Positions 1 through 64,000 of a DNA stretch of 64,000 nt are shown in pieces. Position numbers and translations under genes: made by a program. The DNA comes from Candidatus Obscuribacterales bacterium (GTDB lineage: Bacteria > Cyanobacteriota > Vampirovibrionia > Obscuribacterales > Obscuribacteraceae), in assembly GCA_020050835.1 (NCBI GenBank), contig JAGVKB010000129.1:1-64000 (forward strand), in the 5' to 3' direction. The stretch's first letter is position 1; each line of letters starts with the position of its first letter. The notes under the pieces are model-generated. The model was not told the DNA's origin and did no database searches. It worked only from the letters and a program-made list of their open reading frames with translations.

Positions 1-2757
1 AAAGAAACACTTAAGAGCGTGCCGCTGGTAGAACAAAACGATGTGCGCAAGTCTTTAGAAGAGGCTATCCAGAAGCGAGCCGATCAGATCAAACAGAGTC
101 AGCCTGGCGGCGAAAAAATTGCTCCTGCGGCTCAAACTAAACCCGGCGGAACGGAGCAAAGCAAGAGAGAAAGTCCAGCTGCGCCGGTTGCTGGTCCAGC
201 GAGAGAGCAAGGTGGTACGAGGGAGGCACCGGCTGTCAAGCCGGACGCTGGCAGCCGGCCGGCCGTACGTGGGATGGAAGCAAATGATGTCCGTCAGCCG
301 AACAACGATAATCAACGCAGAGCTGAAAAGATAGCTGATTCGCGTGGAGCGGAGGTAGCATCTCGTCGGGAGTGGCAACCAGGCGCAAACGGTCCGCAGC
401 GATTTCTAGATCGCGAAATGAATCAGGCACGGGAGCGTCAGAAGGCAGGTGGTGTCGACCAGGGACCTGCCTTGGAGCAGAGATCAAAGCTGACTGCTGA
501 GCCGATCAAAACCGGTGGCGAAAAACCAATTCCGGCAAAGCTCTCTGATTGGCGAACACCAGAGCCAAAGTCGGGCGATGGCAAAGGACCGCTCGAGCGG
601 CCAGCCGAGCGCAAACAGCAGAATGATTTACAAAGTACAGTCAAAACCAACGATCAAAAGCCGACACTCGAACGCAATTTGAATTGGAAAGCACCGGAGC
701 AAAGAGGTTCCGATGACCGCTTCCCAGCCGCCAAGCGGCCAGACGTCAATGTTTCATCGACGCCAGTAAAGGACGGTTTCCGCGACAGTAAGGCTGCGCA
801 GACTGCGACCGGTCATGCGGTTGGGCCGGAGCGCAGTGCGGCTAACCGGCCGGCGACGCAATCTGATTACAATTCAGCCAAATCCGAACAGCGAAAGGTC
901 GGTGAAGGGGCCGGACAAGGAGGAGATAAGGGGCTATCGGGCACGCCGTCGAGTAAGCGTTCTGCTTACCAGGAAGTTTCGTCGCCCACCGAGTTGAAGC
1001 GCCAGCAATCTGCGAGCGCTCAGCTCAGCGTCTCCGATCTGGCTCGGGGCATTAAGTCCTTGCAAGAGCCGGGGCGAAGTTTCGGTAAAATTGGTGCTGA
1101 GACGGACCGCAGTGCTAGCCCGACCCAATTGAGAGGTGCGGTCGACCTGGCCAGGAATGTCCAGCGGCTGGAGAATCTGGCTCGTTTGAACCAATTGCAA
1201 TCGGTGTCCGGGCGCCCTTTGGAAGTGGTCAGAACGCTGAGAGAACTGCCGTCCGGCCGGGCGGCTACGCCGTTGACCGACGGCGCCGTGCGAGCAGTGA
1301 TCGGGCGCACGCTTGCTGCATTTGATGCTGGAAGGACAGCGGCAGGACAGACACGTGGCGTTGATCTCGCGGCTCGACCGGGCGCCATTGGCACGAGCAG
1401 ATTCGATCCGCAGGGAGCTTTGAATATCAGAGAACCGCGTGGTTTTACTTCCGCTCAGAGGATCGATCGGCGTTATATATTTGGTACCGAGATTGCTCTG
1501 GCAGCGGTTATAGCAGCTGCTGGAGTCGCTCGCCGCCGTCCGGAAGATATTGCCAACAGTGGCAGAGCGGCGGACAAACCGACAGATCGCCCGGGCGATC
1601 GGATTGCGGACAGGCGCCCATCGTCATTGCCTGCCGGGCTTGCTTCGATTCGTGAAAGCGGAATCGGACGGACAATGGCAGACCGCCAGCAGGGCTTACT
1701 AACATGCAGTACGCGCGTCGATCGGCGCTATATCTTTGGGACTGAGGTTGCGCTCGCCGCTCTGATCGCTGCTGGCGGCGTATCCCGGCATCGTTTAGAT
1801 AAGGAGCTTTTCGGTCAGCAAGCCGGCGACAAAGGTAGCGGCAGCCGCACGAGTCCAGCTGCCGACGGACGACCGAAGGCGCAGGACGGCGGGCGCGGTT
1901 CAGATCGTTCGATGGCAAACAACGCTGAATTCAAATCATTCACCACTGCCGCTAAAGTAGGCGACAAGCGCTTTGTTACCGGTGCTGAAATCGCCTTGGC
2001 AGCCATACTCTCGGCTGCCGGTGTCAGCAAGTTGAATGCAGTGACGGATAGTCCGGCAGAGCGCTCACCGGTTCAAAATGAAACACCTCAAGCTGAGAGC
2101 CAGGAGCGCATCGGCTATCAAGGCGCGGAGGTTAGGCCGGCTGGCGACGGATTGCGATCTCCAGGCAGCATTCGGCTAAAGGCTAATGCATCTGACTTTC
2201 CGGAGCGAAAAGACGAGCAAGACGACGAGCAGCCGGAGGAAATTGAAAGGCTAGTCGAAAGCTTGTCGAAGAATGTTTCGCAGTCCGATCATGAGAGTGC
2301 AGTCCATCGCAAGGTTGTTCTGCACAGACCAACTACAATTATCTCGGCTAGAGATACTTTGGTAAGCGTCGCTGAAGCGTTCTTCCATGATCCTAATCTA
2401 GCTTGGCTGATAGCCGATCTCAATTTTCACAACGTGCGAGAGTCGTGGATTGATGGCAAACGTGTGATCGAGCTTCGCAGTCGACAGCAGATCGAGCTGC
2501 CTGTCTGGGCAGATATTGAAGCTTTTTATAGCAGCCGTTCGGCGGAGGCAAGGCCGGAGAACCTGGTGACGATCATCGAAGAGACTCAAATCGACAGAGA
2601 ACTGCTAGCGAGTGCTTTGGGAACGGCCATGGGCGTAGGCTCATCCAGTCCCGGTCCTGTTGTTCAATCGAAGTTGCATGTTTCTGCTATTGCGAGTCAA
2701 CCACCCGATCGACAATTCCGGTGGTTGTTCAAACGCTTTTTGACGAACTCACCTTAG
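1..2757 (+). CDS. Large proline/charge-rich protein with three IFGTEIALAA repeats and a C-terminal LysM-like domain (5' partial)
   Basis: The frame is open to base 1, so the gene probably begins upstream. A GTG at 19 is possible, but only AAGAG, one base away, could serve as its ribosome binding site. The first ~480 residues are hydrophilic, rich in R, K, E, P and Q, and look disordered. Three short repeats with the core RRYIFGTEIALAA (or KRFVTGAEIALAA) lie at about residues 481, 566 and 646; each is an amphipathic-to-hydrophobic segment ending in an Ala/Gly-rich stretch. Residues ~764-832 resemble a LysM domain (a start like ARDTLVSVAEAFFHDPNLAWLI, then an IELP end), which in known proteins binds peptidoglycan or chitin or caps a larger assembly. 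No signal peptide can be judged because the start is missing. The function is unknown; a cell-wall-associated scaffold is an inference. Confidence 0.75.
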   Translation, partial: KETLKSVPLVEQNDVRKSLEEAIQKRADQIKQSQPGGEKIAPAAQTKPGGTEQSKRESPAAPVAGPAREQGGTREAPAVKPDAGSRPAVRGMEANDVRQPNNDNQRRAEKIADSRGAEVASRREWQPGANGPQRFLDREMNQARERQKAGGVDQGPALEQRSKLTAEPIKTGGEKPIPAKLSDWRTPEPKSGDGKGPLERPAERKQQNDLQSTVKTNDQKPTLERNLNWKAPEQRGSDDRFPAAKRPDVNVSSTPVKDGFRDSKAAQTATGHAVGPERSAANRPATQSDYNSAKSEQRKVGEGAGQGGDKGLSGTPSSKRSAYQEVSSPTELKRQQSASAQLSVSDLARGIKSLQEPGRSFGKIGAETDRSASPTQLRGAVDLARNVQRLENLARLNQLQSVSGRPLEVVRTLRELPSGRAATPLTDGAVRAVIGRTLAAFDAGRTAAGQTRGVDLAARPGAIGTSRFDPQGALNIREPRGFTSAQRIDRRYIFGTEIALAAVIAAAGVARRRPEDIANSGRAADKPTDRPGDRIADRRPSSLPAGLASIRESGIGRTMADRQQGLLTCSTRVDRRYIFGTEVALAALIAAGGVSRHRLDKELFGQQAGDKGSGSRTSPAADGRPKAQDGGRGSDRSMANNAEFKSFTTAAKVGDKRFVTGAEIALAAILSAAGVSKLNAVTDSPAERSPVQNETPQAESQERIGYQGAEVRPAGDGLRSPGSIRLKANASDFPERKDEQDDEQPEEIERLVESLSKNVSQSDHESAVHRKVVLHRPTTIISARDTLVSVAEAFFHDPNLAWLIADLNFHNVRESWIDGKRVIELRSRQQIELPVWADIEAFYSSRSAEARPENLVTIIEETQIDRELLASALGTAMGVGSSSPGPVVQSKLHVSAIASQPPDRQFRWLFKRFLTNSP
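1459..2031 (+). repeat. Three in-frame copies of a ~25-residue hydrophobic repeat
   Basis: The copies start at 1459, 1714 and 1954, spaced 255 and 240 bases apart. All encode D-(R/K)-R-(Y/F)-(I/V)-(F/T)-G-(T/A)-E-(I/V)-A-L-A-A followed by an Ala/Gly-rich tail. Synonymous changes between the copies are frequent, so the protein sequence is what has been kept rather than a recent DNA duplication. Confidence 0.8.
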
Positions 2758-2884
2758 TTTCAGATCTTTGCCACGCGCTCAGGGTAGACTTGTTAAATGA
2801 GTGTTGGCGTGGGTATAGGATGAACTTTTCAATTCGCTGCCGGTGTTTGGCAGGCTGGAAATTGATTGACTAAGGTTTAAGACG

Positions 2885-4255
2885 GTGTCACCGAAGGACT
2901 CCAGAAGCAACAAGGTCGAGCGTCTCGCTCAATTCCTGCTGAGTGGGATACTGGCTTGCTGTTCGGTGGTGATCATTGCTGAATTCCTGTTTTTGGTTTG
3001 GGCCGTAAGGCAGGAATTTCCTAAAGTTGCCTCCATCTCCTTCGGCAACATTGCATTCGTTTCGCTGGCTTGCGTGCTGCTGCTGCTGCCGGTGGCTTGC
3101 TTGGCTGTCGGAAGGCGCCGACTTGCCGGTTGGTTCGCTCGCCGCTGGCTGTCGGTCGTTGAGCGCATAACCGGCACCACGAGTCTCTTTGTAGCAAAGG
3201 CCTGCGTTAGCTTGGCTGACTGTTGTACGGAGGAAGAAAAATTCGACGAGGCCGAACGATTGTACAAGCGGGCCGTCGCCATCAATGCCGTGGTCGGTAA
3301 ACAGGGAAGTTCTACCTTCCAGATCCACACCGAGCTGCGTTATCTCAACTTCTTGAGGCAGTCCAACAAGATTCGCACCGCGGTCGCAATTGCACCGTAT
3401 CTGCTGGAGTTGGAGAAGCGTTACCGTCCATACAACTTCACTAATCGCAGTCTTTATATGCTGGCGATTGTGTTTGCTTCAATATCGACAGCAATCTTGA
3501 TCCTGGACTGGGCAGCCGCCTCATCGAGTTTAGCCGGCAATTATTCACTGGCTAAGGAGATTTGCGAGTTCGCGCCGACACCACCAGCGATGCTTTCGCA
3601 GTTCAAAGTCGGCAAATCTATGGAGCTGCTTGCGCGTGGATACAGCAAGGGAGCTCAATGGGACAAGGCCGAGCCATTGTATAAAACGCTGTTGGAGATT
3701 CGAGAAGTAAGAGATGGTGCCAACAGCGCCGCAGCTGCCGAAGTAATGCAACTGCTTTCCGAGGCCTATTTAAATCAAGGCAAGTATAAAAAGGCGCAAC
3801 AGTTGTTGGAGCAGACTTTGAGCATCTACGGCGAGCAGGCTGGGGTTGACGATCCGCGTACCGTACTGATCTTGAACGATCTTGCCACTGTCTACTGCAG
3901 TGAAGATAAATTCGATCAGTCACAAAAGCTGATCAAGAAGGCGCTCAGCATTTATGAGAAGAACCGCCGGCCAAGAGATTTGGCAGTGGCAGAGGGGCTC
4001 CACCGGTTGGCGGTTGTCTGTTGCTCCAAAGGAAGATACGAGCAAGCCGAGCCGCTTTACCGGCTGGCAATCGCGCTTAGCGAAGAGAGCTACGGTCCAG
4101 ACGATCCGCGTCTGGCACGCACTCTTGCTGATTATGCAAACCTGTTGAAGCTGACTAAACGCTTCGATCAGGCTCAAAAAATGGAGGCGAGAGCACGCAC
4201 CATCAGGGCTTTATACGGCTCGTCAGCCTTGTCGCAGGCAATCAAGACATTGTAG
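2885..4255 (+). CDS. Membrane protein with tetratricopeptide repeats
   Basis: 456 residues starting at GTG 2885. Two hydrophobic segments near the N terminus (about residues 17-40 and 55-75) and a third near 190-210 are likely membrane helices. TPR-type helix pairs occupy the segment between the second and third helices and the rest of the protein after ~240. Typical TPR signatures are visible, such as FDEAERLYKRAV, WDKAEPLYKTLL, YKKAQQLLEQTL, FDQSQKLIKKAL and YEQAEPLYRLAI. TPR arrays bind peptides or partner proteins; the ligand here is unknown. The pattern of TPRs separated by ~42 residues resembles the kinesin-light-chain TPR family. The start is tentative because no strong ribosome binding site precedes the GTG. 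Confidence 0.8.
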   Translation: MSPKDSRSNKVERLAQFLLSGILACCSVVIIAEFLFLVWAVRQEFPKVASISFGNIAFVSLACVLLLLPVACLAVGRRRLAGWFARRWLSVVERITGTTSLFVAKACVSLADCCTEEEKFDEAERLYKRAVAINAVVGKQGSSTFQIHTELRYLNFLRQSNKIRTAVAIAPYLLELEKRYRPYNFTNRSLYMLAIVFASISTAILILDWAAASSSLAGNYSLAKEICEFAPTPPAMLSQFKVGKSMELLARGYSKGAQWDKAEPLYKTLLEIREVRDGANSAAAAEVMQLLSEAYLNQGKYKKAQQLLEQTLSIYGEQAGVDDPRTVLILNDLATVYCSEDKFDQSQKLIKKALSIYEKNRRPRDLAVAEGLHRLAVVCCSKGRYEQAEPLYRLAIALSEESYGPDDPRLARTLADYANLLKLTKRFDQAQKMEARARTIRALYGSSALSQAIKTL

Positions 4256-4344
4256 CTTGCAAGTAGGCTTACTTGGGCTGGGACGATTGTCAATCGGCGA
4301 TGCATCAGCGGTCGAATCGCCTCGTCGAATTGTTAAGGGGCTGA

Positions 4345-5451
4345 ATGCAGCTCATTAGTGGTGGGGCAAGTACGTACAACTGCTCGGCTTCTGTGCAATT
4401 GCACAGTGGCTCTCACTTTCCCGGGCGATATGTTGGAGTCGTGAATGGCGATGCGGCAGGTGAAAATTCTATGTCAGAAGCTGGTTTTAGCAATGGTTCT
4501 CGCGATGCCCGAGGTCCGGCGGTGCCAGATGGTGCCGCCGTTAGATCTGGATTGAGAGAGCTTTTGCGAAGGTACGAGGGTGGACTTTCGTCTGCCGTCG
4601 AGCGATTGCAGTCCCTCCTTCAGGAATTGGCCAGTCATGAGAATTTAAGCCCGCTCACAATAGCGATCTTTGGCATAGCATGCTTGACGATTGCCGGTGG
4701 AGTATGGGTGGCAGCATGCACCGCCAGTGGTTACTTGACTGGCTTGACGCTTGGGGCTGGAGCGTGTCTTGCCGCGAGATGGATCTGGAAAGCGCAGGGC
4801 AATGAAGTGAGCTGGTTGCGATACGACTCCGCTGAGCCACTAAGCTCACGAACTGGTGCTCCAGGTCGTGAGCCGGTTTCATGCAGAGTCGTAAAGGGAA
4901 ATACCACGCTGTTTAAGTATTCCGACGGGTCAGTCGTCTACGAGCACAAGCGTGACACGAACGCCAATTGTGAAATGGAACGAGTGAAAAATGACGATTT
5001 GAAAGCGGCGGTGCGCACCACCTATCTGTCTGATGGCACGAAAGTCCGTGAGTTTCCGGACGGTTTGCGGACGCTTTCAAAAAGATTTAGTGATGCTAGT
5101 TATCTGATGAAATGGCAGGGTCATTCCGAATTCGATTCAATTGAATTGCGCACTGACGACGGCACCTTTCTGGAGATCTATTCCAACGGGCACAAGATTG
5201 TCGATTGCGCCGATGGCAGTTGCTATGAAGACGACCCGGACGGACACAGGCGCGTGTTCAATTCGTGCTACGGTGTGGAAAGGGTGGATATACTCCCGGA
5301 ACACGAGATCGTAAGGAATATTCAGCTCTTTCATTTGATGAATGTTGTCCTGATTGGCGGCGATGTCGAGAGGTTCTGTCCACCGTCTTTAACTTCGGCG
5401 CTGACCGGAATGCTGGCCAGGATTGAGCAACCGACAGAGCCGGCCTCTTAG
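4345..5451 (+). CDS. Membrane protein with C-terminal DG-rich repeats
   Basis: 368 residues from ATG 4345, chosen because AAGGGG stands four bases upstream. ATG 4471, preceded by AGGTG, is the other likely start and would give 326 residues. A hydrophobic stretch around residues 110-150 with two likely helices anchors the protein. The C-terminal part carries repeated short strands of the form (S/D)DG-(S/T)-x-x-x-(E/Y) and (P/S)(D/N)G: YSDGSVVYE, LSDGTKVREFPDG, DDGTFLEIYSNG, CADGSCYEDDPDG. This pattern recalls the TCP10/CPAP G-box beta repeats and MORN-like sheets, which form extended single-layer beta structures. That comparison is by eye only. The function is unknown; it may expose a beta scaffold beside the membrane. 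Confidence 0.7.
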   Translation: MQLISGGASTYNCSASVQLHSGSHFPGRYVGVVNGDAAGENSMSEAGFSNGSRDARGPAVPDGAAVRSGLRELLRRYEGGLSSAVERLQSLLQELASHENLSPLTIAIFGIACLTIAGGVWVAACTASGYLTGLTLGAGACLAARWIWKAQGNEVSWLRYDSAEPLSSRTGAPGREPVSCRVVKGNTTLFKYSDGSVVYEHKRDTNANCEMERVKNDDLKAAVRTTYLSDGTKVREFPDGLRTLSKRFSDASYLMKWQGHSEFDSIELRTDDGTFLEIYSNGHKIVDCADGSCYEDDPDGHRRVFNSCYGVERVDILPEHEIVRNIQLFHLMNVVLIGGDVERFCPPSLTSALTGMLARIEQPTEPAS

Positions 5452-5562
5452 GTCCGGTCAGGCCGATTACGAACGAAAAGACCTTTCCACCGTTGAACTT
5501 TCTTGAGAAGTGAAGCGTCTAACCGATTGTGGGACGAAAGAGGGCGATGGGAGAGGTCAATC

Positions 5563-7113
5563 ATGTTCGCACGAGTATTTTCTGGTGGACTGCTGGGTGT
5601 CGATGCTTATCGCATTGAAGTAGAAGTGGATGCTCATGGTGGAATTGGGCAGATCTTGTTGGTCGGGCTGCCGGATGCTGCCGTCAAGGAATCTCAAGAG
5701 CGTGTCAGGTCTGCCATTAAGGCTTGCTCCCTCCTGATGCCTTCAGCCAAGAAATGGGTGGTTAATCTAGCTCCGGCTGACACTCGCAAGGAAGGACCGG
5801 CGCTCGATTTACCGATCGCCGTCGGTATCTTGGCCACCGGCGGTTACCTGCCGGTCGATCACCTGCCCAACTTCTGGCTGATTGGAGAGCTTGGGCTTGA
5901 CGGCTCGCTGCGACCCGTTTCCGGAGTTTTGCCGATCGCTATGGCTTGTCGCGCCAGCGGAGCGGACAATATGATCGTACCGGAGGCGAATGCTGAAGAG
6001 GCTGGTCTAGTCGAAAAACTGAAGGTATATCCGGTCAGTCATCTCAAGCAGGTTTTAACGATCTTGACTGAACCAGCAAGCGCTGCTCCGTTGGCGAGTA
6101 ATGCTGTCTATAACTTCCGCCGTACGCAACAAAATCAAAACTTCGATTTTGATTTCCAGGATGTGAAAGGGCAGGAGCAGGCTAAACGGGCACTCGAGAT
6201 CTCGGCAGCCGGCCGGCACAACATCTTGATGGTCGGTCCGCCCGGCTCCGGTAAATCCATGCTTGCTCAACGCCTCGCCACTATCATGCCGCCGCTCGAC
6301 TTTTCCGAGTCGCTCGAGTTGACCAAGTTGTACAGTGTGGCTGGCCTGCTGCCTGACAGATCGACGATCATCGCCAAAAGACCATTTCGCAACCCACACC
6401 ACAGCGCGTCGGCGGTCGGATTGGTCGGTGGAGGCGCGCAGCCCAAGCCAGGTGAGATCTCGCTCAGTCATTTAGGAATCTTGTTTCTGGACGAGCTGAC
6501 CGAATTTCCGCGTTCGCATATCGATTGTCTCAGGCAGCCGCTCGAAAGCGGCAATGTCACAATCAGCCGGGCGCAGCAGACGCTTACCTTTCCTGCCTCC
6601 TTCTTGCTGATTGGGGCCTGCAATCCCTGTCCATGCGGGCACCGTGGCGACCCGGCGCAATATTGCAGCTGCACACCACATCAGGCCGATCGCTATTGGT
6701 CCAAGTTGTCTGGCCCGTTCTTGGATCGGGTCGACCTGCATGTCGAAGTGGGCAGGCTGCGCGAGGGAGAGTTGTCCTGCACCACTCGCGGTGAATCATC
6801 AGAAATCATGAAATTGCGAGTGATGAGAGCGATTGAGCGACAGAAGGGGAGATGTCCCGAGGGTCAATTTGTCTACAACGGACAGCTCAGTCATCGCCAG
6901 TTAATCAAATACTGCAAAATTGACGACGGTTGCCGGGCATTGCTGGCACGGGCGGTTAGCCAGCTCGGTCTGTCCGCTCGCGCTTACGATCGCGTATTGC
7001 GGATTGCACGGACGGTAGCAGATCTCTCTGAGTCCGACCAGATCGAGTCCGGACACCTAGCTGAAGCGATTCGTTATCGCGCGATGTTCCGGCAGGCCAG
7101 TCAGAAGATCTGA
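5563..7113 (+). CDS. comM: YifB/ComM-family Mg-chelatase-like AAA+ ATPase
   Basis: The protein is 516 residues from ATG 5563. An in-frame start at 5503 exists, but the family N terminus (MFARVFSGGLLGVDA) and the GAGAGG site at 5551 fix 5563. Residues ~20-170 form the ribosomal-S5/Lon-like domain. The AAA+ core has Walker A GPPGSGKS and Walker B ILFLDELTEF, followed by a Cys cluster (CNPCPCG, CSC) and a C-terminal Mg-chelatase domain. In naturally competent bacteria ComM is a hexameric helicase that drives branch migration during integration of incoming DNA. The family is widespread, so its presence does not prove competence. It stands alone between unrelated genes, convergent with lysC. Confidence 0.92.
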   Translation: MFARVFSGGLLGVDAYRIEVEVDAHGGIGQILLVGLPDAAVKESQERVRSAIKACSLLMPSAKKWVVNLAPADTRKEGPALDLPIAVGILATGGYLPVDHLPNFWLIGELGLDGSLRPVSGVLPIAMACRASGADNMIVPEANAEEAGLVEKLKVYPVSHLKQVLTILTEPASAAPLASNAVYNFRRTQQNQNFDFDFQDVKGQEQAKRALEISAAGRHNILMVGPPGSGKSMLAQRLATIMPPLDFSESLELTKLYSVAGLLPDRSTIIAKRPFRNPHHSASAVGLVGGGAQPKPGEISLSHLGILFLDELTEFPRSHIDCLRQPLESGNVTISRAQQTLTFPASFLLIGACNPCPCGHRGDPAQYCSCTPHQADRYWSKLSGPFLDRVDLHVEVGRLREGELSCTTRGESSEIMKLRVMRAIERQKGRCPEGQFVYNGQLSHRQLIKYCKIDDGCRALLARAVSQLGLSARAYDRVLRIARTVADLSESDQIESGHLAEAIRYRAMFRQASQKI

Positions 7114-7146
7114 ACATCTGTGCACTGAAGTCGGGCGATTTGATGC

Positions 7147-8496
7147 TTAAGGGAAGAATTCAGCGTGCAGCTGCTTCATCGCTTTATCAGCATCGTCGCG
7201 GCTGACCACGAAACTGAGATTGATATCTGAAGCGCCGCCGGAGATCATTACGATATTTATGTCCTTCAGGGCGCTGAACACTCGGCCGGCGATGCCGCTT
7301 TGCTCTCTGAACTGCCTGCCTACTACCGAGACGATCGCCACATCTGATGATGTGCGCACTTCGCCATGTTCGAGCAACGCTTCTTTCAATTCGCTCAGGT
7401 AATCGGTTTGATCGATGGTGAGCGACACCGAAATTTCGGAAGTGGCGATTAAATCGATCGGTGTTTTGTAGCGGTCGAAGAGGGCAAAAATTTGGGACAG
7501 GAAACCATGACTCATCAGCATGCGTGGTGAGCTCAAAAAGATTGCCGTTATTCCCTTTTTGGCCGCCACTGCACGAATCGTTTCAGTGGCCTGGGCGGCG
7601 GATTTTATCAGTGTTCCCGGTTGGTCGGGCCGCATGGTGTTCAAGATGCGCACCGGAATGTTCTTTTCGATCGCCGGTTTGATCGTGAGCGGATGCAGGA
7701 CTTTGGCGCCGAAGTACGCCAGTTCGGAGGCTTCTTGAAAGGAAACCTCCGGAAGCACTCTTGCTTCCGGAACTACTCTCGGATCGGCAGTCATCATGCC
7801 GTCTACGTCTGTCCAGATCTGAATCTCATTTGAATTGAGGGCGACGCCTACGATTGAAGCGCTATAATCGGAACCGCCTCGTCCGAGCGTCGTGCTGGCA
7901 CCGGATTCGGTGCGACCGATAAAGCCCTGCGTGAAGACGATGGTACCGGCTTGCGTATGAGGCAGGATGTGCGTCTGTGCTTTTGGCGTCAGCACATCCC
8001 AACGCGGGTTGGCCTTTCCGTAAACCTCGTCGGTAATCAAAAACTCCCGGGCATCCAGCCATACTGCTTTATGCCCACTTTGGATGGCGAATTCTGCGAC
8101 CAGGCGCGATGAGAGCAATTCGCCCAGACCCGAGACGGCATCGAGCGATCTTCTGGTTAACTCACCAAGGTAGCTGACGCCTTTGTAGAGGATGCTCAGC
8201 TCATCCAACCGGCTTGCTAGCTCGTCTTTCAAGGCAAGACCGGCCTGGCTCGTTCCTAAGAGAGCGGTGATGGCGTCGAGATGTCTTTTTCGAATCGCTT
8301 CGATCTGCGAAAGCGCGCCGCCCAGATCGCGGGCGAGTGCTTTTTCTGCTCCGTCAATGAGGGCGTTGGTTACGCCGGACATCGCTGACAAGACGACAAC
8401 CTTTTGAGGACTCTTCGCTTGCGCGCAGAGATCCACTACCTGTCGAATTCGCTCAGCGCTTTCTACCGACGTTCCGCCGAATTTGAGAACGAGCAT
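7147..8496 (-). CDS. lysC: Aspartate kinase (aspartokinase), monofunctional
   Basis: 449 residues, the size of E. coli LysC. It catalyses ATP-dependent phosphorylation of aspartate, the first step to lysine, threonine, methionine and diaminopimelate. KFGGTSVES lies at the N terminus (ATP/aspartate site). The central region has TQGFIGRTESGASTTLGRGG, typical of the family, and the C-terminal ~150 residues carry two ACT domains that usually bind the feedback inhibitor. ATG 8496 is 10 bases after the murA stop, so the two genes are almost certainly one transcript. The pairing links two inputs to peptidoglycan: diaminopimelate precursors and UDP-MurNAc synthesis. Which amino acid inhibits it cannot be read from sequence by eye. 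Confidence 0.93.
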   Translation of the reverse strand: MLVLKFGGTSVESAERIRQVVDLCAQAKSPQKVVVLSAMSGVTNALIDGAEKALARDLGGALSQIEAIRKRHLDAITALLGTSQAGLALKDELASRLDELSILYKGVSYLGELTRRSLDAVSGLGELLSSRLVAEFAIQSGHKAVWLDAREFLITDEVYGKANPRWDVLTPKAQTHILPHTQAGTIVFTQGFIGRTESGASTTLGRGGSDYSASIVGVALNSNEIQIWTDVDGMMTADPRVVPEARVLPEVSFQEASELAYFGAKVLHPLTIKPAIEKNIPVRILNTMRPDQPGTLIKSAAQATETIRAVAAKKGITAIFLSSPRMLMSHGFLSQIFALFDRYKTPIDLIATSEISVSLTIDQTDYLSELKEALLEHGEVRTSSDVAIVSVVGRQFREQSGIAGRVFSALKDINIVMISGGASDINLSFVVSRDDADKAMKQLHAEFFP

Positions 8497-8506
8497 GTCT
8501 GCGTCG

Positions 8507-9817
8507 TCAGCGCCTCCAGATATCGGCGCCCAGTGCTCTGAATTTTTCTTCGAGATGCTCGTATCCCCGATCGAGATGGCTCAACCCGGTCAGCTCGGTT
8601 ATCCCTTCGGCTGCTAGCCCGGCAATAATCAAAGAAGCAGCGGCTCTCAGGTCGCTTGCTTTGACTTCAGCTCCCATCAAGCGAGGAACGCCTTTGACTA
8701 CGGCAGCATTACCTTTGAGGGCGATGTCTGCGCCCATCCGGCGCAACTCGCCAACCTGCATAAAGCGGTTCTCGTAGATGGTTTCGGTAATGATCGAAGT
8801 TCCTTCGCACGTTGCCAGAACGGACATGATCGGTGCTTGCAGATCGGTCGGGAAGCCCGGATAAGGCACCGTTGTGATATCGGTCGCGCGCAAGCGTCCA
8901 TGCGACTTCACTTTGATTGTGTCCGGGGCGTAAATCGCTACTTCCGATCCGATCTCAGAGATTTTACTGATTACGGAATAGAGGTGATGCGGATTGAGCC
9001 CCTCGATCGTCACTTCTCCGCCAGTAGCCATAACGGCTGAGATGAAGCTGCCGGCTTCCAGGCGATCCGGAATTGTCTCGAATGTAGTGCCGTGCATCTC
9101 GGAAGGTTTGACACCGTCAATTACCATCTGGTAGCTGCCGGCTCCGGAAATGCGGCCGCCCATAGCGTTGATGAAGTCTGCGAGGTTGACGATTTCTGGG
9201 TCTTGAGCAGCATTCTCGATAATCGTTTGACCTTCGGCTAGAGCGGCGGCAAGCATGATGTTTTCAGTGGCGCCGTTCGATGGACGGTCGAGGTATATCC
9301 TGCTTCCGGTAAGTTTGTCCGCGGAGGCGTAAACATAGCCGTGTTCGATCTTGCAGTCTGCTCCGAGTATCTTCAGTCCACGCTCGTGCAAGTCGATTCT
9401 TCTTTCGCCGATCGCGCAGCCGCCGGGCAGCGAAACTTTTGCATGCCCGAAGCGAGCCAGCAACGGTCCGAGTACTACGAATGAAGCACGCAACTGGCTG
9501 ACCAGTTCGTAAGGCGCTTCTAGTTCGTTAATATCGCGCGCGTCGATGGTGACTTCGTCGCCGGCAATTGTGACTTTTGCGCCCAAGTATCTGATCACGT
9601 CCGCCATCATGTGAACGTCGGTCAGATTCGGCACATTGCGAAGCACCGAAACGTCTGCCGCGAGCAGTGCTGCTGCCATTTTCTTAAGAACGGCGTTCTT
9701 TGCACCACCAACGCGAACAGTTCCGCGCAGCGGATTCCCACCGCGAATGATGATGCGCTGCTCGATTTCTGTGGTCGGCTTTGCTGGGGGATCCAGTCTG
9801 GTTGCCTCTGATGTCAT
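8507..9817 (-). CDS. murA: UDP-N-acetylglucosamine 1-carboxyvinyltransferase
   Basis: 436 residues. The enzyme transfers enolpyruvate from PEP to UDP-GlcNAc, the first committed step of peptidoglycan synthesis, in the cytoplasm. The N-terminal motif GGAKNAVLKK and the active-site loop LPGGCAIGERRIDLH are both clear. The Cys in GGCAIG corresponds to the fosfomycin-reactive cysteine (Cys115 in E. coli), so the enzyme should be of the sensitive type. The frame is open to a TTG at 9892, but ATG 9817 has GGAG six bases upstream and gives a more usual N terminus; even so, ~25 residues precede the first strand. The gene leads the murA-lysC pair. Confidence 0.94.
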   Translation of the reverse strand: MTSEATRLDPPAKPTTEIEQRIIIRGGNPLRGTVRVGGAKNAVLKKMAAALLAADVSVLRNVPNLTDVHMMADVIRYLGAKVTIAGDEVTIDARDINELEAPYELVSQLRASFVVLGPLLARFGHAKVSLPGGCAIGERRIDLHERGLKILGADCKIEHGYVYASADKLTGSRIYLDRPSNGATENIMLAAALAEGQTIIENAAQDPEIVNLADFINAMGGRISGAGSYQMVIDGVKPSEMHGTTFETIPDRLEAGSFISAVMATGGEVTIEGLNPHHLYSVISKISEIGSEVAIYAPDTIKVKSHGRLRATDITTVPYPGFPTDLQAPIMSVLATCEGTSIITETIYENRFMQVGELRRMGADIALKGNAAVVKGVPRLMGAEVKASDLRAAASLIIAGLAAEGITELTGLSHLDRGYEHLEEKFRALGADIWRR

Positions 9818-10136
9818 ATCGGTCTCCGCCTGTTCTAGAGAAACTGGTAAGTTCGTCCCTGGAAATAATTTACAACGCCAAGGTAAACTCAATGTTAACT
9901 TGGAAAACTATTCTACCCAAGGTTCTCATTAGCTGCCCGATTCAGGTTTTTATCGTTAACTTTTCAGTGCGCTGCATTTTGCCAAAGCCGGTCGTGTAAT
10001 AGAAAGCAATCAATTCGAGCAATCAGGCAGCATGACCGGCTTGTAGCTTTTAGGCTCGGCAAGCGGCCGTTGACAACCGAGCTAAAGATGAGCGGAAAGT
10101 GATGTTAAACTGGGGTAAGAACCGGCTGTCAAGCAG

Positions 10137-10161
10137 TATTTTGAAGGTGCTGTTCAAAATA
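10137..10161 (+). promoter_or_regulatory. Perfect 9-bp inverted repeat upstream of the cytochrome c gene
   Basis: TATTTTGAA and TTCAAAATA flank a 7-base spacer. The repeat ends 54 bases before the start codon at 10216. Its AT-rich arms and dyad symmetry suit an operator for a dimeric regulator, or an RNA hairpin in the leader. No named regulator is implied. Confidence 0.45.
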
Positions 10162-10164
10162 TGA

Positions 10165-10186
10165 ACGGGCCTACCGCTGGCCCCGT
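10165..10186 (+). promoter_or_regulatory. GC-rich hairpin in the cytochrome c leader
   Basis: ACGGGCC pairs with GGCCCCGT, with one bulged C and a 7-base loop. It starts three bases after the AT-rich inverted repeat. No T-run follows, so it is not a standard terminator. Together the two dyads form a compact structured segment about 30-80 bases before the start codon. Confidence 0.35.
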
Positions 10187-10215
10187 AAACAGAGTTTCAA
10201 ATCTCAAGTTTTCAG

Positions 10216-10599
10216 ATGATCGCAAAAGCTACCATTAAGATCGTACTTAAGCGGTTGACCGCTTTGTCTGCAATAGGCTTAAGCGCCGGCTGTTCTATGT
10301 CGGAGGAAGTAAAGCGGATTGAGCAGGTGAATCAGCTGGAGCAACGCCGGAAGGACGCCAGCTCGACCGACCTCACCGGCCAGCAGATCTTCATGCGCAG
10401 CTGCAACACCTGCCATCCCGGTGGACGGCCGGGGATGGGACCGGCGCTCGACAAGATTGGAGAGCACTTTCCAAACGATCAGCAGTTGAAGTCGTTCATT
10501 CGCAAGGGTAAGGGCTCGATGCCAGCTCAGCCCCCGGAGATATTAAATGACAAAGAGCTGGATAATCTGATCGATTATCTGAGAGCGCTTAAGCACTAG
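10216..10599 (+). CDS. Small c-type cytochrome, predicted lipoprotein
   Basis: 127 residues. The N terminus has a positively charged start, a short hydrophobic segment and a lipobox-like LSAGC at residues ~22-26, so the mature protein is probably lipid-anchored and exported. CNTCH is the covalent haem c site. MP in the later GSMPAQPPEI segment supplies the likely axial Met, and the C terminus has the usual last helix (LDNLIDYLRAL). It is a class I single-haem cytochrome of ~100 mature residues, related to cytochrome c6/cbb3-type carriers, and should carry electrons on the periplasmic face. No oxidase or cytochrome maturation genes are in this window, so its partners are unknown. It is preceded by two inverted repeats. 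Confidence 0.88.
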   Translation: MIAKATIKIVLKRLTALSAIGLSAGCSMSEEVKRIEQVNQLEQRRKDASSTDLTGQQIFMRSCNTCHPGGRPGMGPALDKIGEHFPNDQQLKSFIRKGKGSMPAQPPEILNDKELDNLIDYLRALKH

Positions 10600-10624
10600 G
10601 CACTATATGCGGTGGCAAGCAGCG

Positions 10625-11206
10625 CTAGTGCCCGATGCCGCCGAGCAGCATCTCCAGAATCCAGATAACGACGAGCACAAACAAGATGATCAGGATCAGC
10701 CGAGTTTTCCAGTTTGGCCCGGCAATCCTAATAGACGGCAGCGGGCTGTGTCGGATCACGGCATCGGCGACCTTATCCTTGTCCGACAGATAAACTGATT
10801 GAATGAACATCGGCCAAACTATCTTGCTTGCCGGTTTGGGATGATGGAGAACTATGATCAATTCGGGGCTCACGTAGATGCGGAGCACCAGGTCCCAGTT
10901 AATTGTCTTGCGTTGGGGCCAATATGGTCCGCGATACTTTATTCCTCGACCGCTGATCTGCAAACTGCATGGGCTTAGGTACGGTCGGAGACCGACAAGA
11001 AGGGCCAGCAGAGAGGTGGTGATGAAGAAGCCCTCGATGTTAAACAGCAATCCGTAATTGCCGGATGCTCTAAGCGGTTCCCAGCAATACTTCGCCAGCC
11101 CGGCGTAAGCAGCTGCCAGAATGGTGCACATCACCAGCTCGGAAGGATCACGCGCTTCGACGAAATTGTCTTGAGGGTCGCCTTCTTGATCTTGGGCGCG
11201 AAACAT
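10625..11206 (-). CDS. Small membrane protein of unknown function
   Basis: 193 residues from ATG 11206. A longer frame up to 11443 runs antiparallel-free but overlaps the ATPase gene on the same strand in a different frame and has no membrane or domain features, so the shorter form is preferred. Two hydrophobic helices lie at about residues 25-80 (LVMCTILAAAYAGL; GFFITTSLLALLVGL) and one at the C terminus (LILIILFVLVVIWIL). Between them is a ~90-residue soluble part rich in beta-type sequence with basic and Trp residues, reminiscent of PH-like membrane modules, though I cannot assign it. It starts about 120 bases after the HerA-like gene and may be cotranscribed with it. Confidence 0.65.
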   Translation of the reverse strand: MFRAQDQEGDPQDNFVEARDPSELVMCTILAAAYAGLAKYCWEPLRASGNYGLLFNIEGFFITTSLLALLVGLRPYLSPCSLQISGRGIKYRGPYWPQRKTINWDLVLRIYVSPELIIVLHHPKPASKIVWPMFIQSVYLSDKDKVADAVIRHSPLPSIRIAGPNWKTRLILIILFVLVVIWILEMLLGGIGH

Positions 11207-11324
11207 TTGAGCAGCTCTACAGAGGCGAGTATTTAGAAAGTGCACGTAGCTTAAACAATAGCTTACTGAGATCTTCGCTGGCAAGCCCTGCCGCTCGGAT
11301 GGCATGCGGATATGCAATCTGAAG

Positions 11325-12998
11325 CTAAGGTCCCCGCCCAAATACTTCTTCGGCTGCTTTGCGAGCGCGTGCTCGTCGTTGCTCGGAGCTCTCAGCGCTG
11401 CCTTGACTGGCCTGATCTCCCATGCTGCGGTAGAAATCCGCATCGAAGGCTCGTGTGCGAACTACTACCGGCATCGGCACTGCATAGCCTAGGATGAGCG
11501 CTTGTTGCTTGGGATCGAGCTGAGCCAAAACCGTTCGCAAGGTTTGACTGCCTGCTACTCCGGTAAAGACCGCTTCGATATCCTTTTCGTCATTAAGCAA
11601 GGCGGTTACGCGTGTGCCAATCTGGCTGAGGATCTCGGGGTCGATGCCGCTCGGGCGCTGATCCACAATTAAGAGAGTGACGAAGTATTTGCGCATTTCG
11701 CGCGCGATGATACCGAAAATTGTCTGCCTGGCTACCTGGGGAGCCAGGAACTTATGCGCTTCTTCGATCACGATCATAAGCTTGCGCGGCGGCGCAGCAT
11801 GCTCAGGATCGGCGGTGTATATCTCTGAACGTTTGACGTATTCGGTGTGTATCCGTCTGGTTATGACGTTGGTGGCTAGCATGTATGAAAGCAGATTGTT
11901 CTGTCTGCCGAATTCGAGAACGATGTGTTTGCCGGCTGAGATGTACTTGATTATCTCGTCGATGTAGTTATGCGAAACACGCGGCCTGAGGTAGGAGGTC
12001 TTGGTTACAACGGTGTTCAACCGCCGCTGCAATGTTTTGATTGCAGTCGCATGTCCTTTGTGGGTCAAGACAAATTCGTCTATCTCTTCGCTTGACATGT
12101 CGAGCAAGGTGGAGATCCAGTCAGCTTTGAACTTCTCTTTGACTATGTAAGCATTCTCGAGGGTGGCTTCAGACAATGCCAGCTCTGACTTCAATAGTTC
12201 CAGGTCCTCTATTTCGAGCTGGTCATAACCGATGTAGAGCTCGTGCGCATCCGGCAGCCCGCGAGCGCGCGAGGATTCGGCATCGAGGCTGAAGACGACG
12301 ACGTCGCTGCCGAACAGCTGCTTCAGACCTTTGACGCGCGGAGCGGCTTTGCTTTCGGACATGGCTTGCCAGCCGTATTCGTTGTGCATGTCGAACACCA
12401 AAACTGAAGCAAGATCTTTCTTGATCACTCCGCACAAAAATATGCGAGTGAGGAAAGACTTTCCGGTGCCTGATTTGCCGAAGATACCGTTGGAGCGTTC
12501 GATGAAGGAATTGAGGTCGACGCAGACAGGAGTCTCCATATTCAGTGGGCGGCCGACATTGAAGTGCGTATTTTGCGGAGAGCTTTCGTCCTCCCGTCCG
12601 AATACCAGCGCGAAGTCCTCTTTCGTCGCTTCATAAACCGCTGAAAAGTGACTGGGAATCGTCTTAACCGGCCGCAACTCAGGGTCCCCTGATTCGGAGC
12701 TGCTTTCCAGCATCAACATCGGTTGAACGTTGACCAGCCCGAAAGTCGACACACCCGACAACACCGACAGGAGAAACTCGTCACCGTGTGGCGGATGCTG
12801 CAAAATCCTTGGGTTGGCGGTCGACAGACTGACATCGGTCAGCATGCTGAAAAAGCGATTGTTGCGACCTTCGATCACGACAAAACGGCCGACTCGCAAA
12901 TCTTCGACTGACGTGTTGGGATCAAGACGCATTTCAAGACCCGTCGACAGGGAGCCTTGCGTGATAATGCCCAGATAATCCTCGGGTTTCTTGCTCAT
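11325..12998 (-). CDS. HerA/DUF87-family hexameric ATPase
   Basis: 557 residues. The N-terminal ~130 residues are beta-rich like the HAS-barrel of HerA-type translocases (YLGIITQGSLSTGLEMRL). Then come Walker A GIFGKSGTGKS (~residues 171-181), FDMHNEYG, Walker B IVIEEAHKFL (~residues 408-417), and VDQRPSGIDPEILSQIGTRV, the sensor segment typical of FtsK/HerA ATPases. HerA ATPases pump or unwind DNA and usually work with a NurA nuclease in archaea, or with other nucleases or effectors in bacterial defence islands. No NurA is visible nearby. Neighbours are a small membrane protein downstream and an 85-residue protein upstream, both of unknown role. ATG 12998 has only a weak GGGG-type binding site. 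Confidence 0.85.
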   Translation of the reverse strand: MSKKPEDYLGIITQGSLSTGLEMRLDPNTSVEDLRVGRFVVIEGRNNRFFSMLTDVSLSTANPRILQHPPHGDEFLLSVLSGVSTFGLVNVQPMLMLESSSESGDPELRPVKTIPSHFSAVYEATKEDFALVFGREDESSPQNTHFNVGRPLNMETPVCVDLNSFIERSNGIFGKSGTGKSFLTRIFLCGVIKKDLASVLVFDMHNEYGWQAMSESKAAPRVKGLKQLFGSDVVVFSLDAESSRARGLPDAHELYIGYDQLEIEDLELLKSELALSEATLENAYIVKEKFKADWISTLLDMSSEEIDEFVLTHKGHATAIKTLQRRLNTVVTKTSYLRPRVSHNYIDEIIKYISAGKHIVLEFGRQNNLLSYMLATNVITRRIHTEYVKRSEIYTADPEHAAPPRKLMIVIEEAHKFLAPQVARQTIFGIIAREMRKYFVTLLIVDQRPSGIDPEILSQIGTRVTALLNDEKDIEAVFTGVAGSQTLRTVLAQLDPKQQALILGYAVPMPVVVRTRAFDADFYRSMGDQASQGSAESSEQRRARARKAAEEVFGRGP

Positions 12999-13070
12999 TG
13001 ATGCGCCCCGAAAAGGTAGAAATTGCCGGCTGTTCCCGGGGAACTCGGAGTGGTGGCTCGAGTTATGTCT

Positions 13071-13328
13071 CTAAAATCCGATTGCCGAAGCAAAATCGTT
13101 GACGGCGTCTTCCTTCTTTTCGGCAGGATATGATTTCTTGTTGACGATTTTGCTTTCGTCGTCGCCTTGGTACTCGGTAACCGTGTAGATCAGTGGCTGA
13201 TGAAGGCTGCGCTCGAGGCGCAGCAGATTGCCGTTTGCACCGGTAGCTCCGACTAATCCCCAAATTCCGTCCAGTGACTTCCTGATGTCATCAATCGTGT
13301 GAGGCCACTGAGGTCTGGTCGTTAACAT
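13071..13328 (-). CDS. Small conserved-looking hypothetical protein, 85 aa
   Basis: The start ATG 13328 has AAGGAG seven bases upstream, a strong site that rules out the longer 116-residue reading. The protein is soluble, slightly acidic, has no signal peptide, and contains WPHTIDDIRKSLDGIWGLVG near the start and a mixed alpha/beta pattern after it. I do not recognise a family. It is transcribed in the same direction as the HerA-like ATPase, 72 bases upstream of it, and downstream of tRNA-Leu. It could be expressed with either. Confidence 0.6.
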   Translation of the reverse strand: MLTTRPQWPHTIDDIRKSLDGIWGLVGATGANGNLLRLERSLHQPLIYTVTEYQGDDESKIVNKKSYPAEKKEDAVNDFASAIGF

Positions 13329-13457
13329 TTTCAAGCTCCTTGCAAAGCCGCTTTCGTCACTTATTTTAAACGACTGACATCGCTTGCAGTGCCAAAGCCG
13401 ATTAGTACTAGCCGTGAGCAAAGGCTAATACTAACTGTTACACGATTTCTGAAAATT

Positions 13458-13537
13458 TGTCCGGAGAGGGACTTGAACCCTCATGGTTGCCCACACGCCC
13501 CTCAAACGTGCGCGTCTACCAGTTCCGCCATCCGGAC
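13458..13537 (-). tRNA. tRNA-Leu(GAG)
   Basis: Reading the minus strand, GTCCGGA pairs with TCCGGAC to form the acceptor stem. The D arm has GGCGGAACTGGTAGACGC, typical of tRNA-Leu. The anticodon stem CACGT/GCGTG encloses TTGAGGG, giving anticodon GAG (reads CUC/CUU). A class II variable arm follows, then the T arm GAGGG-TTCAAGT-CCCTC. The discriminator is A, as required for leucine. CCA is not encoded. The length is 80 bases. Confidence 0.95.
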
Positions 13538-13941
13538 GCGAACTTTCCACACTGGCCCTCTCGTTGATCATTCTACCGAATCGAAGCAGGGCCAATTTGG
13601 AGATGGGAATAGTTTATGCATGCCGCCGGCTTGACTGTCAATACTTTCTTTAAGTGTTGAAATGAGCTCAATCATCAGTATCTAGCCAGTTGGAAACCCT
13701 GGCGCTGGGGCCAGTGCCGATCTTGTCCGTTGGGGATGAGGAGCGGTCTTTTTGTCCTCTGTCTCTTCCGTCCGGTTTGCAGAAAAGGAAACATATCGCT
13801 TTATCCTGCGTCGTTTAGAGCTAGTCAGCCTAGCTGTTATGCAAGGAAAAATTTATCTTTAGGGCAGTTAAAGCCGCACAATCTGGGCATATCTAGCATG
13901 GGCTGCGTTTATCCGATTCTCCATCTACGGCTCCAAATCTC
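13538..13941. other. Intergenic region between tRNA-Leu and the DUF151 gene
   Basis: About 400 bases. It holds the weak tRNA promoter noted at 13611-13641. The only frames are a 75-residue one at 13730-13957 and shorter ones; these lack a ribosome binding site and credible composition. The promoter of the DUF151 gene should be here, but I see no good consensus match. Confidence 0.4.
13611..13641 (-). promoter_or_regulatory. Possible promoter for tRNA-Leu
   Basis: On the minus strand there is TTGACA (13641-13636) and TAAACT (13616-13611) with a 19-base spacer. Transcription would begin about 65 bases before the tRNA. The spacer is longer than ideal, so this is weak. Confidence 0.3.
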
Positions 13942-14556
13942 ATGGACGCACAATTAATGATAGAGATGTTTGTGGCAGGAATCGCGCTGGATGCTCGAAA
14001 TGGGCACCCAATCGTAGTCTTGAATGACTCTACGAAGCGGAGGGCCCTGCCGATCTGGATCGGCATGGCTGAAGCCAACGCTATTACAAGAGCTCTGGAA
14101 AATGTGAAACCGGAGCGTCCGATGACTCATGATTTGTTGTTAAATCTGATCACACAAATGGGGTACAAAGTAGAAAAGGTAGAAATCAACGAGTTAGCCT
14201 CCAACACATATTTCGCGACGATTGTTTTGCGAATCAACGACCCGACACACACAGTCGATACTGTAAAGCCGATTGACTCTCGTCCTTCAGATGCAATAGC
14301 GCTGGCGCTTAGAGCGAAAGCGCCGATTTTTGTCTCGGCTCAGGTGATCGCCGATGGCACGATTCCTGCAGACATGGAGAAGGACGAGCAGGAAGCCGAA
14401 GAATTCAAAAAGTTTATCGACGGGCTGAAAGCATCTGACTTCAAAGTGAAAGGTGAAGGGCGGAGCAAGCCCGGCCCGGAGCCAAAAAGAACGGTCGATC
14501 AAGAGACGCTCGGTGAAGGGCGTTCAGCCAAAGATCCCGGAGATAAAGACCTCTAG
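13942..14556 (+). CDS. Bifunctional nuclease family protein (DUF151/BFN)
   Basis: 204 residues. The first ~140 match the BFN domain: an N-terminal segment like MDAQLMIEMFVAGIALDA, GHPIVVLNDSTKRRALPIWIGMAEA, a central THDLLLNLITQMGYKVEKVEI, and the C-terminal DSRPSDAIALALRAKAPIFV. The family is common in cyanobacteria, actinobacteria and plants; the plant member was reported to have RNase and DNase activity. Its bacterial role is unsettled. The last ~60 residues are charged and low-complexity (K, E, G, P) and look disordered. It converges tail to tail on the LapA-like gene with an 11-base gap. The start ATG fits the family N terminus. Confidence 0.9.
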   Translation: MDAQLMIEMFVAGIALDARNGHPIVVLNDSTKRRALPIWIGMAEANAITRALENVKPERPMTHDLLLNLITQMGYKVEKVEINELASNTYFATIVLRINDPTHTVDTVKPIDSRPSDAIALALRAKAPIFVSAQVIADGTIPADMEKDEQEAEEFKKFIDGLKASDFKVKGEGRSKPGPEPKRTVDQETLGEGRSAKDPGDKDL

Positions 14557-14567
14557 CCGGATTGCAC

Positions 14568-14912
14568 TCAAGCTTTCTTGAGAGCTTGTTTTAATGCTGT
14601 TTCGAGCGTGGCAATCTTTGCTTCCAGCTGTTTCTCGCGGTCTGATTTTACTTCCGCAATGAGCTTGGCGTCCTGAATCTGCCAGTCTAGCTTTCTCTGT
14701 TCGTTAGCCGCTGGCGACCGACCTAATTGAGCGATCGACAGTCCGGTCAGCGCGCCTGCCGAGAGCGCCCCAAACAGCAGGAATCCCAGTGGGATTGGCC
14801 GAGCGCTGCCGAAACAGGTGAGGTCGACCGCCTGAAAGTTTGCCATGCAGACGAAAAGGATAAACAGCGTTAGCAGCGACGAAACTGCAAGCAGCATTTT
14901 ACGAGCGAGCAT
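14568..14912 (-). CDS. LapA-like (DUF1049) small inner-membrane protein
   Basis: 114 residues with two hydrophobic helices (about 4-26 and 40-62) separated by a short loop, then a charged coiled-coil tail rich in K, E and A (LEAKIATLETALKQAL). This two-helix-plus-coil layout is that of LapA-domain proteins, which in E. coli help regulate lipopolysaccharide assembly with LapB/YciM. The second helix has the PLGFLLFGALSAGALTG pattern usual in the family. GAGGT precedes ATG 14912. It follows rluD by 24 bases and probably ends the lspA-rluD transcript. No LapB-type partner adjoins it, although TPR proteins are common in this genome. Confidence 0.75.
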   Translation of the reverse strand: MLARKMLLAVSSLLTLFILFVCMANFQAVDLTCFGSARPIPLGFLLFGALSAGALTGLSIAQLGRSPAANEQRKLDWQIQDAKLIAEVKSDREKQLEAKIATLETALKQALKKA

Positions 14913-14936
14913 AAAAACCTCGAAGGGGCGGACTTA

Positions 14937-15875
14937 CTACAGAGTATCAAGCAGGCTCTGGAAGTCTTTAGGGAGCGGAGCTTCAAATTCTAACAAAGCA
15001 CCGGTTGCCGGATGGGTGAAGGAAAGATAAGCGGCATGAAGGGCATGGCCGAGGAGCCCTAACTTCCGGCGGCTTTCCAGGCTTCCGGTTCGTTTGCGGT
15101 TGTAAACGATGTCTCCAACTACAGGAAAGCCCAGGCTAGCCATATGAACTCGAATCTGGTGGGTGCGTCCTGTCTCCAGCGATACCCGCAGCAGCGTGTA
15201 AGACTGCCAGCGGCGCAGCACCCGGTAGTGCGAAACCGCCCGTCTTCCTCTGTCCGAGACAGCCATCTGCTTGCGCTGTGTTGGATGCCTGCCCACCGGT
15301 TTGTCGACCATACCAGAGTCATGCGGGACTTGCCCCTCTACTAGGGCGAGGTAAACGCGCTGGGCTGTCTTGTCCCGAATTTGCTCGGCCAACGCGCGAT
15401 GGGCTTGATCTTCTTTCGCAACGACCAGCAGCCCGGAAGTGTCTTTGTCCAGTCTATGCACAATGCCTGGTCTGAGCACGCCCGAGATGCCGGAGAGCCG
15501 GCCGGCCAAATGATGAAGCAAAGCGTTGACGAGTGTTCCTTCTGCAACTCCTGCACCAGGATGTGTAACCAGACCCGCCGGCTTATTGATGACGGCGAGA
15601 TAGTTGTCTTCGAAGAGCAGTGTAAGCGGGATGTCTTGTGGCTTGAGCGAGGTCGGCTCGGCTTCGGGAATGCAAATTTGCAATTGCTCGCCGCCGCAAA
15701 GGGTGAAGCTCGCTTTGGCCGGCTTGCCGTCTACGCTTACTTTCTGCTGCTCGATTAGCTTCTGGATGCGAGAGCGGCTGAGGTCAGTGAGATTTTTCGC
15801 TAGATACAGATCCAGTCGGATCGGAGCCGGCAGGGGAGTGGCGACTGTGAGTTCGAGCTGGCGTTCTTCAGTCAT
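14937..15875 (-). CDS. rluD: RluA/RluD-family 23S rRNA pseudouridine synthase
   Basis: 312 residues. The N-terminal ~80 residues form an S4 RNA-binding domain (RLDLYLAKNLTDLSRSRIQKLI). The catalytic motif HRLDKDTSGLLVV contains the essential Asp, and a later block has RTHQIRVHMASLG and HPVVGD-like VVGDIVYN, as in RluD. The enzyme isomerises uridine in 23S rRNA after transcription. Its start overlaps the end of lspA by 8 bases, a common bacterial pairing. The family members RluA, RluC and RluD are hard to separate by eye; RluD is favoured by length and by the lspA context. Confidence 0.9.
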   Translation of the reverse strand: MTEERQLELTVATPLPAPIRLDLYLAKNLTDLSRSRIQKLIEQQKVSVDGKPAKASFTLCGGEQLQICIPEAEPTSLKPQDIPLTLLFEDNYLAVINKPAGLVTHPGAGVAEGTLVNALLHHLAGRLSGISGVLRPGIVHRLDKDTSGLLVVAKEDQAHRALAEQIRDKTAQRVYLALVEGQVPHDSGMVDKPVGRHPTQRKQMAVSDRGRRAVSHYRVLRRWQSYTLLRVSLETGRTHQIRVHMASLGFPVVGDIVYNRKRTGSLESRRKLGLLGHALHAAYLSFTHPATGALLEFEAPLPKDFQSLLDTL

Positions 15876-16422
15876 TGCCTGGCGATTCTGAATCTTGAGT
15901 GGACGCAGCGGTGGTGGCGTCTGGTAATGGTGCCGAAGGCTGGACGGATTGCGAAAATGCGCAGCGTTGATGGCTGTCTACCAGCTTGAGCAAGATCAGC
16001 ACGGCGCCCGCGTCTATGCAAGCATCCGCTAAATTGAATACTGGAAAGTCGATAAAAGCGAACTCGATGAAGTCGGTGACTCGACCGGCCACAAGTCTGT
16101 CCAGAATGTTGCCAGCCGCTCCGCCAATCAATAGTCCCATTCCTACTCTCTCGCAAAGCAAAGGCGGCTCGCTGGAAGATTCTCGTTTAATCACCCAAAT
16201 CAGCACGGCGGACAAGATAGTCAAGGCAAGGGCCGTCATTAACCAAGCCGACTGCCTACCCACTCCGAACGCGGCGCCGGTATTAGTGGTCAAGGTCAGG
16301 CGCAGCAAGCCCGGTATGAACGGCGAAGGGCTGCCCGGTATCAGGGCTGCATTGGCCCAGACCTTGGTGGCATAGTCAGCTGCAAGACAGGTTGCAGCAA
16401 CTATCGGAATCGTCCATTTCAT
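15868..16422 (-). CDS. lspA: Lipoprotein signal peptidase (signal peptidase II)
   Basis: 184 residues with four membrane helices. It is an aspartyl protease that cleaves the signal peptide of diacylglyceryl-modified prolipoproteins at the inner membrane. The family blocks are present: NTGAAFG, GGAAGNILDR with the first catalytic Asp, and FNLADACIDAGA with the second. The C-terminal ~30 residues are a polar Ser/Thr/Ala-rich tail beyond the usual end. It overlaps rluD by 8 bases. Its presence supports the lipobox calls made elsewhere in this window (cytochrome c, TPR lipoprotein). Confidence 0.94.
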   Translation of the reverse strand: MKWTIPIVAATCLAADYATKVWANAALIPGSPSPFIPGLLRLTLTTNTGAAFGVGRQSAWLMTALALTILSAVLIWVIKRESSSEPPLLCERVGMGLLIGGAAGNILDRLVAGRVTDFIEFAFIDFPVFNLADACIDAGAVLILLKLVDSHQRCAFSQSVQPSAPLPDATTAASTQDSESPGND

Positions 16423-16437
16423 CTCTGGCAGCTCGGT

Positions 16438-17454
16438 CTAATGGCTCTTATCCGTTGACTTGTTCTTTTCCTTGTCTTTGTCCTTTGATTCGGACTTTTC
16501 TTTTGACTCCGACTTTTCCTTGGACTCTGCTTTATCTTTAGACTCGGCAGCAGTCACAATTGATGTATCTTGTGTCTCGTCCATCGTCGGCACCACATTC
16601 AGGCGTCTGGTCAAAAAGGCGATACCCATCAGTGAATTCCGCGCCGAGTTGGTCACGCCAATTGTCGCCATCAAGAGTTCGTTGCGATTCTTTGAATTGG
16701 CCATCATCACTCGTTCGAGAGTGGTACCATCCAGTGGACGCCAGGCGTCGGTCGGATTCGGCTGGGGGTACTGCAAGGGCTGGCTGGTGATCGAGCCGAC
16801 AGCCATCAGACCGGCCGGCAGGTTGAGTTCGAGTTTGCCGGAATATTGTTTGCCGGCTTTTACTTGCTCGGGTGCGGAGAAAGAAGCAGCCAGCTGTTTG
16901 GCCAGACCGAATGATACTCGCACTCTTTCGTAATCGATGCGATCGCCGATTATCCTCCAGCTGGGACCGAGCTTTTTCAAATAAAGCTCGCCTTCAGACA
17001 CGGATTGCAATTCACCTTTCGTGCCGATACCGGGCATCTCCTTTGCGGTTGTGCCGACGGCGGTGTCTCTGGACTGTACGGTTACAAATCCGCCTTCGAT
17101 TCGAATCTCTCTAGTCTGGGAGCTGGAGCGGGCGTCCGGATAAGTTTTCCAAAAGTCCTGAGTCAGCGCTGAGACCGACTTTTTGTCCAGCCCATCGTTG
17201 TTCATGTAATCGTCGGCGTAAAATGTCATGACGGCATCGAGATTGTGAGCGTTCCATTGAGTCTCGATTGATTTGAGTAGCTGCTCGATCTCTTTGTTCG
17301 TCTGCTCTTGATCCTTGCTGCCTGGCTCAAGCAAGAGTTCTGTGCTGGCAGTAGTGGGAGTCTCCACTGCTGCTGCTAGCGATGCCACTGACTGTAGTGG
17401 CAGTCCGCAGATAAAGCTGAGTAAAAGGCAGAAGAACCATCGGTTCCAAAGCAT
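16438..17454 (-). CDS. Secreted NTF2/SnoaL-like protein with Lys/Glu/Ser tail
   Basis: 338 residues from ATG 17454, chosen because GGAGGTG stands just upstream; the frame extends farther 5' without support. The start is a signal peptide with basic then hydrophobic residues (RWFFCLLLSFICGLPL). Residues ~60-170 resemble an NTF2-like cone fold of the DUF4440/SnoaL kind: IETQWNAHNLDAVMTFYADDY, then strands ending in WRIIGDRIDYERV. A second ~120-residue beta-rich domain follows. The last ~35 residues are almost only K, E, S and D in a degenerate repeat. NTF2-like modules bind small ligands or support dimers; nothing shows the ligand. It lies between mdh and lspA on the same strand, 15 bases before lspA. 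Confidence 0.75.
   Translation of the reverse strand: MLWNRWFFCLLLSFICGLPLQSVASLAAAVETPTTASTELLLEPGSKDQEQTNKEIEQLLKSIETQWNAHNLDAVMTFYADDYMNNDGLDKKSVSALTQDFWKTYPDARSSSQTREIRIEGGFVTVQSRDTAVGTTAKEMPGIGTKGELQSVSEGELYLKKLGPSWRIIGDRIDYERVRVSFGLAKQLAASFSAPEQVKAGKQYSGKLELNLPAGLMAVGSITSQPLQYPQPNPTDAWRPLDGTTLERVMMANSKNRNELLMATIGVTNSARNSLMGIAFLTRRLNVVPTMDETQDTSIVTAAESKDKAESKEKSESKEKSESKDKDKEKNKSTDKSH
16441..16550 (-). repeat. Degenerate tandem repeat encoding a Lys/Glu/Ser tail
   Basis: On the minus strand, short units encoding ESK(E/D)K follow one another at the 3' end of the secreted protein gene. The units differ by several bases, so this is an old repeat and not a clean slippage tract. Confidence 0.6.
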
Positions 17455-17556
17455 GAGCACCTCCATTGCCAGTGGGCAACTTACATTATATAGCGCCGGC
17501 CGCCTAAAATCCTTGCCTGGGTATCGGAATGCCTGCCGACCGGTCAAATGCACGGA

Positions 17557-17581
17557 AGGCTGCCACAATTTGCGGCAGCCT
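17557..17581 (-). terminator. Hairpin after mdh, possible weak terminator
   Basis: AGGCTGCC and GGCAGCCT form an 8-bp stem with a 9-base loop, 44 bases past the mdh stop. On the minus strand it is followed by a poor T-run, so termination would be partial or Rho-assisted. It could also protect the mdh message. Confidence 0.4.
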
Positions 17582-17624
17582 CCTTAAGCTGGGTTCTTTC
17601 TCCTGCCAGCCGGTCCTTGAGCTG

Positions 17625-18563
17625 TTAGACCGCTACCAGAAGTTGATTCATGACATTGATGTTCTCGCGGATCGAATCAGCCGATTTCTTTAAGGCGGAG
17701 TGTTCGTCGGCGGTCAACTTAATCTCAACTATCTTTTTGACCCCTTCGCGCCCGAGGATAGTCGGCAGCCCAACATAAACGTCTTTCAGTCCATACTGCC
17801 CATCAGCGTAGACACAGCAGGGCAGAAGGCGATTCTTGTCTCTGATTACGGCTTCGACCATTTCAGCGGCCGACGCGCCAGGGGCGTAGAATGCGCTCCC
17901 GGACTTGAGCAGAGCAACGATTTCGGCTCCGCCATCGCGCGTGCGCTTGCAGAGCGCTTCGACGCGGTCGGCCGGCAGAAGCTCGGTAATTGGAATGCCA
18001 TTGACCGTCGAGAAGCGAGGCAGCGGAACCATCAGGTCGCCGTGTCCGCCCAGCACCATCGCCCGAACATCTTCGACCGAAACATTGAGCTCCATGGCGA
18101 TGAAAGTTTGAAAGCGGGCCGAATCCAGGACGCCGGCCATCCCAATCACCTTTTGAGCGGGCAACTTGGTGGTTGTCCAGGCCAGGTAGGTCATGACGTC
18201 CAACGGATTGGTTACGGTGATGATGATGGCATTTGGCGATTGTTTGATAGTCTCTTTGGCGACAGCTTGAACGATCGACGCATTTGTCTTAAGAAGATCG
18301 TCTCGAGACATACCAGGCTTGCGAGCAATGCCTGCCGTTACGACGATGATGTCTGAATCCTTCGTGTCTTTATAGTCGTTAGAGCCGAAAATTTTCCGGT
18401 CATGCCCATGCAAAGGAGCGGCTTCGTAGAGGTCGAGCGACTTGCCTTGCGGCATCCCATCGATAATATCGACCAATACAACATCTGCAACGTCCTTTTC
18501 GGCCACGTATTGCGCTACGGTGGCTCCAACGTTTCCGGCACCGACTACAGTAACCTTGCTCAC
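17625..18563 (-). CDS. mdh: Malate dehydrogenase, LDH-like type
   Basis: 312 residues from GTG 18563, fixed by AAGGAGG seven bases upstream; the longer frame to 18635 is not supported. The enzyme interconverts malate and oxaloacetate with NAD. The Rossmann motif is VTVVGAGNVGATVAQY, and the acidic residue after the second strand (VLVDI) favours NAD. The active-site loop carries R in GIARKPGMSRDDLL, with NP in VTNPLDVMTY and the catalytic His in GGHGDLMVPL. The Arg at the substrate-specificity loop (ARKPGMSR) marks malate and not lactate. The leader holds a strong hairpin at 18614-18637. It is a TCA-cycle enzyme standing alone. Confidence 0.93.
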   Translation of the reverse strand: MSKVTVVGAGNVGATVAQYVAEKDVADVVLVDIIDGMPQGKSLDLYEAAPLHGHDRKIFGSNDYKDTKDSDIIVVTAGIARKPGMSRDDLLKTNASIVQAVAKETIKQSPNAIIITVTNPLDVMTYLAWTTTKLPAQKVIGMAGVLDSARFQTFIAMELNVSVEDVRAMVLGGHGDLMVPLPRFSTVNGIPITELLPADRVEALCKRTRDGGAEIVALLKSGSAFYAPGASAAEMVEAVIRDKNRLLPCCVYADGQYGLKDVYVGLPTILGREGVKKIVEIKLTADEHSALKKSADSIRENINVMNQLLVAV

Positions 18564-18613
18564 AGCTGTTCCTCCTTGTCTGCCAAGCTCAAACCGGCGC
18601 GTCTGCGCCTTAC

Positions 18614-18637
18614 GTTTGGGAAAGTCTTTTCCCAAAC
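18614..18637 (-). promoter_or_regulatory. Perfect 10-bp inverted repeat in the mdh leader
   Basis: GTTTGGGAAA and TTTCCCAAAC flank a 4-base loop about 50 bases upstream of the mdh start codon. As RNA it would be a very stable hairpin; as DNA it is an operator-like dyad. Either could control mdh. Confidence 0.5.
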
Positions 18638-18792
18638 TGCTGCCAGGATAGCATCAGGATATTAAATACATTAGAATTCAAGATATGCTTAAGAAAGGGA
18701 AGAGACGGGAACCTAGGTGTGCGTACCGCAGTCTTTCCAGACCAGAGGGGCTGGGTTAAGGGACTTTTCACGCCGGGGGCGCAGATAGCTGT

Positions 18793-19467
18793 ATGCATGG
18801 CAAAAAGGTAGAAAAGAAAAGGCGCCTGTCCGGCCCGGGTACGCTTGCAGGCTTGCTGGCCTTTGTCGCTTTATCGGTAAGTAGCGCTCCAGCCTGGGCG
18901 CAAGATGCGCCGGTTTTGAAACCGGATGTGCCCAAGTTGGACACGCGCCTTATCGCCCCGCCCCCTTCTGCTCCTGTTGGCAAGCCGAGATCTGCTTTGC
19001 AGGGCAAAGTGGAGAAGGTCGATCAATATGGTAATCCGCTCGGCGGTTTTGCGTCGGGTGGGCAAGGCGGCGGTTGGGGCAGAGGTCGTTCAGATAGTCG
19101 GCGCAGAATGAAAGCCGGAGCTCAAAACGATCGCCTGACAGCTCAAACCGAATCGGGCATCGGTATTATCGGCGTCAAATTCGTCATGTTTATCGGCAGA
19201 CCGCCGGTGATCAACCGTGTCTTTCAGCAAACCCCCGCTTACGAGATGGGTTTGCAAGTCAACGATACGATCGTTGCAGTTGATGGAGTGCCTACTCACG
19301 GGCTCACCAAAGAAGAGGTCTATGACATGATCATCGGCACGCCTGGAACGCCGGTCACTCTTTCCATCAAGCGACAGGGGGATTTCATGGCTGTGACGAT
19401 GACTCGGATGGATCTGAATGACATCACCGATCCGTTTATTCGTCGCGATTACATGATGAGTATGTAG
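18793..19467 (+). CDS. Secreted PDZ-domain protein
   Basis: 224 residues. A basic start and hydrophobic segment (LAGLLAFVALSVSSAPAWAQ) form a signal peptide with an AxA-type cleavage site near residue 36. A Pro- and Gly-rich linker follows. Residues ~115-205 form a PDZ domain: GIGIIGVKFV, then PPVINRVFQQTPAYEMGLQVNDTIVAVDG and LTKEEVYDMIIGTPGTPVTL, the classical peptide-binding fold seen in DegP/RseP-type proteins. No protease domain is attached, so it is probably a periplasmic peptide- or partner-binding adaptor. It heads a run of four same-strand genes (PDZ, TIM barrel, GH38, kinase) with gaps of 22, 4 and 12 bases. Confidence 0.85.
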   Translation: MHGKKVEKKRRLSGPGTLAGLLAFVALSVSSAPAWAQDAPVLKPDVPKLDTRLIAPPPSAPVGKPRSALQGKVEKVDQYGNPLGGFASGGQGGGWGRGRSDSRRRMKAGAQNDRLTAQTESGIGIIGVKFVMFIGRPPVINRVFQQTPAYEMGLQVNDTIVAVDGVPTHGLTKEEVYDMIIGTPGTPVTLSIKRQGDFMAVTMTRMDLNDITDPFIRRDYMMSM

Positions 19468-19489
19468 AGTGATTTGCTAGACTACTTGC

Positions 19490-20365
19490 ATGCAGCTCTG
19501 TTTTGATGCCACCAGATTTGGTTTCGGTCTCGAAGAGGCAGTTGAGCTCGCAGCGCAAAAGCAGTTGCCTTCGCTCGCCTATACCTTTCAAGCGTTCTCG
19601 GCTAACAGCAAAGATTGTCGGCGGCTGGCAGGTGGTGAACGTTCGTACCTGGACGGTGTCAGGCAGCTCCTTTCCGAAAAGCAGGTTGAGATTGCCTGTT
19701 TGCAGCTGGATTTTTGTCTCGATGTCGAGGTGAAAAAGGCGGTCTCGCATTTTCAGGCGATGGTCGCCAAGCTCGCCCAGGTAGCGGCGGTACTCGGTGC
19801 CCCTCGCGTGTGCTTTTCGCTCGAGTCTGGTTGGGGCGACCAATGGCAGTCGAAAGTAGAGGCGGCTCTTGCGCCTGCAATTGAGGTCGCGAGCAATTCC
19901 GGCGTTCGGCTGCTTTTGCGAACCGGTACGCCGCCGGCTTATCACGGACGGTCTCTGTCACGCTGGGCCCCAATTGCGCCCCAGTCCTGGCGAGATATAC
20001 TCAGCGTCTGTCCTGGTCTTTTACTGTCATTTTCGCCGGCGGATTGTGTCTGGCAAGGGTTGGATTATCTTCGCATGCTGCCGCAATTGATGACGGCGGT
20101 CGATCATATCGAAGGCAACGACGTGGAAGTAAATCGGGAATTGATCAGCGATAGCGGTCTTTTCGGTCCTTTGTGGTGGCGTTATCGAATCGCCGGCAAG
20201 GGTCAATTGGATTGGCAGCAGCTGGTCGAAGCTTTGAAGCTTTACGATTATAAAGGTAGTCTTTCCATTCATCTTGACGATGAATTCGTCTCGAGCTGTC
20301 CGTCCGAACTCTGCCAGTCCCTCGATTACGGGATCGGTCTGCTGACACCGTTGGCGAGAGGATGA
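19490..20365 (+). CDS. Xylose isomerase-like TIM-barrel protein
   Basis: 291 residues. The pattern of alternating strands and helices resembles the AP-endonuclease-2/xylose-isomerase-like superfamily of sugar isomerases and epimerases. Features are an opening strand LCFDATRFGFGLEEAVELAA, a middle ALAPAIEVASNSGVRLLLRT, LLLSFSPADCVWQG (the Asp where the family binds metal), VDHIEGND, and GKGQLDWQQLVEALKLYDYKGSLSI near the end. GKGxLDW is a common family end block. Metal-binding residues are not all obvious, so activity is unproven. The gene starts 22 bases after the PDZ gene and ends four bases before the alpha-mannosidase, pointing to a shared role in sugar metabolism. Confidence 0.75.
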   Translation: MQLCFDATRFGFGLEEAVELAAQKQLPSLAYTFQAFSANSKDCRRLAGGERSYLDGVRQLLSEKQVEIACLQLDFCLDVEVKKAVSHFQAMVAKLAQVAAVLGAPRVCFSLESGWGDQWQSKVEAALAPAIEVASNSGVRLLLRTGTPPAYHGRSLSRWAPIAPQSWRDILSVCPGLLLSFSPADCVWQGLDYLRMLPQLMTAVDHIEGNDVEVNRELISDSGLFGPLWWRYRIAGKGQLDWQQLVEALKLYDYKGSLSIHLDDEFVSSCPSELCQSLDYGIGLLTPLARG

Positions 20366-20369
20366 GCGC

Positions 20370-23144
20370 TTGAAAAGTCTGTTTCTCTATCTGCACACTC
20401 ACTGGGATCGCGAATGGTATCTGCCTTATGAGACCTTTCGAGTGCATTTGACCAAGGTGGTGGGAGCGGTGCTCGACGGTTTGGAATCTGGACAGCTCCC
20501 CAGCTTTTATCTGGACGGGCAATCCGTTGCCTTGGAAGATGCCACTGCCATCTGTCCGGACTTGACCGGGCGGCTCAGAGACCTGATGAAGACAGGGCGT
20601 CTGGCTGCCGGCCCCTGGTATGTTCTGGCCGATCAAATGCTGGTTGGCGGCGAGAGCCTGGTCAGAAATCTCAAACTGGGAATTGAGAGCACAAGTAGAT
20701 TCGGCAGCCCGGCTATGATCGGCTATTGCCCAGATACTTTTGGTCACAGCGGAGATCTGCCGCGTATCTTATCTGGTTTTGGAATCAAAACGGCAGTGGT
20801 TTGGCGAGGTGTCCCCGAGCTTCCAGCCGATCCCGTCTTTGCCTGGGAAAGCCCGGATGGCAGCCGGGTAACTACTTTCCATCTGTCGCGCGGATACTAT
20901 CAGTCGAGCTTCCATGAGAACATTCCTGCCGGCGAGCTCGCTGAAAGGCTGCTCGGCTGGCTCAAGCCGGCAGAGCGCTCGAACGGGCTGGCGAATTCGT
21001 ACTGCCGGTTGGTAGGCGGTGCACTGCATCCGGTCGGCTGCGACCACCTCGGCCCGCCGGTTTTAATCGAGCAAAAGATCCAGGACGCGCGCAATCTATT
21101 GAGCCAAAAGCTCGGGGAGGATTTAGAGATCGTGGTGTTGCCGTTGCCCGAATTTCTGAGCAGATTGGAGCAAGCGTTCAATGAAAATGCGGCAGACAAT
21201 CTCGTGATCGATCATGAGCTGAGAAGCAACAGCGCGGCTAAAGCCTACGGCTCAGGTTATCTCTTGCCTGGCGTTCTGTCTACGCGGCTTTATCTGAAGA
21301 GAGAGAACCGGCTCGCTGAGCATAGATTGATCGCCCTGAGCGAACCGTTGCTTACTCTACTTTCAATCGCCGGCATGATGAAGTATCCGGAGCCCGAGTT
21401 TAAGCATATCTGGCGTTTGCTTCTCTTGAACCATCCACATGACAGCATCTGCGGCTGCAGCGTTGATGCCGTGCATGAAGAGATGCAGACCAGGACGAAA
21501 CGCTTCAATCAAGTGCTCGACGCGCTTGATTCGCAAGCAAAACAAGCGCTGGCTGGTGCTGGGCAGTCCATCGATCCCAGAGATCCGGACTTCGGGGCAG
21601 ACTGTCTGGTTGTTTACAACTTGAGCGGTCAGAGCGTTTCGGGTCCGGTTCTTGTGGAATGGGCGGAGCGGATGGAGACCCCGCAACCCAAGAATAATCT
21701 AGATATTCAGATGATCTCCAGTCTGGATCGCGACGAGCTGTTTGGCGGCAGGGAGCTTGTTCCTTATTACAAAGATGTGAGTTTGCGGAAAGCCTGGGTG
21801 TGGTGCGATTCAGTTGACAGTCTAGGCTTCCGGGAAGTTCGATGGAATGGTGGACGGGAAGACTCCGCTCGAACGCAGTCCCGAAAGGCGACGCCGGCTT
21901 CTGCGAGCGCTCGGTTGCAGGCTCCGGTCAGGCTCCTGAGCAATGGCTTGCTGAAGGTTGCAGTCGACAGAGAAGGCACCTTAGTGGTCGAGGTTACAGA
22001 GGAGGGTAGGCCTGTTGTTGCTTACAAACTTGGTCACAAATTAAGAGACGTTGGCGATGGTGGCGATACTTACAATTTCGATCCGCTGGTTGGCGACATA
22101 CCGTTGTATGCGGAGCTGAAGAGCGTAAAGGCTGGACAAAAAGGACCACTTGTCGCGTCACTTAAGCTCGAGTACGAAATTGAGATTCCGGAGGCTTTAG
22201 CTAAGGGCGAATCCGCTGGCGCTCCACCGGCGGTGCGAGCCAGGAAGAGATTGCGGCACATAGTCACGACGGAGGTCTCACTGAGACGAGGTTCTCCAAT
22301 TGTCTTTTTCGAGACCGCTTGGGATAATCGCTCCGGCGATCATCGTCTGGAGGTCGTCTTTGATACCGGCGCTGCAATTGCGAAATCTTACTCGGAGAAC
22401 CACTTCAGCTTAACCGAGCGCGAGCATAGCTCTCTGCCGCAAGATTTGCCGGTTGAGCCTGGCTGTGAAGCGGCTCCGGATCGCTTTCCCTGCCAGCGAT
22501 TTTTCATAGCCAATCGCCAGCTCTTTCTGAATGTCGGGTTGCCAGAATATGCAATCGATGGCAACGAGGCCAGCATCACTCTCCTGCGCGCTGTTTCCAT
22601 CCTGTCGCGCGGAGCGCTTCGCACACGCGGTGGTGGCGCCGGCCCGCATCTGCCGACGCCTGGTGCGAACTGTCTGGGCGTAAATCGTGCCACTTACGGC
22701 TGGGCACCGCTTACTGCTCAGGCAGCAGGGTCAGGAAAAGGCGCCGACCAGATGCTTTCCGATCGAGCGAAGATAGAGTCCTACCGACTTGCCGAGCAAT
22801 TTGAGGGGACGCTCTGGGCGACAACGGCACGCCGGGGAGCCAGCCTTTCCAGCCATTCATTTGTGAGAGTCTCCAATCAAGCGGTGCGGCTGTCTGCGCT
22901 TTACGCCGACAAAGACGGTCAAGCGATCATATTGCGGCTCTTGAATGTGACTGGTGTTTCGCAGTCCGTCGAGCTGGGCATAGGATTTGCGTACAGCTCG
23001 GTTGGCAGGTGTGGATTGGACGGAAGGCAAAGGCTGGAGTCTCTGGCCTTTGAGAATCGACCGGCCGGTGAACCGAGCGGTTTTAGCCTGCTGAAGGTGA
23101 ACTTCGGAAAAAATGAGCTCGTCACTCTCCGGTTCGACACTTAG
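20370..23144 (+). CDS. Alpha-mannosidase, glycoside hydrolase family 38
   Basis: 924 residues, a normal size for bacterial GH38 retaining alpha-mannosidases, which cleave alpha-mannosides with a zinc ion. The zinc motif HTHWDREWY is at residues ~9-17. PDTFGHSGDLP near 120 contains the nucleophile Asp, and NHPHDSICGCSVDAVHEEM near 350 carries the last zinc ligand region and the helical middle domain. The C-terminal half is beta-rich as in the family. TTG 20370 is the start, with GAGAGG upstream. There is no signal peptide, so it should act in the cytoplasm on imported mannosides or on glycans being recycled. It lies four bases after the TIM-barrel gene and 12 before a kinase gene. Confidence 0.92.
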   Translation: MKSLFLYLHTHWDREWYLPYETFRVHLTKVVGAVLDGLESGQLPSFYLDGQSVALEDATAICPDLTGRLRDLMKTGRLAAGPWYVLADQMLVGGESLVRNLKLGIESTSRFGSPAMIGYCPDTFGHSGDLPRILSGFGIKTAVVWRGVPELPADPVFAWESPDGSRVTTFHLSRGYYQSSFHENIPAGELAERLLGWLKPAERSNGLANSYCRLVGGALHPVGCDHLGPPVLIEQKIQDARNLLSQKLGEDLEIVVLPLPEFLSRLEQAFNENAADNLVIDHELRSNSAAKAYGSGYLLPGVLSTRLYLKRENRLAEHRLIALSEPLLTLLSIAGMMKYPEPEFKHIWRLLLLNHPHDSICGCSVDAVHEEMQTRTKRFNQVLDALDSQAKQALAGAGQSIDPRDPDFGADCLVVYNLSGQSVSGPVLVEWAERMETPQPKNNLDIQMISSLDRDELFGGRELVPYYKDVSLRKAWVWCDSVDSLGFREVRWNGGREDSARTQSRKATPASASARLQAPVRLLSNGLLKVAVDREGTLVVEVTEEGRPVVAYKLGHKLRDVGDGGDTYNFDPLVGDIPLYAELKSVKAGQKGPLVASLKLEYEIEIPEALAKGESAGAPPAVRARKRLRHIVTTEVSLRRGSPIVFFETAWDNRSGDHRLEVVFDTGAAIAKSYSENHFSLTEREHSSLPQDLPVEPGCEAAPDRFPCQRFFIANRQLFLNVGLPEYAIDGNEASITLLRAVSILSRGALRTRGGGAGPHLPTPGANCLGVNRATYGWAPLTAQAAGSGKGADQMLSDRAKIESYRLAEQFEGTLWATTARRGASLSSHSFVRVSNQAVRLSALYADKDGQAIILRLLNVTGVSQSVELGIGFAYSSVGRCGLDGRQRLESLAFENRPAGEPSGFSLLKVNFGKNELVTLRFDT

Positions 23145-23156
23145 TCAGCCAGTAAA

Positions 23157-25760
23157 ATGATTGGATCCACACTGGACGGTCGTTATGAGATCCTGGCGGA
23201 GATTGGATCCGGACAGGTGGGCACGGTTTATCGGGCGCGGCACTTGCTTATTGGCCGGTTGGTAGCGATCAAGGTCTTACATGCGGAGCTTGCTGTCGAT
23301 GAAAAGAGGTTGCAGAACTTTCAGTTAGAAGCGAAGGCGGTCAGCGCGCTCAGTCATCCCGGTATTATCAAAGTTTACGATTCCGGGCTGGCTCCGGATG
23401 GGCGACCATATCTGGTGATGGATCTGGCGGAAGGAGAAAGCCTCTCCGAGTTGATCGCGCGTGAGAGGCATCTTTTCGCTGCACGAGCGGTGGCAATTGT
23501 CGCGCAGTGTTCGAAGGCGCTCTCTCATGCGCACCAGCATGGCGTAGTGCACAGAGATTTGAGACCAAGCAATATCATTCTTGTGACAGACGGAGAATCC
23601 GACGTAGTTAAGATCGTTGATTTCGGGATCGCTTGCATTTTAGAGGAGGGTGCCGGCGACGCACGTTTGACGGCGACTGCCGTGGCTTACGGGTCACCCT
23701 TGTACACCAGCCCCGAACTTTGTATGGGCAGACCGGTGGATGCCGGGTCGGACATTTATTCGCTCGGATGCATTTTGTACGAGATGTTGACCGGTGTTGC
23801 ACCGTTTAATGGTGATTCGCCATTTGAGCTGGCTTCCAAGCATGTTGCCGAGGCGCCGCGACCGATGAGCGAAGTCGGCGTCAAACCCGATCTGCCGAAG
23901 CGATTGGAATTGGCCGTTTTCAAGGCGATGGCAAAGGATCGCAAAAAACGCTTTGCGACGATCAATGAATTCGGCGAAGCGATAGCAGACGCGCTGCCGG
24001 TCCCAGTCTCCGGAGTCTCGACCGTTCCGGCGCAGCTCTTACGACCGGCTCTCTTGTCCACCAAAAAAGCCGGGCTGATGGCAGTATCGTTGGTGGTGGC
24101 AATCCTGACAGTGGCGCTGTTCTTCAAAACACCGGACGGCGACGTGTTGCTGGCTGGCTGGAAGTTCGAGCTGCTGGCGACGTTCAATCACACTGACACT
24201 AAGGCCCTTTCCGATTCTTTAAATGAGATTGTAGGTCGATCGGCTCGCAGCGGGGACTATCGATTGGCCTTGTCAGCCAGCCGTAGACGGCTTGGTCTTT
24301 TGCGGGGGCAGCTTGGGCCGCAGGATCCCGAAGTCGTTACAGCAACGATACGCCTGGGAGAACTCTTAAGAGCCGCCGGCGACAGCGCCGAAGCTCAGGC
24401 GATTTTCGACTGGGCCATTCCAAGAGTCCAGCAGCAGTTGAGCCTGCTGGCGCCCGAAGGCAACGAACAGGCTCAATTGCGATTGATGCAGCAGCTGGTT
24501 GACATGGAAGTGCTGTATCCCAATCGATATGGCGACTTGCTGGTCGACTCGCTCAACGATCTCGGGCGGCAGTATCGCAAAGTCAAGCGATATCCTGAAT
24601 CAATCGATTATCTAAAAAGGGCGCTGGCTCAGCGCGAAAAGCTGCGAGGAAAGGACGATTTGCGAGTCGGTGAAACTTGTCACCATCTTGCTCTGTCATA
24701 TTCTTCCGCCGGAGAGCCAGCAAAGGCGCTCGAGCTTTACCGGAGGGCTTTCGAAATCGAAGACAAAGATAGAAGCTTTGAGGACTATAGATGGATGTTT
24801 TCCGACTACCTCGGCTTTTGTGTAGCCAGTCAAAATTTTGTTGAGTTTGAGAGGCTGTGGAAGTTGTTAGCGAAGGATGGGCGCGCCGAACTGTTGAGTG
24901 AAGAGTATTTGCAAGGTCTGGCCGGCACGGCCGCTCAGGGATATGTAAGTCTTGAAAAGTGGAAGGAGGCCGAACATGCGCTAGATAGAGCGCGCCTTCT
25001 GTTTATGAGCTCCCGAAAGCGAAATCTCGATGCTTTGCTACAAGTAGAATTGCTGCTTGGTGTGGTCTGTCGCGAGCAGAACGAGATTGCCCGAGCGGAA
25101 AGACACTTCAAGTCGACGGCAGACTTAGCCCAGAGCTTAGCCAAGCCGTTGGTGGCGGTTAACTCGCTTTGCGGGCTTAGCGATCTTTACCGCAAGCAAA
25201 ATCGCTTCGACTTATCTGCGAAATTGGACAAGCAAGCGCGCCTGATTCTCGAGCAATCCGGCAACTTGACCGGTCAGACTGGTGCCGGGTTGCTTTGCCG
25301 TCTGTCTGAGGACTTAACCGCCAGTGGAAATTTGAAGGAGGGCGAAAAGACGGTTGTGCAGTGCCTGCAATTGGTGGACCAGATCCCTGATTTGGACCCT
25401 GCCGTGCACGCCGCCTGTTTGTGCGCGCGGGGCGAAGTGGATCAGGCGAAAGGAAACTTCAAAGAGGCAGCCCGAAGTTATGGCGAGGCCGCGGCGATGG
25501 TTGAGCGATTGAGACCGAGCAGTGACCAGGCTTATGCCCTGTTTCTAACGAGACAGGGCCTAGCTTATACCGCTGACCAGCGGTTCGATCTAGCCGAAAG
25601 AAGCTTCGAGAGCGCTGCCACCGTCTGTCGTAAACCTGGTTATCGCGGTGATAAAGCCTTTTGCCTGGAACAATACCGGCAGTCTTGTCTTAAGGCTGGC
25701 AAGACCCAAAAGGCTGCCGATTTAGAATCTGAGATCCATGGCCGGACGTCAAATCAATAG
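23157..25760 (+). CDS. Membrane-anchored Ser/Thr protein kinase with TPR domain (kinase-TPR 1)
   Basis: 867 residues. Residues 9-280 form a Hanks-type kinase: Gly loop IGSGQVGTVY, ATP-binding Lys39, SHPGIIKVYD, catalytic loop HRDLRPSN (132-139), DFG, SPELC in place of APE, and DAGSDIYSLGC. In the catalytic loop the usual Lys is Arg136, a conservative but uncommon change at a residue that contacts the gamma-phosphate. A single membrane helix at ~308-326 follows, then ~540 residues of TPR-type helices that should lie on the other side of the membrane as the sensor. It resembles the kinase at 34334 throughout (same start MIGSxLDxRYEI). It sits 12 bases after the GH38 gene. Confidence 0.88.
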   Translation: MIGSTLDGRYEILAEIGSGQVGTVYRARHLLIGRLVAIKVLHAELAVDEKRLQNFQLEAKAVSALSHPGIIKVYDSGLAPDGRPYLVMDLAEGESLSELIARERHLFAARAVAIVAQCSKALSHAHQHGVVHRDLRPSNIILVTDGESDVVKIVDFGIACILEEGAGDARLTATAVAYGSPLYTSPELCMGRPVDAGSDIYSLGCILYEMLTGVAPFNGDSPFELASKHVAEAPRPMSEVGVKPDLPKRLELAVFKAMAKDRKKRFATINEFGEAIADALPVPVSGVSTVPAQLLRPALLSTKKAGLMAVSLVVAILTVALFFKTPDGDVLLAGWKFELLATFNHTDTKALSDSLNEIVGRSARSGDYRLALSASRRRLGLLRGQLGPQDPEVVTATIRLGELLRAAGDSAEAQAIFDWAIPRVQQQLSLLAPEGNEQAQLRLMQQLVDMEVLYPNRYGDLLVDSLNDLGRQYRKVKRYPESIDYLKRALAQREKLRGKDDLRVGETCHHLALSYSSAGEPAKALELYRRAFEIEDKDRSFEDYRWMFSDYLGFCVASQNFVEFERLWKLLAKDGRAELLSEEYLQGLAGTAAQGYVSLEKWKEAEHALDRARLLFMSSRKRNLDALLQVELLLGVVCREQNEIARAERHFKSTADLAQSLAKPLVAVNSLCGLSDLYRKQNRFDLSAKLDKQARLILEQSGNLTGQTGAGLLCRLSEDLTASGNLKEGEKTVVQCLQLVDQIPDLDPAVHAACLCARGEVDQAKGNFKEAARSYGEAAAMVERLRPSSDQAYALFLTRQGLAYTADQRFDLAERSFESAATVCRKPGYRGDKAFCLEQYRQSCLKAGKTQKAADLESEIHGRTSNQ

Positions 25761-25882
25761 TAGCGATTCTGGCGCCGGTTTTGCTATGCTACGGCACAGC
25801 TGGAACGGCTGCCGATTGACCGGCTGCCGTTTGAGAAGAGTCCTTGGTGTGATTTGGGCGATTTGGCTACGAGGGATGTTTG

Positions 25883-26293
25883 ATGCGACTTTTCAATCTG
25901 CTTTCTGTGCTCGCGGCGGTGATTGTGTGCTTGAGCTCGGTGTCGGGGCATGCCCGGGGTTCAACGGAAGGGCAGGCTGTGCCGGCTCAGAGTGCCGGAC
26001 AGAGTAGCGGTGGTCCGCGACTCGGCCGTTACAATATGTACGCTTACAATCCCAGGCAGTTTCTAGTCGGATGGTTTGAGCTTTTGCCGGATGGCAAGTA
26101 TCGCACCAAAGCTGGTGGCAGTGGCACATACTCATTCGGCCCCGATGGCATAAAATGGCTGAGCGGTCCGCATCAAGAGCAGAGCTTCATCGGAGAATTC
26201 AGGGAAGATCGTGGCGGGAAGACTCACCGGATCGTCTTAAAGAAAACCGACGGCGGCAAGGATATGATGATCGCCTTCAATTCAGTGGACTAA
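25883..26293 (+). CDS. Small secreted protein of unknown function
   Basis: 136 residues from ATG 25883, preceded by GAGGGA. An in-frame TTG immediately before it is less likely. A signal peptide (LFNLLSVLAAVIVCLSSVSGHA) ends near residue 24. The mature part opens with a Ser/Gly/Gln linker. It then has ~90 residues of beta-type sequence with aromatic and Gly residues (YNPRQFLVGWFELLPDGKY; GSGTYSFGPDGIKWLSG), resembling small periplasmic beta-barrel or sandwich proteins. No family recognised. It follows the kinase-TPR gene by 122 bases on the same strand and converges on the giant surface-protein gene, with a 30-base gap. Confidence 0.7.
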   Translation: MRLFNLLSVLAAVIVCLSSVSGHARGSTEGQAVPAQSAGQSSGGPRLGRYNMYAYNPRQFLVGWFELLPDGKYRTKAGGSGTYSFGPDGIKWLSGPHQEQSFIGEFREDRGGKTHRIVLKKTDGGKDMMIAFNSVD

Positions 26294-26323
26294 CAGGGCG
26301 CTGAAAAAAAACACCAGTTTCTA

Positions 26324-29300
26324 TCACTGTGGATTGATAACACCGTATGCTCCTCTCCTGCCGGTGGTCAGGACCAGACAAGCAGTGGCCTTGAGCAATC
26401 TGTCCAAGACTTTGCGATCGGAAGGCTGCGACGATTTCAACATCTGATGGAGAATGTCGCTGCTTTGAATCAAGGACAGAAGTGAAATGTCGCTGCCGAC
26501 CAGGGTGTGCCCGGTCGTCAATTCGTGAGAATGGGCTCTGCGGCGTCCAATATTATCCCGCAGCATTACATCCTGGAACTGAAGTTTACCGCTTGCAATT
26601 ATCACCTCTTCTCCAACATTGACAGCGGTGCAATGCTTGCCGACATATACCTGAACTGAGTCATGCCTGGTGTCCCAGAGGTTTCGGATAATCAGGCGGT
26701 CCTGAGCGACGGCGACAAGTACGAGTGCTCCCGGTGCAATTGAGGCTTTATAATCTCCTGCTCTCATGAAAACCTGCTGTTTGGCTTGAATTAGAAGCTC
26801 ACCGCTATAGAGATTAAACACACCGTTACTTTCGATTTCGAATTTGGCGTCGTTTGTATGTGCCAATTCGGCCAGCCCGACATTGCTTCGACTGATCTCA
26901 GAACTGCTTCTGGAAGTACCGTGTGGTTGTCTGAGAGCAACTGGAACAAGCTGATGGATTGGACCGGATAAGCCAGAGGATGTAATTGGAGCCGGTAGAG
27001 TCCGAGATGGTGCACAATCGGGCTGCGCTTCTGAGACAGCATCTGGCTCTGCATGTTGAATCTTATCCCTGATCTTCTTTAATTGTTGCTTCATGGCGAC
27101 TCGTAGGCAGTTATCCCCACAGGAAAGCAGCGAGGATTCTTTATTGGCCATTTGTTCTAAATTAAGCGCGTAGGTTTGAACTTTGTAGCCGGCAATGCGC
27201 AAAACACCTGTAATCGGACCGCGATCTACTCCGTCTACTGCAATGAGATCTTCTTCTGATGCGTTCTCGTCACAAATGACTATCTCCTGCCCCTTATGTG
27301 CAGTAACAGTCTGTACTTTGCCTGCTACACCAAGCGCAACAGAGACGTCATGTCCGTCCAGATTGGTGACTCTTGTGACGGAGCGCGATGTTTGATTGAC
27401 GAGCGCAATGGTGTCAGGCTTGGCGGTCACTTTACAGCGCTTTGAAGCAATGTTGATCGGCTTCTTGGCGGCAAGTGCGACCAGCTTCCCATTGCCAAGC
27501 CTAACCGAATGATTGCCTGCCGGTGCCATCGTTGTTCCTGGAGCTGCAAGCAGCGCAGAGCCTAAGTCGTATTGGAAAGAGTAAACCTGACAGCCGCCGC
27601 CTGCGACCATCCAGCTTGTCTGTCCATCATCATCGGCGGCACTGCCGCCGGCGTCCAGTACTAGAAGAGACTCGCATCTGCTTTTCTCGACGATAGGCAT
27701 GGTTCGTTTTGCGGTGTCAGTCTGCAAAACAGTATTGCTTAGAGTTTCGTTTTTTCGCTCGACGTTAATCTGCGTTTGAGCCTGTTGAGTTGCAACACTT
27801 TCAACTGGGGGCGTAGTGTGAGTCAGAGGACCGCTCGGCTGGTTTGGACCAGGTCCAGGTCCAGGACCAGGTCCAGACCCTGGTCCTGTGACAGTTGCTG
27901 GCGCAGCGGTCAGGAAGGATGCGTTACCGATAAAAAGGGGATCTGGTCCACCAAGAGGGTCGATGTATATAATACCGCCGCTGGTGCTGAGTGTACTGCC
28001 ATTGATGTCGATTCCGGACTTGTCCGGTGTGTAGAACTGGACATAGCCGAAGTCGGTGATGTCGATCGTGTTTGTTCCATACGCTAGAGAGAGTGGCTCG
28101 GTGTCGGTCGTAGGCGAGCCTGAAGGTGGAACCCATGTGTTGGCAGCGGTAAATACATCACGAGTCGGAATCAAGGACATCGCGGAAGCCGGTACGCCTG
28201 CCAGAACAGCTATCCGTCCGCCGGCATAGTTTGGCAGTTCGACGTCGTTTACATTGACGTATGTCCCACCCGCGTCGTCGAGTTTGGAGTTGGCGGACAG
28301 GACTACTCCATCGTCGATGGAGATTTGAGTGGTCGCGCGCAATATGATATCGCCGCCCCAGGCAGTAAATTGATTGCGATTCATTAGTTGCAGTGTGTCA
28401 TCGCTTTCGATTAGAATCTCAGCCGGCGTGTTCCAGTTGATGCCACCAGAAACGGTGAGATGTGTATCTTGGTTAACCCAGATCGGTCCCGGGCTTGTAA
28501 TTTGAATGCGACCGTTCGTCAATATGGAATTTGCTGGCTGAATGCCGGTGGCTGGGACAAAGCCGGCAGCAAACTCGCCCGCCGACAATGACGATACTCT
28601 GACTGATGCTCCCCAGATGTAGGAATATCCGATTTCGACTCCGGTATCTGCCTCGATGATGATGTTTCTACCGGCGATTACGTCGCCACCGGAAAAGCCG
28701 GTGACCCAGCCTGAATTTGCACCGGCGATCGCTGTCACGATAATGTCGTTCTTCGCATATGCAAAGCTATCGTCAACATTTAGCTCGAAGGAGCCATTGG
28801 TATTGATCAGCTCGATGTCGCCATTAAGAGCCTGAAGTGATGAGTGATCTACCACTCCCACGTGTGACCCATCGGACCACCAGTTCTCAGAGGCTTCGAT
28901 TCGGATGCCGGTGGCGCTGATAATGTGCGCGTTGTTAATTACTTCTACTTCGATGCCGGCAGGTTGAGCTATCAAGCTGATGCCACCGGTAGTTGTCTCT
29001 TGATAGGAAGAGCCATAATTACCCCAAAAGATCTCGCCGTTGTAGTTGGCCAGCACAATCGAACCAGCGGATAGTACATTTTCGTCGTATGTCTCGAAGT
29101 CGATAATCGAACCCCATTCAGCCGGACCGGGCGGCGCTGTGACGGTCATGTTTAATTCGCCCGTGATATTCCAAGTACTCAAGACCTCCTGGTACACGCA
29201 TAAGCAGGTTCCGCCGCCAGCTACGTTTTGATTGACTGTAAGTGTCGCCGAACCTGCATTTAATGTCATGTATTGCGTTTCTAACAACAGCGTAGTGCCT

Positions 29301-32300
29301 GAATCGGTGTTTTGATTGACGGTCATGGTGAAGTCGTTGTCGACTGTTAGATTGCCGTACCAGACATGCATGATCAGATCGGAATCGGTGTTGGTCAGCG
29401 CTAGATTGGACGTGTGCAAATGTCCATTGAAGTTAGTGACGGCATCTCCGGTAAACCCTGTGCCACCGAACAAGTTGATAGTCATCGTTCCGGCTTCGAT
29501 ACTTGAAGAGGTCGGCAGGAAGAGTCCGTGTGCGGTTATCTCAAGGTCGCCACGACTGCCAGAGGCGCCGCGCAGATCGATCGACCCGGAGATGTAAATC
29601 TTGTCTGATAAGTTGTTGTCGACCAGAGTCAGTCTGACTGCAGGCAATGACGGGTTTGTTCGGATGTCGCTGTGAAGCCTCAGAAACATTGAATTTAGCG
29701 TCAAGTCTTGGGACAGTACTATCTGGGCTCCGGAAGCCAGAGTGAATTGAGGAGCCGTTATCGAAATTGGAGCGCCGGCATCAAAACTGATGGAGCTGGG
29801 CGTGGCCAGTCCGAAGTAACCGCCGCTGTTAATACTGGCGCCGAAAGAGATGTTGCCGGCCGCTACCATGGACAGGGAATCATTGCTGTTAAATTGCGTG
29901 ACTGTTCCGATATACATTGAATTTCCGACAGCATCCATGCCGGTTGCGACAATCGGCGCAATCTTCCCCCGCGTACCCGTGTTGAGCGTGAAGGAGATCG
30001 GTGCGCCGATGCTGCCGATGGTGGTATAGCCACCGGGTTTGATGTTGATGGCAGCAGTCGGTGTCACATTCAGGGCGAGCGGAAGAGTAGGGCCGGCTCC
30101 CGCATACCCGTACCTGATTGCTCCCCCGGCAGTGCTGACCGTGGGAACACTGATATTGGTCGGGTTGGCTCCAGAGGTGGCGGTGGCTGACAGCAGAATG
30201 ATATCTCCCGTCGACGAGCTGACGCTTGGTGAGGCGATAGCGGTACCGGCTGCGGCGCCGGCCGATAGGAAAGCGCCCAAAGCGCCGCTGGTTACTCCGG
30301 TACCTATGTTGATCTGCTTGGTGGCTACTATGCCGACGCCGCCTTCGTTCGCCGACGAAACACGTCCAGACACGCTGACATTGCCGGAGGAGGGGCTGAT
30401 GGAGGGATCACCCATAGAAACTAGCACGACGTTGCGACCGGATACATTTCCGGAAATCGTAATGCGACCATCGGTGGCGGGCTGGGAGCCACCGCCAGTA
30501 GTGCCAGCCAGGAGTGTGACGTCGCCGGAAGAAGTAATTGCGCCAGCGAAGAGTTGGTTTCTCGCGCTTAGATGTATCGATGCACCTTCTCCGTCGACGG
30601 TAACAGCGCCGGTTATGTTGAGAGTGCCCGGGCTGGTAAGGAGCAGTCCGCCGAGCTCTTCACAATCGATCGTGACGCTGCCGATCGAGCCGCTAAGAAC
30701 ATTTAACGATAGTCCGGAGGAGCTGCCATAACCTTGGAAAGAGCGACCATGAATGTCAATGACCGGATTGCTACCAGCACCGGAAGAGACAAATGAAACA
30801 TTGGCTAACGGAAGTAAATCGTTGTTGCTCTTGAACAAGACGAATCCGGAATCGCCGCCGCCACTGCCGAACGCAAGGATGGAACCGACCGTAAACGAGT
30901 TGATGCCGCTGTCCAGTATGATTTGGCCGCTATCGCCAGAAGTAGTACTGACATTGAGATCGCGCATGGCGATTGAACCGGAAGCGGAGATGTTTATATA
31001 ACCGGCTGCGCCTGAGCTGGCTGGTGATACATTGACGTCCCGAATCGTGACGGACCCGGTAGACGCGCTACCAGAGCGAGCATAGAGCGACACGTAGCCG
31101 CTGTTAGATCTAATATCTATGTTGGGCAAGGAGACACTGCCGCCCGAGGCAGTCGTTCCGGTGATTGGCAGCGTGTCGATCTGCTCCCATCTCCTGTAAC
31201 AGTAATCGCAACCGTATTGTCCGGCACCAGTCGCTGTGTAATCGACTCCGGCAACGATCACGACCTTGCCACCGGTCCGGTCCATATAAGAATTTGTCGT
31301 GTTGGTTGTATCGATCAGATTTGTGCTGAGTGGTCCTATCGCGGTTATGTCGGCGCCGGCGAGCGCTGCAAAGCCGCCAATGTAGTTTCTTGGGGTCTGA
31401 AAGACTTGGGTCAGATCTAGGTTGCCTGCCGATGTGTAGGTAGTCAGCGCGAAAAGCTGTCCGGAAGTGTTAGGAGGAATGGCTGTAGTTCCGGTGCCAA
31501 TTTCAAAGTTGCGGGAGATAACGGCTGCGTCCTTCCATCTGCTGTTTGTGAATGGATTGGTTGCAGGAGGTTGAGCGGACAGCGCCGAAAAGTAAGAGTT
31601 TACTGTGCCACTGATAGCGACGCTATCGGCTTGCACACTGACGTCTCCGGGATTTCCTGTTTCGTCGTAGTCGCGAAGCCCCCAGCTTACTTCATTCGTT
31701 CCAAAGTTAGCAGCGCTATTTCCTCCTCTGCCAAAATCTCCGGCACCGGCTAAACTCGCCCCACCGAATATTCCTCCGCCCCAGCCTGGCGTCGAGTCAA
31801 CTCCGGCGCCACCGCCGATGAAACCGCTGGCGCCGCCGAAGGCTGTCGGGGTACCGTTGGCTCGCCCACCGCCACCACCACCGAACGAGCCTGCTCCGTA
31901 GTTCTGTCCACCGACAGCTAGGAGCGGTCCGGTTGCCGTGAACGTCCCGCCGGCGTTAACAGCAATATTGCCGGAATCGCCCCCGTCAAGCTGCGCGTTG
32001 CCGCCGCCGCTGCCTCCGCCCGAGACGTTGATGTCACCGCTGACGAGCACGCTAGTTCCGGCCGTGATTGACACGTTGCCGCCATCGCCGCCATCGCCTC
32101 CCAGCACAGTACCAAAATTAGTATCGGCATAGCCGCCGCCTCCTCCTCCGTACGAGCGGATGAAGCCGGTTGAGACGGCGTCACTGGCGGAAATGGTAAC
32201 ATTGCCGCCATCTGCTCCTTGATAGCCGTTTACCAGGTTTTCATAATCTGCCGGCGCTCCACCCGCACCGGAAGCTTCCAGGCTGCCGACAGTTATGGCG

Positions 32301-33982
32301 CCGTCGAAATCGTTACCTGCATGAGCTTCCAGGCTGATCTCGTTACTGTTTGTCCGTAGGTTGACTGTCGGCAAGATGATATCGCCGCCAGTGGAGCTCA
32401 CCCCGGTCACAGTGGTGCCAGAGAAAGTAACACCGGCGGCTAGTTGGATCCGTCCGCCGGTGAACTGTGGCGTGTCTTTGGTAGCGTCGATCACGGCATT
32501 TGGCGGTGCGGTTGCCGCGAATATCTTGCCGGAAGCTAGAGCGATAAAGTCACCACCCAAAGTCTGGCTTGTCGGTCCGCCAGAAAAGATCGAGCTTAGA
32601 TCGAGTTCGCCGCCGGAGGTAAACACTGGATCGCCAGAGAGGTTTAAGCGATTCAATTTCAAGACGCCCGTTTGAACACGCAGATCTGCGTCGCAGGCTG
32701 TGACAGATACGCCGCCGGACATTCTCTCTGTATTGGCAAATACTTTGCCCCCTGGGGCTGAGAAATCTATGCTGTTTGCTAGCAGAGTCCCACCCTCAAC
32801 ACGCAGGAGTGAAGCACCAGCCAGCGTCGGGTCGAGGAAGAAGGCGATTTTGTCGCGAGCGGAAAGTGTACCCAAAACATTGTCGAAAAGAAGCAAGCCT
32901 GGGGTCGTGCCTTTGATGTTGAGCGATCCGCCGAGCGCTTCAATCAGCGCATTATTGCTGAGTGAAGCAGCTATCATTTCTATGTTGCCCGACTGAGCGG
33001 TGATTTTGCCCTGATTCAAGATGTTCTGAGCGCTCATCAGTATGTTTGAAACGGCAGCGAGCGTCGCTGAGTTGGCCATGGCTGAAGCATTTGCCGCAGT
33101 GCTTGCAGCTCCGGCTAGGTTCGAAATCGTATCTCCAGTCGCCAGCCGCACTGTTGCTGCAGAAACTATTGTCCCGTAATTGCTTATGTTCTGGACAGCT
33201 GTCATTGCCAGAGCCGCGGAGCTAGACACAGTGCCGTAATTAGTGATATTCGTCGCGTTCAAGGACAGATTGAGCGCCGGTACCAGACCGGTCAGGTTCA
33301 AAGTTGCTGCTAAGTTTGCCGGCAATGCTGATGACAGAGTAGCGCCCGCCATGTTGGTAATGGTCTGCGCGTTGATGATAGCTGAGGTCGATTGCTCGTT
33401 TGAGGAATAGGCATAGAATTGTCCGGAGTTACTCAGGTTGCCTGCCATGTTGAGCGGATTGCCTGCAGCGAAGTCGTGCAGAGCGCTAACACCACTGGGA
33501 ATGACCAGGTTTCCAACTTCCCCAGCGATCGATTGGTGCAAGTTGAAAGTGCCGCCGACCGCTGTGCCTTGGTCATTCAACAACAAGGTTTGTGTGCCGC
33601 TAAGGATGACCTGAGACGCCGCCAAGAGCTCTGCGGCCGTCAACTTGTCTGAGGCCAGTACGGAGCGGGAAAGCTCTCCAACCTGGATGTTTGTGCCAGG
33701 CTGGAAGCCAGGGATCGATTGCGGGCTCAGTAGAGATAACGATGAGCTGAGGTCCAGGTCTACTGGCGCCGCCGGCCCAGAGGCGCTGGTGACAGCGCTA
33801 ACTGAGCCTGTGCTGTTGGTGTCGGCTGGGACCGCCGGTGGCGATTGAGTGGCGTTGCCAATTCCAGCAATCGCTGATTCCTGAGCGGGAGAAGTTAGCG
33901 GCAATGTAAGCTGGAGCAGCAGACACAGCAGCGACACGTGTGCCCACAAGCGCGACCAGTTACTTCTTGTCTCTGTAAACAT
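26324..33982 (-). CDS. Giant secreted beta-helix (haemagglutinin-like) protein with two FecR-like modules
   Basis: 2552 residues. A signal peptide covers residues 1-34 (hydrophobic LLCLLLQLTLPL, then SPAQ). Residues ~85-2000 are repetitive, rich in G, S, N, T and A, with many short strands such as NITNYGTV and ISNYGTIV. This is the right-handed beta-helix pattern of filamentous haemagglutinins and adhesins. About residues 600-745 are extremely Gly-rich. A (GP)n hinge lies near 2030-2046. The C-terminal ~500 residues hold two FecR-like beta modules (near 2150 and 2390; e.g. NGVFNLYSGELLIQAKQQVF), predicted to bind ligands or partners. There is no autotransporter barrel, LPXTG motif or adjacent TpsB. 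No clear ribosome binding site. Surface adhesion is inferred. Confidence 0.8.
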   Translation of the reverse strand: MFTETRSNWSRLWAHVSLLCLLLQLTLPLTSPAQESAIAGIGNATQSPPAVPADTNSTGSVSAVTSASGPAAPVDLDLSSSLSLLSPQSIPGFQPGTNIQVGELSRSVLASDKLTAAELLAASQVILSGTQTLLLNDQGTAVGGTFNLHQSIAGEVGNLVIPSGVSALHDFAAGNPLNMAGNLSNSGQFYAYSSNEQSTSAIINAQTITNMAGATLSSALPANLAATLNLTGLVPALNLSLNATNITNYGTVSSSAALAMTAVQNISNYGTIVSAATVRLATGDTISNLAGAASTAANASAMANSATLAAVSNILMSAQNILNQGKITAQSGNIEMIAASLSNNALIEALGGSLNIKGTTPGLLLFDNVLGTLSARDKIAFFLDPTLAGASLLRVEGGTLLANSIDFSAPGGKVFANTERMSGGVSVTACDADLRVQTGVLKLNRLNLSGDPVFTSGGELDLSSIFSGGPTSQTLGGDFIALASGKIFAATAPPNAVIDATKDTPQFTGGRIQLAAGVTFSGTTVTGVSSTGGDIILPTVNLRTNSNEISLEAHAGNDFDGAITVGSLEASGAGGAPADYENLVNGYQGADGGNVTISASDAVSTGFIRSYGGGGGGYADTNFGTVLGGDGGDGGNVSITAGTSVLVSGDINVSGGGSGGGNAQLDGGDSGNIAVNAGGTFTATGPLLAVGGQNYGAGSFGGGGGGRANGTPTAFGGASGFIGGGAGVDSTPGWGGGIFGGASLAGAGDFGRGGNSAANFGTNEVSWGLRDYDETGNPGDVSVQADSVAISGTVNSYFSALSAQPPATNPFTNSRWKDAAVISRNFEIGTGTTAIPPNTSGQLFALTTYTSAGNLDLTQVFQTPRNYIGGFAALAGADITAIGPLSTNLIDTTNTTNSYMDRTGGKVVIVAGVDYTATGAGQYGCDYCYRRWEQIDTLPITGTTASGGSVSLPNIDIRSNSGYVSLYARSGSASTGSVTIRDVNVSPASSGAAGYINISASGSIAMRDLNVSTTSGDSGQIILDSGINSFTVGSILAFGSGGGDSGFVLFKSNNDLLPLANVSFVSSGAGSNPVIDIHGRSFQGYGSSSGLSLNVLSGSIGSVTIDCEELGGLLLTSPGTLNITGAVTVDGEGASIHLSARNQLFAGAITSSGDVTLLAGTTGGGSQPATDGRITISGNVSGRNVVLVSMGDPSISPSSGNVSVSGRVSSANEGGVGIVATKQINIGTGVTSGALGAFLSAGAAAGTAIASPSVSSSTGDIILLSATATSGANPTNISVPTVSTAGGAIRYGYAGAGPTLPLALNVTPTAAINIKPGGYTTIGSIGAPISFTLNTGTRGKIAPIVATGMDAVGNSMYIGTVTQFNSNDSLSMVAAGNISFGASINSGGYFGLATPSSISFDAGAPISITAPQFTLASGAQIVLSQDLTLNSMFLRLHSDIRTNPSLPAVRLTLVDNNLSDKIYISGSIDLRGASGSRGDLEITAHGLFLPTSSSIEAGTMTINLFGGTGFTGDAVTNFNGHLHTSNLALTNTDSDLIMHVWYGNLTVDNDFTMTVNQNTDSGTTLLLETQYMTLNAGSATLTVNQNVAGGGTCLCVYQEVLSTWNITGELNMTVTAPPGPAEWGSIIDFETYDENVLSAGSIVLANYNGEIFWGNYGSSYQETTTGGISLIAQPAGIEVEVINNAHIISATGIRIEASENWWSDGSHVGVVDHSSLQALNGDIELINTNGSFELNVDDSFAYAKNDIIVTAIAGANSGWVTGFSGGDVIAGRNIIIEADTGVEIGYSYIWGASVRVSSLSAGEFAAGFVPATGIQPANSILTNGRIQITSPGPIWVNQDTHLTVSGGINWNTPAEILIESDDTLQLMNRNQFTAWGGDIILRATTQISIDDGVVLSANSKLDDAGGTYVNVNDVELPNYAGGRIAVLAGVPASAMSLIPTRDVFTAANTWVPPSGSPTTDTEPLSLAYGTNTIDITDFGYVQFYTPDKSGIDINGSTLSTSGGIIYIDPLGGPDPLFIGNASFLTAAPATVTGPGSGPGPGPGPGPNQPSGPLTHTTPPVESVATQQAQTQINVERKNETLSNTVLQTDTAKRTMPIVEKSRCESLLVLDAGGSAADDDGQTSWMVAGGGCQVYSFQYDLGSALLAAPGTTMAPAGNHSVRLGNGKLVALAAKKPINIASKRCKVTAKPDTIALVNQTSRSVTRVTNLDGHDVSVALGVAGKVQTVTAHKGQEIVICDENASEEDLIAVDGVDRGPITGVLRIAGYKVQTYALNLEQMANKESSLLSCGDNCLRVAMKQQLKKIRDKIQHAEPDAVSEAQPDCAPSRTLPAPITSSGLSGPIHQLVPVALRQPHGTSRSSSEISRSNVGLAELAHTNDAKFEIESNGVFNLYSGELLIQAKQQVFMRAGDYKASIAPGALVLVAVAQDRLIIRNLWDTRHDSVQVYVGKHCTAVNVGEEVIIASGKLQFQDVMLRDNIGRRRAHSHELTTGHTLVGSDISLLSLIQSSDILHQMLKSSQPSDRKVLDRLLKATACLVLTTGRRGAYGVINPQ
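27845..27890 (-). repeat. Hexanucleotide repeat encoding a (Gly-Pro)n hinge
   Basis: Units of the type GGTCCA/GGACCA on the plus strand encode alternating Gly and Pro in the giant surface protein. The hinge separates the beta-helix from the C-terminal FecR-like part. Repeats of this kind can change length by slippage. Confidence 0.65.
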
Positions 33983-34333
33983 AAGCTGTCCAGACAGACG
34001 ACCGCACCCCTACAAGTATGTACCCGAAGTGATTGTCACAGAAACTTCTGTCTGTCAAAGTTCACCAGTCGAAGCCGGGCAGTTGCTTCTGCGAAATTGG
34101 AGTGCTAATTCCGTACTTTCTGACCAGTCCTTGCTTCGCTCGCATGCCATCCGCGATCCGCCATCCAAGCCATGATCTCACAAGCATGCACTGGCTTGGT
34201 AATGTTTTTCAACATCCTGCTATGGGCATCCAGATTACCTGCCCGCACCGGGTCGTACCGTCAATGATGTTTGGGAAACTGTCAAGCCGGGAAAGCAACA
34301 GCAAGTGACAGGTGTGCCAGTCCGATAATTGAT
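33983..34333. other. Divergent intergenic region between the giant protein and kinase-TPR 2
   Basis: About 350 bases and no credible gene. Copies of CTGTC/GACAG cluster here: a CTGTC-GACAG dyad at 33986-33997, CTGTCTGTC at 34048-34056, and a 14-base palindrome ACAGAA-AC-TTCTGT at 34038-34051. These may be operator sites for the divergent genes. No clear -35/-10 pair was seen. Confidence 0.4.
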
Positions 34334-36904
34334 GTGATAGGCAGCATTCTCGACGATCGCTACGAGATCATCTCTTTGATAGGCGCTGGCTCCGCGACCG
34401 TCGTTTATAAAGGGCGCCATCGATTCATGAATCGCCTGGTGGCCGTCAAGGTTCTGCAAGCTGGCAGCGGTGGCGGTGAGGACCGGCTCAGGCGCTTCAA
34501 GCGAGAAGCGAAGGCGGTCAGTATTCTCGATCATCCAAACCTGGTCAGCTTCCACGACTTCGGAGTGCTGGCGGACGGCAGACCGTATCTGGTGATGGAC
34601 CTGATCGAAGGTACGACTCTCGCTGAAGAAATAGCCAGTCAAGGATCTCTGCCGGCCGATCGCGTCGTGAAGATCTTCTGTCAGGCTGCAACTGCGCTGT
34701 CACACGCGCATCAACAGGGGATCATTCACCGTGATCTCAAGCCCGGCAACATCATGCTACAAGCAGAACAAGCTGACGCAGTGGGCGTGAAGATAGTAGA
34801 TTTCGGTGTGGCCTGGGTGAATTCGGCTGATTCAGCCGATTCGGCGCAGTCGCATCAACTCTCGAACAGCGGCAGCATAATCGGCTCTCCTTCTTACATG
34901 AGCCCCGAGCAGTGCTTGGGCAGAGCGGTGGATGCCCGCTCGGATGTCTATTCATTGGCTTGCGTCATGTACGAAGCGCTCGTGGGCAAGCCGCCTTTCG
35001 CCGGGGCCAGCCCGTCGGCGGTGGCTGACAAGCAGGTCAAGGAAAGGTTGCAGCTGCCTGAGGAGGTTGGCCGATTCCCTAAAATTCCCGAGCAGCTCAA
35101 GGCGGCTCTGATCAAGGCAACTGAAAAGGAGCCGTCGAAGAGATTTCAGTCGATGAGCGAATTTTGCCAGGCGATCAATCTTTGCGCCAATCGAACAAGC
35201 TCTGTTCGGCCGGCGTTTGGTGCTAACTTGGCTTGCACGCGCAAACACGTATTATTGACGTTAGGTCTGTTACTGCTCGTGTTGATAACAGTTCTGCTTG
35301 TATCTTGGAGTCGCAGTGGCGAACCAGCAGTGCTTTTTTCAAGAGTGAAGCTGATTTATGCGAGCGTGTCAGGCGGACCGGTCGATGCCAATCTGAAAAA
35401 GGAGATTCAGGAGCTTTCAAGACTTCAGGAACAAAGTGGTCAATTGTTGGAGGCTGTTCGAACCGCCCAGATGCTTGTAGAAAGTTTCGACCAGGAAGGA
35501 TTGCGGTACGACCCGGAAAAGTTGGATGCTCAATTGCGCATTGCTGATCTGCTGGCAAAAGCCGGCAAGCCGGTGGAGTCTGAAAAGGAGTATTGCAAGG
35601 TTCGGGCCAATGCCAGAGCTGGTCTCATGGAGTTAAGCAAGAGGCCAAAAGAGGACCGCGCCGCCAAAGCGCAGTTGTTTGTGCGCTTGATCAAAGCTTT
35701 GGCGAAGTGTTCAGCGGCGGAAAAGGACGAACTGGACGAGGCGTTGCAGCAGGTGGTCGGATTGTACGGACTGATGGGACAGACGGCGGACAAGGTAATC
35801 TATCAAAAACAGCTGCTCGACCTGAGACGACAAACAGCCCCTGCCAATCGGTCGTTGATAGGGGAAGCCTGCCATGAACTCGCGCAGACCTACGTCGTGC
35901 GTGGAGAGAAAGAGAAGGCGTATCCGCTTTTTGTAGAGGCTTGCAAGCTGGAGAAGGCTTCGCCTGGAGAAAGCGATCTGCGCGCTGTGCTATTGGATTA
36001 CGGAAAGCTGTTGTTTATGGACGGCAAGTCGAATGAAGCGCTTGAAACTCTCAAAGCAGCTCTGCAAACAGCCAAGAGTCAAAATGACGTGCGCCCAATC
36101 TTCTGGGATGAAGTGTATTCCGATCTGACCTATGTATTTGTTGGAGCCAGTCAGTACAGGCAAGGAGATCTGTTCATGCAAGCGGAGCTTCGGGCTGTAG
36201 CCGATCCGGACCGTAAGCATAAGAGGGAGGCGGTGCAAAGATGCTTATCTGTGCTGAGCATTTACGAAGGAGATTTCGACCGGGCTCTGGCAATCTTTGA
36301 CCAGGCATTCACATCCATGACCGATGAACCGAAGGCTCATGTGTTTATAGGATCCTATGCTTTAGAGTTTGGCACTAGGCTCGACGAAGCTGGAAAGTTC
36401 AAGCTGGCCGAGCAGATGTACAAGAAAACCTTGACATATTTTGACGATAATGCACTGACAGCAAAGCCGCTTTATCCGATCCTGGTATACAGTTTAGGCG
36501 ATCAGTATTTTAAACAAGGTAAGGATAGCGATGCAGAGCGGGAATTTGCTCGGTCACTCGAACTGGCCAAAGAGCGATCAAACGATCAGACTACCTTCGT
36601 ACCACGTTGCCTGCTTTCCTGGTCTCAACTCTGCGCCAGGCACCAGCGGCAAGCACAATGCGAATCGCTCTTAAAAGAATGCATCAACAAAGCGCAAGTG
36701 CTCGATTCGCCGGACAAAGCAGCTGCTGTTACTGCCTTTGAGGATTTGCTTCGGGCCTATATCAATGACAGCCGATTCGACCAAGCCAGGAAAACCTTCG
36801 CGGAGGCACAGGAATTTTGCATTCACAACAACCTGCCAGAAGGCTTGCAGAGAATTGAAAAGGAGTTTTCTGAAAAGGTGACTCGGTCCGGTCATCAGCA
36901 TTAG
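34334..36904 (+). CDS. Membrane-anchored Ser/Thr protein kinase with TPR domain (kinase-TPR 2)
   Basis: 856 residues from GTG 34334, chosen because the resulting start (MIGSILDDRYEI) matches kinase-TPR 1 exactly in layout; the frame extends to TTG 34271 without support. The kinase has IGAGSATVVY, VAVKVL, SILDHPNLVSFHDFG, catalytic HRDLKPGN, DFGVAW, SPEQCLGR and DARSDVYSLAC, so all key residues are in place. A membrane helix (HVLLTLGLLLLVLITVLLV) follows near residue 300, then ~540 residues of TPR-type helices outside the cytoplasm. Such proteins are thought to sense envelope or external signals through the TPR part and phosphorylate cytoplasmic targets. It is divergent from the giant surface-protein gene. 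Confidence 0.9.
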   Translation: MIGSILDDRYEIISLIGAGSATVVYKGRHRFMNRLVAVKVLQAGSGGGEDRLRRFKREAKAVSILDHPNLVSFHDFGVLADGRPYLVMDLIEGTTLAEEIASQGSLPADRVVKIFCQAATALSHAHQQGIIHRDLKPGNIMLQAEQADAVGVKIVDFGVAWVNSADSADSAQSHQLSNSGSIIGSPSYMSPEQCLGRAVDARSDVYSLACVMYEALVGKPPFAGASPSAVADKQVKERLQLPEEVGRFPKIPEQLKAALIKATEKEPSKRFQSMSEFCQAINLCANRTSSVRPAFGANLACTRKHVLLTLGLLLLVLITVLLVSWSRSGEPAVLFSRVKLIYASVSGGPVDANLKKEIQELSRLQEQSGQLLEAVRTAQMLVESFDQEGLRYDPEKLDAQLRIADLLAKAGKPVESEKEYCKVRANARAGLMELSKRPKEDRAAKAQLFVRLIKALAKCSAAEKDELDEALQQVVGLYGLMGQTADKVIYQKQLLDLRRQTAPANRSLIGEACHELAQTYVVRGEKEKAYPLFVEACKLEKASPGESDLRAVLLDYGKLLFMDGKSNEALETLKAALQTAKSQNDVRPIFWDEVYSDLTYVFVGASQYRQGDLFMQAELRAVADPDRKHKREAVQRCLSVLSIYEGDFDRALAIFDQAFTSMTDEPKAHVFIGSYALEFGTRLDEAGKFKLAEQMYKKTLTYFDDNALTAKPLYPILVYSLGDQYFKQGKDSDAEREFARSLELAKERSNDQTTFVPRCLLSWSQLCARHQRQAQCESLLKECINKAQVLDSPDKAAAVTAFEDLLRAYINDSRFDQARKTFAEAQEFCIHNNLPEGLQRIEKEFSEKVTRSGHQH

Positions 36905-37011
36905 TTTGACCGCCGATTTTACCGAGAGGCAAAAACAGTCAGTCCGGTGCGCGAGCTGTCCGGTCCGTACCGTTATGCCTATAAATGTCCGGCAGGGTAA
37001 AATCGGTGTAT

Positions 37012-38046
37012 ATGAGAATCAAAAGCATTCACAATCAGCACTCAATGCAATTGGCCGGACCAGCCGCGCCGCCAGCCAGCCTGATCTTGGCGGTCGGAGT
37101 TTTGTTGGTCTTGACTTTATCAGCTGCTGCGCGCACGCCTTGGCCGGATTCTCCCCTGGCTCCGGAGGTTCAGGTTCAACTGGAGAAAGCCGGGCGATAC
37201 ATGAAGTCGGGCAAGCCTCAGCAAGCAGCCCCAATTATCGAGTCTGCGGTTTCTTCAGCCAACGATATCCCGAAATGTCTGGCGATCGCCACCTTCTCGG
37301 AGACGTACGGTTATCCTTTGATGGAGCCTCGCCGTCGCTGCATGCAAAAGGCGCTGTCTCTCTGCCAAACGCGTGAAGATTACATTCTGGTTGCCTTAAA
37401 ATCCAGGCATTTTGAGTTTTATGAGATCACCAGAGAATGTATCAATCATCTGGTTCAAGGTGCCAAAACTGTCGATGAACTGTTCGATCTCGCTCGCAAG
37501 TCGCAGGAGGTTGCCCTGAACGATGTCTCTCATATGGCGATGGAGAAGGCTTACACGGGAGTCAAGAATGTTCCGGACGCCGTCAAATTTGCTCATGAAG
37601 TAAAGCAGATGGGGATGGACGATCTCGTTCGCAAAGTTGTTAAGGACTTGATCGACGACGACGACAACGGACTTTCACTTTGCAATCTCCTAAAGAGTAT
37701 TGAAAGTCTGGCCATGGAGGACTTGAATCGCTATTGTTTAAAGAAGGCGCTGGACAAAGCCGAGACGATCGACGAGTTGAAATGCATTTATGAGGGCTCC
37801 CGGCGAAATAGACAGAACGACATTATGCAGGTGGCGCTTTATCGTGGCAAGAAGCTGACTTTGATCAAAAAGATTCAACACGATCGCGACGAGTATGCCA
37901 GGCAGATGAAGGACTGGCAGGAAGGGGTTCAGCAGGACCTCGCCAAACAGCAGGCGGAAGCTGAAAAGAATATGGGTGGCGATCAGGGCGGGAAGAGGTT
38001 TGGTGGCAACGGCAATGCACCAGAGAACCCCAATAGCGGATTCTAA
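37012..38046 (+). CDS. Secreted alpha-helical repeat protein
   Basis: 344 residues from ATG 37012; an upstream ATG at 36985 adds nine residues with no better binding site. A hydrophobic segment (ASLILAVGVLLVLTLSAAA) near residues 20-40 is a signal peptide or anchor. The rest is helical, with ~40-residue units such as DAVKFAHEVKQMGMDDLVRKVVKDLI and SIESLAMEDLNRYCLKKALDKAETIDEL. These resemble degenerate TPR or Sel1-like repeats. The last ~60 residues are coiled and end in a Gly/Asn-rich tail. I recognise no family. It lies between kinase-TPR 2 and the histidine kinase on the same strand, so it may be an extracytoplasmic partner of either. Confidence 0.72.
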   Translation: MRIKSIHNQHSMQLAGPAAPPASLILAVGVLLVLTLSAAARTPWPDSPLAPEVQVQLEKAGRYMKSGKPQQAAPIIESAVSSANDIPKCLAIATFSETYGYPLMEPRRRCMQKALSLCQTREDYILVALKSRHFEFYEITRECINHLVQGAKTVDELFDLARKSQEVALNDVSHMAMEKAYTGVKNVPDAVKFAHEVKQMGMDDLVRKVVKDLIDDDDNGLSLCNLLKSIESLAMEDLNRYCLKKALDKAETIDELKCIYEGSRRNRQNDIMQVALYRGKKLTLIKKIQHDRDEYARQMKDWQEGVQQDLAKQQAEAEKNMGGDQGGKRFGGNGNAPENPNSGF

Positions 38047-38090
38047 TCGTTCATGCCTGGGCTGAGTCAATCCAACTGGTGGCAGTGTCG

Positions 38091-39560
38091 ATGAAAAGTT
38101 TCGATCTCCGGCTGTCCCACAAAGTCTTGATTCTTGTTTCAGTGCCGATCGTGCTGATGCTGGTGTTTGTGGCTACCCTGGCTGCTTTGCAAAAACAGGC
38201 CGAAGATGAGATTTGGCGCGAACGCCACTCGAAGGCTGTCATCGCCGAATGCAATTCGCTCATGCACAACTTCATGGATGCCGGCATGTTTTTGTTCCTC
38301 TACGAAGAGACGCACCAGCGAAGTTTTTTGAAGAGTTACCAGTCGATGTCGCAGCAGATTCCGGTGCAAATCAACTCTCTGAAAGTCATGTTGCGCGACA
38401 GCCCCAATTCGGAAGATTCTCTCGAGCAGCTCGACAAGGTCGGAGGCAGCGCCGTTCAACTACTTCGTAAGGCAGATCAAGTGATCGACAGCAAGATCGA
38501 AGGCGGTGGAAGTAAGAGCAGCTCGCATGCGGAGTTTGTGCAAACGTCGACCGAGATGCTCTCCTGCTTGCGCAAATTCATCGACGAGCAGCAAGATGTC
38601 GAGCGCACCAATCCGAAGAATGAGGCTCGCTTGCGCTTGTGGATTAGCCAGTGGTTATGCGCTGGAGTCCTCTTGAGCATTCTCCTGGCGGTTGCTCTGG
38701 CGGTCTTTTTCAACCGGGCTACCACCAACCGGCTGCTAGTGCTAGTGGATAATACGTATCGTTTGGCCGCTGGTAAGGAGTTGCGCGACAAATTGTCCGG
38801 CAACGATGAGATAGCGCATCTCGATGGCGTCTTTCACGACATGGCTTTTGCGCTGAAGGAGACGTCAAGACGCAAACAAGAGCTAGTACAAATGGTGACG
38901 CACGATTTGCGTACTCCACTTACTTCAATCAATGCGGCCCTTAAGATCATGTCGTCTGGCATATCAGGTCCGCTCCCAGACAAGGCTTTCAAACAAGTCG
39001 GGATAGCCGAGCGCAGTTCGGACAAGCTGCTCAATCTGGTTAATGACCTCCTGGATATCGAACGGATGGAGACCGGAAATTTCGCTCTGGAATTGCAGAG
39101 AGCATCGGCTCAACAGATTGTCGATGCTGCGGCGGATTCAGTCAGAGCGTTATTGTCGGCGCGCGGTATCAAGCTCGTGGTCGGTGAGACCGACCTCTGG
39201 GTGCAGGCTGATCCCCGGCGGATCGAGCAGGTCTTAATCAACTTGTTGTCGAATGCTGCCAAATTCAGCGCTGACCATGCTCGAGTCGAGCTGCAAGTGA
39301 GTGCCGCAGACGATCAGGTTGAATTCAAAGTGATCGACCAAGGTCGCGGTGTGCCGGCAGAGTTTCAAACGGCAATTTTCGAGCGATTCGCCCAAGTGAA
39401 AATGGCCGATTCGGTGCGTGGAAAAGGCACCGGATTGGGATTACCCATCTGTAAGGCGATTGTCGAAGCTCACGGTGGAACGATTGCCATGACAAGTCGG
39501 GATGGTGAGGGAAGTATATTCTGGTTTCGCATTAAACAGGCAAAGCCGGAGGAGAAGTGA
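38091..39560 (+). CDS. Membrane sensor histidine kinase
   Basis: 489 residues from ATG 38091; GTG 38079 is also possible. Two membrane helices (about 10-32 and 183-205) enclose a ~150-residue helical extracytoplasmic domain like CHASE3/four-helix sensors. A HAMP region follows (about 206-260). The HisKA H-box is VTHDLRTPLTSI with the phospho-accepting His. The ATPase domain has the N box QVLINLLSNAAKFS, G1 DQGRGVP and G2 GKGTGLGLPICKAI, so it should be active. The stop codon overlaps the GTG of the next gene (GTGA), and the receiver-kinase fusion follows that gene. The natural reading is a two-component system whose output is a Ser/Thr kinase. Confidence 0.92.
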   Translation: MKSFDLRLSHKVLILVSVPIVLMLVFVATLAALQKQAEDEIWRERHSKAVIAECNSLMHNFMDAGMFLFLYEETHQRSFLKSYQSMSQQIPVQINSLKVMLRDSPNSEDSLEQLDKVGGSAVQLLRKADQVIDSKIEGGGSKSSSHAEFVQTSTEMLSCLRKFIDEQQDVERTNPKNEARLRLWISQWLCAGVLLSILLAVALAVFFNRATTNRLLVLVDNTYRLAAGKELRDKLSGNDEIAHLDGVFHDMAFALKETSRRKQELVQMVTHDLRTPLTSINAALKIMSSGISGPLPDKAFKQVGIAERSSDKLLNLVNDLLDIERMETGNFALELQRASAQQIVDAAADSVRALLSARGIKLVVGETDLWVQADPRRIEQVLINLLSNAAKFSADHARVELQVSAADDQVEFKVIDQGRGVPAEFQTAIFERFAQVKMADSVRGKGTGLGLPICKAIVEAHGGTIAMTSRDGEGSIFWFRIKQAKPEEK

Positions 39561-41299
39561 GCGGAGCCTACGCCTTGTTGCCTATGCTGTTTACGGCTCT
39601 GTTGGCGATGAGCCTGACAGCCTGCTGTGTCGTGGTGTCCTTCGACCGCTCTTACAATTTGCGCCAGTGGGAGAAGTTGCGAATCGGCTCCGAACAAGCC
39701 TTTCTCGGCGAAGACTTGCCGCGGGCAGAGCAGCTGATCCGATCGGCTCTGACATATGCCGAGCGCTTGGGAAACGGAGACTTTCGGGTAGGCACCACGC
39801 TCTTGCAACTTGGTGATGTCCTTATGCTGGAAGGTAAAACAGGTGAAGCTCGCACGGTGTTCGAGCAGTCGCTTGGTTGCATGCAAGTCAGCATAGCGCG
39901 ATCCGCTAAAGAGAGGGAGCGCAGGCAATTCCTGAATGAGGCGGGCAAGGTGTTGCTGAATCTTGGTGCTATCTGCCTGGAATTAGATGATCTGCCTGCG
40001 GCAGAGGGCTATTTCCAAAAGGCGGAGAAAGTTTATGAGGAGTTGCTGGAAAGCGTTGGAGTTGAACGGATAGCAGAAGAGATTGGACAGTCCCTGTACG
40101 GTCTGTCGTTGGTGAACTTGAAGCAGGGTAGAACGATTGAGTCCGAAAGGTTTTACCGGCTGGCGGTGGACTCGTCGGCTTCCGCTGGCTATTCAGCTGC
40201 TTTAGCGCGCAAGCTGCGTGCGCTCGAGCCGTTGTTGAGGCAGGTGCCGAGCGTTCCGTCGACAGTGACGATCCAATCTGATGAGCGCTGGCGCAACTGT
40301 GTTTTAGCCGGACGGGAGGCCTTTAGCTCAAAGAATTTTGCTGAAGCCGAAAGGCAGTATCGGCTGGCTGTCGAAGAGGCCGGGAAGCTGGGACCGGACA
40401 ACCAGAAATTGGCTCAAGCATATAAAGACCTGGCTGCATCTCAAGAGTGGCTGTCGAAGTTTGCCGACGCGGAGGCCTCATATCGCAAGGCGCTGGCGCT
40501 GCGCGATAAACGAAGCCCGGGCGGCGACGAGGAGAGCGAGAAAATCTTGACCAAATTGGCTAATTTTGCCGAAATGAGAAAGGATTACCGGCAGTCCGCT
40601 GATTTACTAAACAGGCAGCTCAAGATTCGCCAGCAAATTTATGGCCCTGACAGTACTGAAGTGGGCGAGACGCTGACGAGACTGGTTGAAGTTGACCTCG
40701 CGCGCGCGAAGAATTCCGAGGCGGCCGGAGAAGCGGTGAAGGCCTGGGCGATTCTCAAAGAAAGCGACCAGACCCGGGGTAAGTCGGTGGTGGCATACGA
40801 AAGTCTTTCGCAAACCTTGTTTCAATTGGGAAAGTACAGTGAAGCTCGCCAAGCCAACTTGAAGTTAATCGCTGCTTGCAGCGCAAAAAAGAAATACACT
40901 CTGCGCAAGCTCGCGGCCAGTTATCGCTTGGCCGCTATCGCCGCGCAGGAAGGAAAACAAAGAAGCGCATCGGCCGAAAGTCTGTTGGCGAGCGCTTCGG
41001 CGCGGGCCGCTCTCCAGGATCCCCAATACATGCTGGCTTTAATTGAAAAGCTGAATGAAGATGCTCGCCTGCTTGCCGCTCATGGACAGATGAAGGGCGC
41101 AGCGGCCTTGGCTGAATGGTCGCTCCGGTTGTTCTCCGACCAGGATAAAGACTCTTCCGGAATGGCAGCGGCGAAACTAGCGGTGCTCGAGAATCTTCGT
41201 TCTCTCGAGGGCAGTCTTGGGCATAACTTGAAGGTCGATCGACTGTCAGCTCAGATCGCCGATCTCAAACGGTTACAAAATGAACTGAGTGGAAAGTGA
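39557..41299 (+). CDS. TPR lipoprotein between a histidine kinase and a receiver-kinase
   Basis: 580 residues. GTG 39557 overlaps the histidine kinase stop by four bases and has GGAGGAG just upstream, so translation is likely coupled. The N terminus (LLPMLFTALLAMSLTAC) ends in a lipobox LTAC, giving a lipid-anchored protein on the outer face of the inner membrane or the outer membrane. The body is TPR helices in two blocks: LPRAEQLIRSALTYAERLG and FAEAERQYRLAVEEAGKLG are typical units. Loop lengths of ~42 residues suggest kinesin-light-chain-like TPRs. Placed between the sensor kinase and its probable receiver, it is a good candidate for an accessory sensor that touches the histidine kinase's external domain. 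That role is inferred from position only. Confidence 0.85.
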   Translation: MSGAYALLPMLFTALLAMSLTACCVVVSFDRSYNLRQWEKLRIGSEQAFLGEDLPRAEQLIRSALTYAERLGNGDFRVGTTLLQLGDVLMLEGKTGEARTVFEQSLGCMQVSIARSAKERERRQFLNEAGKVLLNLGAICLELDDLPAAEGYFQKAEKVYEELLESVGVERIAEEIGQSLYGLSLVNLKQGRTIESERFYRLAVDSSASAGYSAALARKLRALEPLLRQVPSVPSTVTIQSDERWRNCVLAGREAFSSKNFAEAERQYRLAVEEAGKLGPDNQKLAQAYKDLAASQEWLSKFADAEASYRKALALRDKRSPGGDEESEKILTKLANFAEMRKDYRQSADLLNRQLKIRQQIYGPDSTEVGETLTRLVEVDLARAKNSEAAGEAVKAWAILKESDQTRGKSVVAYESLSQTLFQLGKYSEARQANLKLIAACSAKKKYTLRKLAASYRLAAIAAQEGKQRSASAESLLASASARAALQDPQYMLALIEKLNEDARLLAAHGQMKGAAALAEWSLRLFSDQDKDSSGMAAAKLAVLENLRSLEGSLGHNLKVDRLSAQIADLKRLQNELSGK

Positions 41300-41312
41300 G
41301 CAGCGGTGCGCA

Positions 41313-42662
41313 ATGGCAAAAATCCTTATAGTCGAAGACGACCGGGATCTGTGTGAGCAGGTCTGCCTGTGGCTCGACTCCGAAGCGTATGAAGTGGAGG
41401 CGGTGCATGACGGTCTGGCCGGCTCCACCCGGCTGGCTCAAGCCGATTATGATCTGGTCATGCTCGATTGGGACTTGCCAGGCCGGAGCGGGGTCGAACT
41501 TTGCCGGCTGTATCGGCAGCAGGGCGGAATGGCTGCCGTACTAATTTTGACCGGCAAGGGAGAAATAAATGAAAAGGAGGAGGGATTGGATGCTGGTGCG
41601 GACGACTATCTGACCAAGCCGTTCGATCTGGTGGAGCTGTCTGCTCGTGTGCGTGCTCTTTTGCGGCGGCAGGAGAGAAGCAAGCGCATGGCTCAAGCGA
41701 AAGAGCCACCAAAGATCATCGAGGTGAAGGTCTGTCCGGGCTGCGGTGCGAGCTTTCCGAAAGAAGCAAACGAATGCGATGCATGTCGCTGTGCGCTCCG
41801 ATTGCGGGTGGTCGATCAAAACATCGGAACAACCATCGGTGAGCGGTATGAATTGCTGTCTGTAATCGCCCGTGGTGGCACAGCGTCCGTCTATCTTGGC
41901 CGGCAGAAATTGATCAAGCGAGCGGTTGCTGTCAAAGTTTTGCATGCTGACAATTTCAAGGACGAAAGGCAGAGAAAACGCTTTGCCCGCGAAGCTGAGG
42001 CTGTCGGCCGGCTGGATCACGCGCACATCGCTGCCGTGCATGATTTCGGTTTGGCTGAAGACGGGCGCCCATTTTTGGTCATGACCTATATCGACGGTCA
42101 GAGTCTGTATGAAATGCTCTTGGAAAACGTGACGCTCGATTGGAGACGCGCTGTTCGGTTGTTTGGTCAGATCTGCGATGCGCTCGTCCACGCGCACGCG
42201 AAAGGGGTGGTGCATCGCGATCTTAAGCCAGCAAATGTAATGGTGGAACGCCCCGGAGAGCCGGCCGAGGCGATCAGGCTGGTCGATTTTGGAATTGCAA
42301 GATTACGACCGGTCAATGATGACGAAATCGAGAAATTGACGCAAGATGGTGAGTTTTTTGGCACGGTTTATTACATGAGCCCGGAGCAATGCCTGGGCCA
42401 GGAGCCGGACGAGCGATCGGACATTTATTCTCTGGGTTGCATAATGTACGAGGTGCTCACCGGGCTGCCGCCGATCCGAGGCAAGAATGCGCTCGATACG
42501 ATTCAAGCCCATTTGAGCGCAAATGTGCTTCCGTGCCGGGAAGCCAGACCGGACTTCGCCTTGCCTGAGTGGTTGGATGCCGCTGTCATGCGATGTTTAG
42601 CCAAGCAGCCGGTGGGTCGCTATCAGTCTTGCCGAGATCTGCTGTCCGATTTGAGCAGGTAA
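41313..42662 (+). CDS. Response-regulator receiver fused to zinc ribbon and Ser/Thr protein kinase
   Basis: 449 residues from ATG 41313, the standard receiver start (MAKILIVEDD); GTG 41289 is an alternative. Residues 1-120 are a REC domain with D9/D10, the phospho-accepting D52 (LVMLDWDLPG), T80 and K102 (LTKPFD). Residues 141-158 form a CPxC...CxxC zinc ribbon. From ~177 there is a full Hanks kinase: ARGGTASVY, K208, DHAHIAAVHDFG, HRDLKPAN, DFGIAR, SPEQCLGQ, DERSDIYSLGC. No DNA-binding domain, membrane helix or TPRs. It follows the histidine kinase and TPR lipoprotein directly. Phosphorylation of D52 probably controls the kinase; its substrates are unknown. REC-kinase fusions exist but are uncommon. 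Confidence 0.92.
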   Translation: MAKILIVEDDRDLCEQVCLWLDSEAYEVEAVHDGLAGSTRLAQADYDLVMLDWDLPGRSGVELCRLYRQQGGMAAVLILTGKGEINEKEEGLDAGADDYLTKPFDLVELSARVRALLRRQERSKRMAQAKEPPKIIEVKVCPGCGASFPKEANECDACRCALRLRVVDQNIGTTIGERYELLSVIARGGTASVYLGRQKLIKRAVAVKVLHADNFKDERQRKRFAREAEAVGRLDHAHIAAVHDFGLAEDGRPFLVMTYIDGQSLYEMLLENVTLDWRRAVRLFGQICDALVHAHAKGVVHRDLKPANVMVERPGEPAEAIRLVDFGIARLRPVNDDEIEKLTQDGEFFGTVYYMSPEQCLGQEPDERSDIYSLGCIMYEVLTGLPPIRGKNALDTIQAHLSANVLPCREARPDFALPEWLDAAVMRCLAKQPVGRYQSCRDLLSDLSR

Positions 42663-42673
42663 ACCGACCAGCG

Positions 42674-43468
42674 TTAGAGAAGAAAGCTCAGTAAAGGGTG
42701 CTGCGAGCAGAGCGACAGCAGAAGCAACCCACCGGTTTCCGCCAACTCCACGCAGGCACCATAGGTGTCTCCGGTCTGTCCCTTTAAAGTATCGTTCAAC
42801 CAAAACGAAAATGACAAGCCGGAGGCGACTGTGAGGAGGGCTGCCAGTACTGCCAGGGTAGACCCCTGATATTGAAGACAGGCTGTGGCGACAAGCGGTG
42901 CTAAGGCGGCCAAAAACACATCTCTGGGAAAGCGAGTTGTGTCATGCCAGACCTTGCCCATGCCCTGCTCCCTCAAATAGGGAAATGCACCGATCGCAAA
43001 GGTTTCGCACCAACGGGCCCAGGCTGGCACCATCAAAAAAACAGTCAGATACAGGTTGAAGCTGAAGGGCAGACTGCTCAGAGCGGCAAACTTGAGCAGC
43101 AAAACGCACCAACCGGTGATCGCACCGAAATTACCCACTCGGCTGTCGGCCATGATTTCGAGCATTCGCTCTTGATTGCGGTGAGAGAAGATACCATCGG
43201 CGGTGTCCATCAAACCATCGAAATGAATGCCGCCGGTAATCAAAAGCCAGGCAATTGTCAGAACAGCTCCCCAGACCATTGGAGAAGGATTCATGATGTT
43301 CAATCCACAAGCCAGGGCGAACAGCAAGGCACCAATTAGAAGCCCGACCGCCGGCAGGTACTTGGACAGTCCCGATAGTTGCAAGTCGGCATCGGTGGCC
43401 GGAAGTTTGCATAATGTCAGGCGTGTCACGTAAGAGGTCGCAACCGCAAATCGCCTTAGAGCGTTCAT
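42674..43468 (-). CDS. cobS: Adenosylcobinamide-GDP ribazoletransferase (cobalamin synthase)
   Basis: 264 residues, mostly membrane helices, the usual size for CobS. It joins adenosylcobinamide-GDP to alpha-ribazole to finish the nucleotide loop of adenosylcobalamin, in the inner membrane. The diagnostic block is GGIHFDGLMDTADGIFSHRN followed by EIMADSRVG, with the metal-binding Asp residues in place. Its ATG overlaps the stop of the TPR gene by one base, so translation is coupled. No other cob genes and no cobalamin riboswitch are visible here. Placed after lipA and a TPR protein, it may belong to a mixed cofactor operon. Confidence 0.93.
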   Translation of the reverse strand: MNALRRFAVATSYVTRLTLCKLPATDADLQLSGLSKYLPAVGLLIGALLFALACGLNIMNPSPMVWGAVLTIAWLLITGGIHFDGLMDTADGIFSHRNQERMLEIMADSRVGNFGAITGWCVLLLKFAALSSLPFSFNLYLTVFLMVPAWARWCETFAIGAFPYLREQGMGKVWHDTTRFPRDVFLAALAPLVATACLQYQGSTLAVLAALLTVASGLSFSFWLNDTLKGQTGDTYGACVELAETGGLLLLSLCSQHPLLSFLL

Positions 43469-44739
43469 TACGGCACCTCGGCGGAGTATTCCGGACGGCT
43501 GGGAAAGGCTTCGCTGTTGCCGAGAATCAGCCCGTCTCGGCGTGCATCGTAATAAGCAACGATTGCATGAATTTGATTGAGCAGGTCAGGGTCCGCTTCC
43601 AGACGAGAAGTTTTGTCGAGCAGTCTTTCTGCACTGGTTTGCGGATCTTCGGTTGAACCTTCGTCAGTTTCGAATGTATCTGGCCGGCCGTCGTGCCATT
43701 GCTCGAGACGGAACCTTTCGGCCCAGGGCAATGCACAAGCATCGGCCAAACAACCAACAATCTCCGGGGCGATCGGCAACGGCTCGCTGGCTGTCAGGGC
43801 GTAAGCAAAGATGCTGCGTTGAGGTTGATGGTCTTTGAAGCTTTCATGCGGCCCTAAAATGTCACTGCCCCAGGCCATTACCAGCAGCGCCTGCTCTTGC
43901 CGGTTTGCCCCCTTGTAAATCTCGCAAGGCAAGCCGAGAATCTCGGCCAGAGCTTGCGCCAGCGGGCGCGAGAGAGTGCTGTAGTACTCGACAAATTCGA
44001 ATGTTTGACCCAGCCCTTCCAGCATGCCTCGCAAGAGCAGGAGCGTCTTGGCGCACTCCGTGTAATCATCGAGAAGCTGCCCGAATTTGCCGCCTGCATT
44101 TTGATCATCGCTTTGCTTCAAGAGCGCTGAACCGTAGTGAATGTAAAGCCAGTCTCGCGCGGATAGAACCTTTTTCCGATTGAATTGCTCGAGTCGCTTC
44201 AGAACGAGCTTCTGTTGTGAGAGTTCAGCCTTCTCTTCGTCGCTGGCGGCAAGCGATGCCATCGCATCGAGCATCGAGCGAACCGGTTCGGGATCTCTGA
44301 GGCAGAGATGAGCTACGGCCAGATTCAGTCTCGTGTCGAAGTCGTCTATTGCTTGCAAGGAGCGGTTGAAATGCGGAATAGCCTGGGCATAGCGTTTGAG
44401 CGAAAGTAACGTAAACCCAAGCTCGTAATTGATGGTTGGCTCATCGGGCGCGAGTGCCAGGCAGCGTGTAAGCAGCAGCGCAGCCAGCTCATGCTGCCGG
44501 TTGTCGATCAACTGGTAACCTGCCTCGAAAAGATTTTGAACATCGCTCAGAGAATGCTCGTCTCGGGAAAGTTGAACTAGCGTTGCCGCTAGTTCGGCTC
44601 GTCCAAGCGTCTTTAGGAGTTGAGCCAAGAGGCGAATGGTTTCGAGGCAGTCGGGATGACTGAGCCAATTCTCTTTCAGGAGCAAGAAGCACTGCTCGTG
44701 CTCGCCTTGTTCCAGCAACCTTTTTGCTCGCTCCAGCAT
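43468..44739 (-). CDS. Cytoplasmic TPR protein with unknown C-terminal domain
   Basis: 423 residues without signal peptide. Residues 1-~170 are TPR helices (HPDCLETIRLLAQLLKTLG, INYELGFTLLSLKRYAQAI, PHFNRSLQAI). After a helical linker, residues ~260-420 form a mixed domain (LAEILGLPCEIYKGANRQEQ; LLVMAWGSDILGP) that I do not recognise. The start is four bases after the lipA stop, and the end overlaps cobS. Three tightly joined genes suggest the protein is made together with two cofactor enzymes, but its role is unknown. Confidence 0.8.
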   Translation of the reverse strand: MLERAKRLLEQGEHEQCFLLLKENWLSHPDCLETIRLLAQLLKTLGRAELAATLVQLSRDEHSLSDVQNLFEAGYQLIDNRQHELAALLLTRCLALAPDEPTINYELGFTLLSLKRYAQAIPHFNRSLQAIDDFDTRLNLAVAHLCLRDPEPVRSMLDAMASLAASDEEKAELSQQKLVLKRLEQFNRKKVLSARDWLYIHYGSALLKQSDDQNAGGKFGQLLDDYTECAKTLLLLRGMLEGLGQTFEFVEYYSTLSRPLAQALAEILGLPCEIYKGANRQEQALLVMAWGSDILGPHESFKDHQPQRSIFAYALTASEPLPIAPEIVGCLADACALPWAERFRLEQWHDGRPDTFETDEGSTEDPQTSAERLLDKTSRLEADPDLLNQIHAIVAYYDARRDGLILGNSEAFPSRPEYSAEVP

Positions 44740-44742
44740 CGC

Positions 44743-45639
44743 TTAGCCGAGCTTTCCAGCTAGCTCTTTAGCGTGATAAGAGCTTCTCACGAGTGGACCG
44801 GAATGAACCATTTTGAAACCCATCTGCCAGGCTTGTTCGCCTAGTTGCTCGAACTCTTCCGGCGTCACGTAGCGGCAGACCGGCAGCTGCTCTCGACTAG
44901 GGCGAAGATATTGCCCGAGCGTTACGAAATCACAGCCTACCTTGCGCAGATCGCTCAGAACCGACAAGACTTCTTCGATAGTTTCGCCCAGTCCGAGCAT
45001 CAAGCCGGACTTGGTGTGAATGTGGGGATTTATCTCTTTCGAAAGGGCCAGAACCTGCAAGGAGCGATCGTATTTTGAACCGGGTCTGACGCGGCGATAC
45101 AGTCTCGGGACGGTCTCGACATTGTGATTGAAAACGGTCGGGCCGGCTGCCAAAACTATTTCGATACAATCCTTGCGGCCTTGAAAGTCGGGTGTGAGTA
45201 TCTCCACGGCAACGCCCGGAATGCTCTCATAAAGGGCCGTAATCGTTCGGGCAAAGTGATTGGCGCCCTGATCAGGCAGCTCATCGCGGTTAACCGATGT
45301 GAGCACCACGTGCTTAAGCCCCATCTCCTTGCAAGCGGCGGCTATGCGGGCTGGTTCTTGAAAGTCGAGCGGCGCGGGCATTCCCTTGTTGACCGAGCAA
45401 AATCGGCAAGTGCGAGTACAGACCGGACCCATGAGCAAGAAGGTGGCTGTGCCGGCAGCCCAGCATTCTCCTTTGTTGGGGCATCGCCCGCTTTCGCAAA
45501 TAGTATTTAAGTTCTGCTCTTTGAGTATTTTGCGAACTTGCCTGTTCTCATCGGTGTTGAGAACGGTGCGCTTCACCCATTCTGGCAACCTTTCCGGTTT
45601 GACAGCAGATGGCTCGGTCTTAGACTGCGTACTTTCCAT
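44743..45639 (-). CDS. lipA: Lipoyl synthase
   Basis: 298 residues. This radical-SAM enzyme inserts two sulfur atoms into octanoyl groups on lipoyl domains of 2-oxoacid dehydrogenases and the glycine cleavage system. The auxiliary cluster cysteines lie in CESGRCPNKGECW, and the radical-SAM cluster in CTRTCRFC. The C terminus ends with the family block PLVRSSYHA, whose Ser ligates the auxiliary cluster. The start ATG 45639 has no strong binding site. lipB is not adjacent; the downstream genes are the TPR protein and cobS. Confidence 0.95.
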   Translation of the reverse strand: MESTQSKTEPSAVKPERLPEWVKRTVLNTDENRQVRKILKEQNLNTICESGRCPNKGECWAAGTATFLLMGPVCTRTCRFCSVNKGMPAPLDFQEPARIAAACKEMGLKHVVLTSVNRDELPDQGANHFARTITALYESIPGVAVEILTPDFQGRKDCIEIVLAAGPTVFNHNVETVPRLYRRVRPGSKYDRSLQVLALSKEINPHIHTKSGLMLGLGETIEEVLSVLSDLRKVGCDFVTLGQYLRPSREQLPVCRYVTPEEFEQLGEQAWQMGFKMVHSGPLVRSSYHAKELAGKLG

Positions 45640-46038
45640 GACTATTTGTCAACCTTTGGGAAGGAGGTCGAGACAACCCAGCTATTCTAAGGTATTTACA
45701 AGAGCCGACCTTAGATGGCGGCAATTCCTTCAATTCAAGTTGACCGATTAGAATCTTTTCGGTATCTAGAAAGTCAGGCGCATTACCGGGTAACTGCAGG
45801 CTGGGCTGGAGCGTTGGCCAAGCCTGGAGCTTCTCAAGATGGAGCGGAACAGCTCTGGAAGCGGTCGCTCGAGGCGGCTACAGCAGCCGTCTGGCTGTGC
45901 ATACTGAGATATCGTAAAATAGCGCAGTGAATGAGAGCGAGGAGCTCTCGGCGGCGAAGCGAGTTCTTGCGCCAAGGTGATTGGGCCGGCGCGATTTCCG
46001 TCTAGAATGCGAAGCGCTTATACGGGAGGAGCTGAAAA
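45640..46038. other. Divergent intergenic region between lipA and tpiA
   Basis: About 400 bases. A 71-residue frame at 45715-45930 lacks a convincing binding site and runs into a repeated hairpin element, so I do not call it. The right half holds hairpin element A (45911-45992). Promoters for lipA and tpiA must lie here, but none matches a consensus well. Confidence 0.45.
45911..45992 (+). repeat. Hairpin element A, upstream of tpiA
   Basis: The first ~51 bases match element B (47130-47180) at roughly four of five positions. Its core is a stem GAGAGC/GCTCTC around the loop GAGGA (45933-45949). A second, weaker stem GCGCC/GGCGC lies at 45969-45992, and AGCGCTTA follows near 46013. The tpiA start is at 46039. 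The two elements keep the loop but change a stem pair on both sides. Confidence 0.6.
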
Positions 46039-46842
46039 GTGAATGGACAAGAGCGTCCGGTGATCATCGCCGGCAATTGGAAGATGCACAAGACTCGAGC
46101 GGAAGCTGTCGAGCTGTCAAAGACCATTCGCAATGCGGTTGCCGGCGAAAAGGATCTGCCGGTCGTCGTATTGTGCCCTCCCTTCACAAGCCTGGAGGCT
46201 GCTCTATCGTCCTGCGAAAAGAGCGAGATTCAGATCGGCGCTCAAAATATGGAGCATCGCGACTCCGGGGCATTTACCGGCGAGGTCTCTCCGTTGATGC
46301 TGAAAGATCTTGGAGTGAGCTACGTGATTATCGGGCATTCCGAGCGCAGGCAGCTTTTCGGCGAAACAAATACTTCGGTTAATCTCAAGTTCAAGGCGGC
46401 CTTGAAGCACAAGCTCGTGGCGATCGTCTGCGTCGGCGAGACGTTGGATGAGCGCGAAAGCAACCTGACCGATGCGGTCGTCAGCCGGCAAGTGGCAGCC
46501 GCTCTGGATGACGTGGATGCCGCCGATCTCAAGACTCTGGTCATCGCTTACGAGCCGGTTTGGGCAATTGGAACCGGCAAAGTTTGCGAGGCCGACGAAG
46601 CCAATCGTGTTTGCAAACTGATCCGCGCTACCGTCGGTAATCTATACGGCAACAAGAGCTTGTCTCAAAGCATTCCAATTCTTTATGGTGGCAGTGTCAA
46701 GCCGTCCAATATAGATGAACAGCTCGCTCAAAGCGATATTGACGGCTCACTGGTTGGTGGCGCCAGTTTGAATGCCGAAGAATTCTTAGCTCTTGTTAAG
46801 TCGGGGCAGAAAAAGGTTGGGCTGGCCGCTTCCCGCTCATAG
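46039..46842 (+). CDS. tpiA: Triosephosphate isomerase
   Basis: 267 residues, slightly longer than the usual ~250. It interconverts dihydroxyacetone phosphate and glyceraldehyde 3-phosphate in glycolysis and gluconeogenesis. The catalytic residues are in place: Lys in GNWKMHKT, His in IIGHSERR, and Glu in AYEPVWAIGTGK. The phosphate loop is ILYGGSVKPSN, with VGGASLNAEEF after it. GTG 46039 is the start, with GGGAGGA eight bases upstream. Upstream is hairpin element A. The gene stands alone and is followed by tRNA-Ser. Confidence 0.95.
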   Translation: MNGQERPVIIAGNWKMHKTRAEAVELSKTIRNAVAGEKDLPVVVLCPPFTSLEAALSSCEKSEIQIGAQNMEHRDSGAFTGEVSPLMLKDLGVSYVIIGHSERRQLFGETNTSVNLKFKAALKHKLVAIVCVGETLDERESNLTDAVVSRQVAAALDDVDAADLKTLVIAYEPVWAIGTGKVCEADEANRVCKLIRATVGNLYGNKSLSQSIPILYGGSVKPSNIDEQLAQSDIDGSLVGGASLNAEEFLALVKSGQKKVGLAASRS

Positions 46843-46956
46843 CATAAAGTTTGTTACGCTTCGACCGGCGGCTTGTCTGTCGCTCCCGGGCGGGGCGCCT
46901 TACTCCGGCTGCGGTGAGATCCCCTTACAGCAGCGGCTACTCTCGGCGCGATAAGC

Positions 46957-46962
46957 TATAAT
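46957..46962 (+). promoter_or_regulatory. -10 hexamer of tRNA-Ser promoter
   Basis: A perfect TATAAT lies 16 bases before the tRNA 5' end. No good -35 is present at 16-18 bases. Stable-RNA genes often have strong -10 elements, which supports the call. Confidence 0.5.
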
Positions 46963-46978
46963 TTCCCCCTGGCTCTCT

Positions 46979-47066
46979 GGAGAGGTGTCAGAGTGGTCTA
47001 TCGTGCAGTCCTGGAAAGACTGTCTGCGTTAATAGCGCAGCGAGGGTTCGAATCCCTCCCTCTCCG
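46979..47066 (+). tRNA. tRNA-Ser(GGA)
   Basis: The acceptor stem is GGAGAGG/CCTCTCC. The anticodon stem CAGTC/GACTG encloses CTGGAAA, giving anticodon GGA (reads UCC/UCU). A long class II variable arm (CTGCG...CGCAG) and a T arm GAGGG-TTCGAAT-CCCTC follow. The discriminator is G, as required for serine. CCA is not encoded. The length is 88 bases. Confidence 0.96.
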
Positions 47067-47129
47067 AATCTTCTCTTGAATCATGGCCGGCAGTGGCGAT
47101 TACTTAAGTGGAGCGCCATTGCTGAAGAT

Positions 47130-47212
47130 GTCGTAGAATAGCGCAGCGAAGGAAAGCGAGGAGCTTTCCGGAGCGAAGCGTCTTTACGCGCGGAGGTCGA
47201 ACTTGTTCGACC
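47130..47212 (+). repeat. Hairpin element B, upstream of prfA
   Basis: This is a relative of element A. Its first stem is GGAAAGC/GCTTTCC around GAGGA (47151-47169). A second perfect stem GGTCGAAC/GTTCGACC lies at 47195-47212, followed by AGCGCTTA. The prfA start is at 47280. The 13-mer at 47137-47149 also occurs in the variable arm of the neighbouring tRNA-Ser (47031-47043). Confidence 0.6.
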
Positions 47213-47279
47213 GGAGCGCTTAAAAGTGGTATTTTAACCTTGTCGTCAAGCGGATGTAGTCCCTGAGTTTTTAACCGTT

Positions 47280-48362
47280 ATGGAACATTTCATAGAGAAG
47301 CTGAAAGAGATTGAAAAGACCTATCTGGAGCTGGAAGAGAAGCTCGGCAATCCGGCTGTCGTCTCGGATCAAAGTCAATATAAGCGGCTGGCCAAGACTC
47401 GCCACTCTCTGAGGCAAACAGTAGATACCTTTCACGACTATCAGGACGTGCAGCGAGATATCGCCGGTGCGCAGGAGATACTTAGAACTGAATCTGATAA
47501 AGAGATTCGCGAAATGGCCGAGCAGGAAGTGACCGACCTTCGTGCTCGTGAGGAGATGCTGTCCGACAGGCTGCGCGTTCTTCTCCTGCCGAGAGATCCA
47601 AATGACGAAAAGGACATCATTTTGGAGATCCGGGCCGGAACCGGTGGCGATGAGGCATCGATCTTTGCCGGTGATTTATTGCGCATGTATCTGAAATATG
47701 CTGACAAGTTGGGTTGGAAAGTAGAGATTGTCAATTCCAGCGATGGTGAGATCGGTGGTTACAAGGAAGTGATCGCCAACATGCATGGTGATAACGTCTA
47801 CAGCCGCCTCAAGTACGAATCAGGCGTGCATCGAGTGCAACGCGTACCGGTCACGGAAGCTTCCGGACGGGTACATACTTCGACTGCGACTGTCGCTGTC
47901 ATGCCTGAAGTGGACGAAATCGATGTACAACTCAATGAAAATGATCTGGAAATCTCAACCATGCGCTCAGGTGGAGCAGGCGGTCAAAACGTCAACAAAG
48001 TAGAGACTGCTGTTCGGATCGTGCACAAACCGAGCGGGCTGATGGTGGCATGCTCGGAAGAGCGAAGCCAACTTCAAAATAAGGAGCGGGCTAAGCAGAT
48101 CTTGCGAGCCAAGCTCTATAAGATCGAGATGGAGGCTCAGATGCAGGCGATTACCGACCACCGCCGATCGCAGGTGGGCACCGGAGATCGCTCCGAAAAG
48201 ATCCGTACGTACAACTTCAAGGACAATCGGGTTACCGATCACCGGCTCAATGAGAACTTCAGCTTGCAGCAAGTGCTTGAAGGCGATCTCGAAAAGATGA
48301 TTGAGGCAAATATCCTGTCGAATCAGCAGAAGCTTTTGGCTGAGGCCGCGCAGGTGGTGTGA
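47280..48362 (+). CDS. prfA: Peptide chain release factor 1
   Basis: 360 residues, the standard RF1 length. It recognises UAA and UAG on the ribosome and triggers peptide release. The GGQ motif is in [17 protein letters not shown]. The tripeptide PVT in [12 protein letters not shown] is the RF1 PxT anticodon-like element, which distinguishes it from RF2 (SPF). [14 protein letters not shown] is the family block. Transcription may include hairpin element B, about 100 bases upstream. The end overlaps or abuts prmC, whose product methylates the GGQ glutamine. Confidence 0.96.
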
Positions 48363-48369
48363 GCGACTG

Positions 48370-49227
48370 TTGCCAAATCTCGATCTGCTAAAAAGAGACC
48401 TTGCAGCGGCACTGCTGGCGGCTGGAATAGAAAGTGGGGAGGCTCGGCGCGAAGCAGAGCTGATTGTCGAGCATGTAACCGGGCTGAGCCTGGCACAGCA
48501 GGTAATTCAGGCTGATAACTCAGTTTCCGAAGAGCAGCAAGCGACTGTGCAGAGAATCCTAAAGCAACGGCAAGCTCGGGTTCCGCTGCAGTTCTGCTTC
48601 GGCTATGCGCATTTCATGGGTCTCAAGCTGGCGGTAAGGCCAGGTGTTTTCATTCCGCGCGGGGATACAGAGACGCTGGTGCAAGTAGCCTGTAGCCGTT
48701 TGAAATCGGAAGCGCCGGTGAGATTGGCAGACGTCGGCACCGGCAGTGGGGCGATCGCCATCGCTGTCTTAAAGCTCGTTTCGACGGCGATTGTGACTGC
48801 GATCGATATTTCACCGGAAGCAGTTGCTTTGACCAAGGAAAATGCCATGCTGCATGGCGTGTGGCAACGGGTCAGGCTCGTGCATTCCGATTGGCGCTCG
48901 GCTCTGCCGACTGACTTGGATGCGATCTTATCCAATCCGCCGTACATCCCTCGGTCCGATCGGTCTTTACTTGAGCCTGAGGTAGTGGAGCATGAACCGG
49001 AGCTGGCCCTCTTCGGAGGAGATGATGATGGACTCTCCTTCTATCGAGAGCTGAGTACAGTCGGGCAGTCGCACCTGCGGAGCGATGGTTGGATCGCCCT
49101 CGAGGTAGGTGATCGGCAAAGCGCCAGCGTTCAGGCAGTTTTCCAGCAAGCGGGCTGGAAAGAGGTAGAGATAGTGGCGGATCTCAACGGACTACCACGC
49201 GTACTGACCGCTTTGAAGGCTGATTGA
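48370..49227 (+). CDS. prmC: Release factor glutamine N5-methyltransferase
   Basis: 285 residues from TTG 48370, seven bases after the prfA stop, with AGGTGG upstream. The frame stays open to 48301, but that extension overlaps prfA and adds unrelated residues. The enzyme methylates the Gln of the GGQ motif in RF1 and RF2 with S-adenosylmethionine. The N-terminal helical domain ends in FGYAHFMGLKLAV. The SAM site has ADVGTGSGAIAIAV, and the catalytic motif NPPYIP binds the glutamine. The prfA-prmC pair is conserved in most bacteria, which fits the coupling seen here. Confidence 0.94.
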   Translation: MPNLDLLKRDLAAALLAAGIESGEARREAELIVEHVTGLSLAQQVIQADNSVSEEQQATVQRILKQRQARVPLQFCFGYAHFMGLKLAVRPGVFIPRGDTETLVQVACSRLKSEAPVRLADVGTGSGAIAIAVLKLVSTAIVTAIDISPEAVALTKENAMLHGVWQRVRLVHSDWRSALPTDLDAILSNPPYIPRSDRSLLEPEVVEHEPELALFGGDDDGLSFYRELSTVGQSHLRSDGWIALEVGDRQSASVQAVFQQAGWKEVEIVADLNGLPRVLTALKAD

Positions 49228-49230
49228 GGA

Positions 49231-49258
49231 TTTTCAAATTCTAATAAACTGCTAAAAT
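49231..49258 (+). promoter_or_regulatory. Possible hslO promoter
   Basis: TTTTCA (49231-49236) and TAAAAT (49253-49258) are 16 bases apart, followed by the hslO binding site GAGGTG and ATG 49291. Both hexamers differ from consensus, so the call is tentative. Confidence 0.35.
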
Positions 49259-49290
49259 AGGGTGAATAAGCTCCCTTTGAGGTGGTGCCT

Positions 49291-50166
49291 ATGGAAGACG
49301 GCATATTGAGAGCAATATCGGCCGATGGCACCATCAGAGCAGTAATCGCCACTACCACCAATCTTGTCGGTGATGCACGCCGAAAGCACGCGCTGTCATT
49401 TACGGCCACTGCTGCGCTGGGCAGAGCTTTGACAGGCGGTGCGCTGCTTGCGTCGTTGGCCTCCAAAGCAGGCCAGATTACATTGAAATTTCAGGGTAAC
49501 GGGCCTTTGGGTAAATTGATGGTTGACGCATCGCCCAAAGGCACAGTAAGAGGCTTCGTTGAAAATCCCCAGGTTGAGTTACCGTTAAACTCCCTGGGGA
49601 ATTTTGATGTTGGGGGTGCTATCGGTCGAACCGGTTATTTGCATGTGACTGTTGACCCCGGTTATGGCATCCCATACACCTCGACCGTTGAGCTGGCGAC
49701 CGGCGAGGTTGGCGAGGATTTAAACCGCTATCTTGTAAATTCAGAGCAGACCGGATCGGTAGTCATAGTCGGTAGTCATCTGACTGCCAAAGGGGTTGAG
49801 GCGGCTGGTGGGTTGATCGTTCAACTGCTGCCGGATCATTGCGAAGAGACCATTTGTCGGATTGAAAATAACGTTAGCACTTTTGGCTCATTTACATTCC
49901 TGATGCGCCGCGGCATGAGTCTGGAGGCGATGCTGGAGCGGATCCTTAACGGATTTGACGTGCGTGCTCTGACGGAGGTCATGCCGCTCAGATTCTCTTG
50001 CAAATGCTCCAACGAGCGATTTGTCGAGGCGTTAAAGGTGTTGCCGAAGAAAGAGCTGGTTTCGATGGCTCAAGAGGACGGTCAGGCAGAAGGACGTTGT
50101 CATTTTTGCAATGCGGTTTACCTGGTGGGCAAAGATTGCCTGCTGAACCTGGCGCAGGGGAGCTGA
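49291..50166 (+). CDS. hslO: Redox-regulated chaperone Hsp33
   Basis: 291 residues from ATG 49291; GAGGTG stands eight bases upstream, which beats the GTG at 49282. Hsp33 holds unfolding proteins under oxidative stress. The N-terminal domain has LVGDARRKHALSFTATAALGRALTGGALLASL and GNGPLGKLMVDA, typical of the family. The C-terminal zinc switch has four cysteines in CKC...CHFC, so it should respond to oxidants. The gene converges on rpmB, with a bidirectional terminator between them. Confidence 0.94.
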   Translation: MEDGILRAISADGTIRAVIATTTNLVGDARRKHALSFTATAALGRALTGGALLASLASKAGQITLKFQGNGPLGKLMVDASPKGTVRGFVENPQVELPLNSLGNFDVGGAIGRTGYLHVTVDPGYGIPYTSTVELATGEVGEDLNRYLVNSEQTGSVVIVGSHLTAKGVEAAGGLIVQLLPDHCEETICRIENNVSTFGSFTFLMRRGMSLEAMLERILNGFDVRALTEVMPLRFSCKCSNERFVEALKVLPKKELVSMAQEDGQAEGRCHFCNAVYLVGKDCLLNLAQGS

Positions 50167-50185
50167 CCAGACCGTAAGATAAGCA

Positions 50186-50212
50186 AAAGGCAGGATAGAG
50201 CTTCCTGCCTTT
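50186..50212. terminator. Bidirectional Rho-independent terminator between hslO and rpmB
   Basis: AAAGGCAGGA and TCCTGCCTTT form a perfect 10-bp stem with a 7-base loop. T-richness on both outer sides (AAAA before, TTT after) allows it to act in both directions for the convergent genes. Confidence 0.75.
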
Positions 50213-50272
50213 AACCTGTCCGGGCCGATCCACGGTTCAGGCGAAATAGTTGCTAGCCAGGCGGAGCCGCGG

Positions 50273-50476
50273 CTAAACCGCTCGTGCTACCTTGCCGGCC
50301 TTGATGCAGCCTGTGCAGACTTTCAAACGCTTGACCGTATTGCCAATTTGGGCCTTGAATGGTTGCAGATTGGGCAACCAACGTCGCTTGTTATGGGGGT
50401 TCCAGTGCGAACGCAGGAATGTGTAGTTATACCCGGTCATCGGACCCTTCCCGCATACATCACAACGTCTGGCCAT
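50273..50476 (-). CDS. rpmB: 50S ribosomal protein L28
   Basis: 67 residues, within the usual 60-80 for L28. It starts MARRCDVCGKGPMTGYNYT and has KRRWLPNLQPFKA, the conserved core. Two Cys pairs (CDVC near the start, CTGC near the end) show the zinc-binding form. It binds the large ribosomal subunit at 23S rRNA. AAGGA precedes ATG 50476, and a perfect TATAAT lies upstream. rpmG is not adjacent. Confidence 0.95.
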   Translation of the reverse strand: MARRCDVCGKGPMTGYNYTFLRSHWNPHNKRRWLPNLQPFKAQIGNTVKRLKVCTGCIKAGKVARAV

Positions 50477-50528
50477 TGCTGCAATCCTTCCAAAAAAATA
50501 CTTGTCTAAAACTTCCGCGCTTGACTAA

Positions 50529-50534
50529 ATTATA
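50529..50534 (-). promoter_or_regulatory. -10 hexamer of rpmB promoter
   Basis: TATAAT on the minus strand, about 53 bases before the rpmB start codon. No clear -35 at the usual distance. Strong -10 elements are common for ribosomal-protein genes. Confidence 0.45.
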
Positions 50535-50654
50535 GCTTGCCAAGATACTCCAGGCATCGCCGAAATCGGACCGGACAATACTGCCGGCTCGCCCGGAAAG
50601 CTCTGGCTGGCTGGAAGCTATAGGCTCCTACACCTGCGAACGTGGAATTGTACC

Positions 50655-50876
50655 ATGAAGAATTTGATCTTTCGGAAATCCTTAGAATGCAATGATAACA
50701 ATCAGTTCGGTCAATATTTGGACTTGTCAGTTAGTCGAAGCGATTCATATCGTGGTAGTCTAAGTTTTGAGCCGTTCTTGGACTCTTGCGGGTATGCCAT
50801 GAGCTTGTTCTCAAGAGGAGAGCGGTTAATTCCCGGCGAATGCTCAGATCTGCAAATCACTCGAGTTGCTTACTAA
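50655..50876 (+). CDS. Doubtful 73-aa hypothetical protein
   Basis: The frame runs from ATG 50655 in the ~480-base gap between rpmB and mglA. Only a GGAA lies upstream. The translation has no clear fold, signal or repeats, and its Ser/Leu/Arg composition could be chance. It ends 80 bases before mglA on the same strand. The rest of this gap holds the rpmB promoter and nothing else that I can support. Confidence 0.25.
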   Translation: MKNLIFRKSLECNDNNQFGQYLDLSVSRSDSYRGSLSFEPFLDSCGYAMSLFSRGERLIPGECSDLQITRVAY

Positions 50877-50956
50877 CGCAAACTTATACGTGGTATCAAT
50901 TCGGTAGCGGATGAAAGAGCGGTTGAGGCGAACGGGGCTCGGGCAGGGGCGCAAGG

Positions 50957-51535
50957 ATGGCACTCGTAAACTACGCGGCTAGAGAGATCAACTGCAAAAT
51001 CGTTTACTATGGTACCGGTCTTGGTGGCAAGACCACCAATCTCAAGTACATTCACAGTCAGTTGGCACCGACAACCAGAGGGGAGCTGATCAGTCTCGCC
51101 ACTGAAACGGAAAGAACGCTCTTTTTCGACTTTCTTCCGCTCGATTTGGGTTCGGTGCAAGGATTCAAAACGAGGTTCTCGTTGTACACGGTGCCCGGTC
51201 AGGTAGAGTACAACGCCAGCCGGAAGCTTATCTTGAATGGTGTCGATGGCATCATCTTCGTGGCCGATTCCGATGCCATGCGCTCTAAGGAAAATATAGA
51301 GTCGCTGCAAAACATGATTGAGAACCTGGCTGAGTATAGCCTCACTCTGGACAATATTCCGTGGGTTCTGCAATACAACAAGCGCGACCTGGCGTCGGCG
51401 ATGCCGATCGAACGGATGGAGAAAGAGCTAAATATCAGAGGAGTACCCAGTTTCGAGGCGGTTGCTTCGGAAGGTCTGGGAGTCTTCGCAACGCTCAAAG
51501 CGATCAGCAAGTTGATTTTAAACAGGTTGCAGTAG
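50957..51535 (+). CDS. mglA: MglA-family Ras-like GTPase
   Basis: 192 residues, the normal MglA size. The P-loop is [10 protein letters not shown], the switch region has [11 protein letters not shown] in place of the Ras DxxGQ, and NKRD is the guanine-specificity motif. FADSD-like VADSDAM follows the family pattern. In Myxococcus MglA switches cell polarity and controls gliding and pili; in other bacteria it works with an MglB/Roadblock GAP. No MglB is adjacent. AGGGG precedes ATG 50957. Downstream on the opposite strand is a CNBD-DUF4388 protein, a domain type often found in MglA-linked networks. Confidence 0.92.
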
Positions 51536-51739
51536 ATTCGCCCGGGTTAACACTGGTCCGCCTGCATGCCTAAACGGAAACTTGCAAAAGTTTTAAAGTA
51601 AGACCGTTTGCTTTTCCGCCCAGAGCGTTGCATCTTTATACATGGTGCCAGCGATTGGCGTATATGTTTCGGAGATGCTTTTGACTCCAGCTGCGCAGGT
51701 CTGGTCTGCAACGTCGCGGCGGCGGTGAGGGATGCTGTG

Positions 51740-54301
51740 ATGCCCAGTGAACGTCCGGAGCAAAATGTGGAAATCTCGGCGCTCAGGCGAGCGCTGTCCG
51801 TAGAACGTCGTGCCCGTTTTTCCGACTTCCAAGGCAAGCGCTCCACCTTCTCCCAGTTTATGCGGCAGGCGGCCGACAAGCTATGTAAGCGCTTTCCGAT
51901 CGAATCCCGCTGGGCGACCATCCGTGGCTTATTTCGGCAGTATCCAAATCTCGACGTGGCGACTCGGATATCGATCGTTAACAGGGCCGACGACCTGATC
52001 GAGCAATTGGCTCAGCTTAAACAGCCGCTTTCTACTCCGGCTCCGGCCGATGCAGAAGCTGTAAAAACTGGGAAGCCTGCCTGCAAGGTTGAGCCGAAGG
52101 CTCCCACAGCCAGCGCCGTGCAATCCTCTCTGTCGCCTAAGGAGAGCGAGCTCGCTCGCAGCGGCGACCAGCGGCTGGCGCAAACCATAGACCAGATAGA
52201 CGTTAAGTTCGTGCGCGGGGTCGGTCCTAAGCTGGCCGATCTCCTGGCCGGACTGGATATCTTTACGGTGGAGGATTTGATCCGGCACTATCCGCGGCGC
52301 CACTTGGATTTTCAGAATAGACTCCGGGTTCGCGATCTCAGTGCCGGGCAGGAAGTAACCGTCTTGGGTACAATCCGCTCGGTAGGCTCCTTTCAGGCGC
52401 GCAAGGGAAATGTATCGGTCTTGTCCGTTACAATCCATGATGGCACTGGCAGTATCAGTGTCACGCGATTCATCGGTGGCAAGTCCAACAAATACTTGTT
52501 GGATCGTTATAAGGAGCAGTTCCCAAAAGGGGCGCAGGTCTTAGCTTCCGGTATAGTCGAGCAGGATCGCTATTCAAATCGGCTCAGACTGAAGAACGCC
52601 GAGATAGAGCTGTTGGGCGCGCTGGCCGACGACTGTCAGGAGTTGGAAACTATCCATACCGGCCGATTGGTGCCAGTCTATGCCTTGACGGAAGGGCTCT
52701 CGCTGCGCTATTTGCGCAGCATCATCCACAGCGCCCTTGAAAGTTACGCTGACAAGATAGTGGACGCACTGCCCGAAGAGATTCAAGAAAAGTACAGTCT
52801 GGTTGGTTTGAAGTCTGCCTTGCAAGGCATTCACTTTCCAGACGAGCCGGAGCAGAAGGACCGGGCCAGGCGGCGCCTGGTTTTTGATGAGCTGTTCAAC
52901 ATTCAGCTTCAACTGGCCTGGCGCCGGCATCACATGGATATTAACGAGACGGCCCTTGCGCTCAACACTCAAGACGGCGGGCTGGTCGAGCGGTTCAAGC
53001 AGGCTCTGCCATTCAAGCTCACCGGTGCGCAGGAGCGAGTTTTTCAAGAAATAGTGAGGGACCTCGCGTCGGACAAGCCGATGCATCGGCTGGTGCAAGG
53101 TGATGTCGGTTCCGGTAAGACCGTCGTGGCCATGATGGCTTTCCTGGTGGCGCTCGAAAATGACTATCAAGGAGCGATGATGGCTCCAACCGAAATTCTG
53201 GCAGAGCAGCATTACCGTCAGTTCGTGCGCTGGCTGACGCCGCTTGGGATTAAATGCGCTTTGCTGCTAGGCAAGCAAGGGCAACGCGAACGCCGGCAGA
53301 TCCAACAGGACCTATTGTCAGGTCAGGTTCATGTGGCAATCGGTACTCATGCCTTGATTCAAGACGTCGTAGAATTCAAGAATCTGGGGTTGATCATTAT
53401 CGACGAGCAACATCGCTTTGGTGTCAAACAGAGAGCCGCTCTCAAAGCTAAGGGACAAAATCCGGAGCTTCTGACGATGACTGCCACTCCCATTCCACGC
53501 ACACTTGCTCTGACATTTCATGGAGATCTCGATGTCTCGGAGATCGATGAAATGCCGCCGGGGCGCAAACCGATCGCGACCAAAATAGTGCCGCCTGGAA
53601 AGAAGAGGGAGCTCTGGGAATTCGTCGACAAAGAGATTGGGCGCGGCCGGCAAGCCTACGTCGTCTTTCCCTTGATCGAAGAGTCAGAGACATTGTCGGC
53701 AAAAGCGGCGACGGCCGAATTTGAAAAGTTGAAGACGGGAGAGTTCAAACATCGTCGGCTCGGACTGATGCACGGAAAGCTCAAGCCTCAGGAAAAAGAT
53801 GAGGTAATGGAGAGATTCCGCCGGGGCGAACTGGAGATCCTGATTTCCACAACTGTAATTGAAGTCGGCGTTGACGTGCCGAATTCGACCGTGATGGTAG
53901 TCGAGAATGCCGATCGCTTCGGACTTGCGCAACTGCACCAGCTGCGCGGTCGGGTTGGGCGGGGCGCGGAGCAATCGTATTGCTTTCTGGTCTCCGATCT
54001 CAAGTCGGAAGCAACCAGGCAACGATTGGAGATCCTCACCAAGACGAATGACGGCTTTGTGGTGGCAGAAAAAGATCTCGAACTGAGAGGACCGGGGGAA
54101 TTTCTAGGGACGCGTCAAAGCGGTCTGCCGGACCTGTTCCTCACCGATCTGATTGCGGATGCGGAAATTCTCGAGCAGGCTCGGCATGCAGCAGTCGATC
54201 TGATTAAATCGGATCCGGATCTGGTCCGCTACAGGCAGTTGCGAGCTCGCGTCGAGGTGGCGCTTGATTCGCTGGAAGCGGACCTGCTCGGCTCAGGTTA
54301 G
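51740..54301 (+). CDS. recG: ATP-dependent DNA helicase RecG
   Basis: 853 residues from ATG 51740, with GAGGG nine bases upstream; the frame opens at 51608 but the extra 44 residues look non-coding. RecG remodels stalled forks and Holliday junctions. It is ~160 residues longer than E. coli RecG; the extra N-terminal part is helical and charged, like cyanobacterial RecGs. The wedge/OB domain starts near VRGVGPKLADLLAGL. Helicase motifs are GDVGSGKTVVAMMA (Walker A), DEQHRFGV (Walker B), TATPIPRTLAL, and IEVGVDVPNSTVMVVENADRFGLAQLHQLRGRVGRG-type motifs V and VI. Its end overlaps the next gene's end by four bases, tail to tail. Confidence 0.95.
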   Translation: MPSERPEQNVEISALRRALSVERRARFSDFQGKRSTFSQFMRQAADKLCKRFPIESRWATIRGLFRQYPNLDVATRISIVNRADDLIEQLAQLKQPLSTPAPADAEAVKTGKPACKVEPKAPTASAVQSSLSPKESELARSGDQRLAQTIDQIDVKFVRGVGPKLADLLAGLDIFTVEDLIRHYPRRHLDFQNRLRVRDLSAGQEVTVLGTIRSVGSFQARKGNVSVLSVTIHDGTGSISVTRFIGGKSNKYLLDRYKEQFPKGAQVLASGIVEQDRYSNRLRLKNAEIELLGALADDCQELETIHTGRLVPVYALTEGLSLRYLRSIIHSALESYADKIVDALPEEIQEKYSLVGLKSALQGIHFPDEPEQKDRARRRLVFDELFNIQLQLAWRRHHMDINETALALNTQDGGLVERFKQALPFKLTGAQERVFQEIVRDLASDKPMHRLVQGDVGSGKTVVAMMAFLVALENDYQGAMMAPTEILAEQHYRQFVRWLTPLGIKCALLLGKQGQRERRQIQQDLLSGQVHVAIGTHALIQDVVEFKNLGLIIIDEQHRFGVKQRAALKAKGQNPELLTMTATPIPRTLALTFHGDLDVSEIDEMPPGRKPIATKIVPPGKKRELWEFVDKEIGRGRQAYVVFPLIEESETLSAKAATAEFEKLKTGEFKHRRLGLMHGKLKPQEKDEVMERFRRGELEILISTTVIEVGVDVPNSTVMVVENADRFGLAQLHQLRGRVGRGAEQSYCFLVSDLKSEATRQRLEILTKTNDGFVVAEKDLELRGPGEFLGTRQSGLPDLFLTDLIADAEILEQARHAAVDLIKSDPDLVRYRQLRARVEVALDSLEADLLGSG

Positions 54302-55605
54302 CTCTTGTGCTTCTTTTCAGCGGCGATCTTCAAGAATGTAGCGGCTAGATCTTCCAGTGATTCTCGCGAATTCTTGGATTGTGAAACTTCCGGCAAAGCC
54401 GAGCGAAGATCCAGAGTAGCGGCTTCCGGATGTATCTTCAGGCTTGCCAAGACTTTGTATCGTTTTGAGGATTGCTCCAGCGCTTCGATCAACGCGTCGC
54501 GAACTTCGTCTTTGCCCAGTATCAACGCGAGATTGGAGGTGGCGAGGTTGAGCGCCGAAAAGATCGGGGCCACCGAAACCGGTGCCTCTACCTCTTCTGA
54601 TTTTGCGTACTTGCCTTTAATGATGCCGCGTTCGCGCATTGCTTCCAGCGTGCTCAAGATCGTGTAGCGGTCGAAGGGAAGCTTGTCCGAGAGTTGCTTG
54701 ACGCTTAAGCCGACTTCGACGAGCAACCAGATCTTGCGCGCGGTTACGCCGGTGGTCGCATCGAGCTTGCTCCAATCCGGAGTTTTGCTCACGCCCAACG
54801 GCACTCCGCTCGGCCATTCGAGCGCGCGCAGCAGTTTGGGTAGCTCGTCGGAGCGCCGCGCCCCTTCCATCAGGAGCTTGTATGGCTCCTTTTCGGAGAG
54901 AGAGCGGTCGACCGGGACGGTCGGATCGAGGTCACGGCGTTGCTCGAAGACGAAGTTGAGCGGCTCGTTTCTGGTCAAAAGCTCGAAAAGCGCGTGCTCG
55001 CCGGCCAGGTGCAAGAAGTTGGTGTGGGCGATCTTACCCAGGCGCACGGCTACCTCGGCGACCGGTTTGCCTGCCCGCCCGCTCAATTTGAGAACACCGG
55101 TCTGGCGAGAGCCTAACACTGTCTGCACTACCGTCGGCAGATCAAAAAATGCGAGATTGCCTTGCAAGCCGGGTGTGCTAAACGGCAGTTTGCCCGAAAG
55201 ACGGCGGTTGATTACCTCAGTGACTTCGCGGGTGATATCCGGAAAGTAAGTTTGCAGCTCCTCGAAGGCCTTACGGGGCAATTTGAGTAAAATCGCCTCT
55301 TCTGGCACTCTAACCGTTGCATTGCGACGCGCGTCGTGCAGGATGCCCATCTCGCCAAAACAGTCGCCGGAGGTTAGATAAGCAAGCACTTTCGGCGGAC
55401 TGCTGCTCTCCAGAACTTCGACCGAGCCCTCCAGAATGATATAAATCGCGTCCGCTTCATCCCCTTGCTTGAAAACGATATGCCCCGGACCGCAACGCAC
55501 CTCGTCGAAGAGCTGCGTGATTCCGGACAGCACGCGTTCGGTGAGCACTCTAAAAATGGAGCGTTCCTTCAGAAACTGGACAATTTCGTCTTTGGTTTGG
55601 ATCAT
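54298..55605 (-). CDS. Cyclic-nucleotide-binding domain protein with DUF4388 (PATAN-like) domain
   Basis: 435 residues. Residues ~15-140 form a CNBD of the CRP/cAMP-binding type (GHIVFKQGDEADAIYIILEGSVEV; SGDCFGEMGILHDARRNATVRV, where the Arg-containing FGEMG...R loop is the phosphate-binding cassette). Residues ~150-250 resemble DUF4388 (GNLAFFDLPTVVQTVLGSRQTGVLKL; GKIAHTNFLHLAGEHALFELL). The last ~180 residues are helical with a winged-helix-like middle (LSVKQLSDKLPFDRYTILSTLEAMRERGIIKG). No membrane helix. This suggests a cytoplasmic regulator sensing a cyclic nucleotide or similar ligand. The gene lies near mglA and follows the large TPR gene by 27 bases on the same strand. Confidence 0.85.
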   Translation of the reverse strand: MIQTKDEIVQFLKERSIFRVLTERVLSGITQLFDEVRCGPGHIVFKQGDEADAIYIILEGSVEVLESSSPPKVLAYLTSGDCFGEMGILHDARRNATVRVPEEAILLKLPRKAFEELQTYFPDITREVTEVINRRLSGKLPFSTPGLQGNLAFFDLPTVVQTVLGSRQTGVLKLSGRAGKPVAEVAVRLGKIAHTNFLHLAGEHALFELLTRNEPLNFVFEQRRDLDPTVPVDRSLSEKEPYKLLMEGARRSDELPKLLRALEWPSGVPLGVSKTPDWSKLDATTGVTARKIWLLVEVGLSVKQLSDKLPFDRYTILSTLEAMRERGIIKGKYAKSEEVEAPVSVAPIFSALNLATSNLALILGKDEVRDALIEALEQSSKRYKVLASLKIHPEAATLDLRSALPEVSQSKNSRESLEDLAATFLKIAAEKKHKS

Positions 55606-55632
55606 TCTGCGGCGTGCGCGCCGGGTCGTTGG

Positions 55633-57756
55633 TTACTGAGTGGCGCTATCAGCGTTGGTAGAGAGAGCGGCTCCGGGTTGCGCCGGCTTTGATGCACCGG
55701 GGGGACCATTCGGCGCAGCAGGCTTGGCGGTTTGGGCCGACGGTGCTAACTGCGTCTCAGGCGCAGCCCCGGGTGGAGCTGCTATCTGTTTTATCTTATC
55801 GAGATTTGCCCGGGCTGTGTCGCTGTACGGTCCGCTTGGCTGCAAGCTCAAGTAACCCTCTAATGCTGGGACGGCCTCCGCCGTGTTGTTTTGAGACATA
55901 TAGAGCACTCCCAAAGCGTAATAAGCGTTGGCAAATTTCGGATCCAGCTTGAGCGCTTCGCGATAATGCTCGAGCGCCGACTCGCCATCCCCTTGTCCAG
56001 CCATGGCCAAGCCGAGGTTGTAGTTGGCTTGTACGCTCGAAGGCCTCAATTCAAGGGCCTTTCTGTACTCAACTGACGCATCGGAATAGATGCGTTGGAT
56101 TAGATAGATGTTGCCCAGATTGATATGTGCTTCAGCGAATTCCGGATTGATATCTAGCGCATGGCGATACTGAGCGGTTGCGCCCGAAATGTCCTGGTGG
56201 CGCTGCAATGCCAAGCCGAGATTGTTGAACGCTTCTGCCGAGCGAGGATTGATCTGCACGATCCGTTGATAGATGCCGATCGCATCGTCGTACTTGGACT
56301 GTTCTTCGAGATTGTCCGCAAGCAATTGCAGGATCTTTAAGTCATCATGTTTGCGGTCAAGCAGGCGCCGATAGATGCCTTCCGCCTGGGCCATCTGGTT
56401 TTCGCTTTCGTCCAATTCAGCTAGTTCGAGCAAAGCAGTGCGGTCTTCCGGCGCCAATGAAAGCGCCGCTTCAATCGCTGACCGCGCGCCAACCTTATCT
56501 TTTAACTTGAAGAGCGCTTCTCCCAGTTCGCAGTAAGCGCCAGCATCATTGGGTTCTAGGCTCAGTCCTTGCCGGTAGAAGTCTACAGCCTGGCTCAGCT
56601 CGCCCTGCAACATCAATGTGCGACCGAGGTTAATCAAGGCTTCACCATCGTTTGGATTAAGCGAGATGGCCGAACGAAACTCCTGAAGAGCGGAAGGCAG
56701 GTCACCCTGTCTTTGTTTGACGATTCCGAGATTGTAATGAGCATTGGGATAGCTGGGATTCAACGAGATTACATGTTCATAGGCGCCGGCAGCTCCTGCG
56801 AAATCTTCAGTCAGGTGTAAGAGATAACCAAGACTGTAGGCAGTTTCGGTGTCTTTCGGGTCGAATCGTTGCGACTGCCGGTACTCTTCAATGGCGGAAG
56901 GATAGTCCCTTTGTTTGGACAAAACGTCGCCCAGTTGAGCATGCCAGTCGGCCTTGTCTGGCTTCATGGCCAGAGCAGCCTTGAGTTGATCCACGGCTCC
57001 GCTTAAATTGCCTTTGAGGTTGTAGGCAGTTGCCAGCAAGGCGTGGGTTTCCGGGGCCGTCGAATCGATCGAGATAGCCCGTTCGAATTCGCTGGCGGCT
57101 CCGTCGTAATCCTTTAGAGCAAGCAGAGTTGTGGCGTAGTTAAAGTGAATGGAAAAGTTGCTCGGGTCCTGGGCTAGCACTCGCTTGTACTCTTCGGCCG
57201 CCAGCTTGTTCTCACCTTTGTCCTGATAGGCGGCAGCCAGCTGAGCGCGGGCTTTCAGATGATTTGGGTAGGCTTGAACAACCTGTCTGAGCTCGACAAT
57301 CGCGCCATCCTTGTTTCCCTGCGTTCTAAGGGCCATACCGAGATTGAGCCGCATAAGAGGAGTATCCGGACGAAGTTTTACAGCTTCCTGATACTGCGCG
57401 ATTGCATCGTCAAGACGACCTTCTGATTGCAGGATAAGTCCCAGCGATTCGTGCGCAAAGGCGTCGTACGGTCGCAAGTCAATCGCCTTTTGGTATTCCG
57501 CTCCGGCATCGTCGAGATCGCCGTGCTGCTGGAGCGCCGCACCAAGGGTAATATGAACCAGCGGATCGGCTGGAGCGCTCAAAGCTACCATCTTAAGCAG
57601 AGCGACAGCTCTTTCCAGGTCTCCCGCCTTGAAGTAAGCGATGCCTTGGTAATACCGCTCTTGCAGCGGCTTGGGCATCGCTGTCGTTGGGGTCGAATAA
57701 GCTGCCGGTAAATGAGCCGTCAGCGCCAGAACTCCGGCTAGGAACAATCGCTTCAC
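55633..57756 (-). CDS. Exported protein built of ~17 tandem TPRs
   Basis: 707 residues from GTG 57756, chosen because AAGGTGG is seven bases upstream; the longer start at 57777 lacks this. A signal peptide (KRLFLAGVLALTAHLPAAYS) ends near residue 22. Residues ~35-640 are an almost unbroken series of 34-residue TPRs with the classic W/L-G-Y-A-P pattern (e.g. AHINLGNIYLIQRIYSDASVEYRKAL, ANYNLGLAMAGQGDGESALEHY). The C terminus is a Pro/Ala-rich tail. Such superhelices act as scaffolds for protein complexes in the envelope. It precedes the CNBD-DUF4388 gene by 27 bases and is probably transcribed with it. Confidence 0.88.
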   Translation of the reverse strand: MKRLFLAGVLALTAHLPAAYSTPTTAMPKPLQERYYQGIAYFKAGDLERAVALLKMVALSAPADPLVHITLGAALQQHGDLDDAGAEYQKAIDLRPYDAFAHESLGLILQSEGRLDDAIAQYQEAVKLRPDTPLMRLNLGMALRTQGNKDGAIVELRQVVQAYPNHLKARAQLAAAYQDKGENKLAAEEYKRVLAQDPSNFSIHFNYATTLLALKDYDGAASEFERAISIDSTAPETHALLATAYNLKGNLSGAVDQLKAALAMKPDKADWHAQLGDVLSKQRDYPSAIEEYRQSQRFDPKDTETAYSLGYLLHLTEDFAGAAGAYEHVISLNPSYPNAHYNLGIVKQRQGDLPSALQEFRSAISLNPNDGEALINLGRTLMLQGELSQAVDFYRQGLSLEPNDAGAYCELGEALFKLKDKVGARSAIEAALSLAPEDRTALLELAELDESENQMAQAEGIYRRLLDRKHDDLKILQLLADNLEEQSKYDDAIGIYQRIVQINPRSAEAFNNLGLALQRHQDISGATAQYRHALDINPEFAEAHINLGNIYLIQRIYSDASVEYRKALELRPSSVQANYNLGLAMAGQGDGESALEHYREALKLDPKFANAYYALGVLYMSQNNTAEAVPALEGYLSLQPSGPYSDTARANLDKIKQIAAPPGAAPETQLAPSAQTAKPAAPNGPPGASKPAQPGAALSTNADSATQ

Positions 57757-58549
57757 TTTGCAACCACCTTCAATCATGGGTTCAAAATTTCGACAGGGCT
57801 CTTTATCTACACCCGACAGTTTATCGAACGCATCAATTATGCCTGATGAGCGGTAAGCGGCAAAGAGGGTCCCTCATCTTTCAGTCGAAGGCAGTACGAG
57901 TGCGACTACCGCTAAATTGTATGAAAGCACAGGCCAATTCCTCGATCAGGCGCACAGGCGCCGAAAGTAAGGACCGGTAGATGATTGACAGCGAATTTGT
58001 TCTAAGAGGACCACAGATTGGCTGATTCGATCAATCCAATATGCGCTCTTCAAATCTGACCGTAGATCGGAATTCGGGGTTGTCAGGCGGGCGCGTATAT
58101 ATGCCCTGGCACAGATTTGAGGAGCACGACCGGATTGACTGTTCACAGATGTCTTAGACAGGTTGGCTAATTTCTACCCTGCTTTTTTGGACAGTTTGCA
58201 CATTGCTCCGAAATGAGCTTCCAGTGTACATTTAGAGTAGATGAACTGGAAACGCTTCAGGAGATGTTGCAATACTGCTTGTGGTGCAGCGCCTCTCGTT
58301 TAGCCAGATTCAGATCAGCCCCAGAGGGGTGTTTCTTTTATGTTGATAGCACGATCGATTCATAGCAAGTTTCTGTAGCGGGTCTACTTTGCCGAAGATC
58401 AGCTCGAGCTCGACGCTCGCGGTCTTTCAGGAAGACTAGAGAACTCGCCCAGCTTAAGCAATCTAGCCGGAAAACCATCCAGGGTGATGGTGGCGCCGGC
58501 GGTGAGCAGATTGCCAAGCATACAGTCAAGGATATAGTGCAGGTTTATC
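57757..58549. other. Divergent intergenic region between the TPR gene and the aminotransferase
   Basis: About 790 bases, the longest gene-free stretch in the window. Frames inside are short and unconvincing. An inverted repeat TTCCAGT/ACTGGAA with a 19-base loop lies at 58219-58251. A short CCCC-AGA-GGGG hairpin near 58321 is followed by a T-rich stretch. I cannot identify an RNA gene. It should hold both promoters. Confidence 0.4.
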
Positions 58550-59896
58550 ATGGCAGTTTATAAGAAAGATGTAGTCAGGAAACGCTTTCCAGTTGTCGAT
58601 CGCGGTCCGAGCCACTACGAAGACCTAGCCGAGCAGGCTTTGGAAAATAGCATCGAGCACCTTAATCATGCTTATCGCAGCAAGCTGTGCGGAGCCGAAG
58701 GTGTAGTAGAGTTCCGTGATGGCGGTGTATACACTTATGACAATCACGGAAAGCGTTATCTGGATTGCCTCGGTGGCTACGGTATCTTCAACGTCGGACA
58801 CCGTCATCCCAAGGTGATAGCGGCCGTCAAGGCTCAGCTTGACCAAGTTTGCCTGCACAGTCAGGATCTCTTGAATCCGTGGGCGGCACATCTAGCTCGT
58901 CAGCTGGCTTCGTTGGCGCCAGGCGATCTCAAGTACTCCTTTTTCTGTAACAGCGGTACTGAAGCTGTCGAAGGAGCGATCAAGCTTGCTCGCCTCTATA
59001 CGGGCAAGACTGAGATTATCTCGACGAAGAACGCCTATCACGGCGTGTCGATGGGAGCGCTTTCGGCAACCGGTCGCGATGTGTTCCGCAAGCCGTTCGA
59101 GCCTCTTTTGAATGGCTTCGTTCACGTGCCGTTTGGCGATGTTGATGCGCTCGAAAAGGCGATCGGAAAGAATACCGCAGCGGTTATTCTCGAGCCGATT
59201 CAAGGCGAAGGTGGCATCAATGTGCCGCCGGCCGGCTATCTGCGCAAGGTCCGGCAGATCACCAAGAAGAAAGGCGTTCTGCTCATTTTGGACGAGGTGC
59301 AAACCGGACTGGGTCGAACCGGGCGGATGTTTGCCTGTGAGCATGAGGCGGTAGTGCCGGACATTCTTTGTTTGGCCAAGGCTCTTTCTGGTGGTGTAGT
59401 TCCAATCGGCTGTTTTATGGCTACTTCCAAAATATGGAAGGTGCTCGAGCCGAACCCGACCATTCATAACTCCACGTTCGGTGGCAACCCGCTTGCCTGC
59501 ACGGCTGCATCCGCCTGCTTGGAAGTGCTCATGGAAGAACACCTGCCGGCACGCTCTGCCGTGATGGGTAACTATTTCATGCGCAAGTTGAACGAGTTGA
59601 TTGACGAGTATCCGGACTACCTCTCCGATGTGCGTGGTCGCGGTCTTTTGATTGGCTTGGAGTTTACCTCCAAAGAGCTGCGCGAGGCGGTTCAGGTTGA
59701 GCTATTCCATCGGGGAGTGCTGGTGGCTGCAACCATGAATGCCAATCGCACAATTCGGATCGAGCCGCCGCTGATCATCACCGAATCACAAATCAATTTG
59801 ATGATCGATACGCTTGAATCAATTCTGGTTGATCTGACTCCGAAAGGAAAGTGGCGCAAGGACAAGAACAAGAACAAAAAGAAGAAGGCTAAGTAA
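58550..59896 (+). CDS. Class III pyridoxal-phosphate aminotransferase, putrescine/acetylornithine type
   Basis: 448 residues. The sequence follows the putrescine aminotransferase (PatA/YgjG) layout more closely than ornithine enzymes: long N-terminal extension, GGYGIFNVGHRHPKV, FFCNSGTEAVEGAIKLAR, LILDEVQTGLGRTG, and the PLP Lys in LCLAKALSGGVVPIG. The last ~25 residues are nearly all Lys, Asn and Asp, an added tail not found in the core family. It would transfer an amino group from putrescine or a related diamine to 2-oxoglutarate. The exact substrate is uncertain. Its stop overlaps the next ATG (TAATG). Confidence 0.88.
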   Translation: MAVYKKDVVRKRFPVVDRGPSHYEDLAEQALENSIEHLNHAYRSKLCGAEGVVEFRDGGVYTYDNHGKRYLDCLGGYGIFNVGHRHPKVIAAVKAQLDQVCLHSQDLLNPWAAHLARQLASLAPGDLKYSFFCNSGTEAVEGAIKLARLYTGKTEIISTKNAYHGVSMGALSATGRDVFRKPFEPLLNGFVHVPFGDVDALEKAIGKNTAAVILEPIQGEGGINVPPAGYLRKVRQITKKKGVLLILDEVQTGLGRTGRMFACEHEAVVPDILCLAKALSGGVVPIGCFMATSKIWKVLEPNPTIHNSTFGGNPLACTAASACLEVLMEEHLPARSAVMGNYFMRKLNELIDEYPDYLSDVRGRGLLIGLEFTSKELREAVQVELFHRGVLVAATMNANRTIRIEPPLIITESQINLMIDTLESILVDLTPKGKWRKDKNKNKKKKAK

Positions 59897-60102
59897 TGTC
59901 TGCCGAACTTCAAAGCATGCTCAAGTTCCAGGCCGAGCGTATGGCTGCCGGCAGGCTCAGTCCAGAGCAATTTCAGGAGCTGACTCGTCGCTACCTGGAA
60001 TTGGATCGCCAAGCTAAAGTTGCTCGAATAGAGCCGGTGATCGAACCCCTACGCTTGCACGGACTGCTTAAGGATATGGGCGAAATGAACCTCAGTCCTT
60101 AA
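59896..60102 (+). CDS. 68-aa protein translationally coupled to the aminotransferase
   Basis: Its ATG shares a base with the aminotransferase stop (TAATG), so ribosomes probably re-initiate. The protein is amphipathic and helical: MLKFQAERMAAGRLSPEQF, then LTRRYLELDRQAKVARIEPV. It has no Cys, signal peptide or membrane helix. The overlap makes a real gene likely although it is short. It could be a partner of the aminotransferase; no family recognised. Confidence 0.7.
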   Translation: MSAELQSMLKFQAERMAAGRLSPEQFQELTRRYLELDRQAKVARIEPVIEPLRLHGLLKDMGEMNLSP

Positions 60103-60210
60103 GGTCGGCTAATCGCTTGAAGCTCGCCGGAGAACTGTTCTTGTCGCCTCATTAGTTGCGCCGGCAAGGTAGCCAAAAGCGTTGCCCGTCCGGATTGCTG
60201 ACGGTTACTC

Positions 60211-61401
60211 TTAAAAGCCGATTCCACCCAAGCCCATCCCGAAGCCAGGCGAGAAGCCTCCAAAGCCGAAACTCGAACCGGACATGTAAGATCCCGACAT
60301 GAAAGAGGATGAGCAACCACTGCCCAGCGCTCCCAGGGCGACCTGGCCAGCTATGCCGAGCGCTTTGCCGAGCCCGCGCAGGAAGGAGCGACCGCCGCGG
60401 GTGGGATTGGCGGGAGGATTGTTGCTGGCGACAACGGGCGCTGGCTGAGTGGACGGCGCGCTGGCCAACGGCTCAGCCGGAGCGGCAGCTTGTGACTCGG
60501 GCGGATAGCCGCTCAAGGTCCGCTCTGAACCGACCGTTGAGACGAGCCGATCTATTCGTTCGGGGAGCGACATGCCGGTAGTGGACTGCTCGGTTGGAAA
60601 CACCGCTCGCTCGAGGGTACCAACTCGGTCAATCATCGATTTGCGGGCATAGCTTCGACCAAAGACGTTTTGTTCGAGCTGAAATACATTTTGCAGGATG
60701 CCGCCACTAGCCAAAGTCGCTTCTGGATTGGCCCAGCGATTGGCCACTTCGGGTGGGACATAGTCGTCTTCGCTGAACTGAGATTGCAGTCCGGCATAGC
60801 CTTTCAGGCGATCGACCCGAGCCGTCAGGTCGCTGCTATCGGATGCCTGTCCGAACGCCTTCGTCTCTAATCTGTCCAGTCGTCTTTGAATCGGTTCTCC
60901 TGCAAAGCTTTCTCCGATAATGAGACTTTCCAGCTTGCTGACAGTCGGGTAATCAGATGAGTTTGGCGGTGGCTGAACGGGGGCTGCCGGCGGTGCGGTC
61001 TCGGGTGAAGCGTCCTTGTGATGCTGGGACTCGCTGGCAGCGTGGGTCGACTTTGGGGACGGCAGTGGTGTCTCTTTCGGAATAGCCGCCAGCAATGCCT
61101 CCATTCTCTGTTGTTCGCTGCCTTCCTTCGCTTCGCCGAAGATGAATTTCTCCAGGCGCTCCAACCGGGCATCGTTGCTTTGATCTTCATGGTCATTGGC
61201 GAAATAACGGGTTTCAAGTTGACTCAAACCAGCATGCAAGTCAGCCGGTTGAGATGCCGCCCGGACCGCTTGGGCCAGCCCTGAAGCAATTAGAACGACC
61301 GAGCTTGAAAGTGCAAGGAAAGCCAGTCGAAGGTCAGCAGAGCCTCTGCTCGAGACCTGACGACTACATTCTGCCGGTTGATGTGCGGTTTGCGCTCTCA
61401 T
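60211..61401 (-). CDS. Secreted protein with triple LExxxFG...RLxRLExxxFG repeat and Gly-rich tail
   Basis: 396 residues from ATG 61401; the frame opens at 61572, but this start places a signal peptide (LRLAFLALSSSVVLIASGLAQA) near the N terminus. Three ~45-residue repeats follow, near 61220-61090, 60935-60800 and 60682-60545, each with the pattern LExxxFGx(10)RLxRLExxxFGx(9)R(v)xxL. They are separated by Pro/Ala/Ser-rich linkers. The last ~60 residues are Gly/Ser/Phe-rich with a short hydrophobic helix (GLGKALGIAGQVALGALG). The repeat looks like an amphipathic helical pair, perhaps a membrane- or partner-binding module. No known family recognised. Confidence 0.75.
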   Translation of the reverse strand: MRAQTAHQPAECSRQVSSRGSADLRLAFLALSSSVVLIASGLAQAVRAASQPADLHAGLSQLETRYFANDHEDQSNDARLERLEKFIFGEAKEGSEQQRMEALLAAIPKETPLPSPKSTHAASESQHHKDASPETAPPAAPVQPPPNSSDYPTVSKLESLIIGESFAGEPIQRRLDRLETKAFGQASDSSDLTARVDRLKGYAGLQSQFSEDDYVPPEVANRWANPEATLASGGILQNVFQLEQNVFGRSYARKSMIDRVGTLERAVFPTEQSTTGMSLPERIDRLVSTVGSERTLSGYPPESQAAAPAEPLASAPSTQPAPVVASNNPPANPTRGGRSFLRGLGKALGIAGQVALGALGSGCSSSFMSGSYMSGSSFGFGGFSPGFGMGLGGIGF

Positions 61402-61826
61402 CTCGTTAAGGCTCGCCGGGGAGTGGTTCCTGACGCTCTGTGTCTGTCTAGCGCTTAAAAGGCCTCCATCTGTCCATATACCCAGGAGAGAGCGTGTTGC
61501 CTCGTCCCGGTTGACTCGAATTTGGTAGAAGTCTGCAACCTTTAACGTCAGTGAACTAACCGACGCAATCAATTTTTTGCCACCACAAGCGATACTGCAT
61601 CGCTGGCTTCGCGCTGGCGTGTGGTGTCACCGGTGGTGTCGTGCTCACGATCCTGAGATGAGATTACAGCACTCCCGGATTACTTCCTAAGCACGATCGT
61701 AATTCAGGGTAATTTTTCGCTTTTGAAAAGACTTGAGCGCTGACCTTCACGGTGTGATGGGTGCGGGCGGACCTTTAAACCGGGGGGATTCTCCCATCCG
61801 ATAGGAGTTCGCTGCACAATTCCACA
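61402..61826. other. Divergent intergenic region upstream of the SF1 helicase
   Basis: About 425 bases. The 5' extension of the secreted-protein frame reaches 61572 but has no support as coding. The rest contains GTGGTGTC-type short direct repeats near 61618-61640. No promoter or RNA gene can be supported. Confidence 0.35.
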
Positions 61827-63791
61827 GTGCATGTCTTGATGCTGCAGCTGTATCATTCGACCGGTGCTGCGGCCCGGAAAGCTTCTGACTTTGTGTCCGG
61901 TTTTGCCGAGTGGAAGATGTCGGACGCTGGAACGGTTTCCAATGCTGAAGTGTGTGTGTCTGGTAGAGCGTGGGATTGTTGGAATCAGCTAATGAGAGAT
62001 GACCTGATTGAGTTTGTTCGGGCAGAGGTAAGCGCCGAGGAGCAGAAAGTGCTAACCGAGCACCAGAGAAGAATTCGTACTCGTGTGAATAACGGGCACT
62101 GCATAACTGGTCTCAAGTTTAAGGAAGTGGACTGCAATGGATACTTCGTCTATTCGTTCAGTGAGAATCTGTCCAAGTTTAGAAGCGGAGATCTTTTGGT
62201 GATAAACGAGGGCAAGCCGCAGGGCGAAGACGTCATGAACAATGGTGTGTTGGTCTGGTTGCAAGATATCGATCACTCGAAACAGCTGATCAAATTGGAC
62301 AAAGACCAGGAGATCGACCCTCCCCGCGGAAGTAGCTGCACTGTGGACATGGGTTTCTATGACTATAACAGCGAGCGCATAAAACATTCGATTGAGCTTG
62401 CCTATGAATCAGATCAGGTTGTGGAATTGCTGGAAGGACGAGTGCGTCTCTGCCGGCCCGATCAATTGAGCGCTACAGACATCGCAAAGAATCGCCAGGA
62501 CTATCCTGGTTTAACGCTGCGACAAAGTCAGGCGTTGGTGAGCTCTGCGTCTGGTCCGGCCACTCTCATTCAGGGTCCTCCTGGCAGTGGCAAAACCTTC
62601 TTGCTTTCACTGATCATAGAGCGCGCTTTGGCCACTGGCGATTCGATTCTCGTCACAGCGCCGACTCATAAGGCGATCGAACATTTGCTGACGATGGTGG
62701 CGGAGCGGCTTCCGGAGAGCGACCTGCCAATAATCAAAATTCAGGGGAAAGGCAAACCAGCGAACCTGTCGCCGCGAATTTCACAGACTAACTTAGATGA
62801 CCCAACTTTACTGGAGTTGAGATCCCCATTTCTGATCGGTGCAACGGTCTATCAGTCCTACCGAATGCATCGGGCCGGTATGCCCAAATTTGACCTGGTG
62901 GTGGTAGATGAAGCCGGGCAGATGACTATAGCTCATGCCATGCCGGCGCTGATCAGCGGAGACCGATATGTGATATCTGGAGATCATCGGCAGTTAAGTC
63001 CGGTGTTCGTCAATCCCGGTGCTCACCCCGATTATCTGAAACGGTCAGTGTTTGAGCATTTGCATGAACACTATTCGTCCGCTACGATCACATTGGATGT
63101 GACATTCCGAATGAACAGTGGTGTTAACGAGTTTCCGAGCAAAGCTTTCTATTCAAGCAAACTTCGCCCTTCTGCCTGCGCGGCAAATCGCGTGTTTGCG
63201 CCTGAGCAGAACGCCTGCGGAGAGTTCTGCGATGTCATCTGCAATGTTGGTGCTGTGACATACCTGGAGCTTGAGCATCAAAACGCACGTCAGAGAGCGG
63301 TCGACGAGGCTGATCTGGTTGCAAGGCTGGCCCGCGATCTGCTTGCGCAGCACCGGGTCGCTCCGAAAGATCTGGCCATTGTATCTCCGCACAGAGCTCA
63401 CAACGAGGCAATTCGGGAGCGGCTACTTGCTCACGTCGGTTCTGAGATGCAATCGAGCGTAAAGGAGCAGCTAGTAGTCGATACCGTCGATCGATTGCAA
63501 GGCCAGGAACGAGATGTGATAATTTTTTCGCTATGCGCATCGGACCGTGAATACGCGATCAGCCGAGCCCAGTTTCTCTACAGCCCCAATCGCTTGAATG
63601 TTGCTATCACGCGGAGTCGGCTCAGGCTATTCCTGGTTGGAAGCAGGTACTTCTTTCCGCACCAGAACGGGATATTGGTCGACTCCAAGCTCCTGAAATT
63701 GTGGGAAAGCTATTACGAATATCTCGTCGAGAACAGGCTCAGGGTTGTCTACAATCAACCGTCTGTTGAGCTCCTGCGAGCGAGCGGCTAG
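61827..63791 (+). CDS. Superfamily 1B DNA/RNA helicase, UPF1/DNA2-like
   Basis: 654 residues from GTG 61827; ATG 61914 or 61992 are equally possible starts because no strong ribosome binding site marks any of them. The N-terminal ~200 residues are beta-rich, like the 1B/OB region of IGHMBP2-type helicases. Motif I is GPPGSGKTFLLSL, Ia VTAPTHKAIEHLL, II VVVDEAGQMT, III ISGDHRQLSP, IV-V DTVDRLQGQERDVIIFS, and VI NVAITRSRLRLFLVGS, all intact. Such helicases translocate 5' to 3'. In bacteria they act in repair or in defence systems with nuclease partners. No nuclease domain is fused here. The next gene begins about 140 bases downstream. Confidence 0.88.
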   Translation: MHVLMLQLYHSTGAAARKASDFVSGFAEWKMSDAGTVSNAEVCVSGRAWDCWNQLMRDDLIEFVRAEVSAEEQKVLTEHQRRIRTRVNNGHCITGLKFKEVDCNGYFVYSFSENLSKFRSGDLLVINEGKPQGEDVMNNGVLVWLQDIDHSKQLIKLDKDQEIDPPRGSSCTVDMGFYDYNSERIKHSIELAYESDQVVELLEGRVRLCRPDQLSATDIAKNRQDYPGLTLRQSQALVSSASGPATLIQGPPGSGKTFLLSLIIERALATGDSILVTAPTHKAIEHLLTMVAERLPESDLPIIKIQGKGKPANLSPRISQTNLDDPTLLELRSPFLIGATVYQSYRMHRAGMPKFDLVVVDEAGQMTIAHAMPALISGDRYVISGDHRQLSPVFVNPGAHPDYLKRSVFEHLHEHYSSATITLDVTFRMNSGVNEFPSKAFYSSKLRPSACAANRVFAPEQNACGEFCDVICNVGAVTYLELEHQNARQRAVDEADLVARLARDLLAQHRVAPKDLAIVSPHRAHNEAIRERLLAHVGSEMQSSVKEQLVVDTVDRLQGQERDVIIFSLCASDREYAISRAQFLYSPNRLNVAITRSRLRLFLVGSRYFFPHQNGILVDSKLLKLWESYYEYLVENRLRVVYNQPSVELLRASG

Positions 63792-63928
63792 TCGCTAGCG
63801 ACAGCGCGACAGCAGACGAGCTTTCCTTCAGTTCTGGCGTGCGTGGGTTTGTACGTCGTAACATTTTTTCAAACGGCATTTACGATTGCGATCGCCCAAT
63901 CCTCAGGAGTGGGTATCCAAGGGAATCA

Positions 63929-64000
63929 TGCCAATCGAAGAATTTAGCAACTGTGCAAGAGCGTATCAGACAATTGGCAGGCAACCAGCTCCAGCTCCAG
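63929..64000 (+). CDS. Start of a gene running off the window
   Basis: ATG 63929 is preceded by AAGGGA and stays open to the last base (24 codons). The translation starts MPIEEFSNCARAYQTIG and moves into alternating Ala-Pro encoded by CAGCTC units, suggesting a Pro-rich linker. Too little is visible to name it. Same strand as the helicase. Confidence 0.4.

Follow-up and report, generated by a model that had tools for sequence, protein, structure and literature searches.

The window analysed here is a stretch of 64,000 nucleotides from a Candidatus Obscuribacterales bacterium (contig JAGVKB010000129.1), which carries at positions 38091-42662 the genes of a sensor histidine kinase (HK), of a TPR protein predicted to be a lipoprotein and of a receiver (REC) domain fused to a Ser/Thr kinase. 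The three genes are intact and co-directional on the forward strand, every catalytic residue is kept, and the arrangement described in an initial sequence-only reading holds. The features are the following:

34271..36904, + strand: upstream Ser/Thr kinase that carries TM and TPR; perhaps on the same transcript, outside the conserved module
36985..38046, + strand: upstream protein with a membrane anchor, belonging to no known family; perhaps on the same transcript as the module, with which it is not conserved
38091..39560, + strand: sensor histidine kinase; TM, CHASE3-like, TM, HAMP-like, HisKA, HATPase_c
39557..39560, + strand: GTGA start/stop overlap of the HK and TPR genes; GGAGGAG at 39548-39554
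39557..41299, + strand: gene of the predicted TPR lipoprotein; GTG start within the HK stop, lipobox LTAC, LRQWE motif
41313..42662, + strand: response regulator-kinase; REC, zinc ribbon and Hanks Ser/Thr kinase, soluble, without TM
41313..41678, + strand: REC domain, OmpR/PhoB-like; phosphoacceptor D52 (codon 41466-41468)
41733..41786, + strand: zinc ribbon CPGC...CDAC (residues 141-158)
41847..42659, + strand: Ser/Thr kinase domain; conserved T343 (codon 42339-42341) of the activation loop

The two upstream genes (34271-38046) run straight into the HK gene and possibly share one transcript with the cluster. As parts of the module they were rejected: no P0005 homologue was found in the first annotated set of relatives' loci, and both genes are absent at a second cluster of the host genome (L039, see below). 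The flank at 42674-46842 is ordinary, with cobS, an unnamed 423-aa protein and lipA on the reverse strand and tpiA on the forward strand. A scan for promoters and terminators gave scores close to those of shuffled sequence.

The HK begins at ATG 38091, in agreement with the start of its homologues (MKSFDL/MKAPDL), and ends at TGA 39558-39560. Two TM helices (residues 12-30 and 189-207) lie around a helical periplasmic domain of ~150 residues, and the cytoplasmic part comprises, in this order, a HAMP-like stretch, HisKA and HATPase_c (Pfam 4e-16 and 2.7e-28). The H-box with the phospho-acceptor H271 (codon 38901-38903), the N-box and the G-boxes are all intact, as in a two-component sensor histidine kinase. 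The sensor domain missed the gathering score of CHASE3 (PF05227), reaching 23.8 bits versus 28. The predicted structure of residues 1-254 is a bundle of long helices (mean pLDDT 80), and since this four-helix-bundle fold stays below the PF05227 threshold it is called here CHASE3-like only. Among solved structures the sensor model came nearest to NarQ fragments; XylFII-LytS and, from the QseG-QseE complex, the QseE chain were listed too, and no match was at E<0.001.

The overlap of the HK and TPR genes by GTGA, as originally noted, is present at 39557-39560, so that the GTG start of the TPR gene (39557) shares its letters with the HK stop, just behind GGAGGAG. The protein matches TPR_12 (2e-23), and its hydrophobic signal ends in the lipobox LTAC (residues 20-23, with Cys23 at codon 39623-39625), with the motif LRQWE soon behind it. 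The Cys is kept in most homologues. The n-region MSGAYALLPMLF is without K/R, a residue carried there by several homologues, and the assignment of the window protein as a probable lipoprotein therefore takes the lipobox and the conserved homologue Cys as its basis. Among relatives' TPR proteins with a readable N-terminus, nearly all are membrane-anchored, mostly by a lipobox, with LRxWE behind the anchor; in genus g23 (L066, L067, L068, L070, L147) an N-terminal TM helix takes the place of the lipobox. A TPR-like match in one relative (G011:C16:55127-55696) falls within a giant gene, whose open frame runs over 24,351 codons (~73 kb).

The third gene starts at ATG 41313, 13 nt past the TPR stop; the mechanical ORF opens at GTG 41289, and the ATG was preferred because homologues align from MA(K/R)IL. 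Its product has no TM helix and matches Response_reg (4e-25) and Pkinase (1.5e-44). The receiver holds D9, D10, D52, T80 and K102, and the last three, which the first reading had singled out, are invariant in a five-protein alignment. Only the REC is OmpR-like, as no match to Trans_reg_C (PF00486), the winged helix of the OmpR/PhoB family, was found in the protein. The reported CxxC...CxxC ribbon joined to a complete Hanks kinase was equally borne out: CPGC (141-144) and CDAC (155-158) lie in an interdomain ribbon/linker of ~45 residues, and the kinase keeps the VAVK lysine K208, the alphaC glutamate E227, HRD (301-303), N308, DFG (325-327) and the APE-type motif SPE (356-358). Like PknB-type Hanks kinases, the domain aligns to the PknB model (NF033483, 294 bits) with all catalytic motifs; unlike them, the protein is without PASTA or TM, adds a REC and a ribbon, and remains below the whole-protein cut-off of that model (450).

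In Galperin's censuses, response regulators with enzymatic outputs, where REC controls an enzyme domain, reportedly include rare REC-Ser/Thr kinase fusions. The window protein would belong to this kind of regulator, and it departs from those fusions in the zinc ribbon between the domains, in the linkage to an HK and a TPR lipoprotein, and in copy number. The host genome (7.0 Mb, with 75 Pkinase and 86 HisKA matches) encodes at least 23 such fusions, roughly one in three of its protein kinases. A HisKA gene lies at most 5 kb away from 12 of the 23, as against 6 of the 50 other kinases compared (Fisher p=0.0004), an enrichment which supports REC-kinases as HK outputs in general. Two classes can be told apart. 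Class I, with the zinc ribbon, comprises the proteins of the window and of L039, L040, L085, L086, L103, L104, L105 and L108, and class II, the larger one, takes in most other REC-kinases and has a short conserved linker without ribbon; LGxxNEAVLxRAxLxGTxLAxRYEF is found in most of the host's copies. Host REC-kinase loci include L084, L087, L089-L091, L093, L094, L097, L098, L102, L106, L133-L137 and L139. Ribbon-kinases without REC are common in the host's bacterial family, where this half of the protein is ordinary and the REC fusion is not. The search for REC-zinc ribbon-kinase architectures suggested in the first reading recovered the fusion in relatives. Given this common build and the ribbon-free class II, the ribbon is no special connector. 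With 33 candidates scored in each genome, REC-kinases were found in at least 8 of the family's 50 genomes, and none was found among the best 5 candidates per genome in 292 genomes sampled across the phylum. A single-protein scan of genome contigs gave no family member, its 17 matches being separate REC or kinase proteins, and a full-length match on an Azospirillum plasmid was discarded as two adjacent genes.

Contig C120 of the host genome holds a second such cluster, in identical gene order (L039), with all three proteins homologous to those of the window (65% identity for the HK sensor, 36% for the TPR protein and 62% for the REC-ribbon-kinase). Three further host clusters (L041, L062, L084) hold a homologous HK, TPR protein and REC-kinase. 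Among the 50 genomes of the family, none but the host showed the order HK-TPR-REC-kinase. The sequence-only reading had made its case depend on conservation of the gene order in relatives; for the exact order, found only in the host and there twice, the case fails, but the association of HK, TPR protein and regulator is conserved. The sensor profile (A1) matches throughout the 50 genomes because this sensor type is widely expanded; in one subfamily of these HKs the gene has a TPR lipoprotein gene (profile A3) as its companion. Such HK+TPR pairs occur in at least seven genera besides that of the host, in more than one gene order and orientation, and in genera g7, g12, g14, g17, g21, g23 and g24 an OmpR-type regulator (REC + Trans_reg_C) stands beside the pair. 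In the usual layout (L054, L056, L059, L066-L069, L074, L077, L079) the regulator lies between HK and TPR genes in the opposite orientation; at L058 and L150 the TPR gene precedes and overlaps the HK gene, and the association thus survives rearrangement. At one locus (G023, L061:5751-7703) the module's HK gene and its OmpR-type regulator gene have a separate gene for a Ser/Thr kinase between them. Module-type HKs at L065 (G050) and L071 (G048) have no TPR or regulator neighbours, and the same genomes hold class I REC-ribbon-kinases without HK, possible split partners. As for the proposal that the three proteins form a functional set, the paralogous cluster, the wide association of HK and TPR protein with a regulator, and the enrichment near HKs speak for it, and the confinement of the exact order to a single genome speaks against.

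The phylogeny of the HKs places those of the window and C120 inside an OmpR-partnered clade (99% SH-aLRT), sister (99%) to HKs at L055, L075 and L076, all with OmpR-type neighbouring regulators; L055 and L076 are also beside a TPR gene, and L075 is on a short contig. No other member of this 21-row clade has a REC-kinase neighbour, and from this nested position the kinase-type regulator is the derived partner. Judged from the trees, then, the ancestral modules of the HK+TPR pair had an OmpR-type DNA-binding regulator, and the pair has since changed partner. For the five clusters of HK, TPR protein and REC-kinase, the HK tree rejects one common origin (AU p=0.0014), and since their HKs do not form one clade the change took place at least twice, all five clusters being in the host genome. 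Two origins of the regulator, in-place exchange of the output domain and recruitment of a whole REC-kinase, were compared on the kinase and REC trees; the REC-ribbon-kinase may have come whole to the side of HK+TPR, or may have originated at that place and spread from it. In the kinase tree, class I REC-ribbon-kinases form one clade (95% SH-aLRT) beside ribbon-kinases without REC; the REC tree, poorly resolved over 121 columns, did not reject placement beside the OmpR receivers that belong with the sister HKs (AU p=0.52).

Among known systems, the arrangement most resembles QseE-QseG-QseF of enterobacteria (GlrK-QseG-GlrR), with its operon order HK, lipoprotein, response regulator. Both systems co-encode a regulator with an envelope lipoprotein and a membrane HK whose periplasmic sensor is a four-helix bundle, a likeness for which the model match of the window sensor is not significant. 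In QseEGF the lipoprotein binds this sensor and raises autokinase activity (PMC6075780, PMC12691602). On the other hand, QseG is a 237-aa helical protein versus the 580-aa TPR protein of the window, and QseF binds DNA at sigma-54 promoters instead of having a Ser/Thr kinase output. Moreover, the QseE chain was not among PDB sequences at E<=1 with profile A1, and neither QseE nor QseG chains were among the best 60 PDB matches listed with profile A3. With this different output and no sequence relationship found, the window system would work like QseEGF by analogy and is probably no member of it. Operon-encoded lipoproteins that modulate the sensor domain of a linked HK are also an actinobacterial feature, as in LpqB, which acts on MtrB (PMC3353115), and in CseABC (PMC9739842). 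These two systems differ from the one described here in their other lipoproteins, their actinobacterial distribution and their DNA-binding output. In general, HKs of the present kind phosphorylate a linked REC, OmpR/PhoB receivers dimerise through the alpha4-beta5-alpha5 face upon phosphorylation, and a Hanks kinase becomes active when it dimerises and its activation loop is phosphorylated. The receivers of MtrAB-LpqB and CseABC are OmpR-type, as is the REC of the window. From established OmpR/PhoB and Hanks-kinase structures, we take K88, D97/D98, E108 and R112 to be dimer-face residues, all kept in class I REC-kinases (R112 being K in two), and T343, kept in 34 of 36 REC-kinases, to lie in the activation loop.

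From this knowledge, the kept residues and the precedents of QseEGF and LpqB, we infer the following chain, all of its biochemistry as well as the direction in which control runs and the contact of lipoprotein and HK. From its anchor in the envelope, the TPR lipoprotein would signal the condition of the envelope to the periplasmic four-helix bundle of the HK, which would autophosphorylate on H271 and pass the phosphoryl group to D52. The OmpR-type REC would then dimerise via its alpha4-beta5-alpha5 face and join two kinase domains, allowing mutual phosphorylation at T343, and the activated kinases would phosphorylate Ser/Thr substrates. We hold with moderate confidence that the locus is such a three-component envelope signalling module, whose regulator came by partner change to act through protein phosphorylation and not transcription.

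The sign of control could be the opposite, REC phosphorylation restraining the kinase so that an envelope signal turns Ser/Thr phosphorylation off. It is common for a response regulator to inhibit its output domain when in one of its phosphorylation states, and a ribbon/linker of ~45 residues is available between the domains, but the retention of the OmpR-type dimer face and the normal activation of Hanks kinases by dimerisation make this unlikely. Alternatively, the HK may address a distant DNA-binding regulator, the REC-kinase answering another HK or integrating several inputs. For none of the class I REC-ribbon-kinases of other genera (L040, L085, L086, L103-L105, L108) does the examined DNA show an HK neighbour, which means that HK linkage is not universal, and the nearest kin of the HK have OmpR-type regulators as partners. 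Against this stand the two paralogous clusters in the same order, the general linkage of REC-kinases to HKs, and the DHp helix-1 specificity stretch, which in the window and C120 HKs is shifted from the SVQxSLTLL of most OmpR-partnered relatives, and we regard a separate partner as quite unlikely. That the TPR protein is an envelope protein merely sharing the transcript of a plain two-component pair agrees with the large number of signal-sequence TPR proteins in these genomes and with the putative nature of its contact with the HK; its company with the HK subfamily across many genera, despite changes of order and strand, and its conserved lipid or TM anchor and LRxWE motif render this very unlikely. 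Finally, a feedback arm, in which the kinase mainly phosphorylates the HK or another regulator rather than cellular targets, has parallels in Ser/Thr kinases that modify two-component proteins (PrkC-WalRK, cited in PMC6213207) and in the separate kinase gene of G023, but is highly improbable for a soluble and complete kinase that offers no substrate clue.

Under the preferred reading of a module with a kinase output, what is new is the joining of a REC-kinase with a lipoprotein-HK pair that in relatives accompanies a DNA-binding regulator, in a genome with that many receiver-kinases. As relatives keep the sensor pair with such a regulator, an envelope sensor that formerly controlled genes seems in the host to have been turned to protein phosphorylation. 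More broadly, with chances that we put slightly under even, one lineage may have repeatedly switched its envelope sensors from DNA-binding regulators to eukaryote-like Ser/Thr kinases under receiver control, feeding a genome-wide Ser/Thr phosphorylation network instead of transcription and keeping the lipoprotein-HK pair. This would be a natural experiment in signalling evolution, in which one lipoprotein-sensor pair is found with both kinds of regulator, so that partner change, specificity drift and output exchange become directly testable. It would also provide a genetically simple cascade from His-Asp to Ser/Thr kinase signalling in a bacterium, two kinds of phosphorylation usually treated as separate, and the presence of at least 23 receiver-kinases in one genome suggests a general strategy rather than a curiosity.
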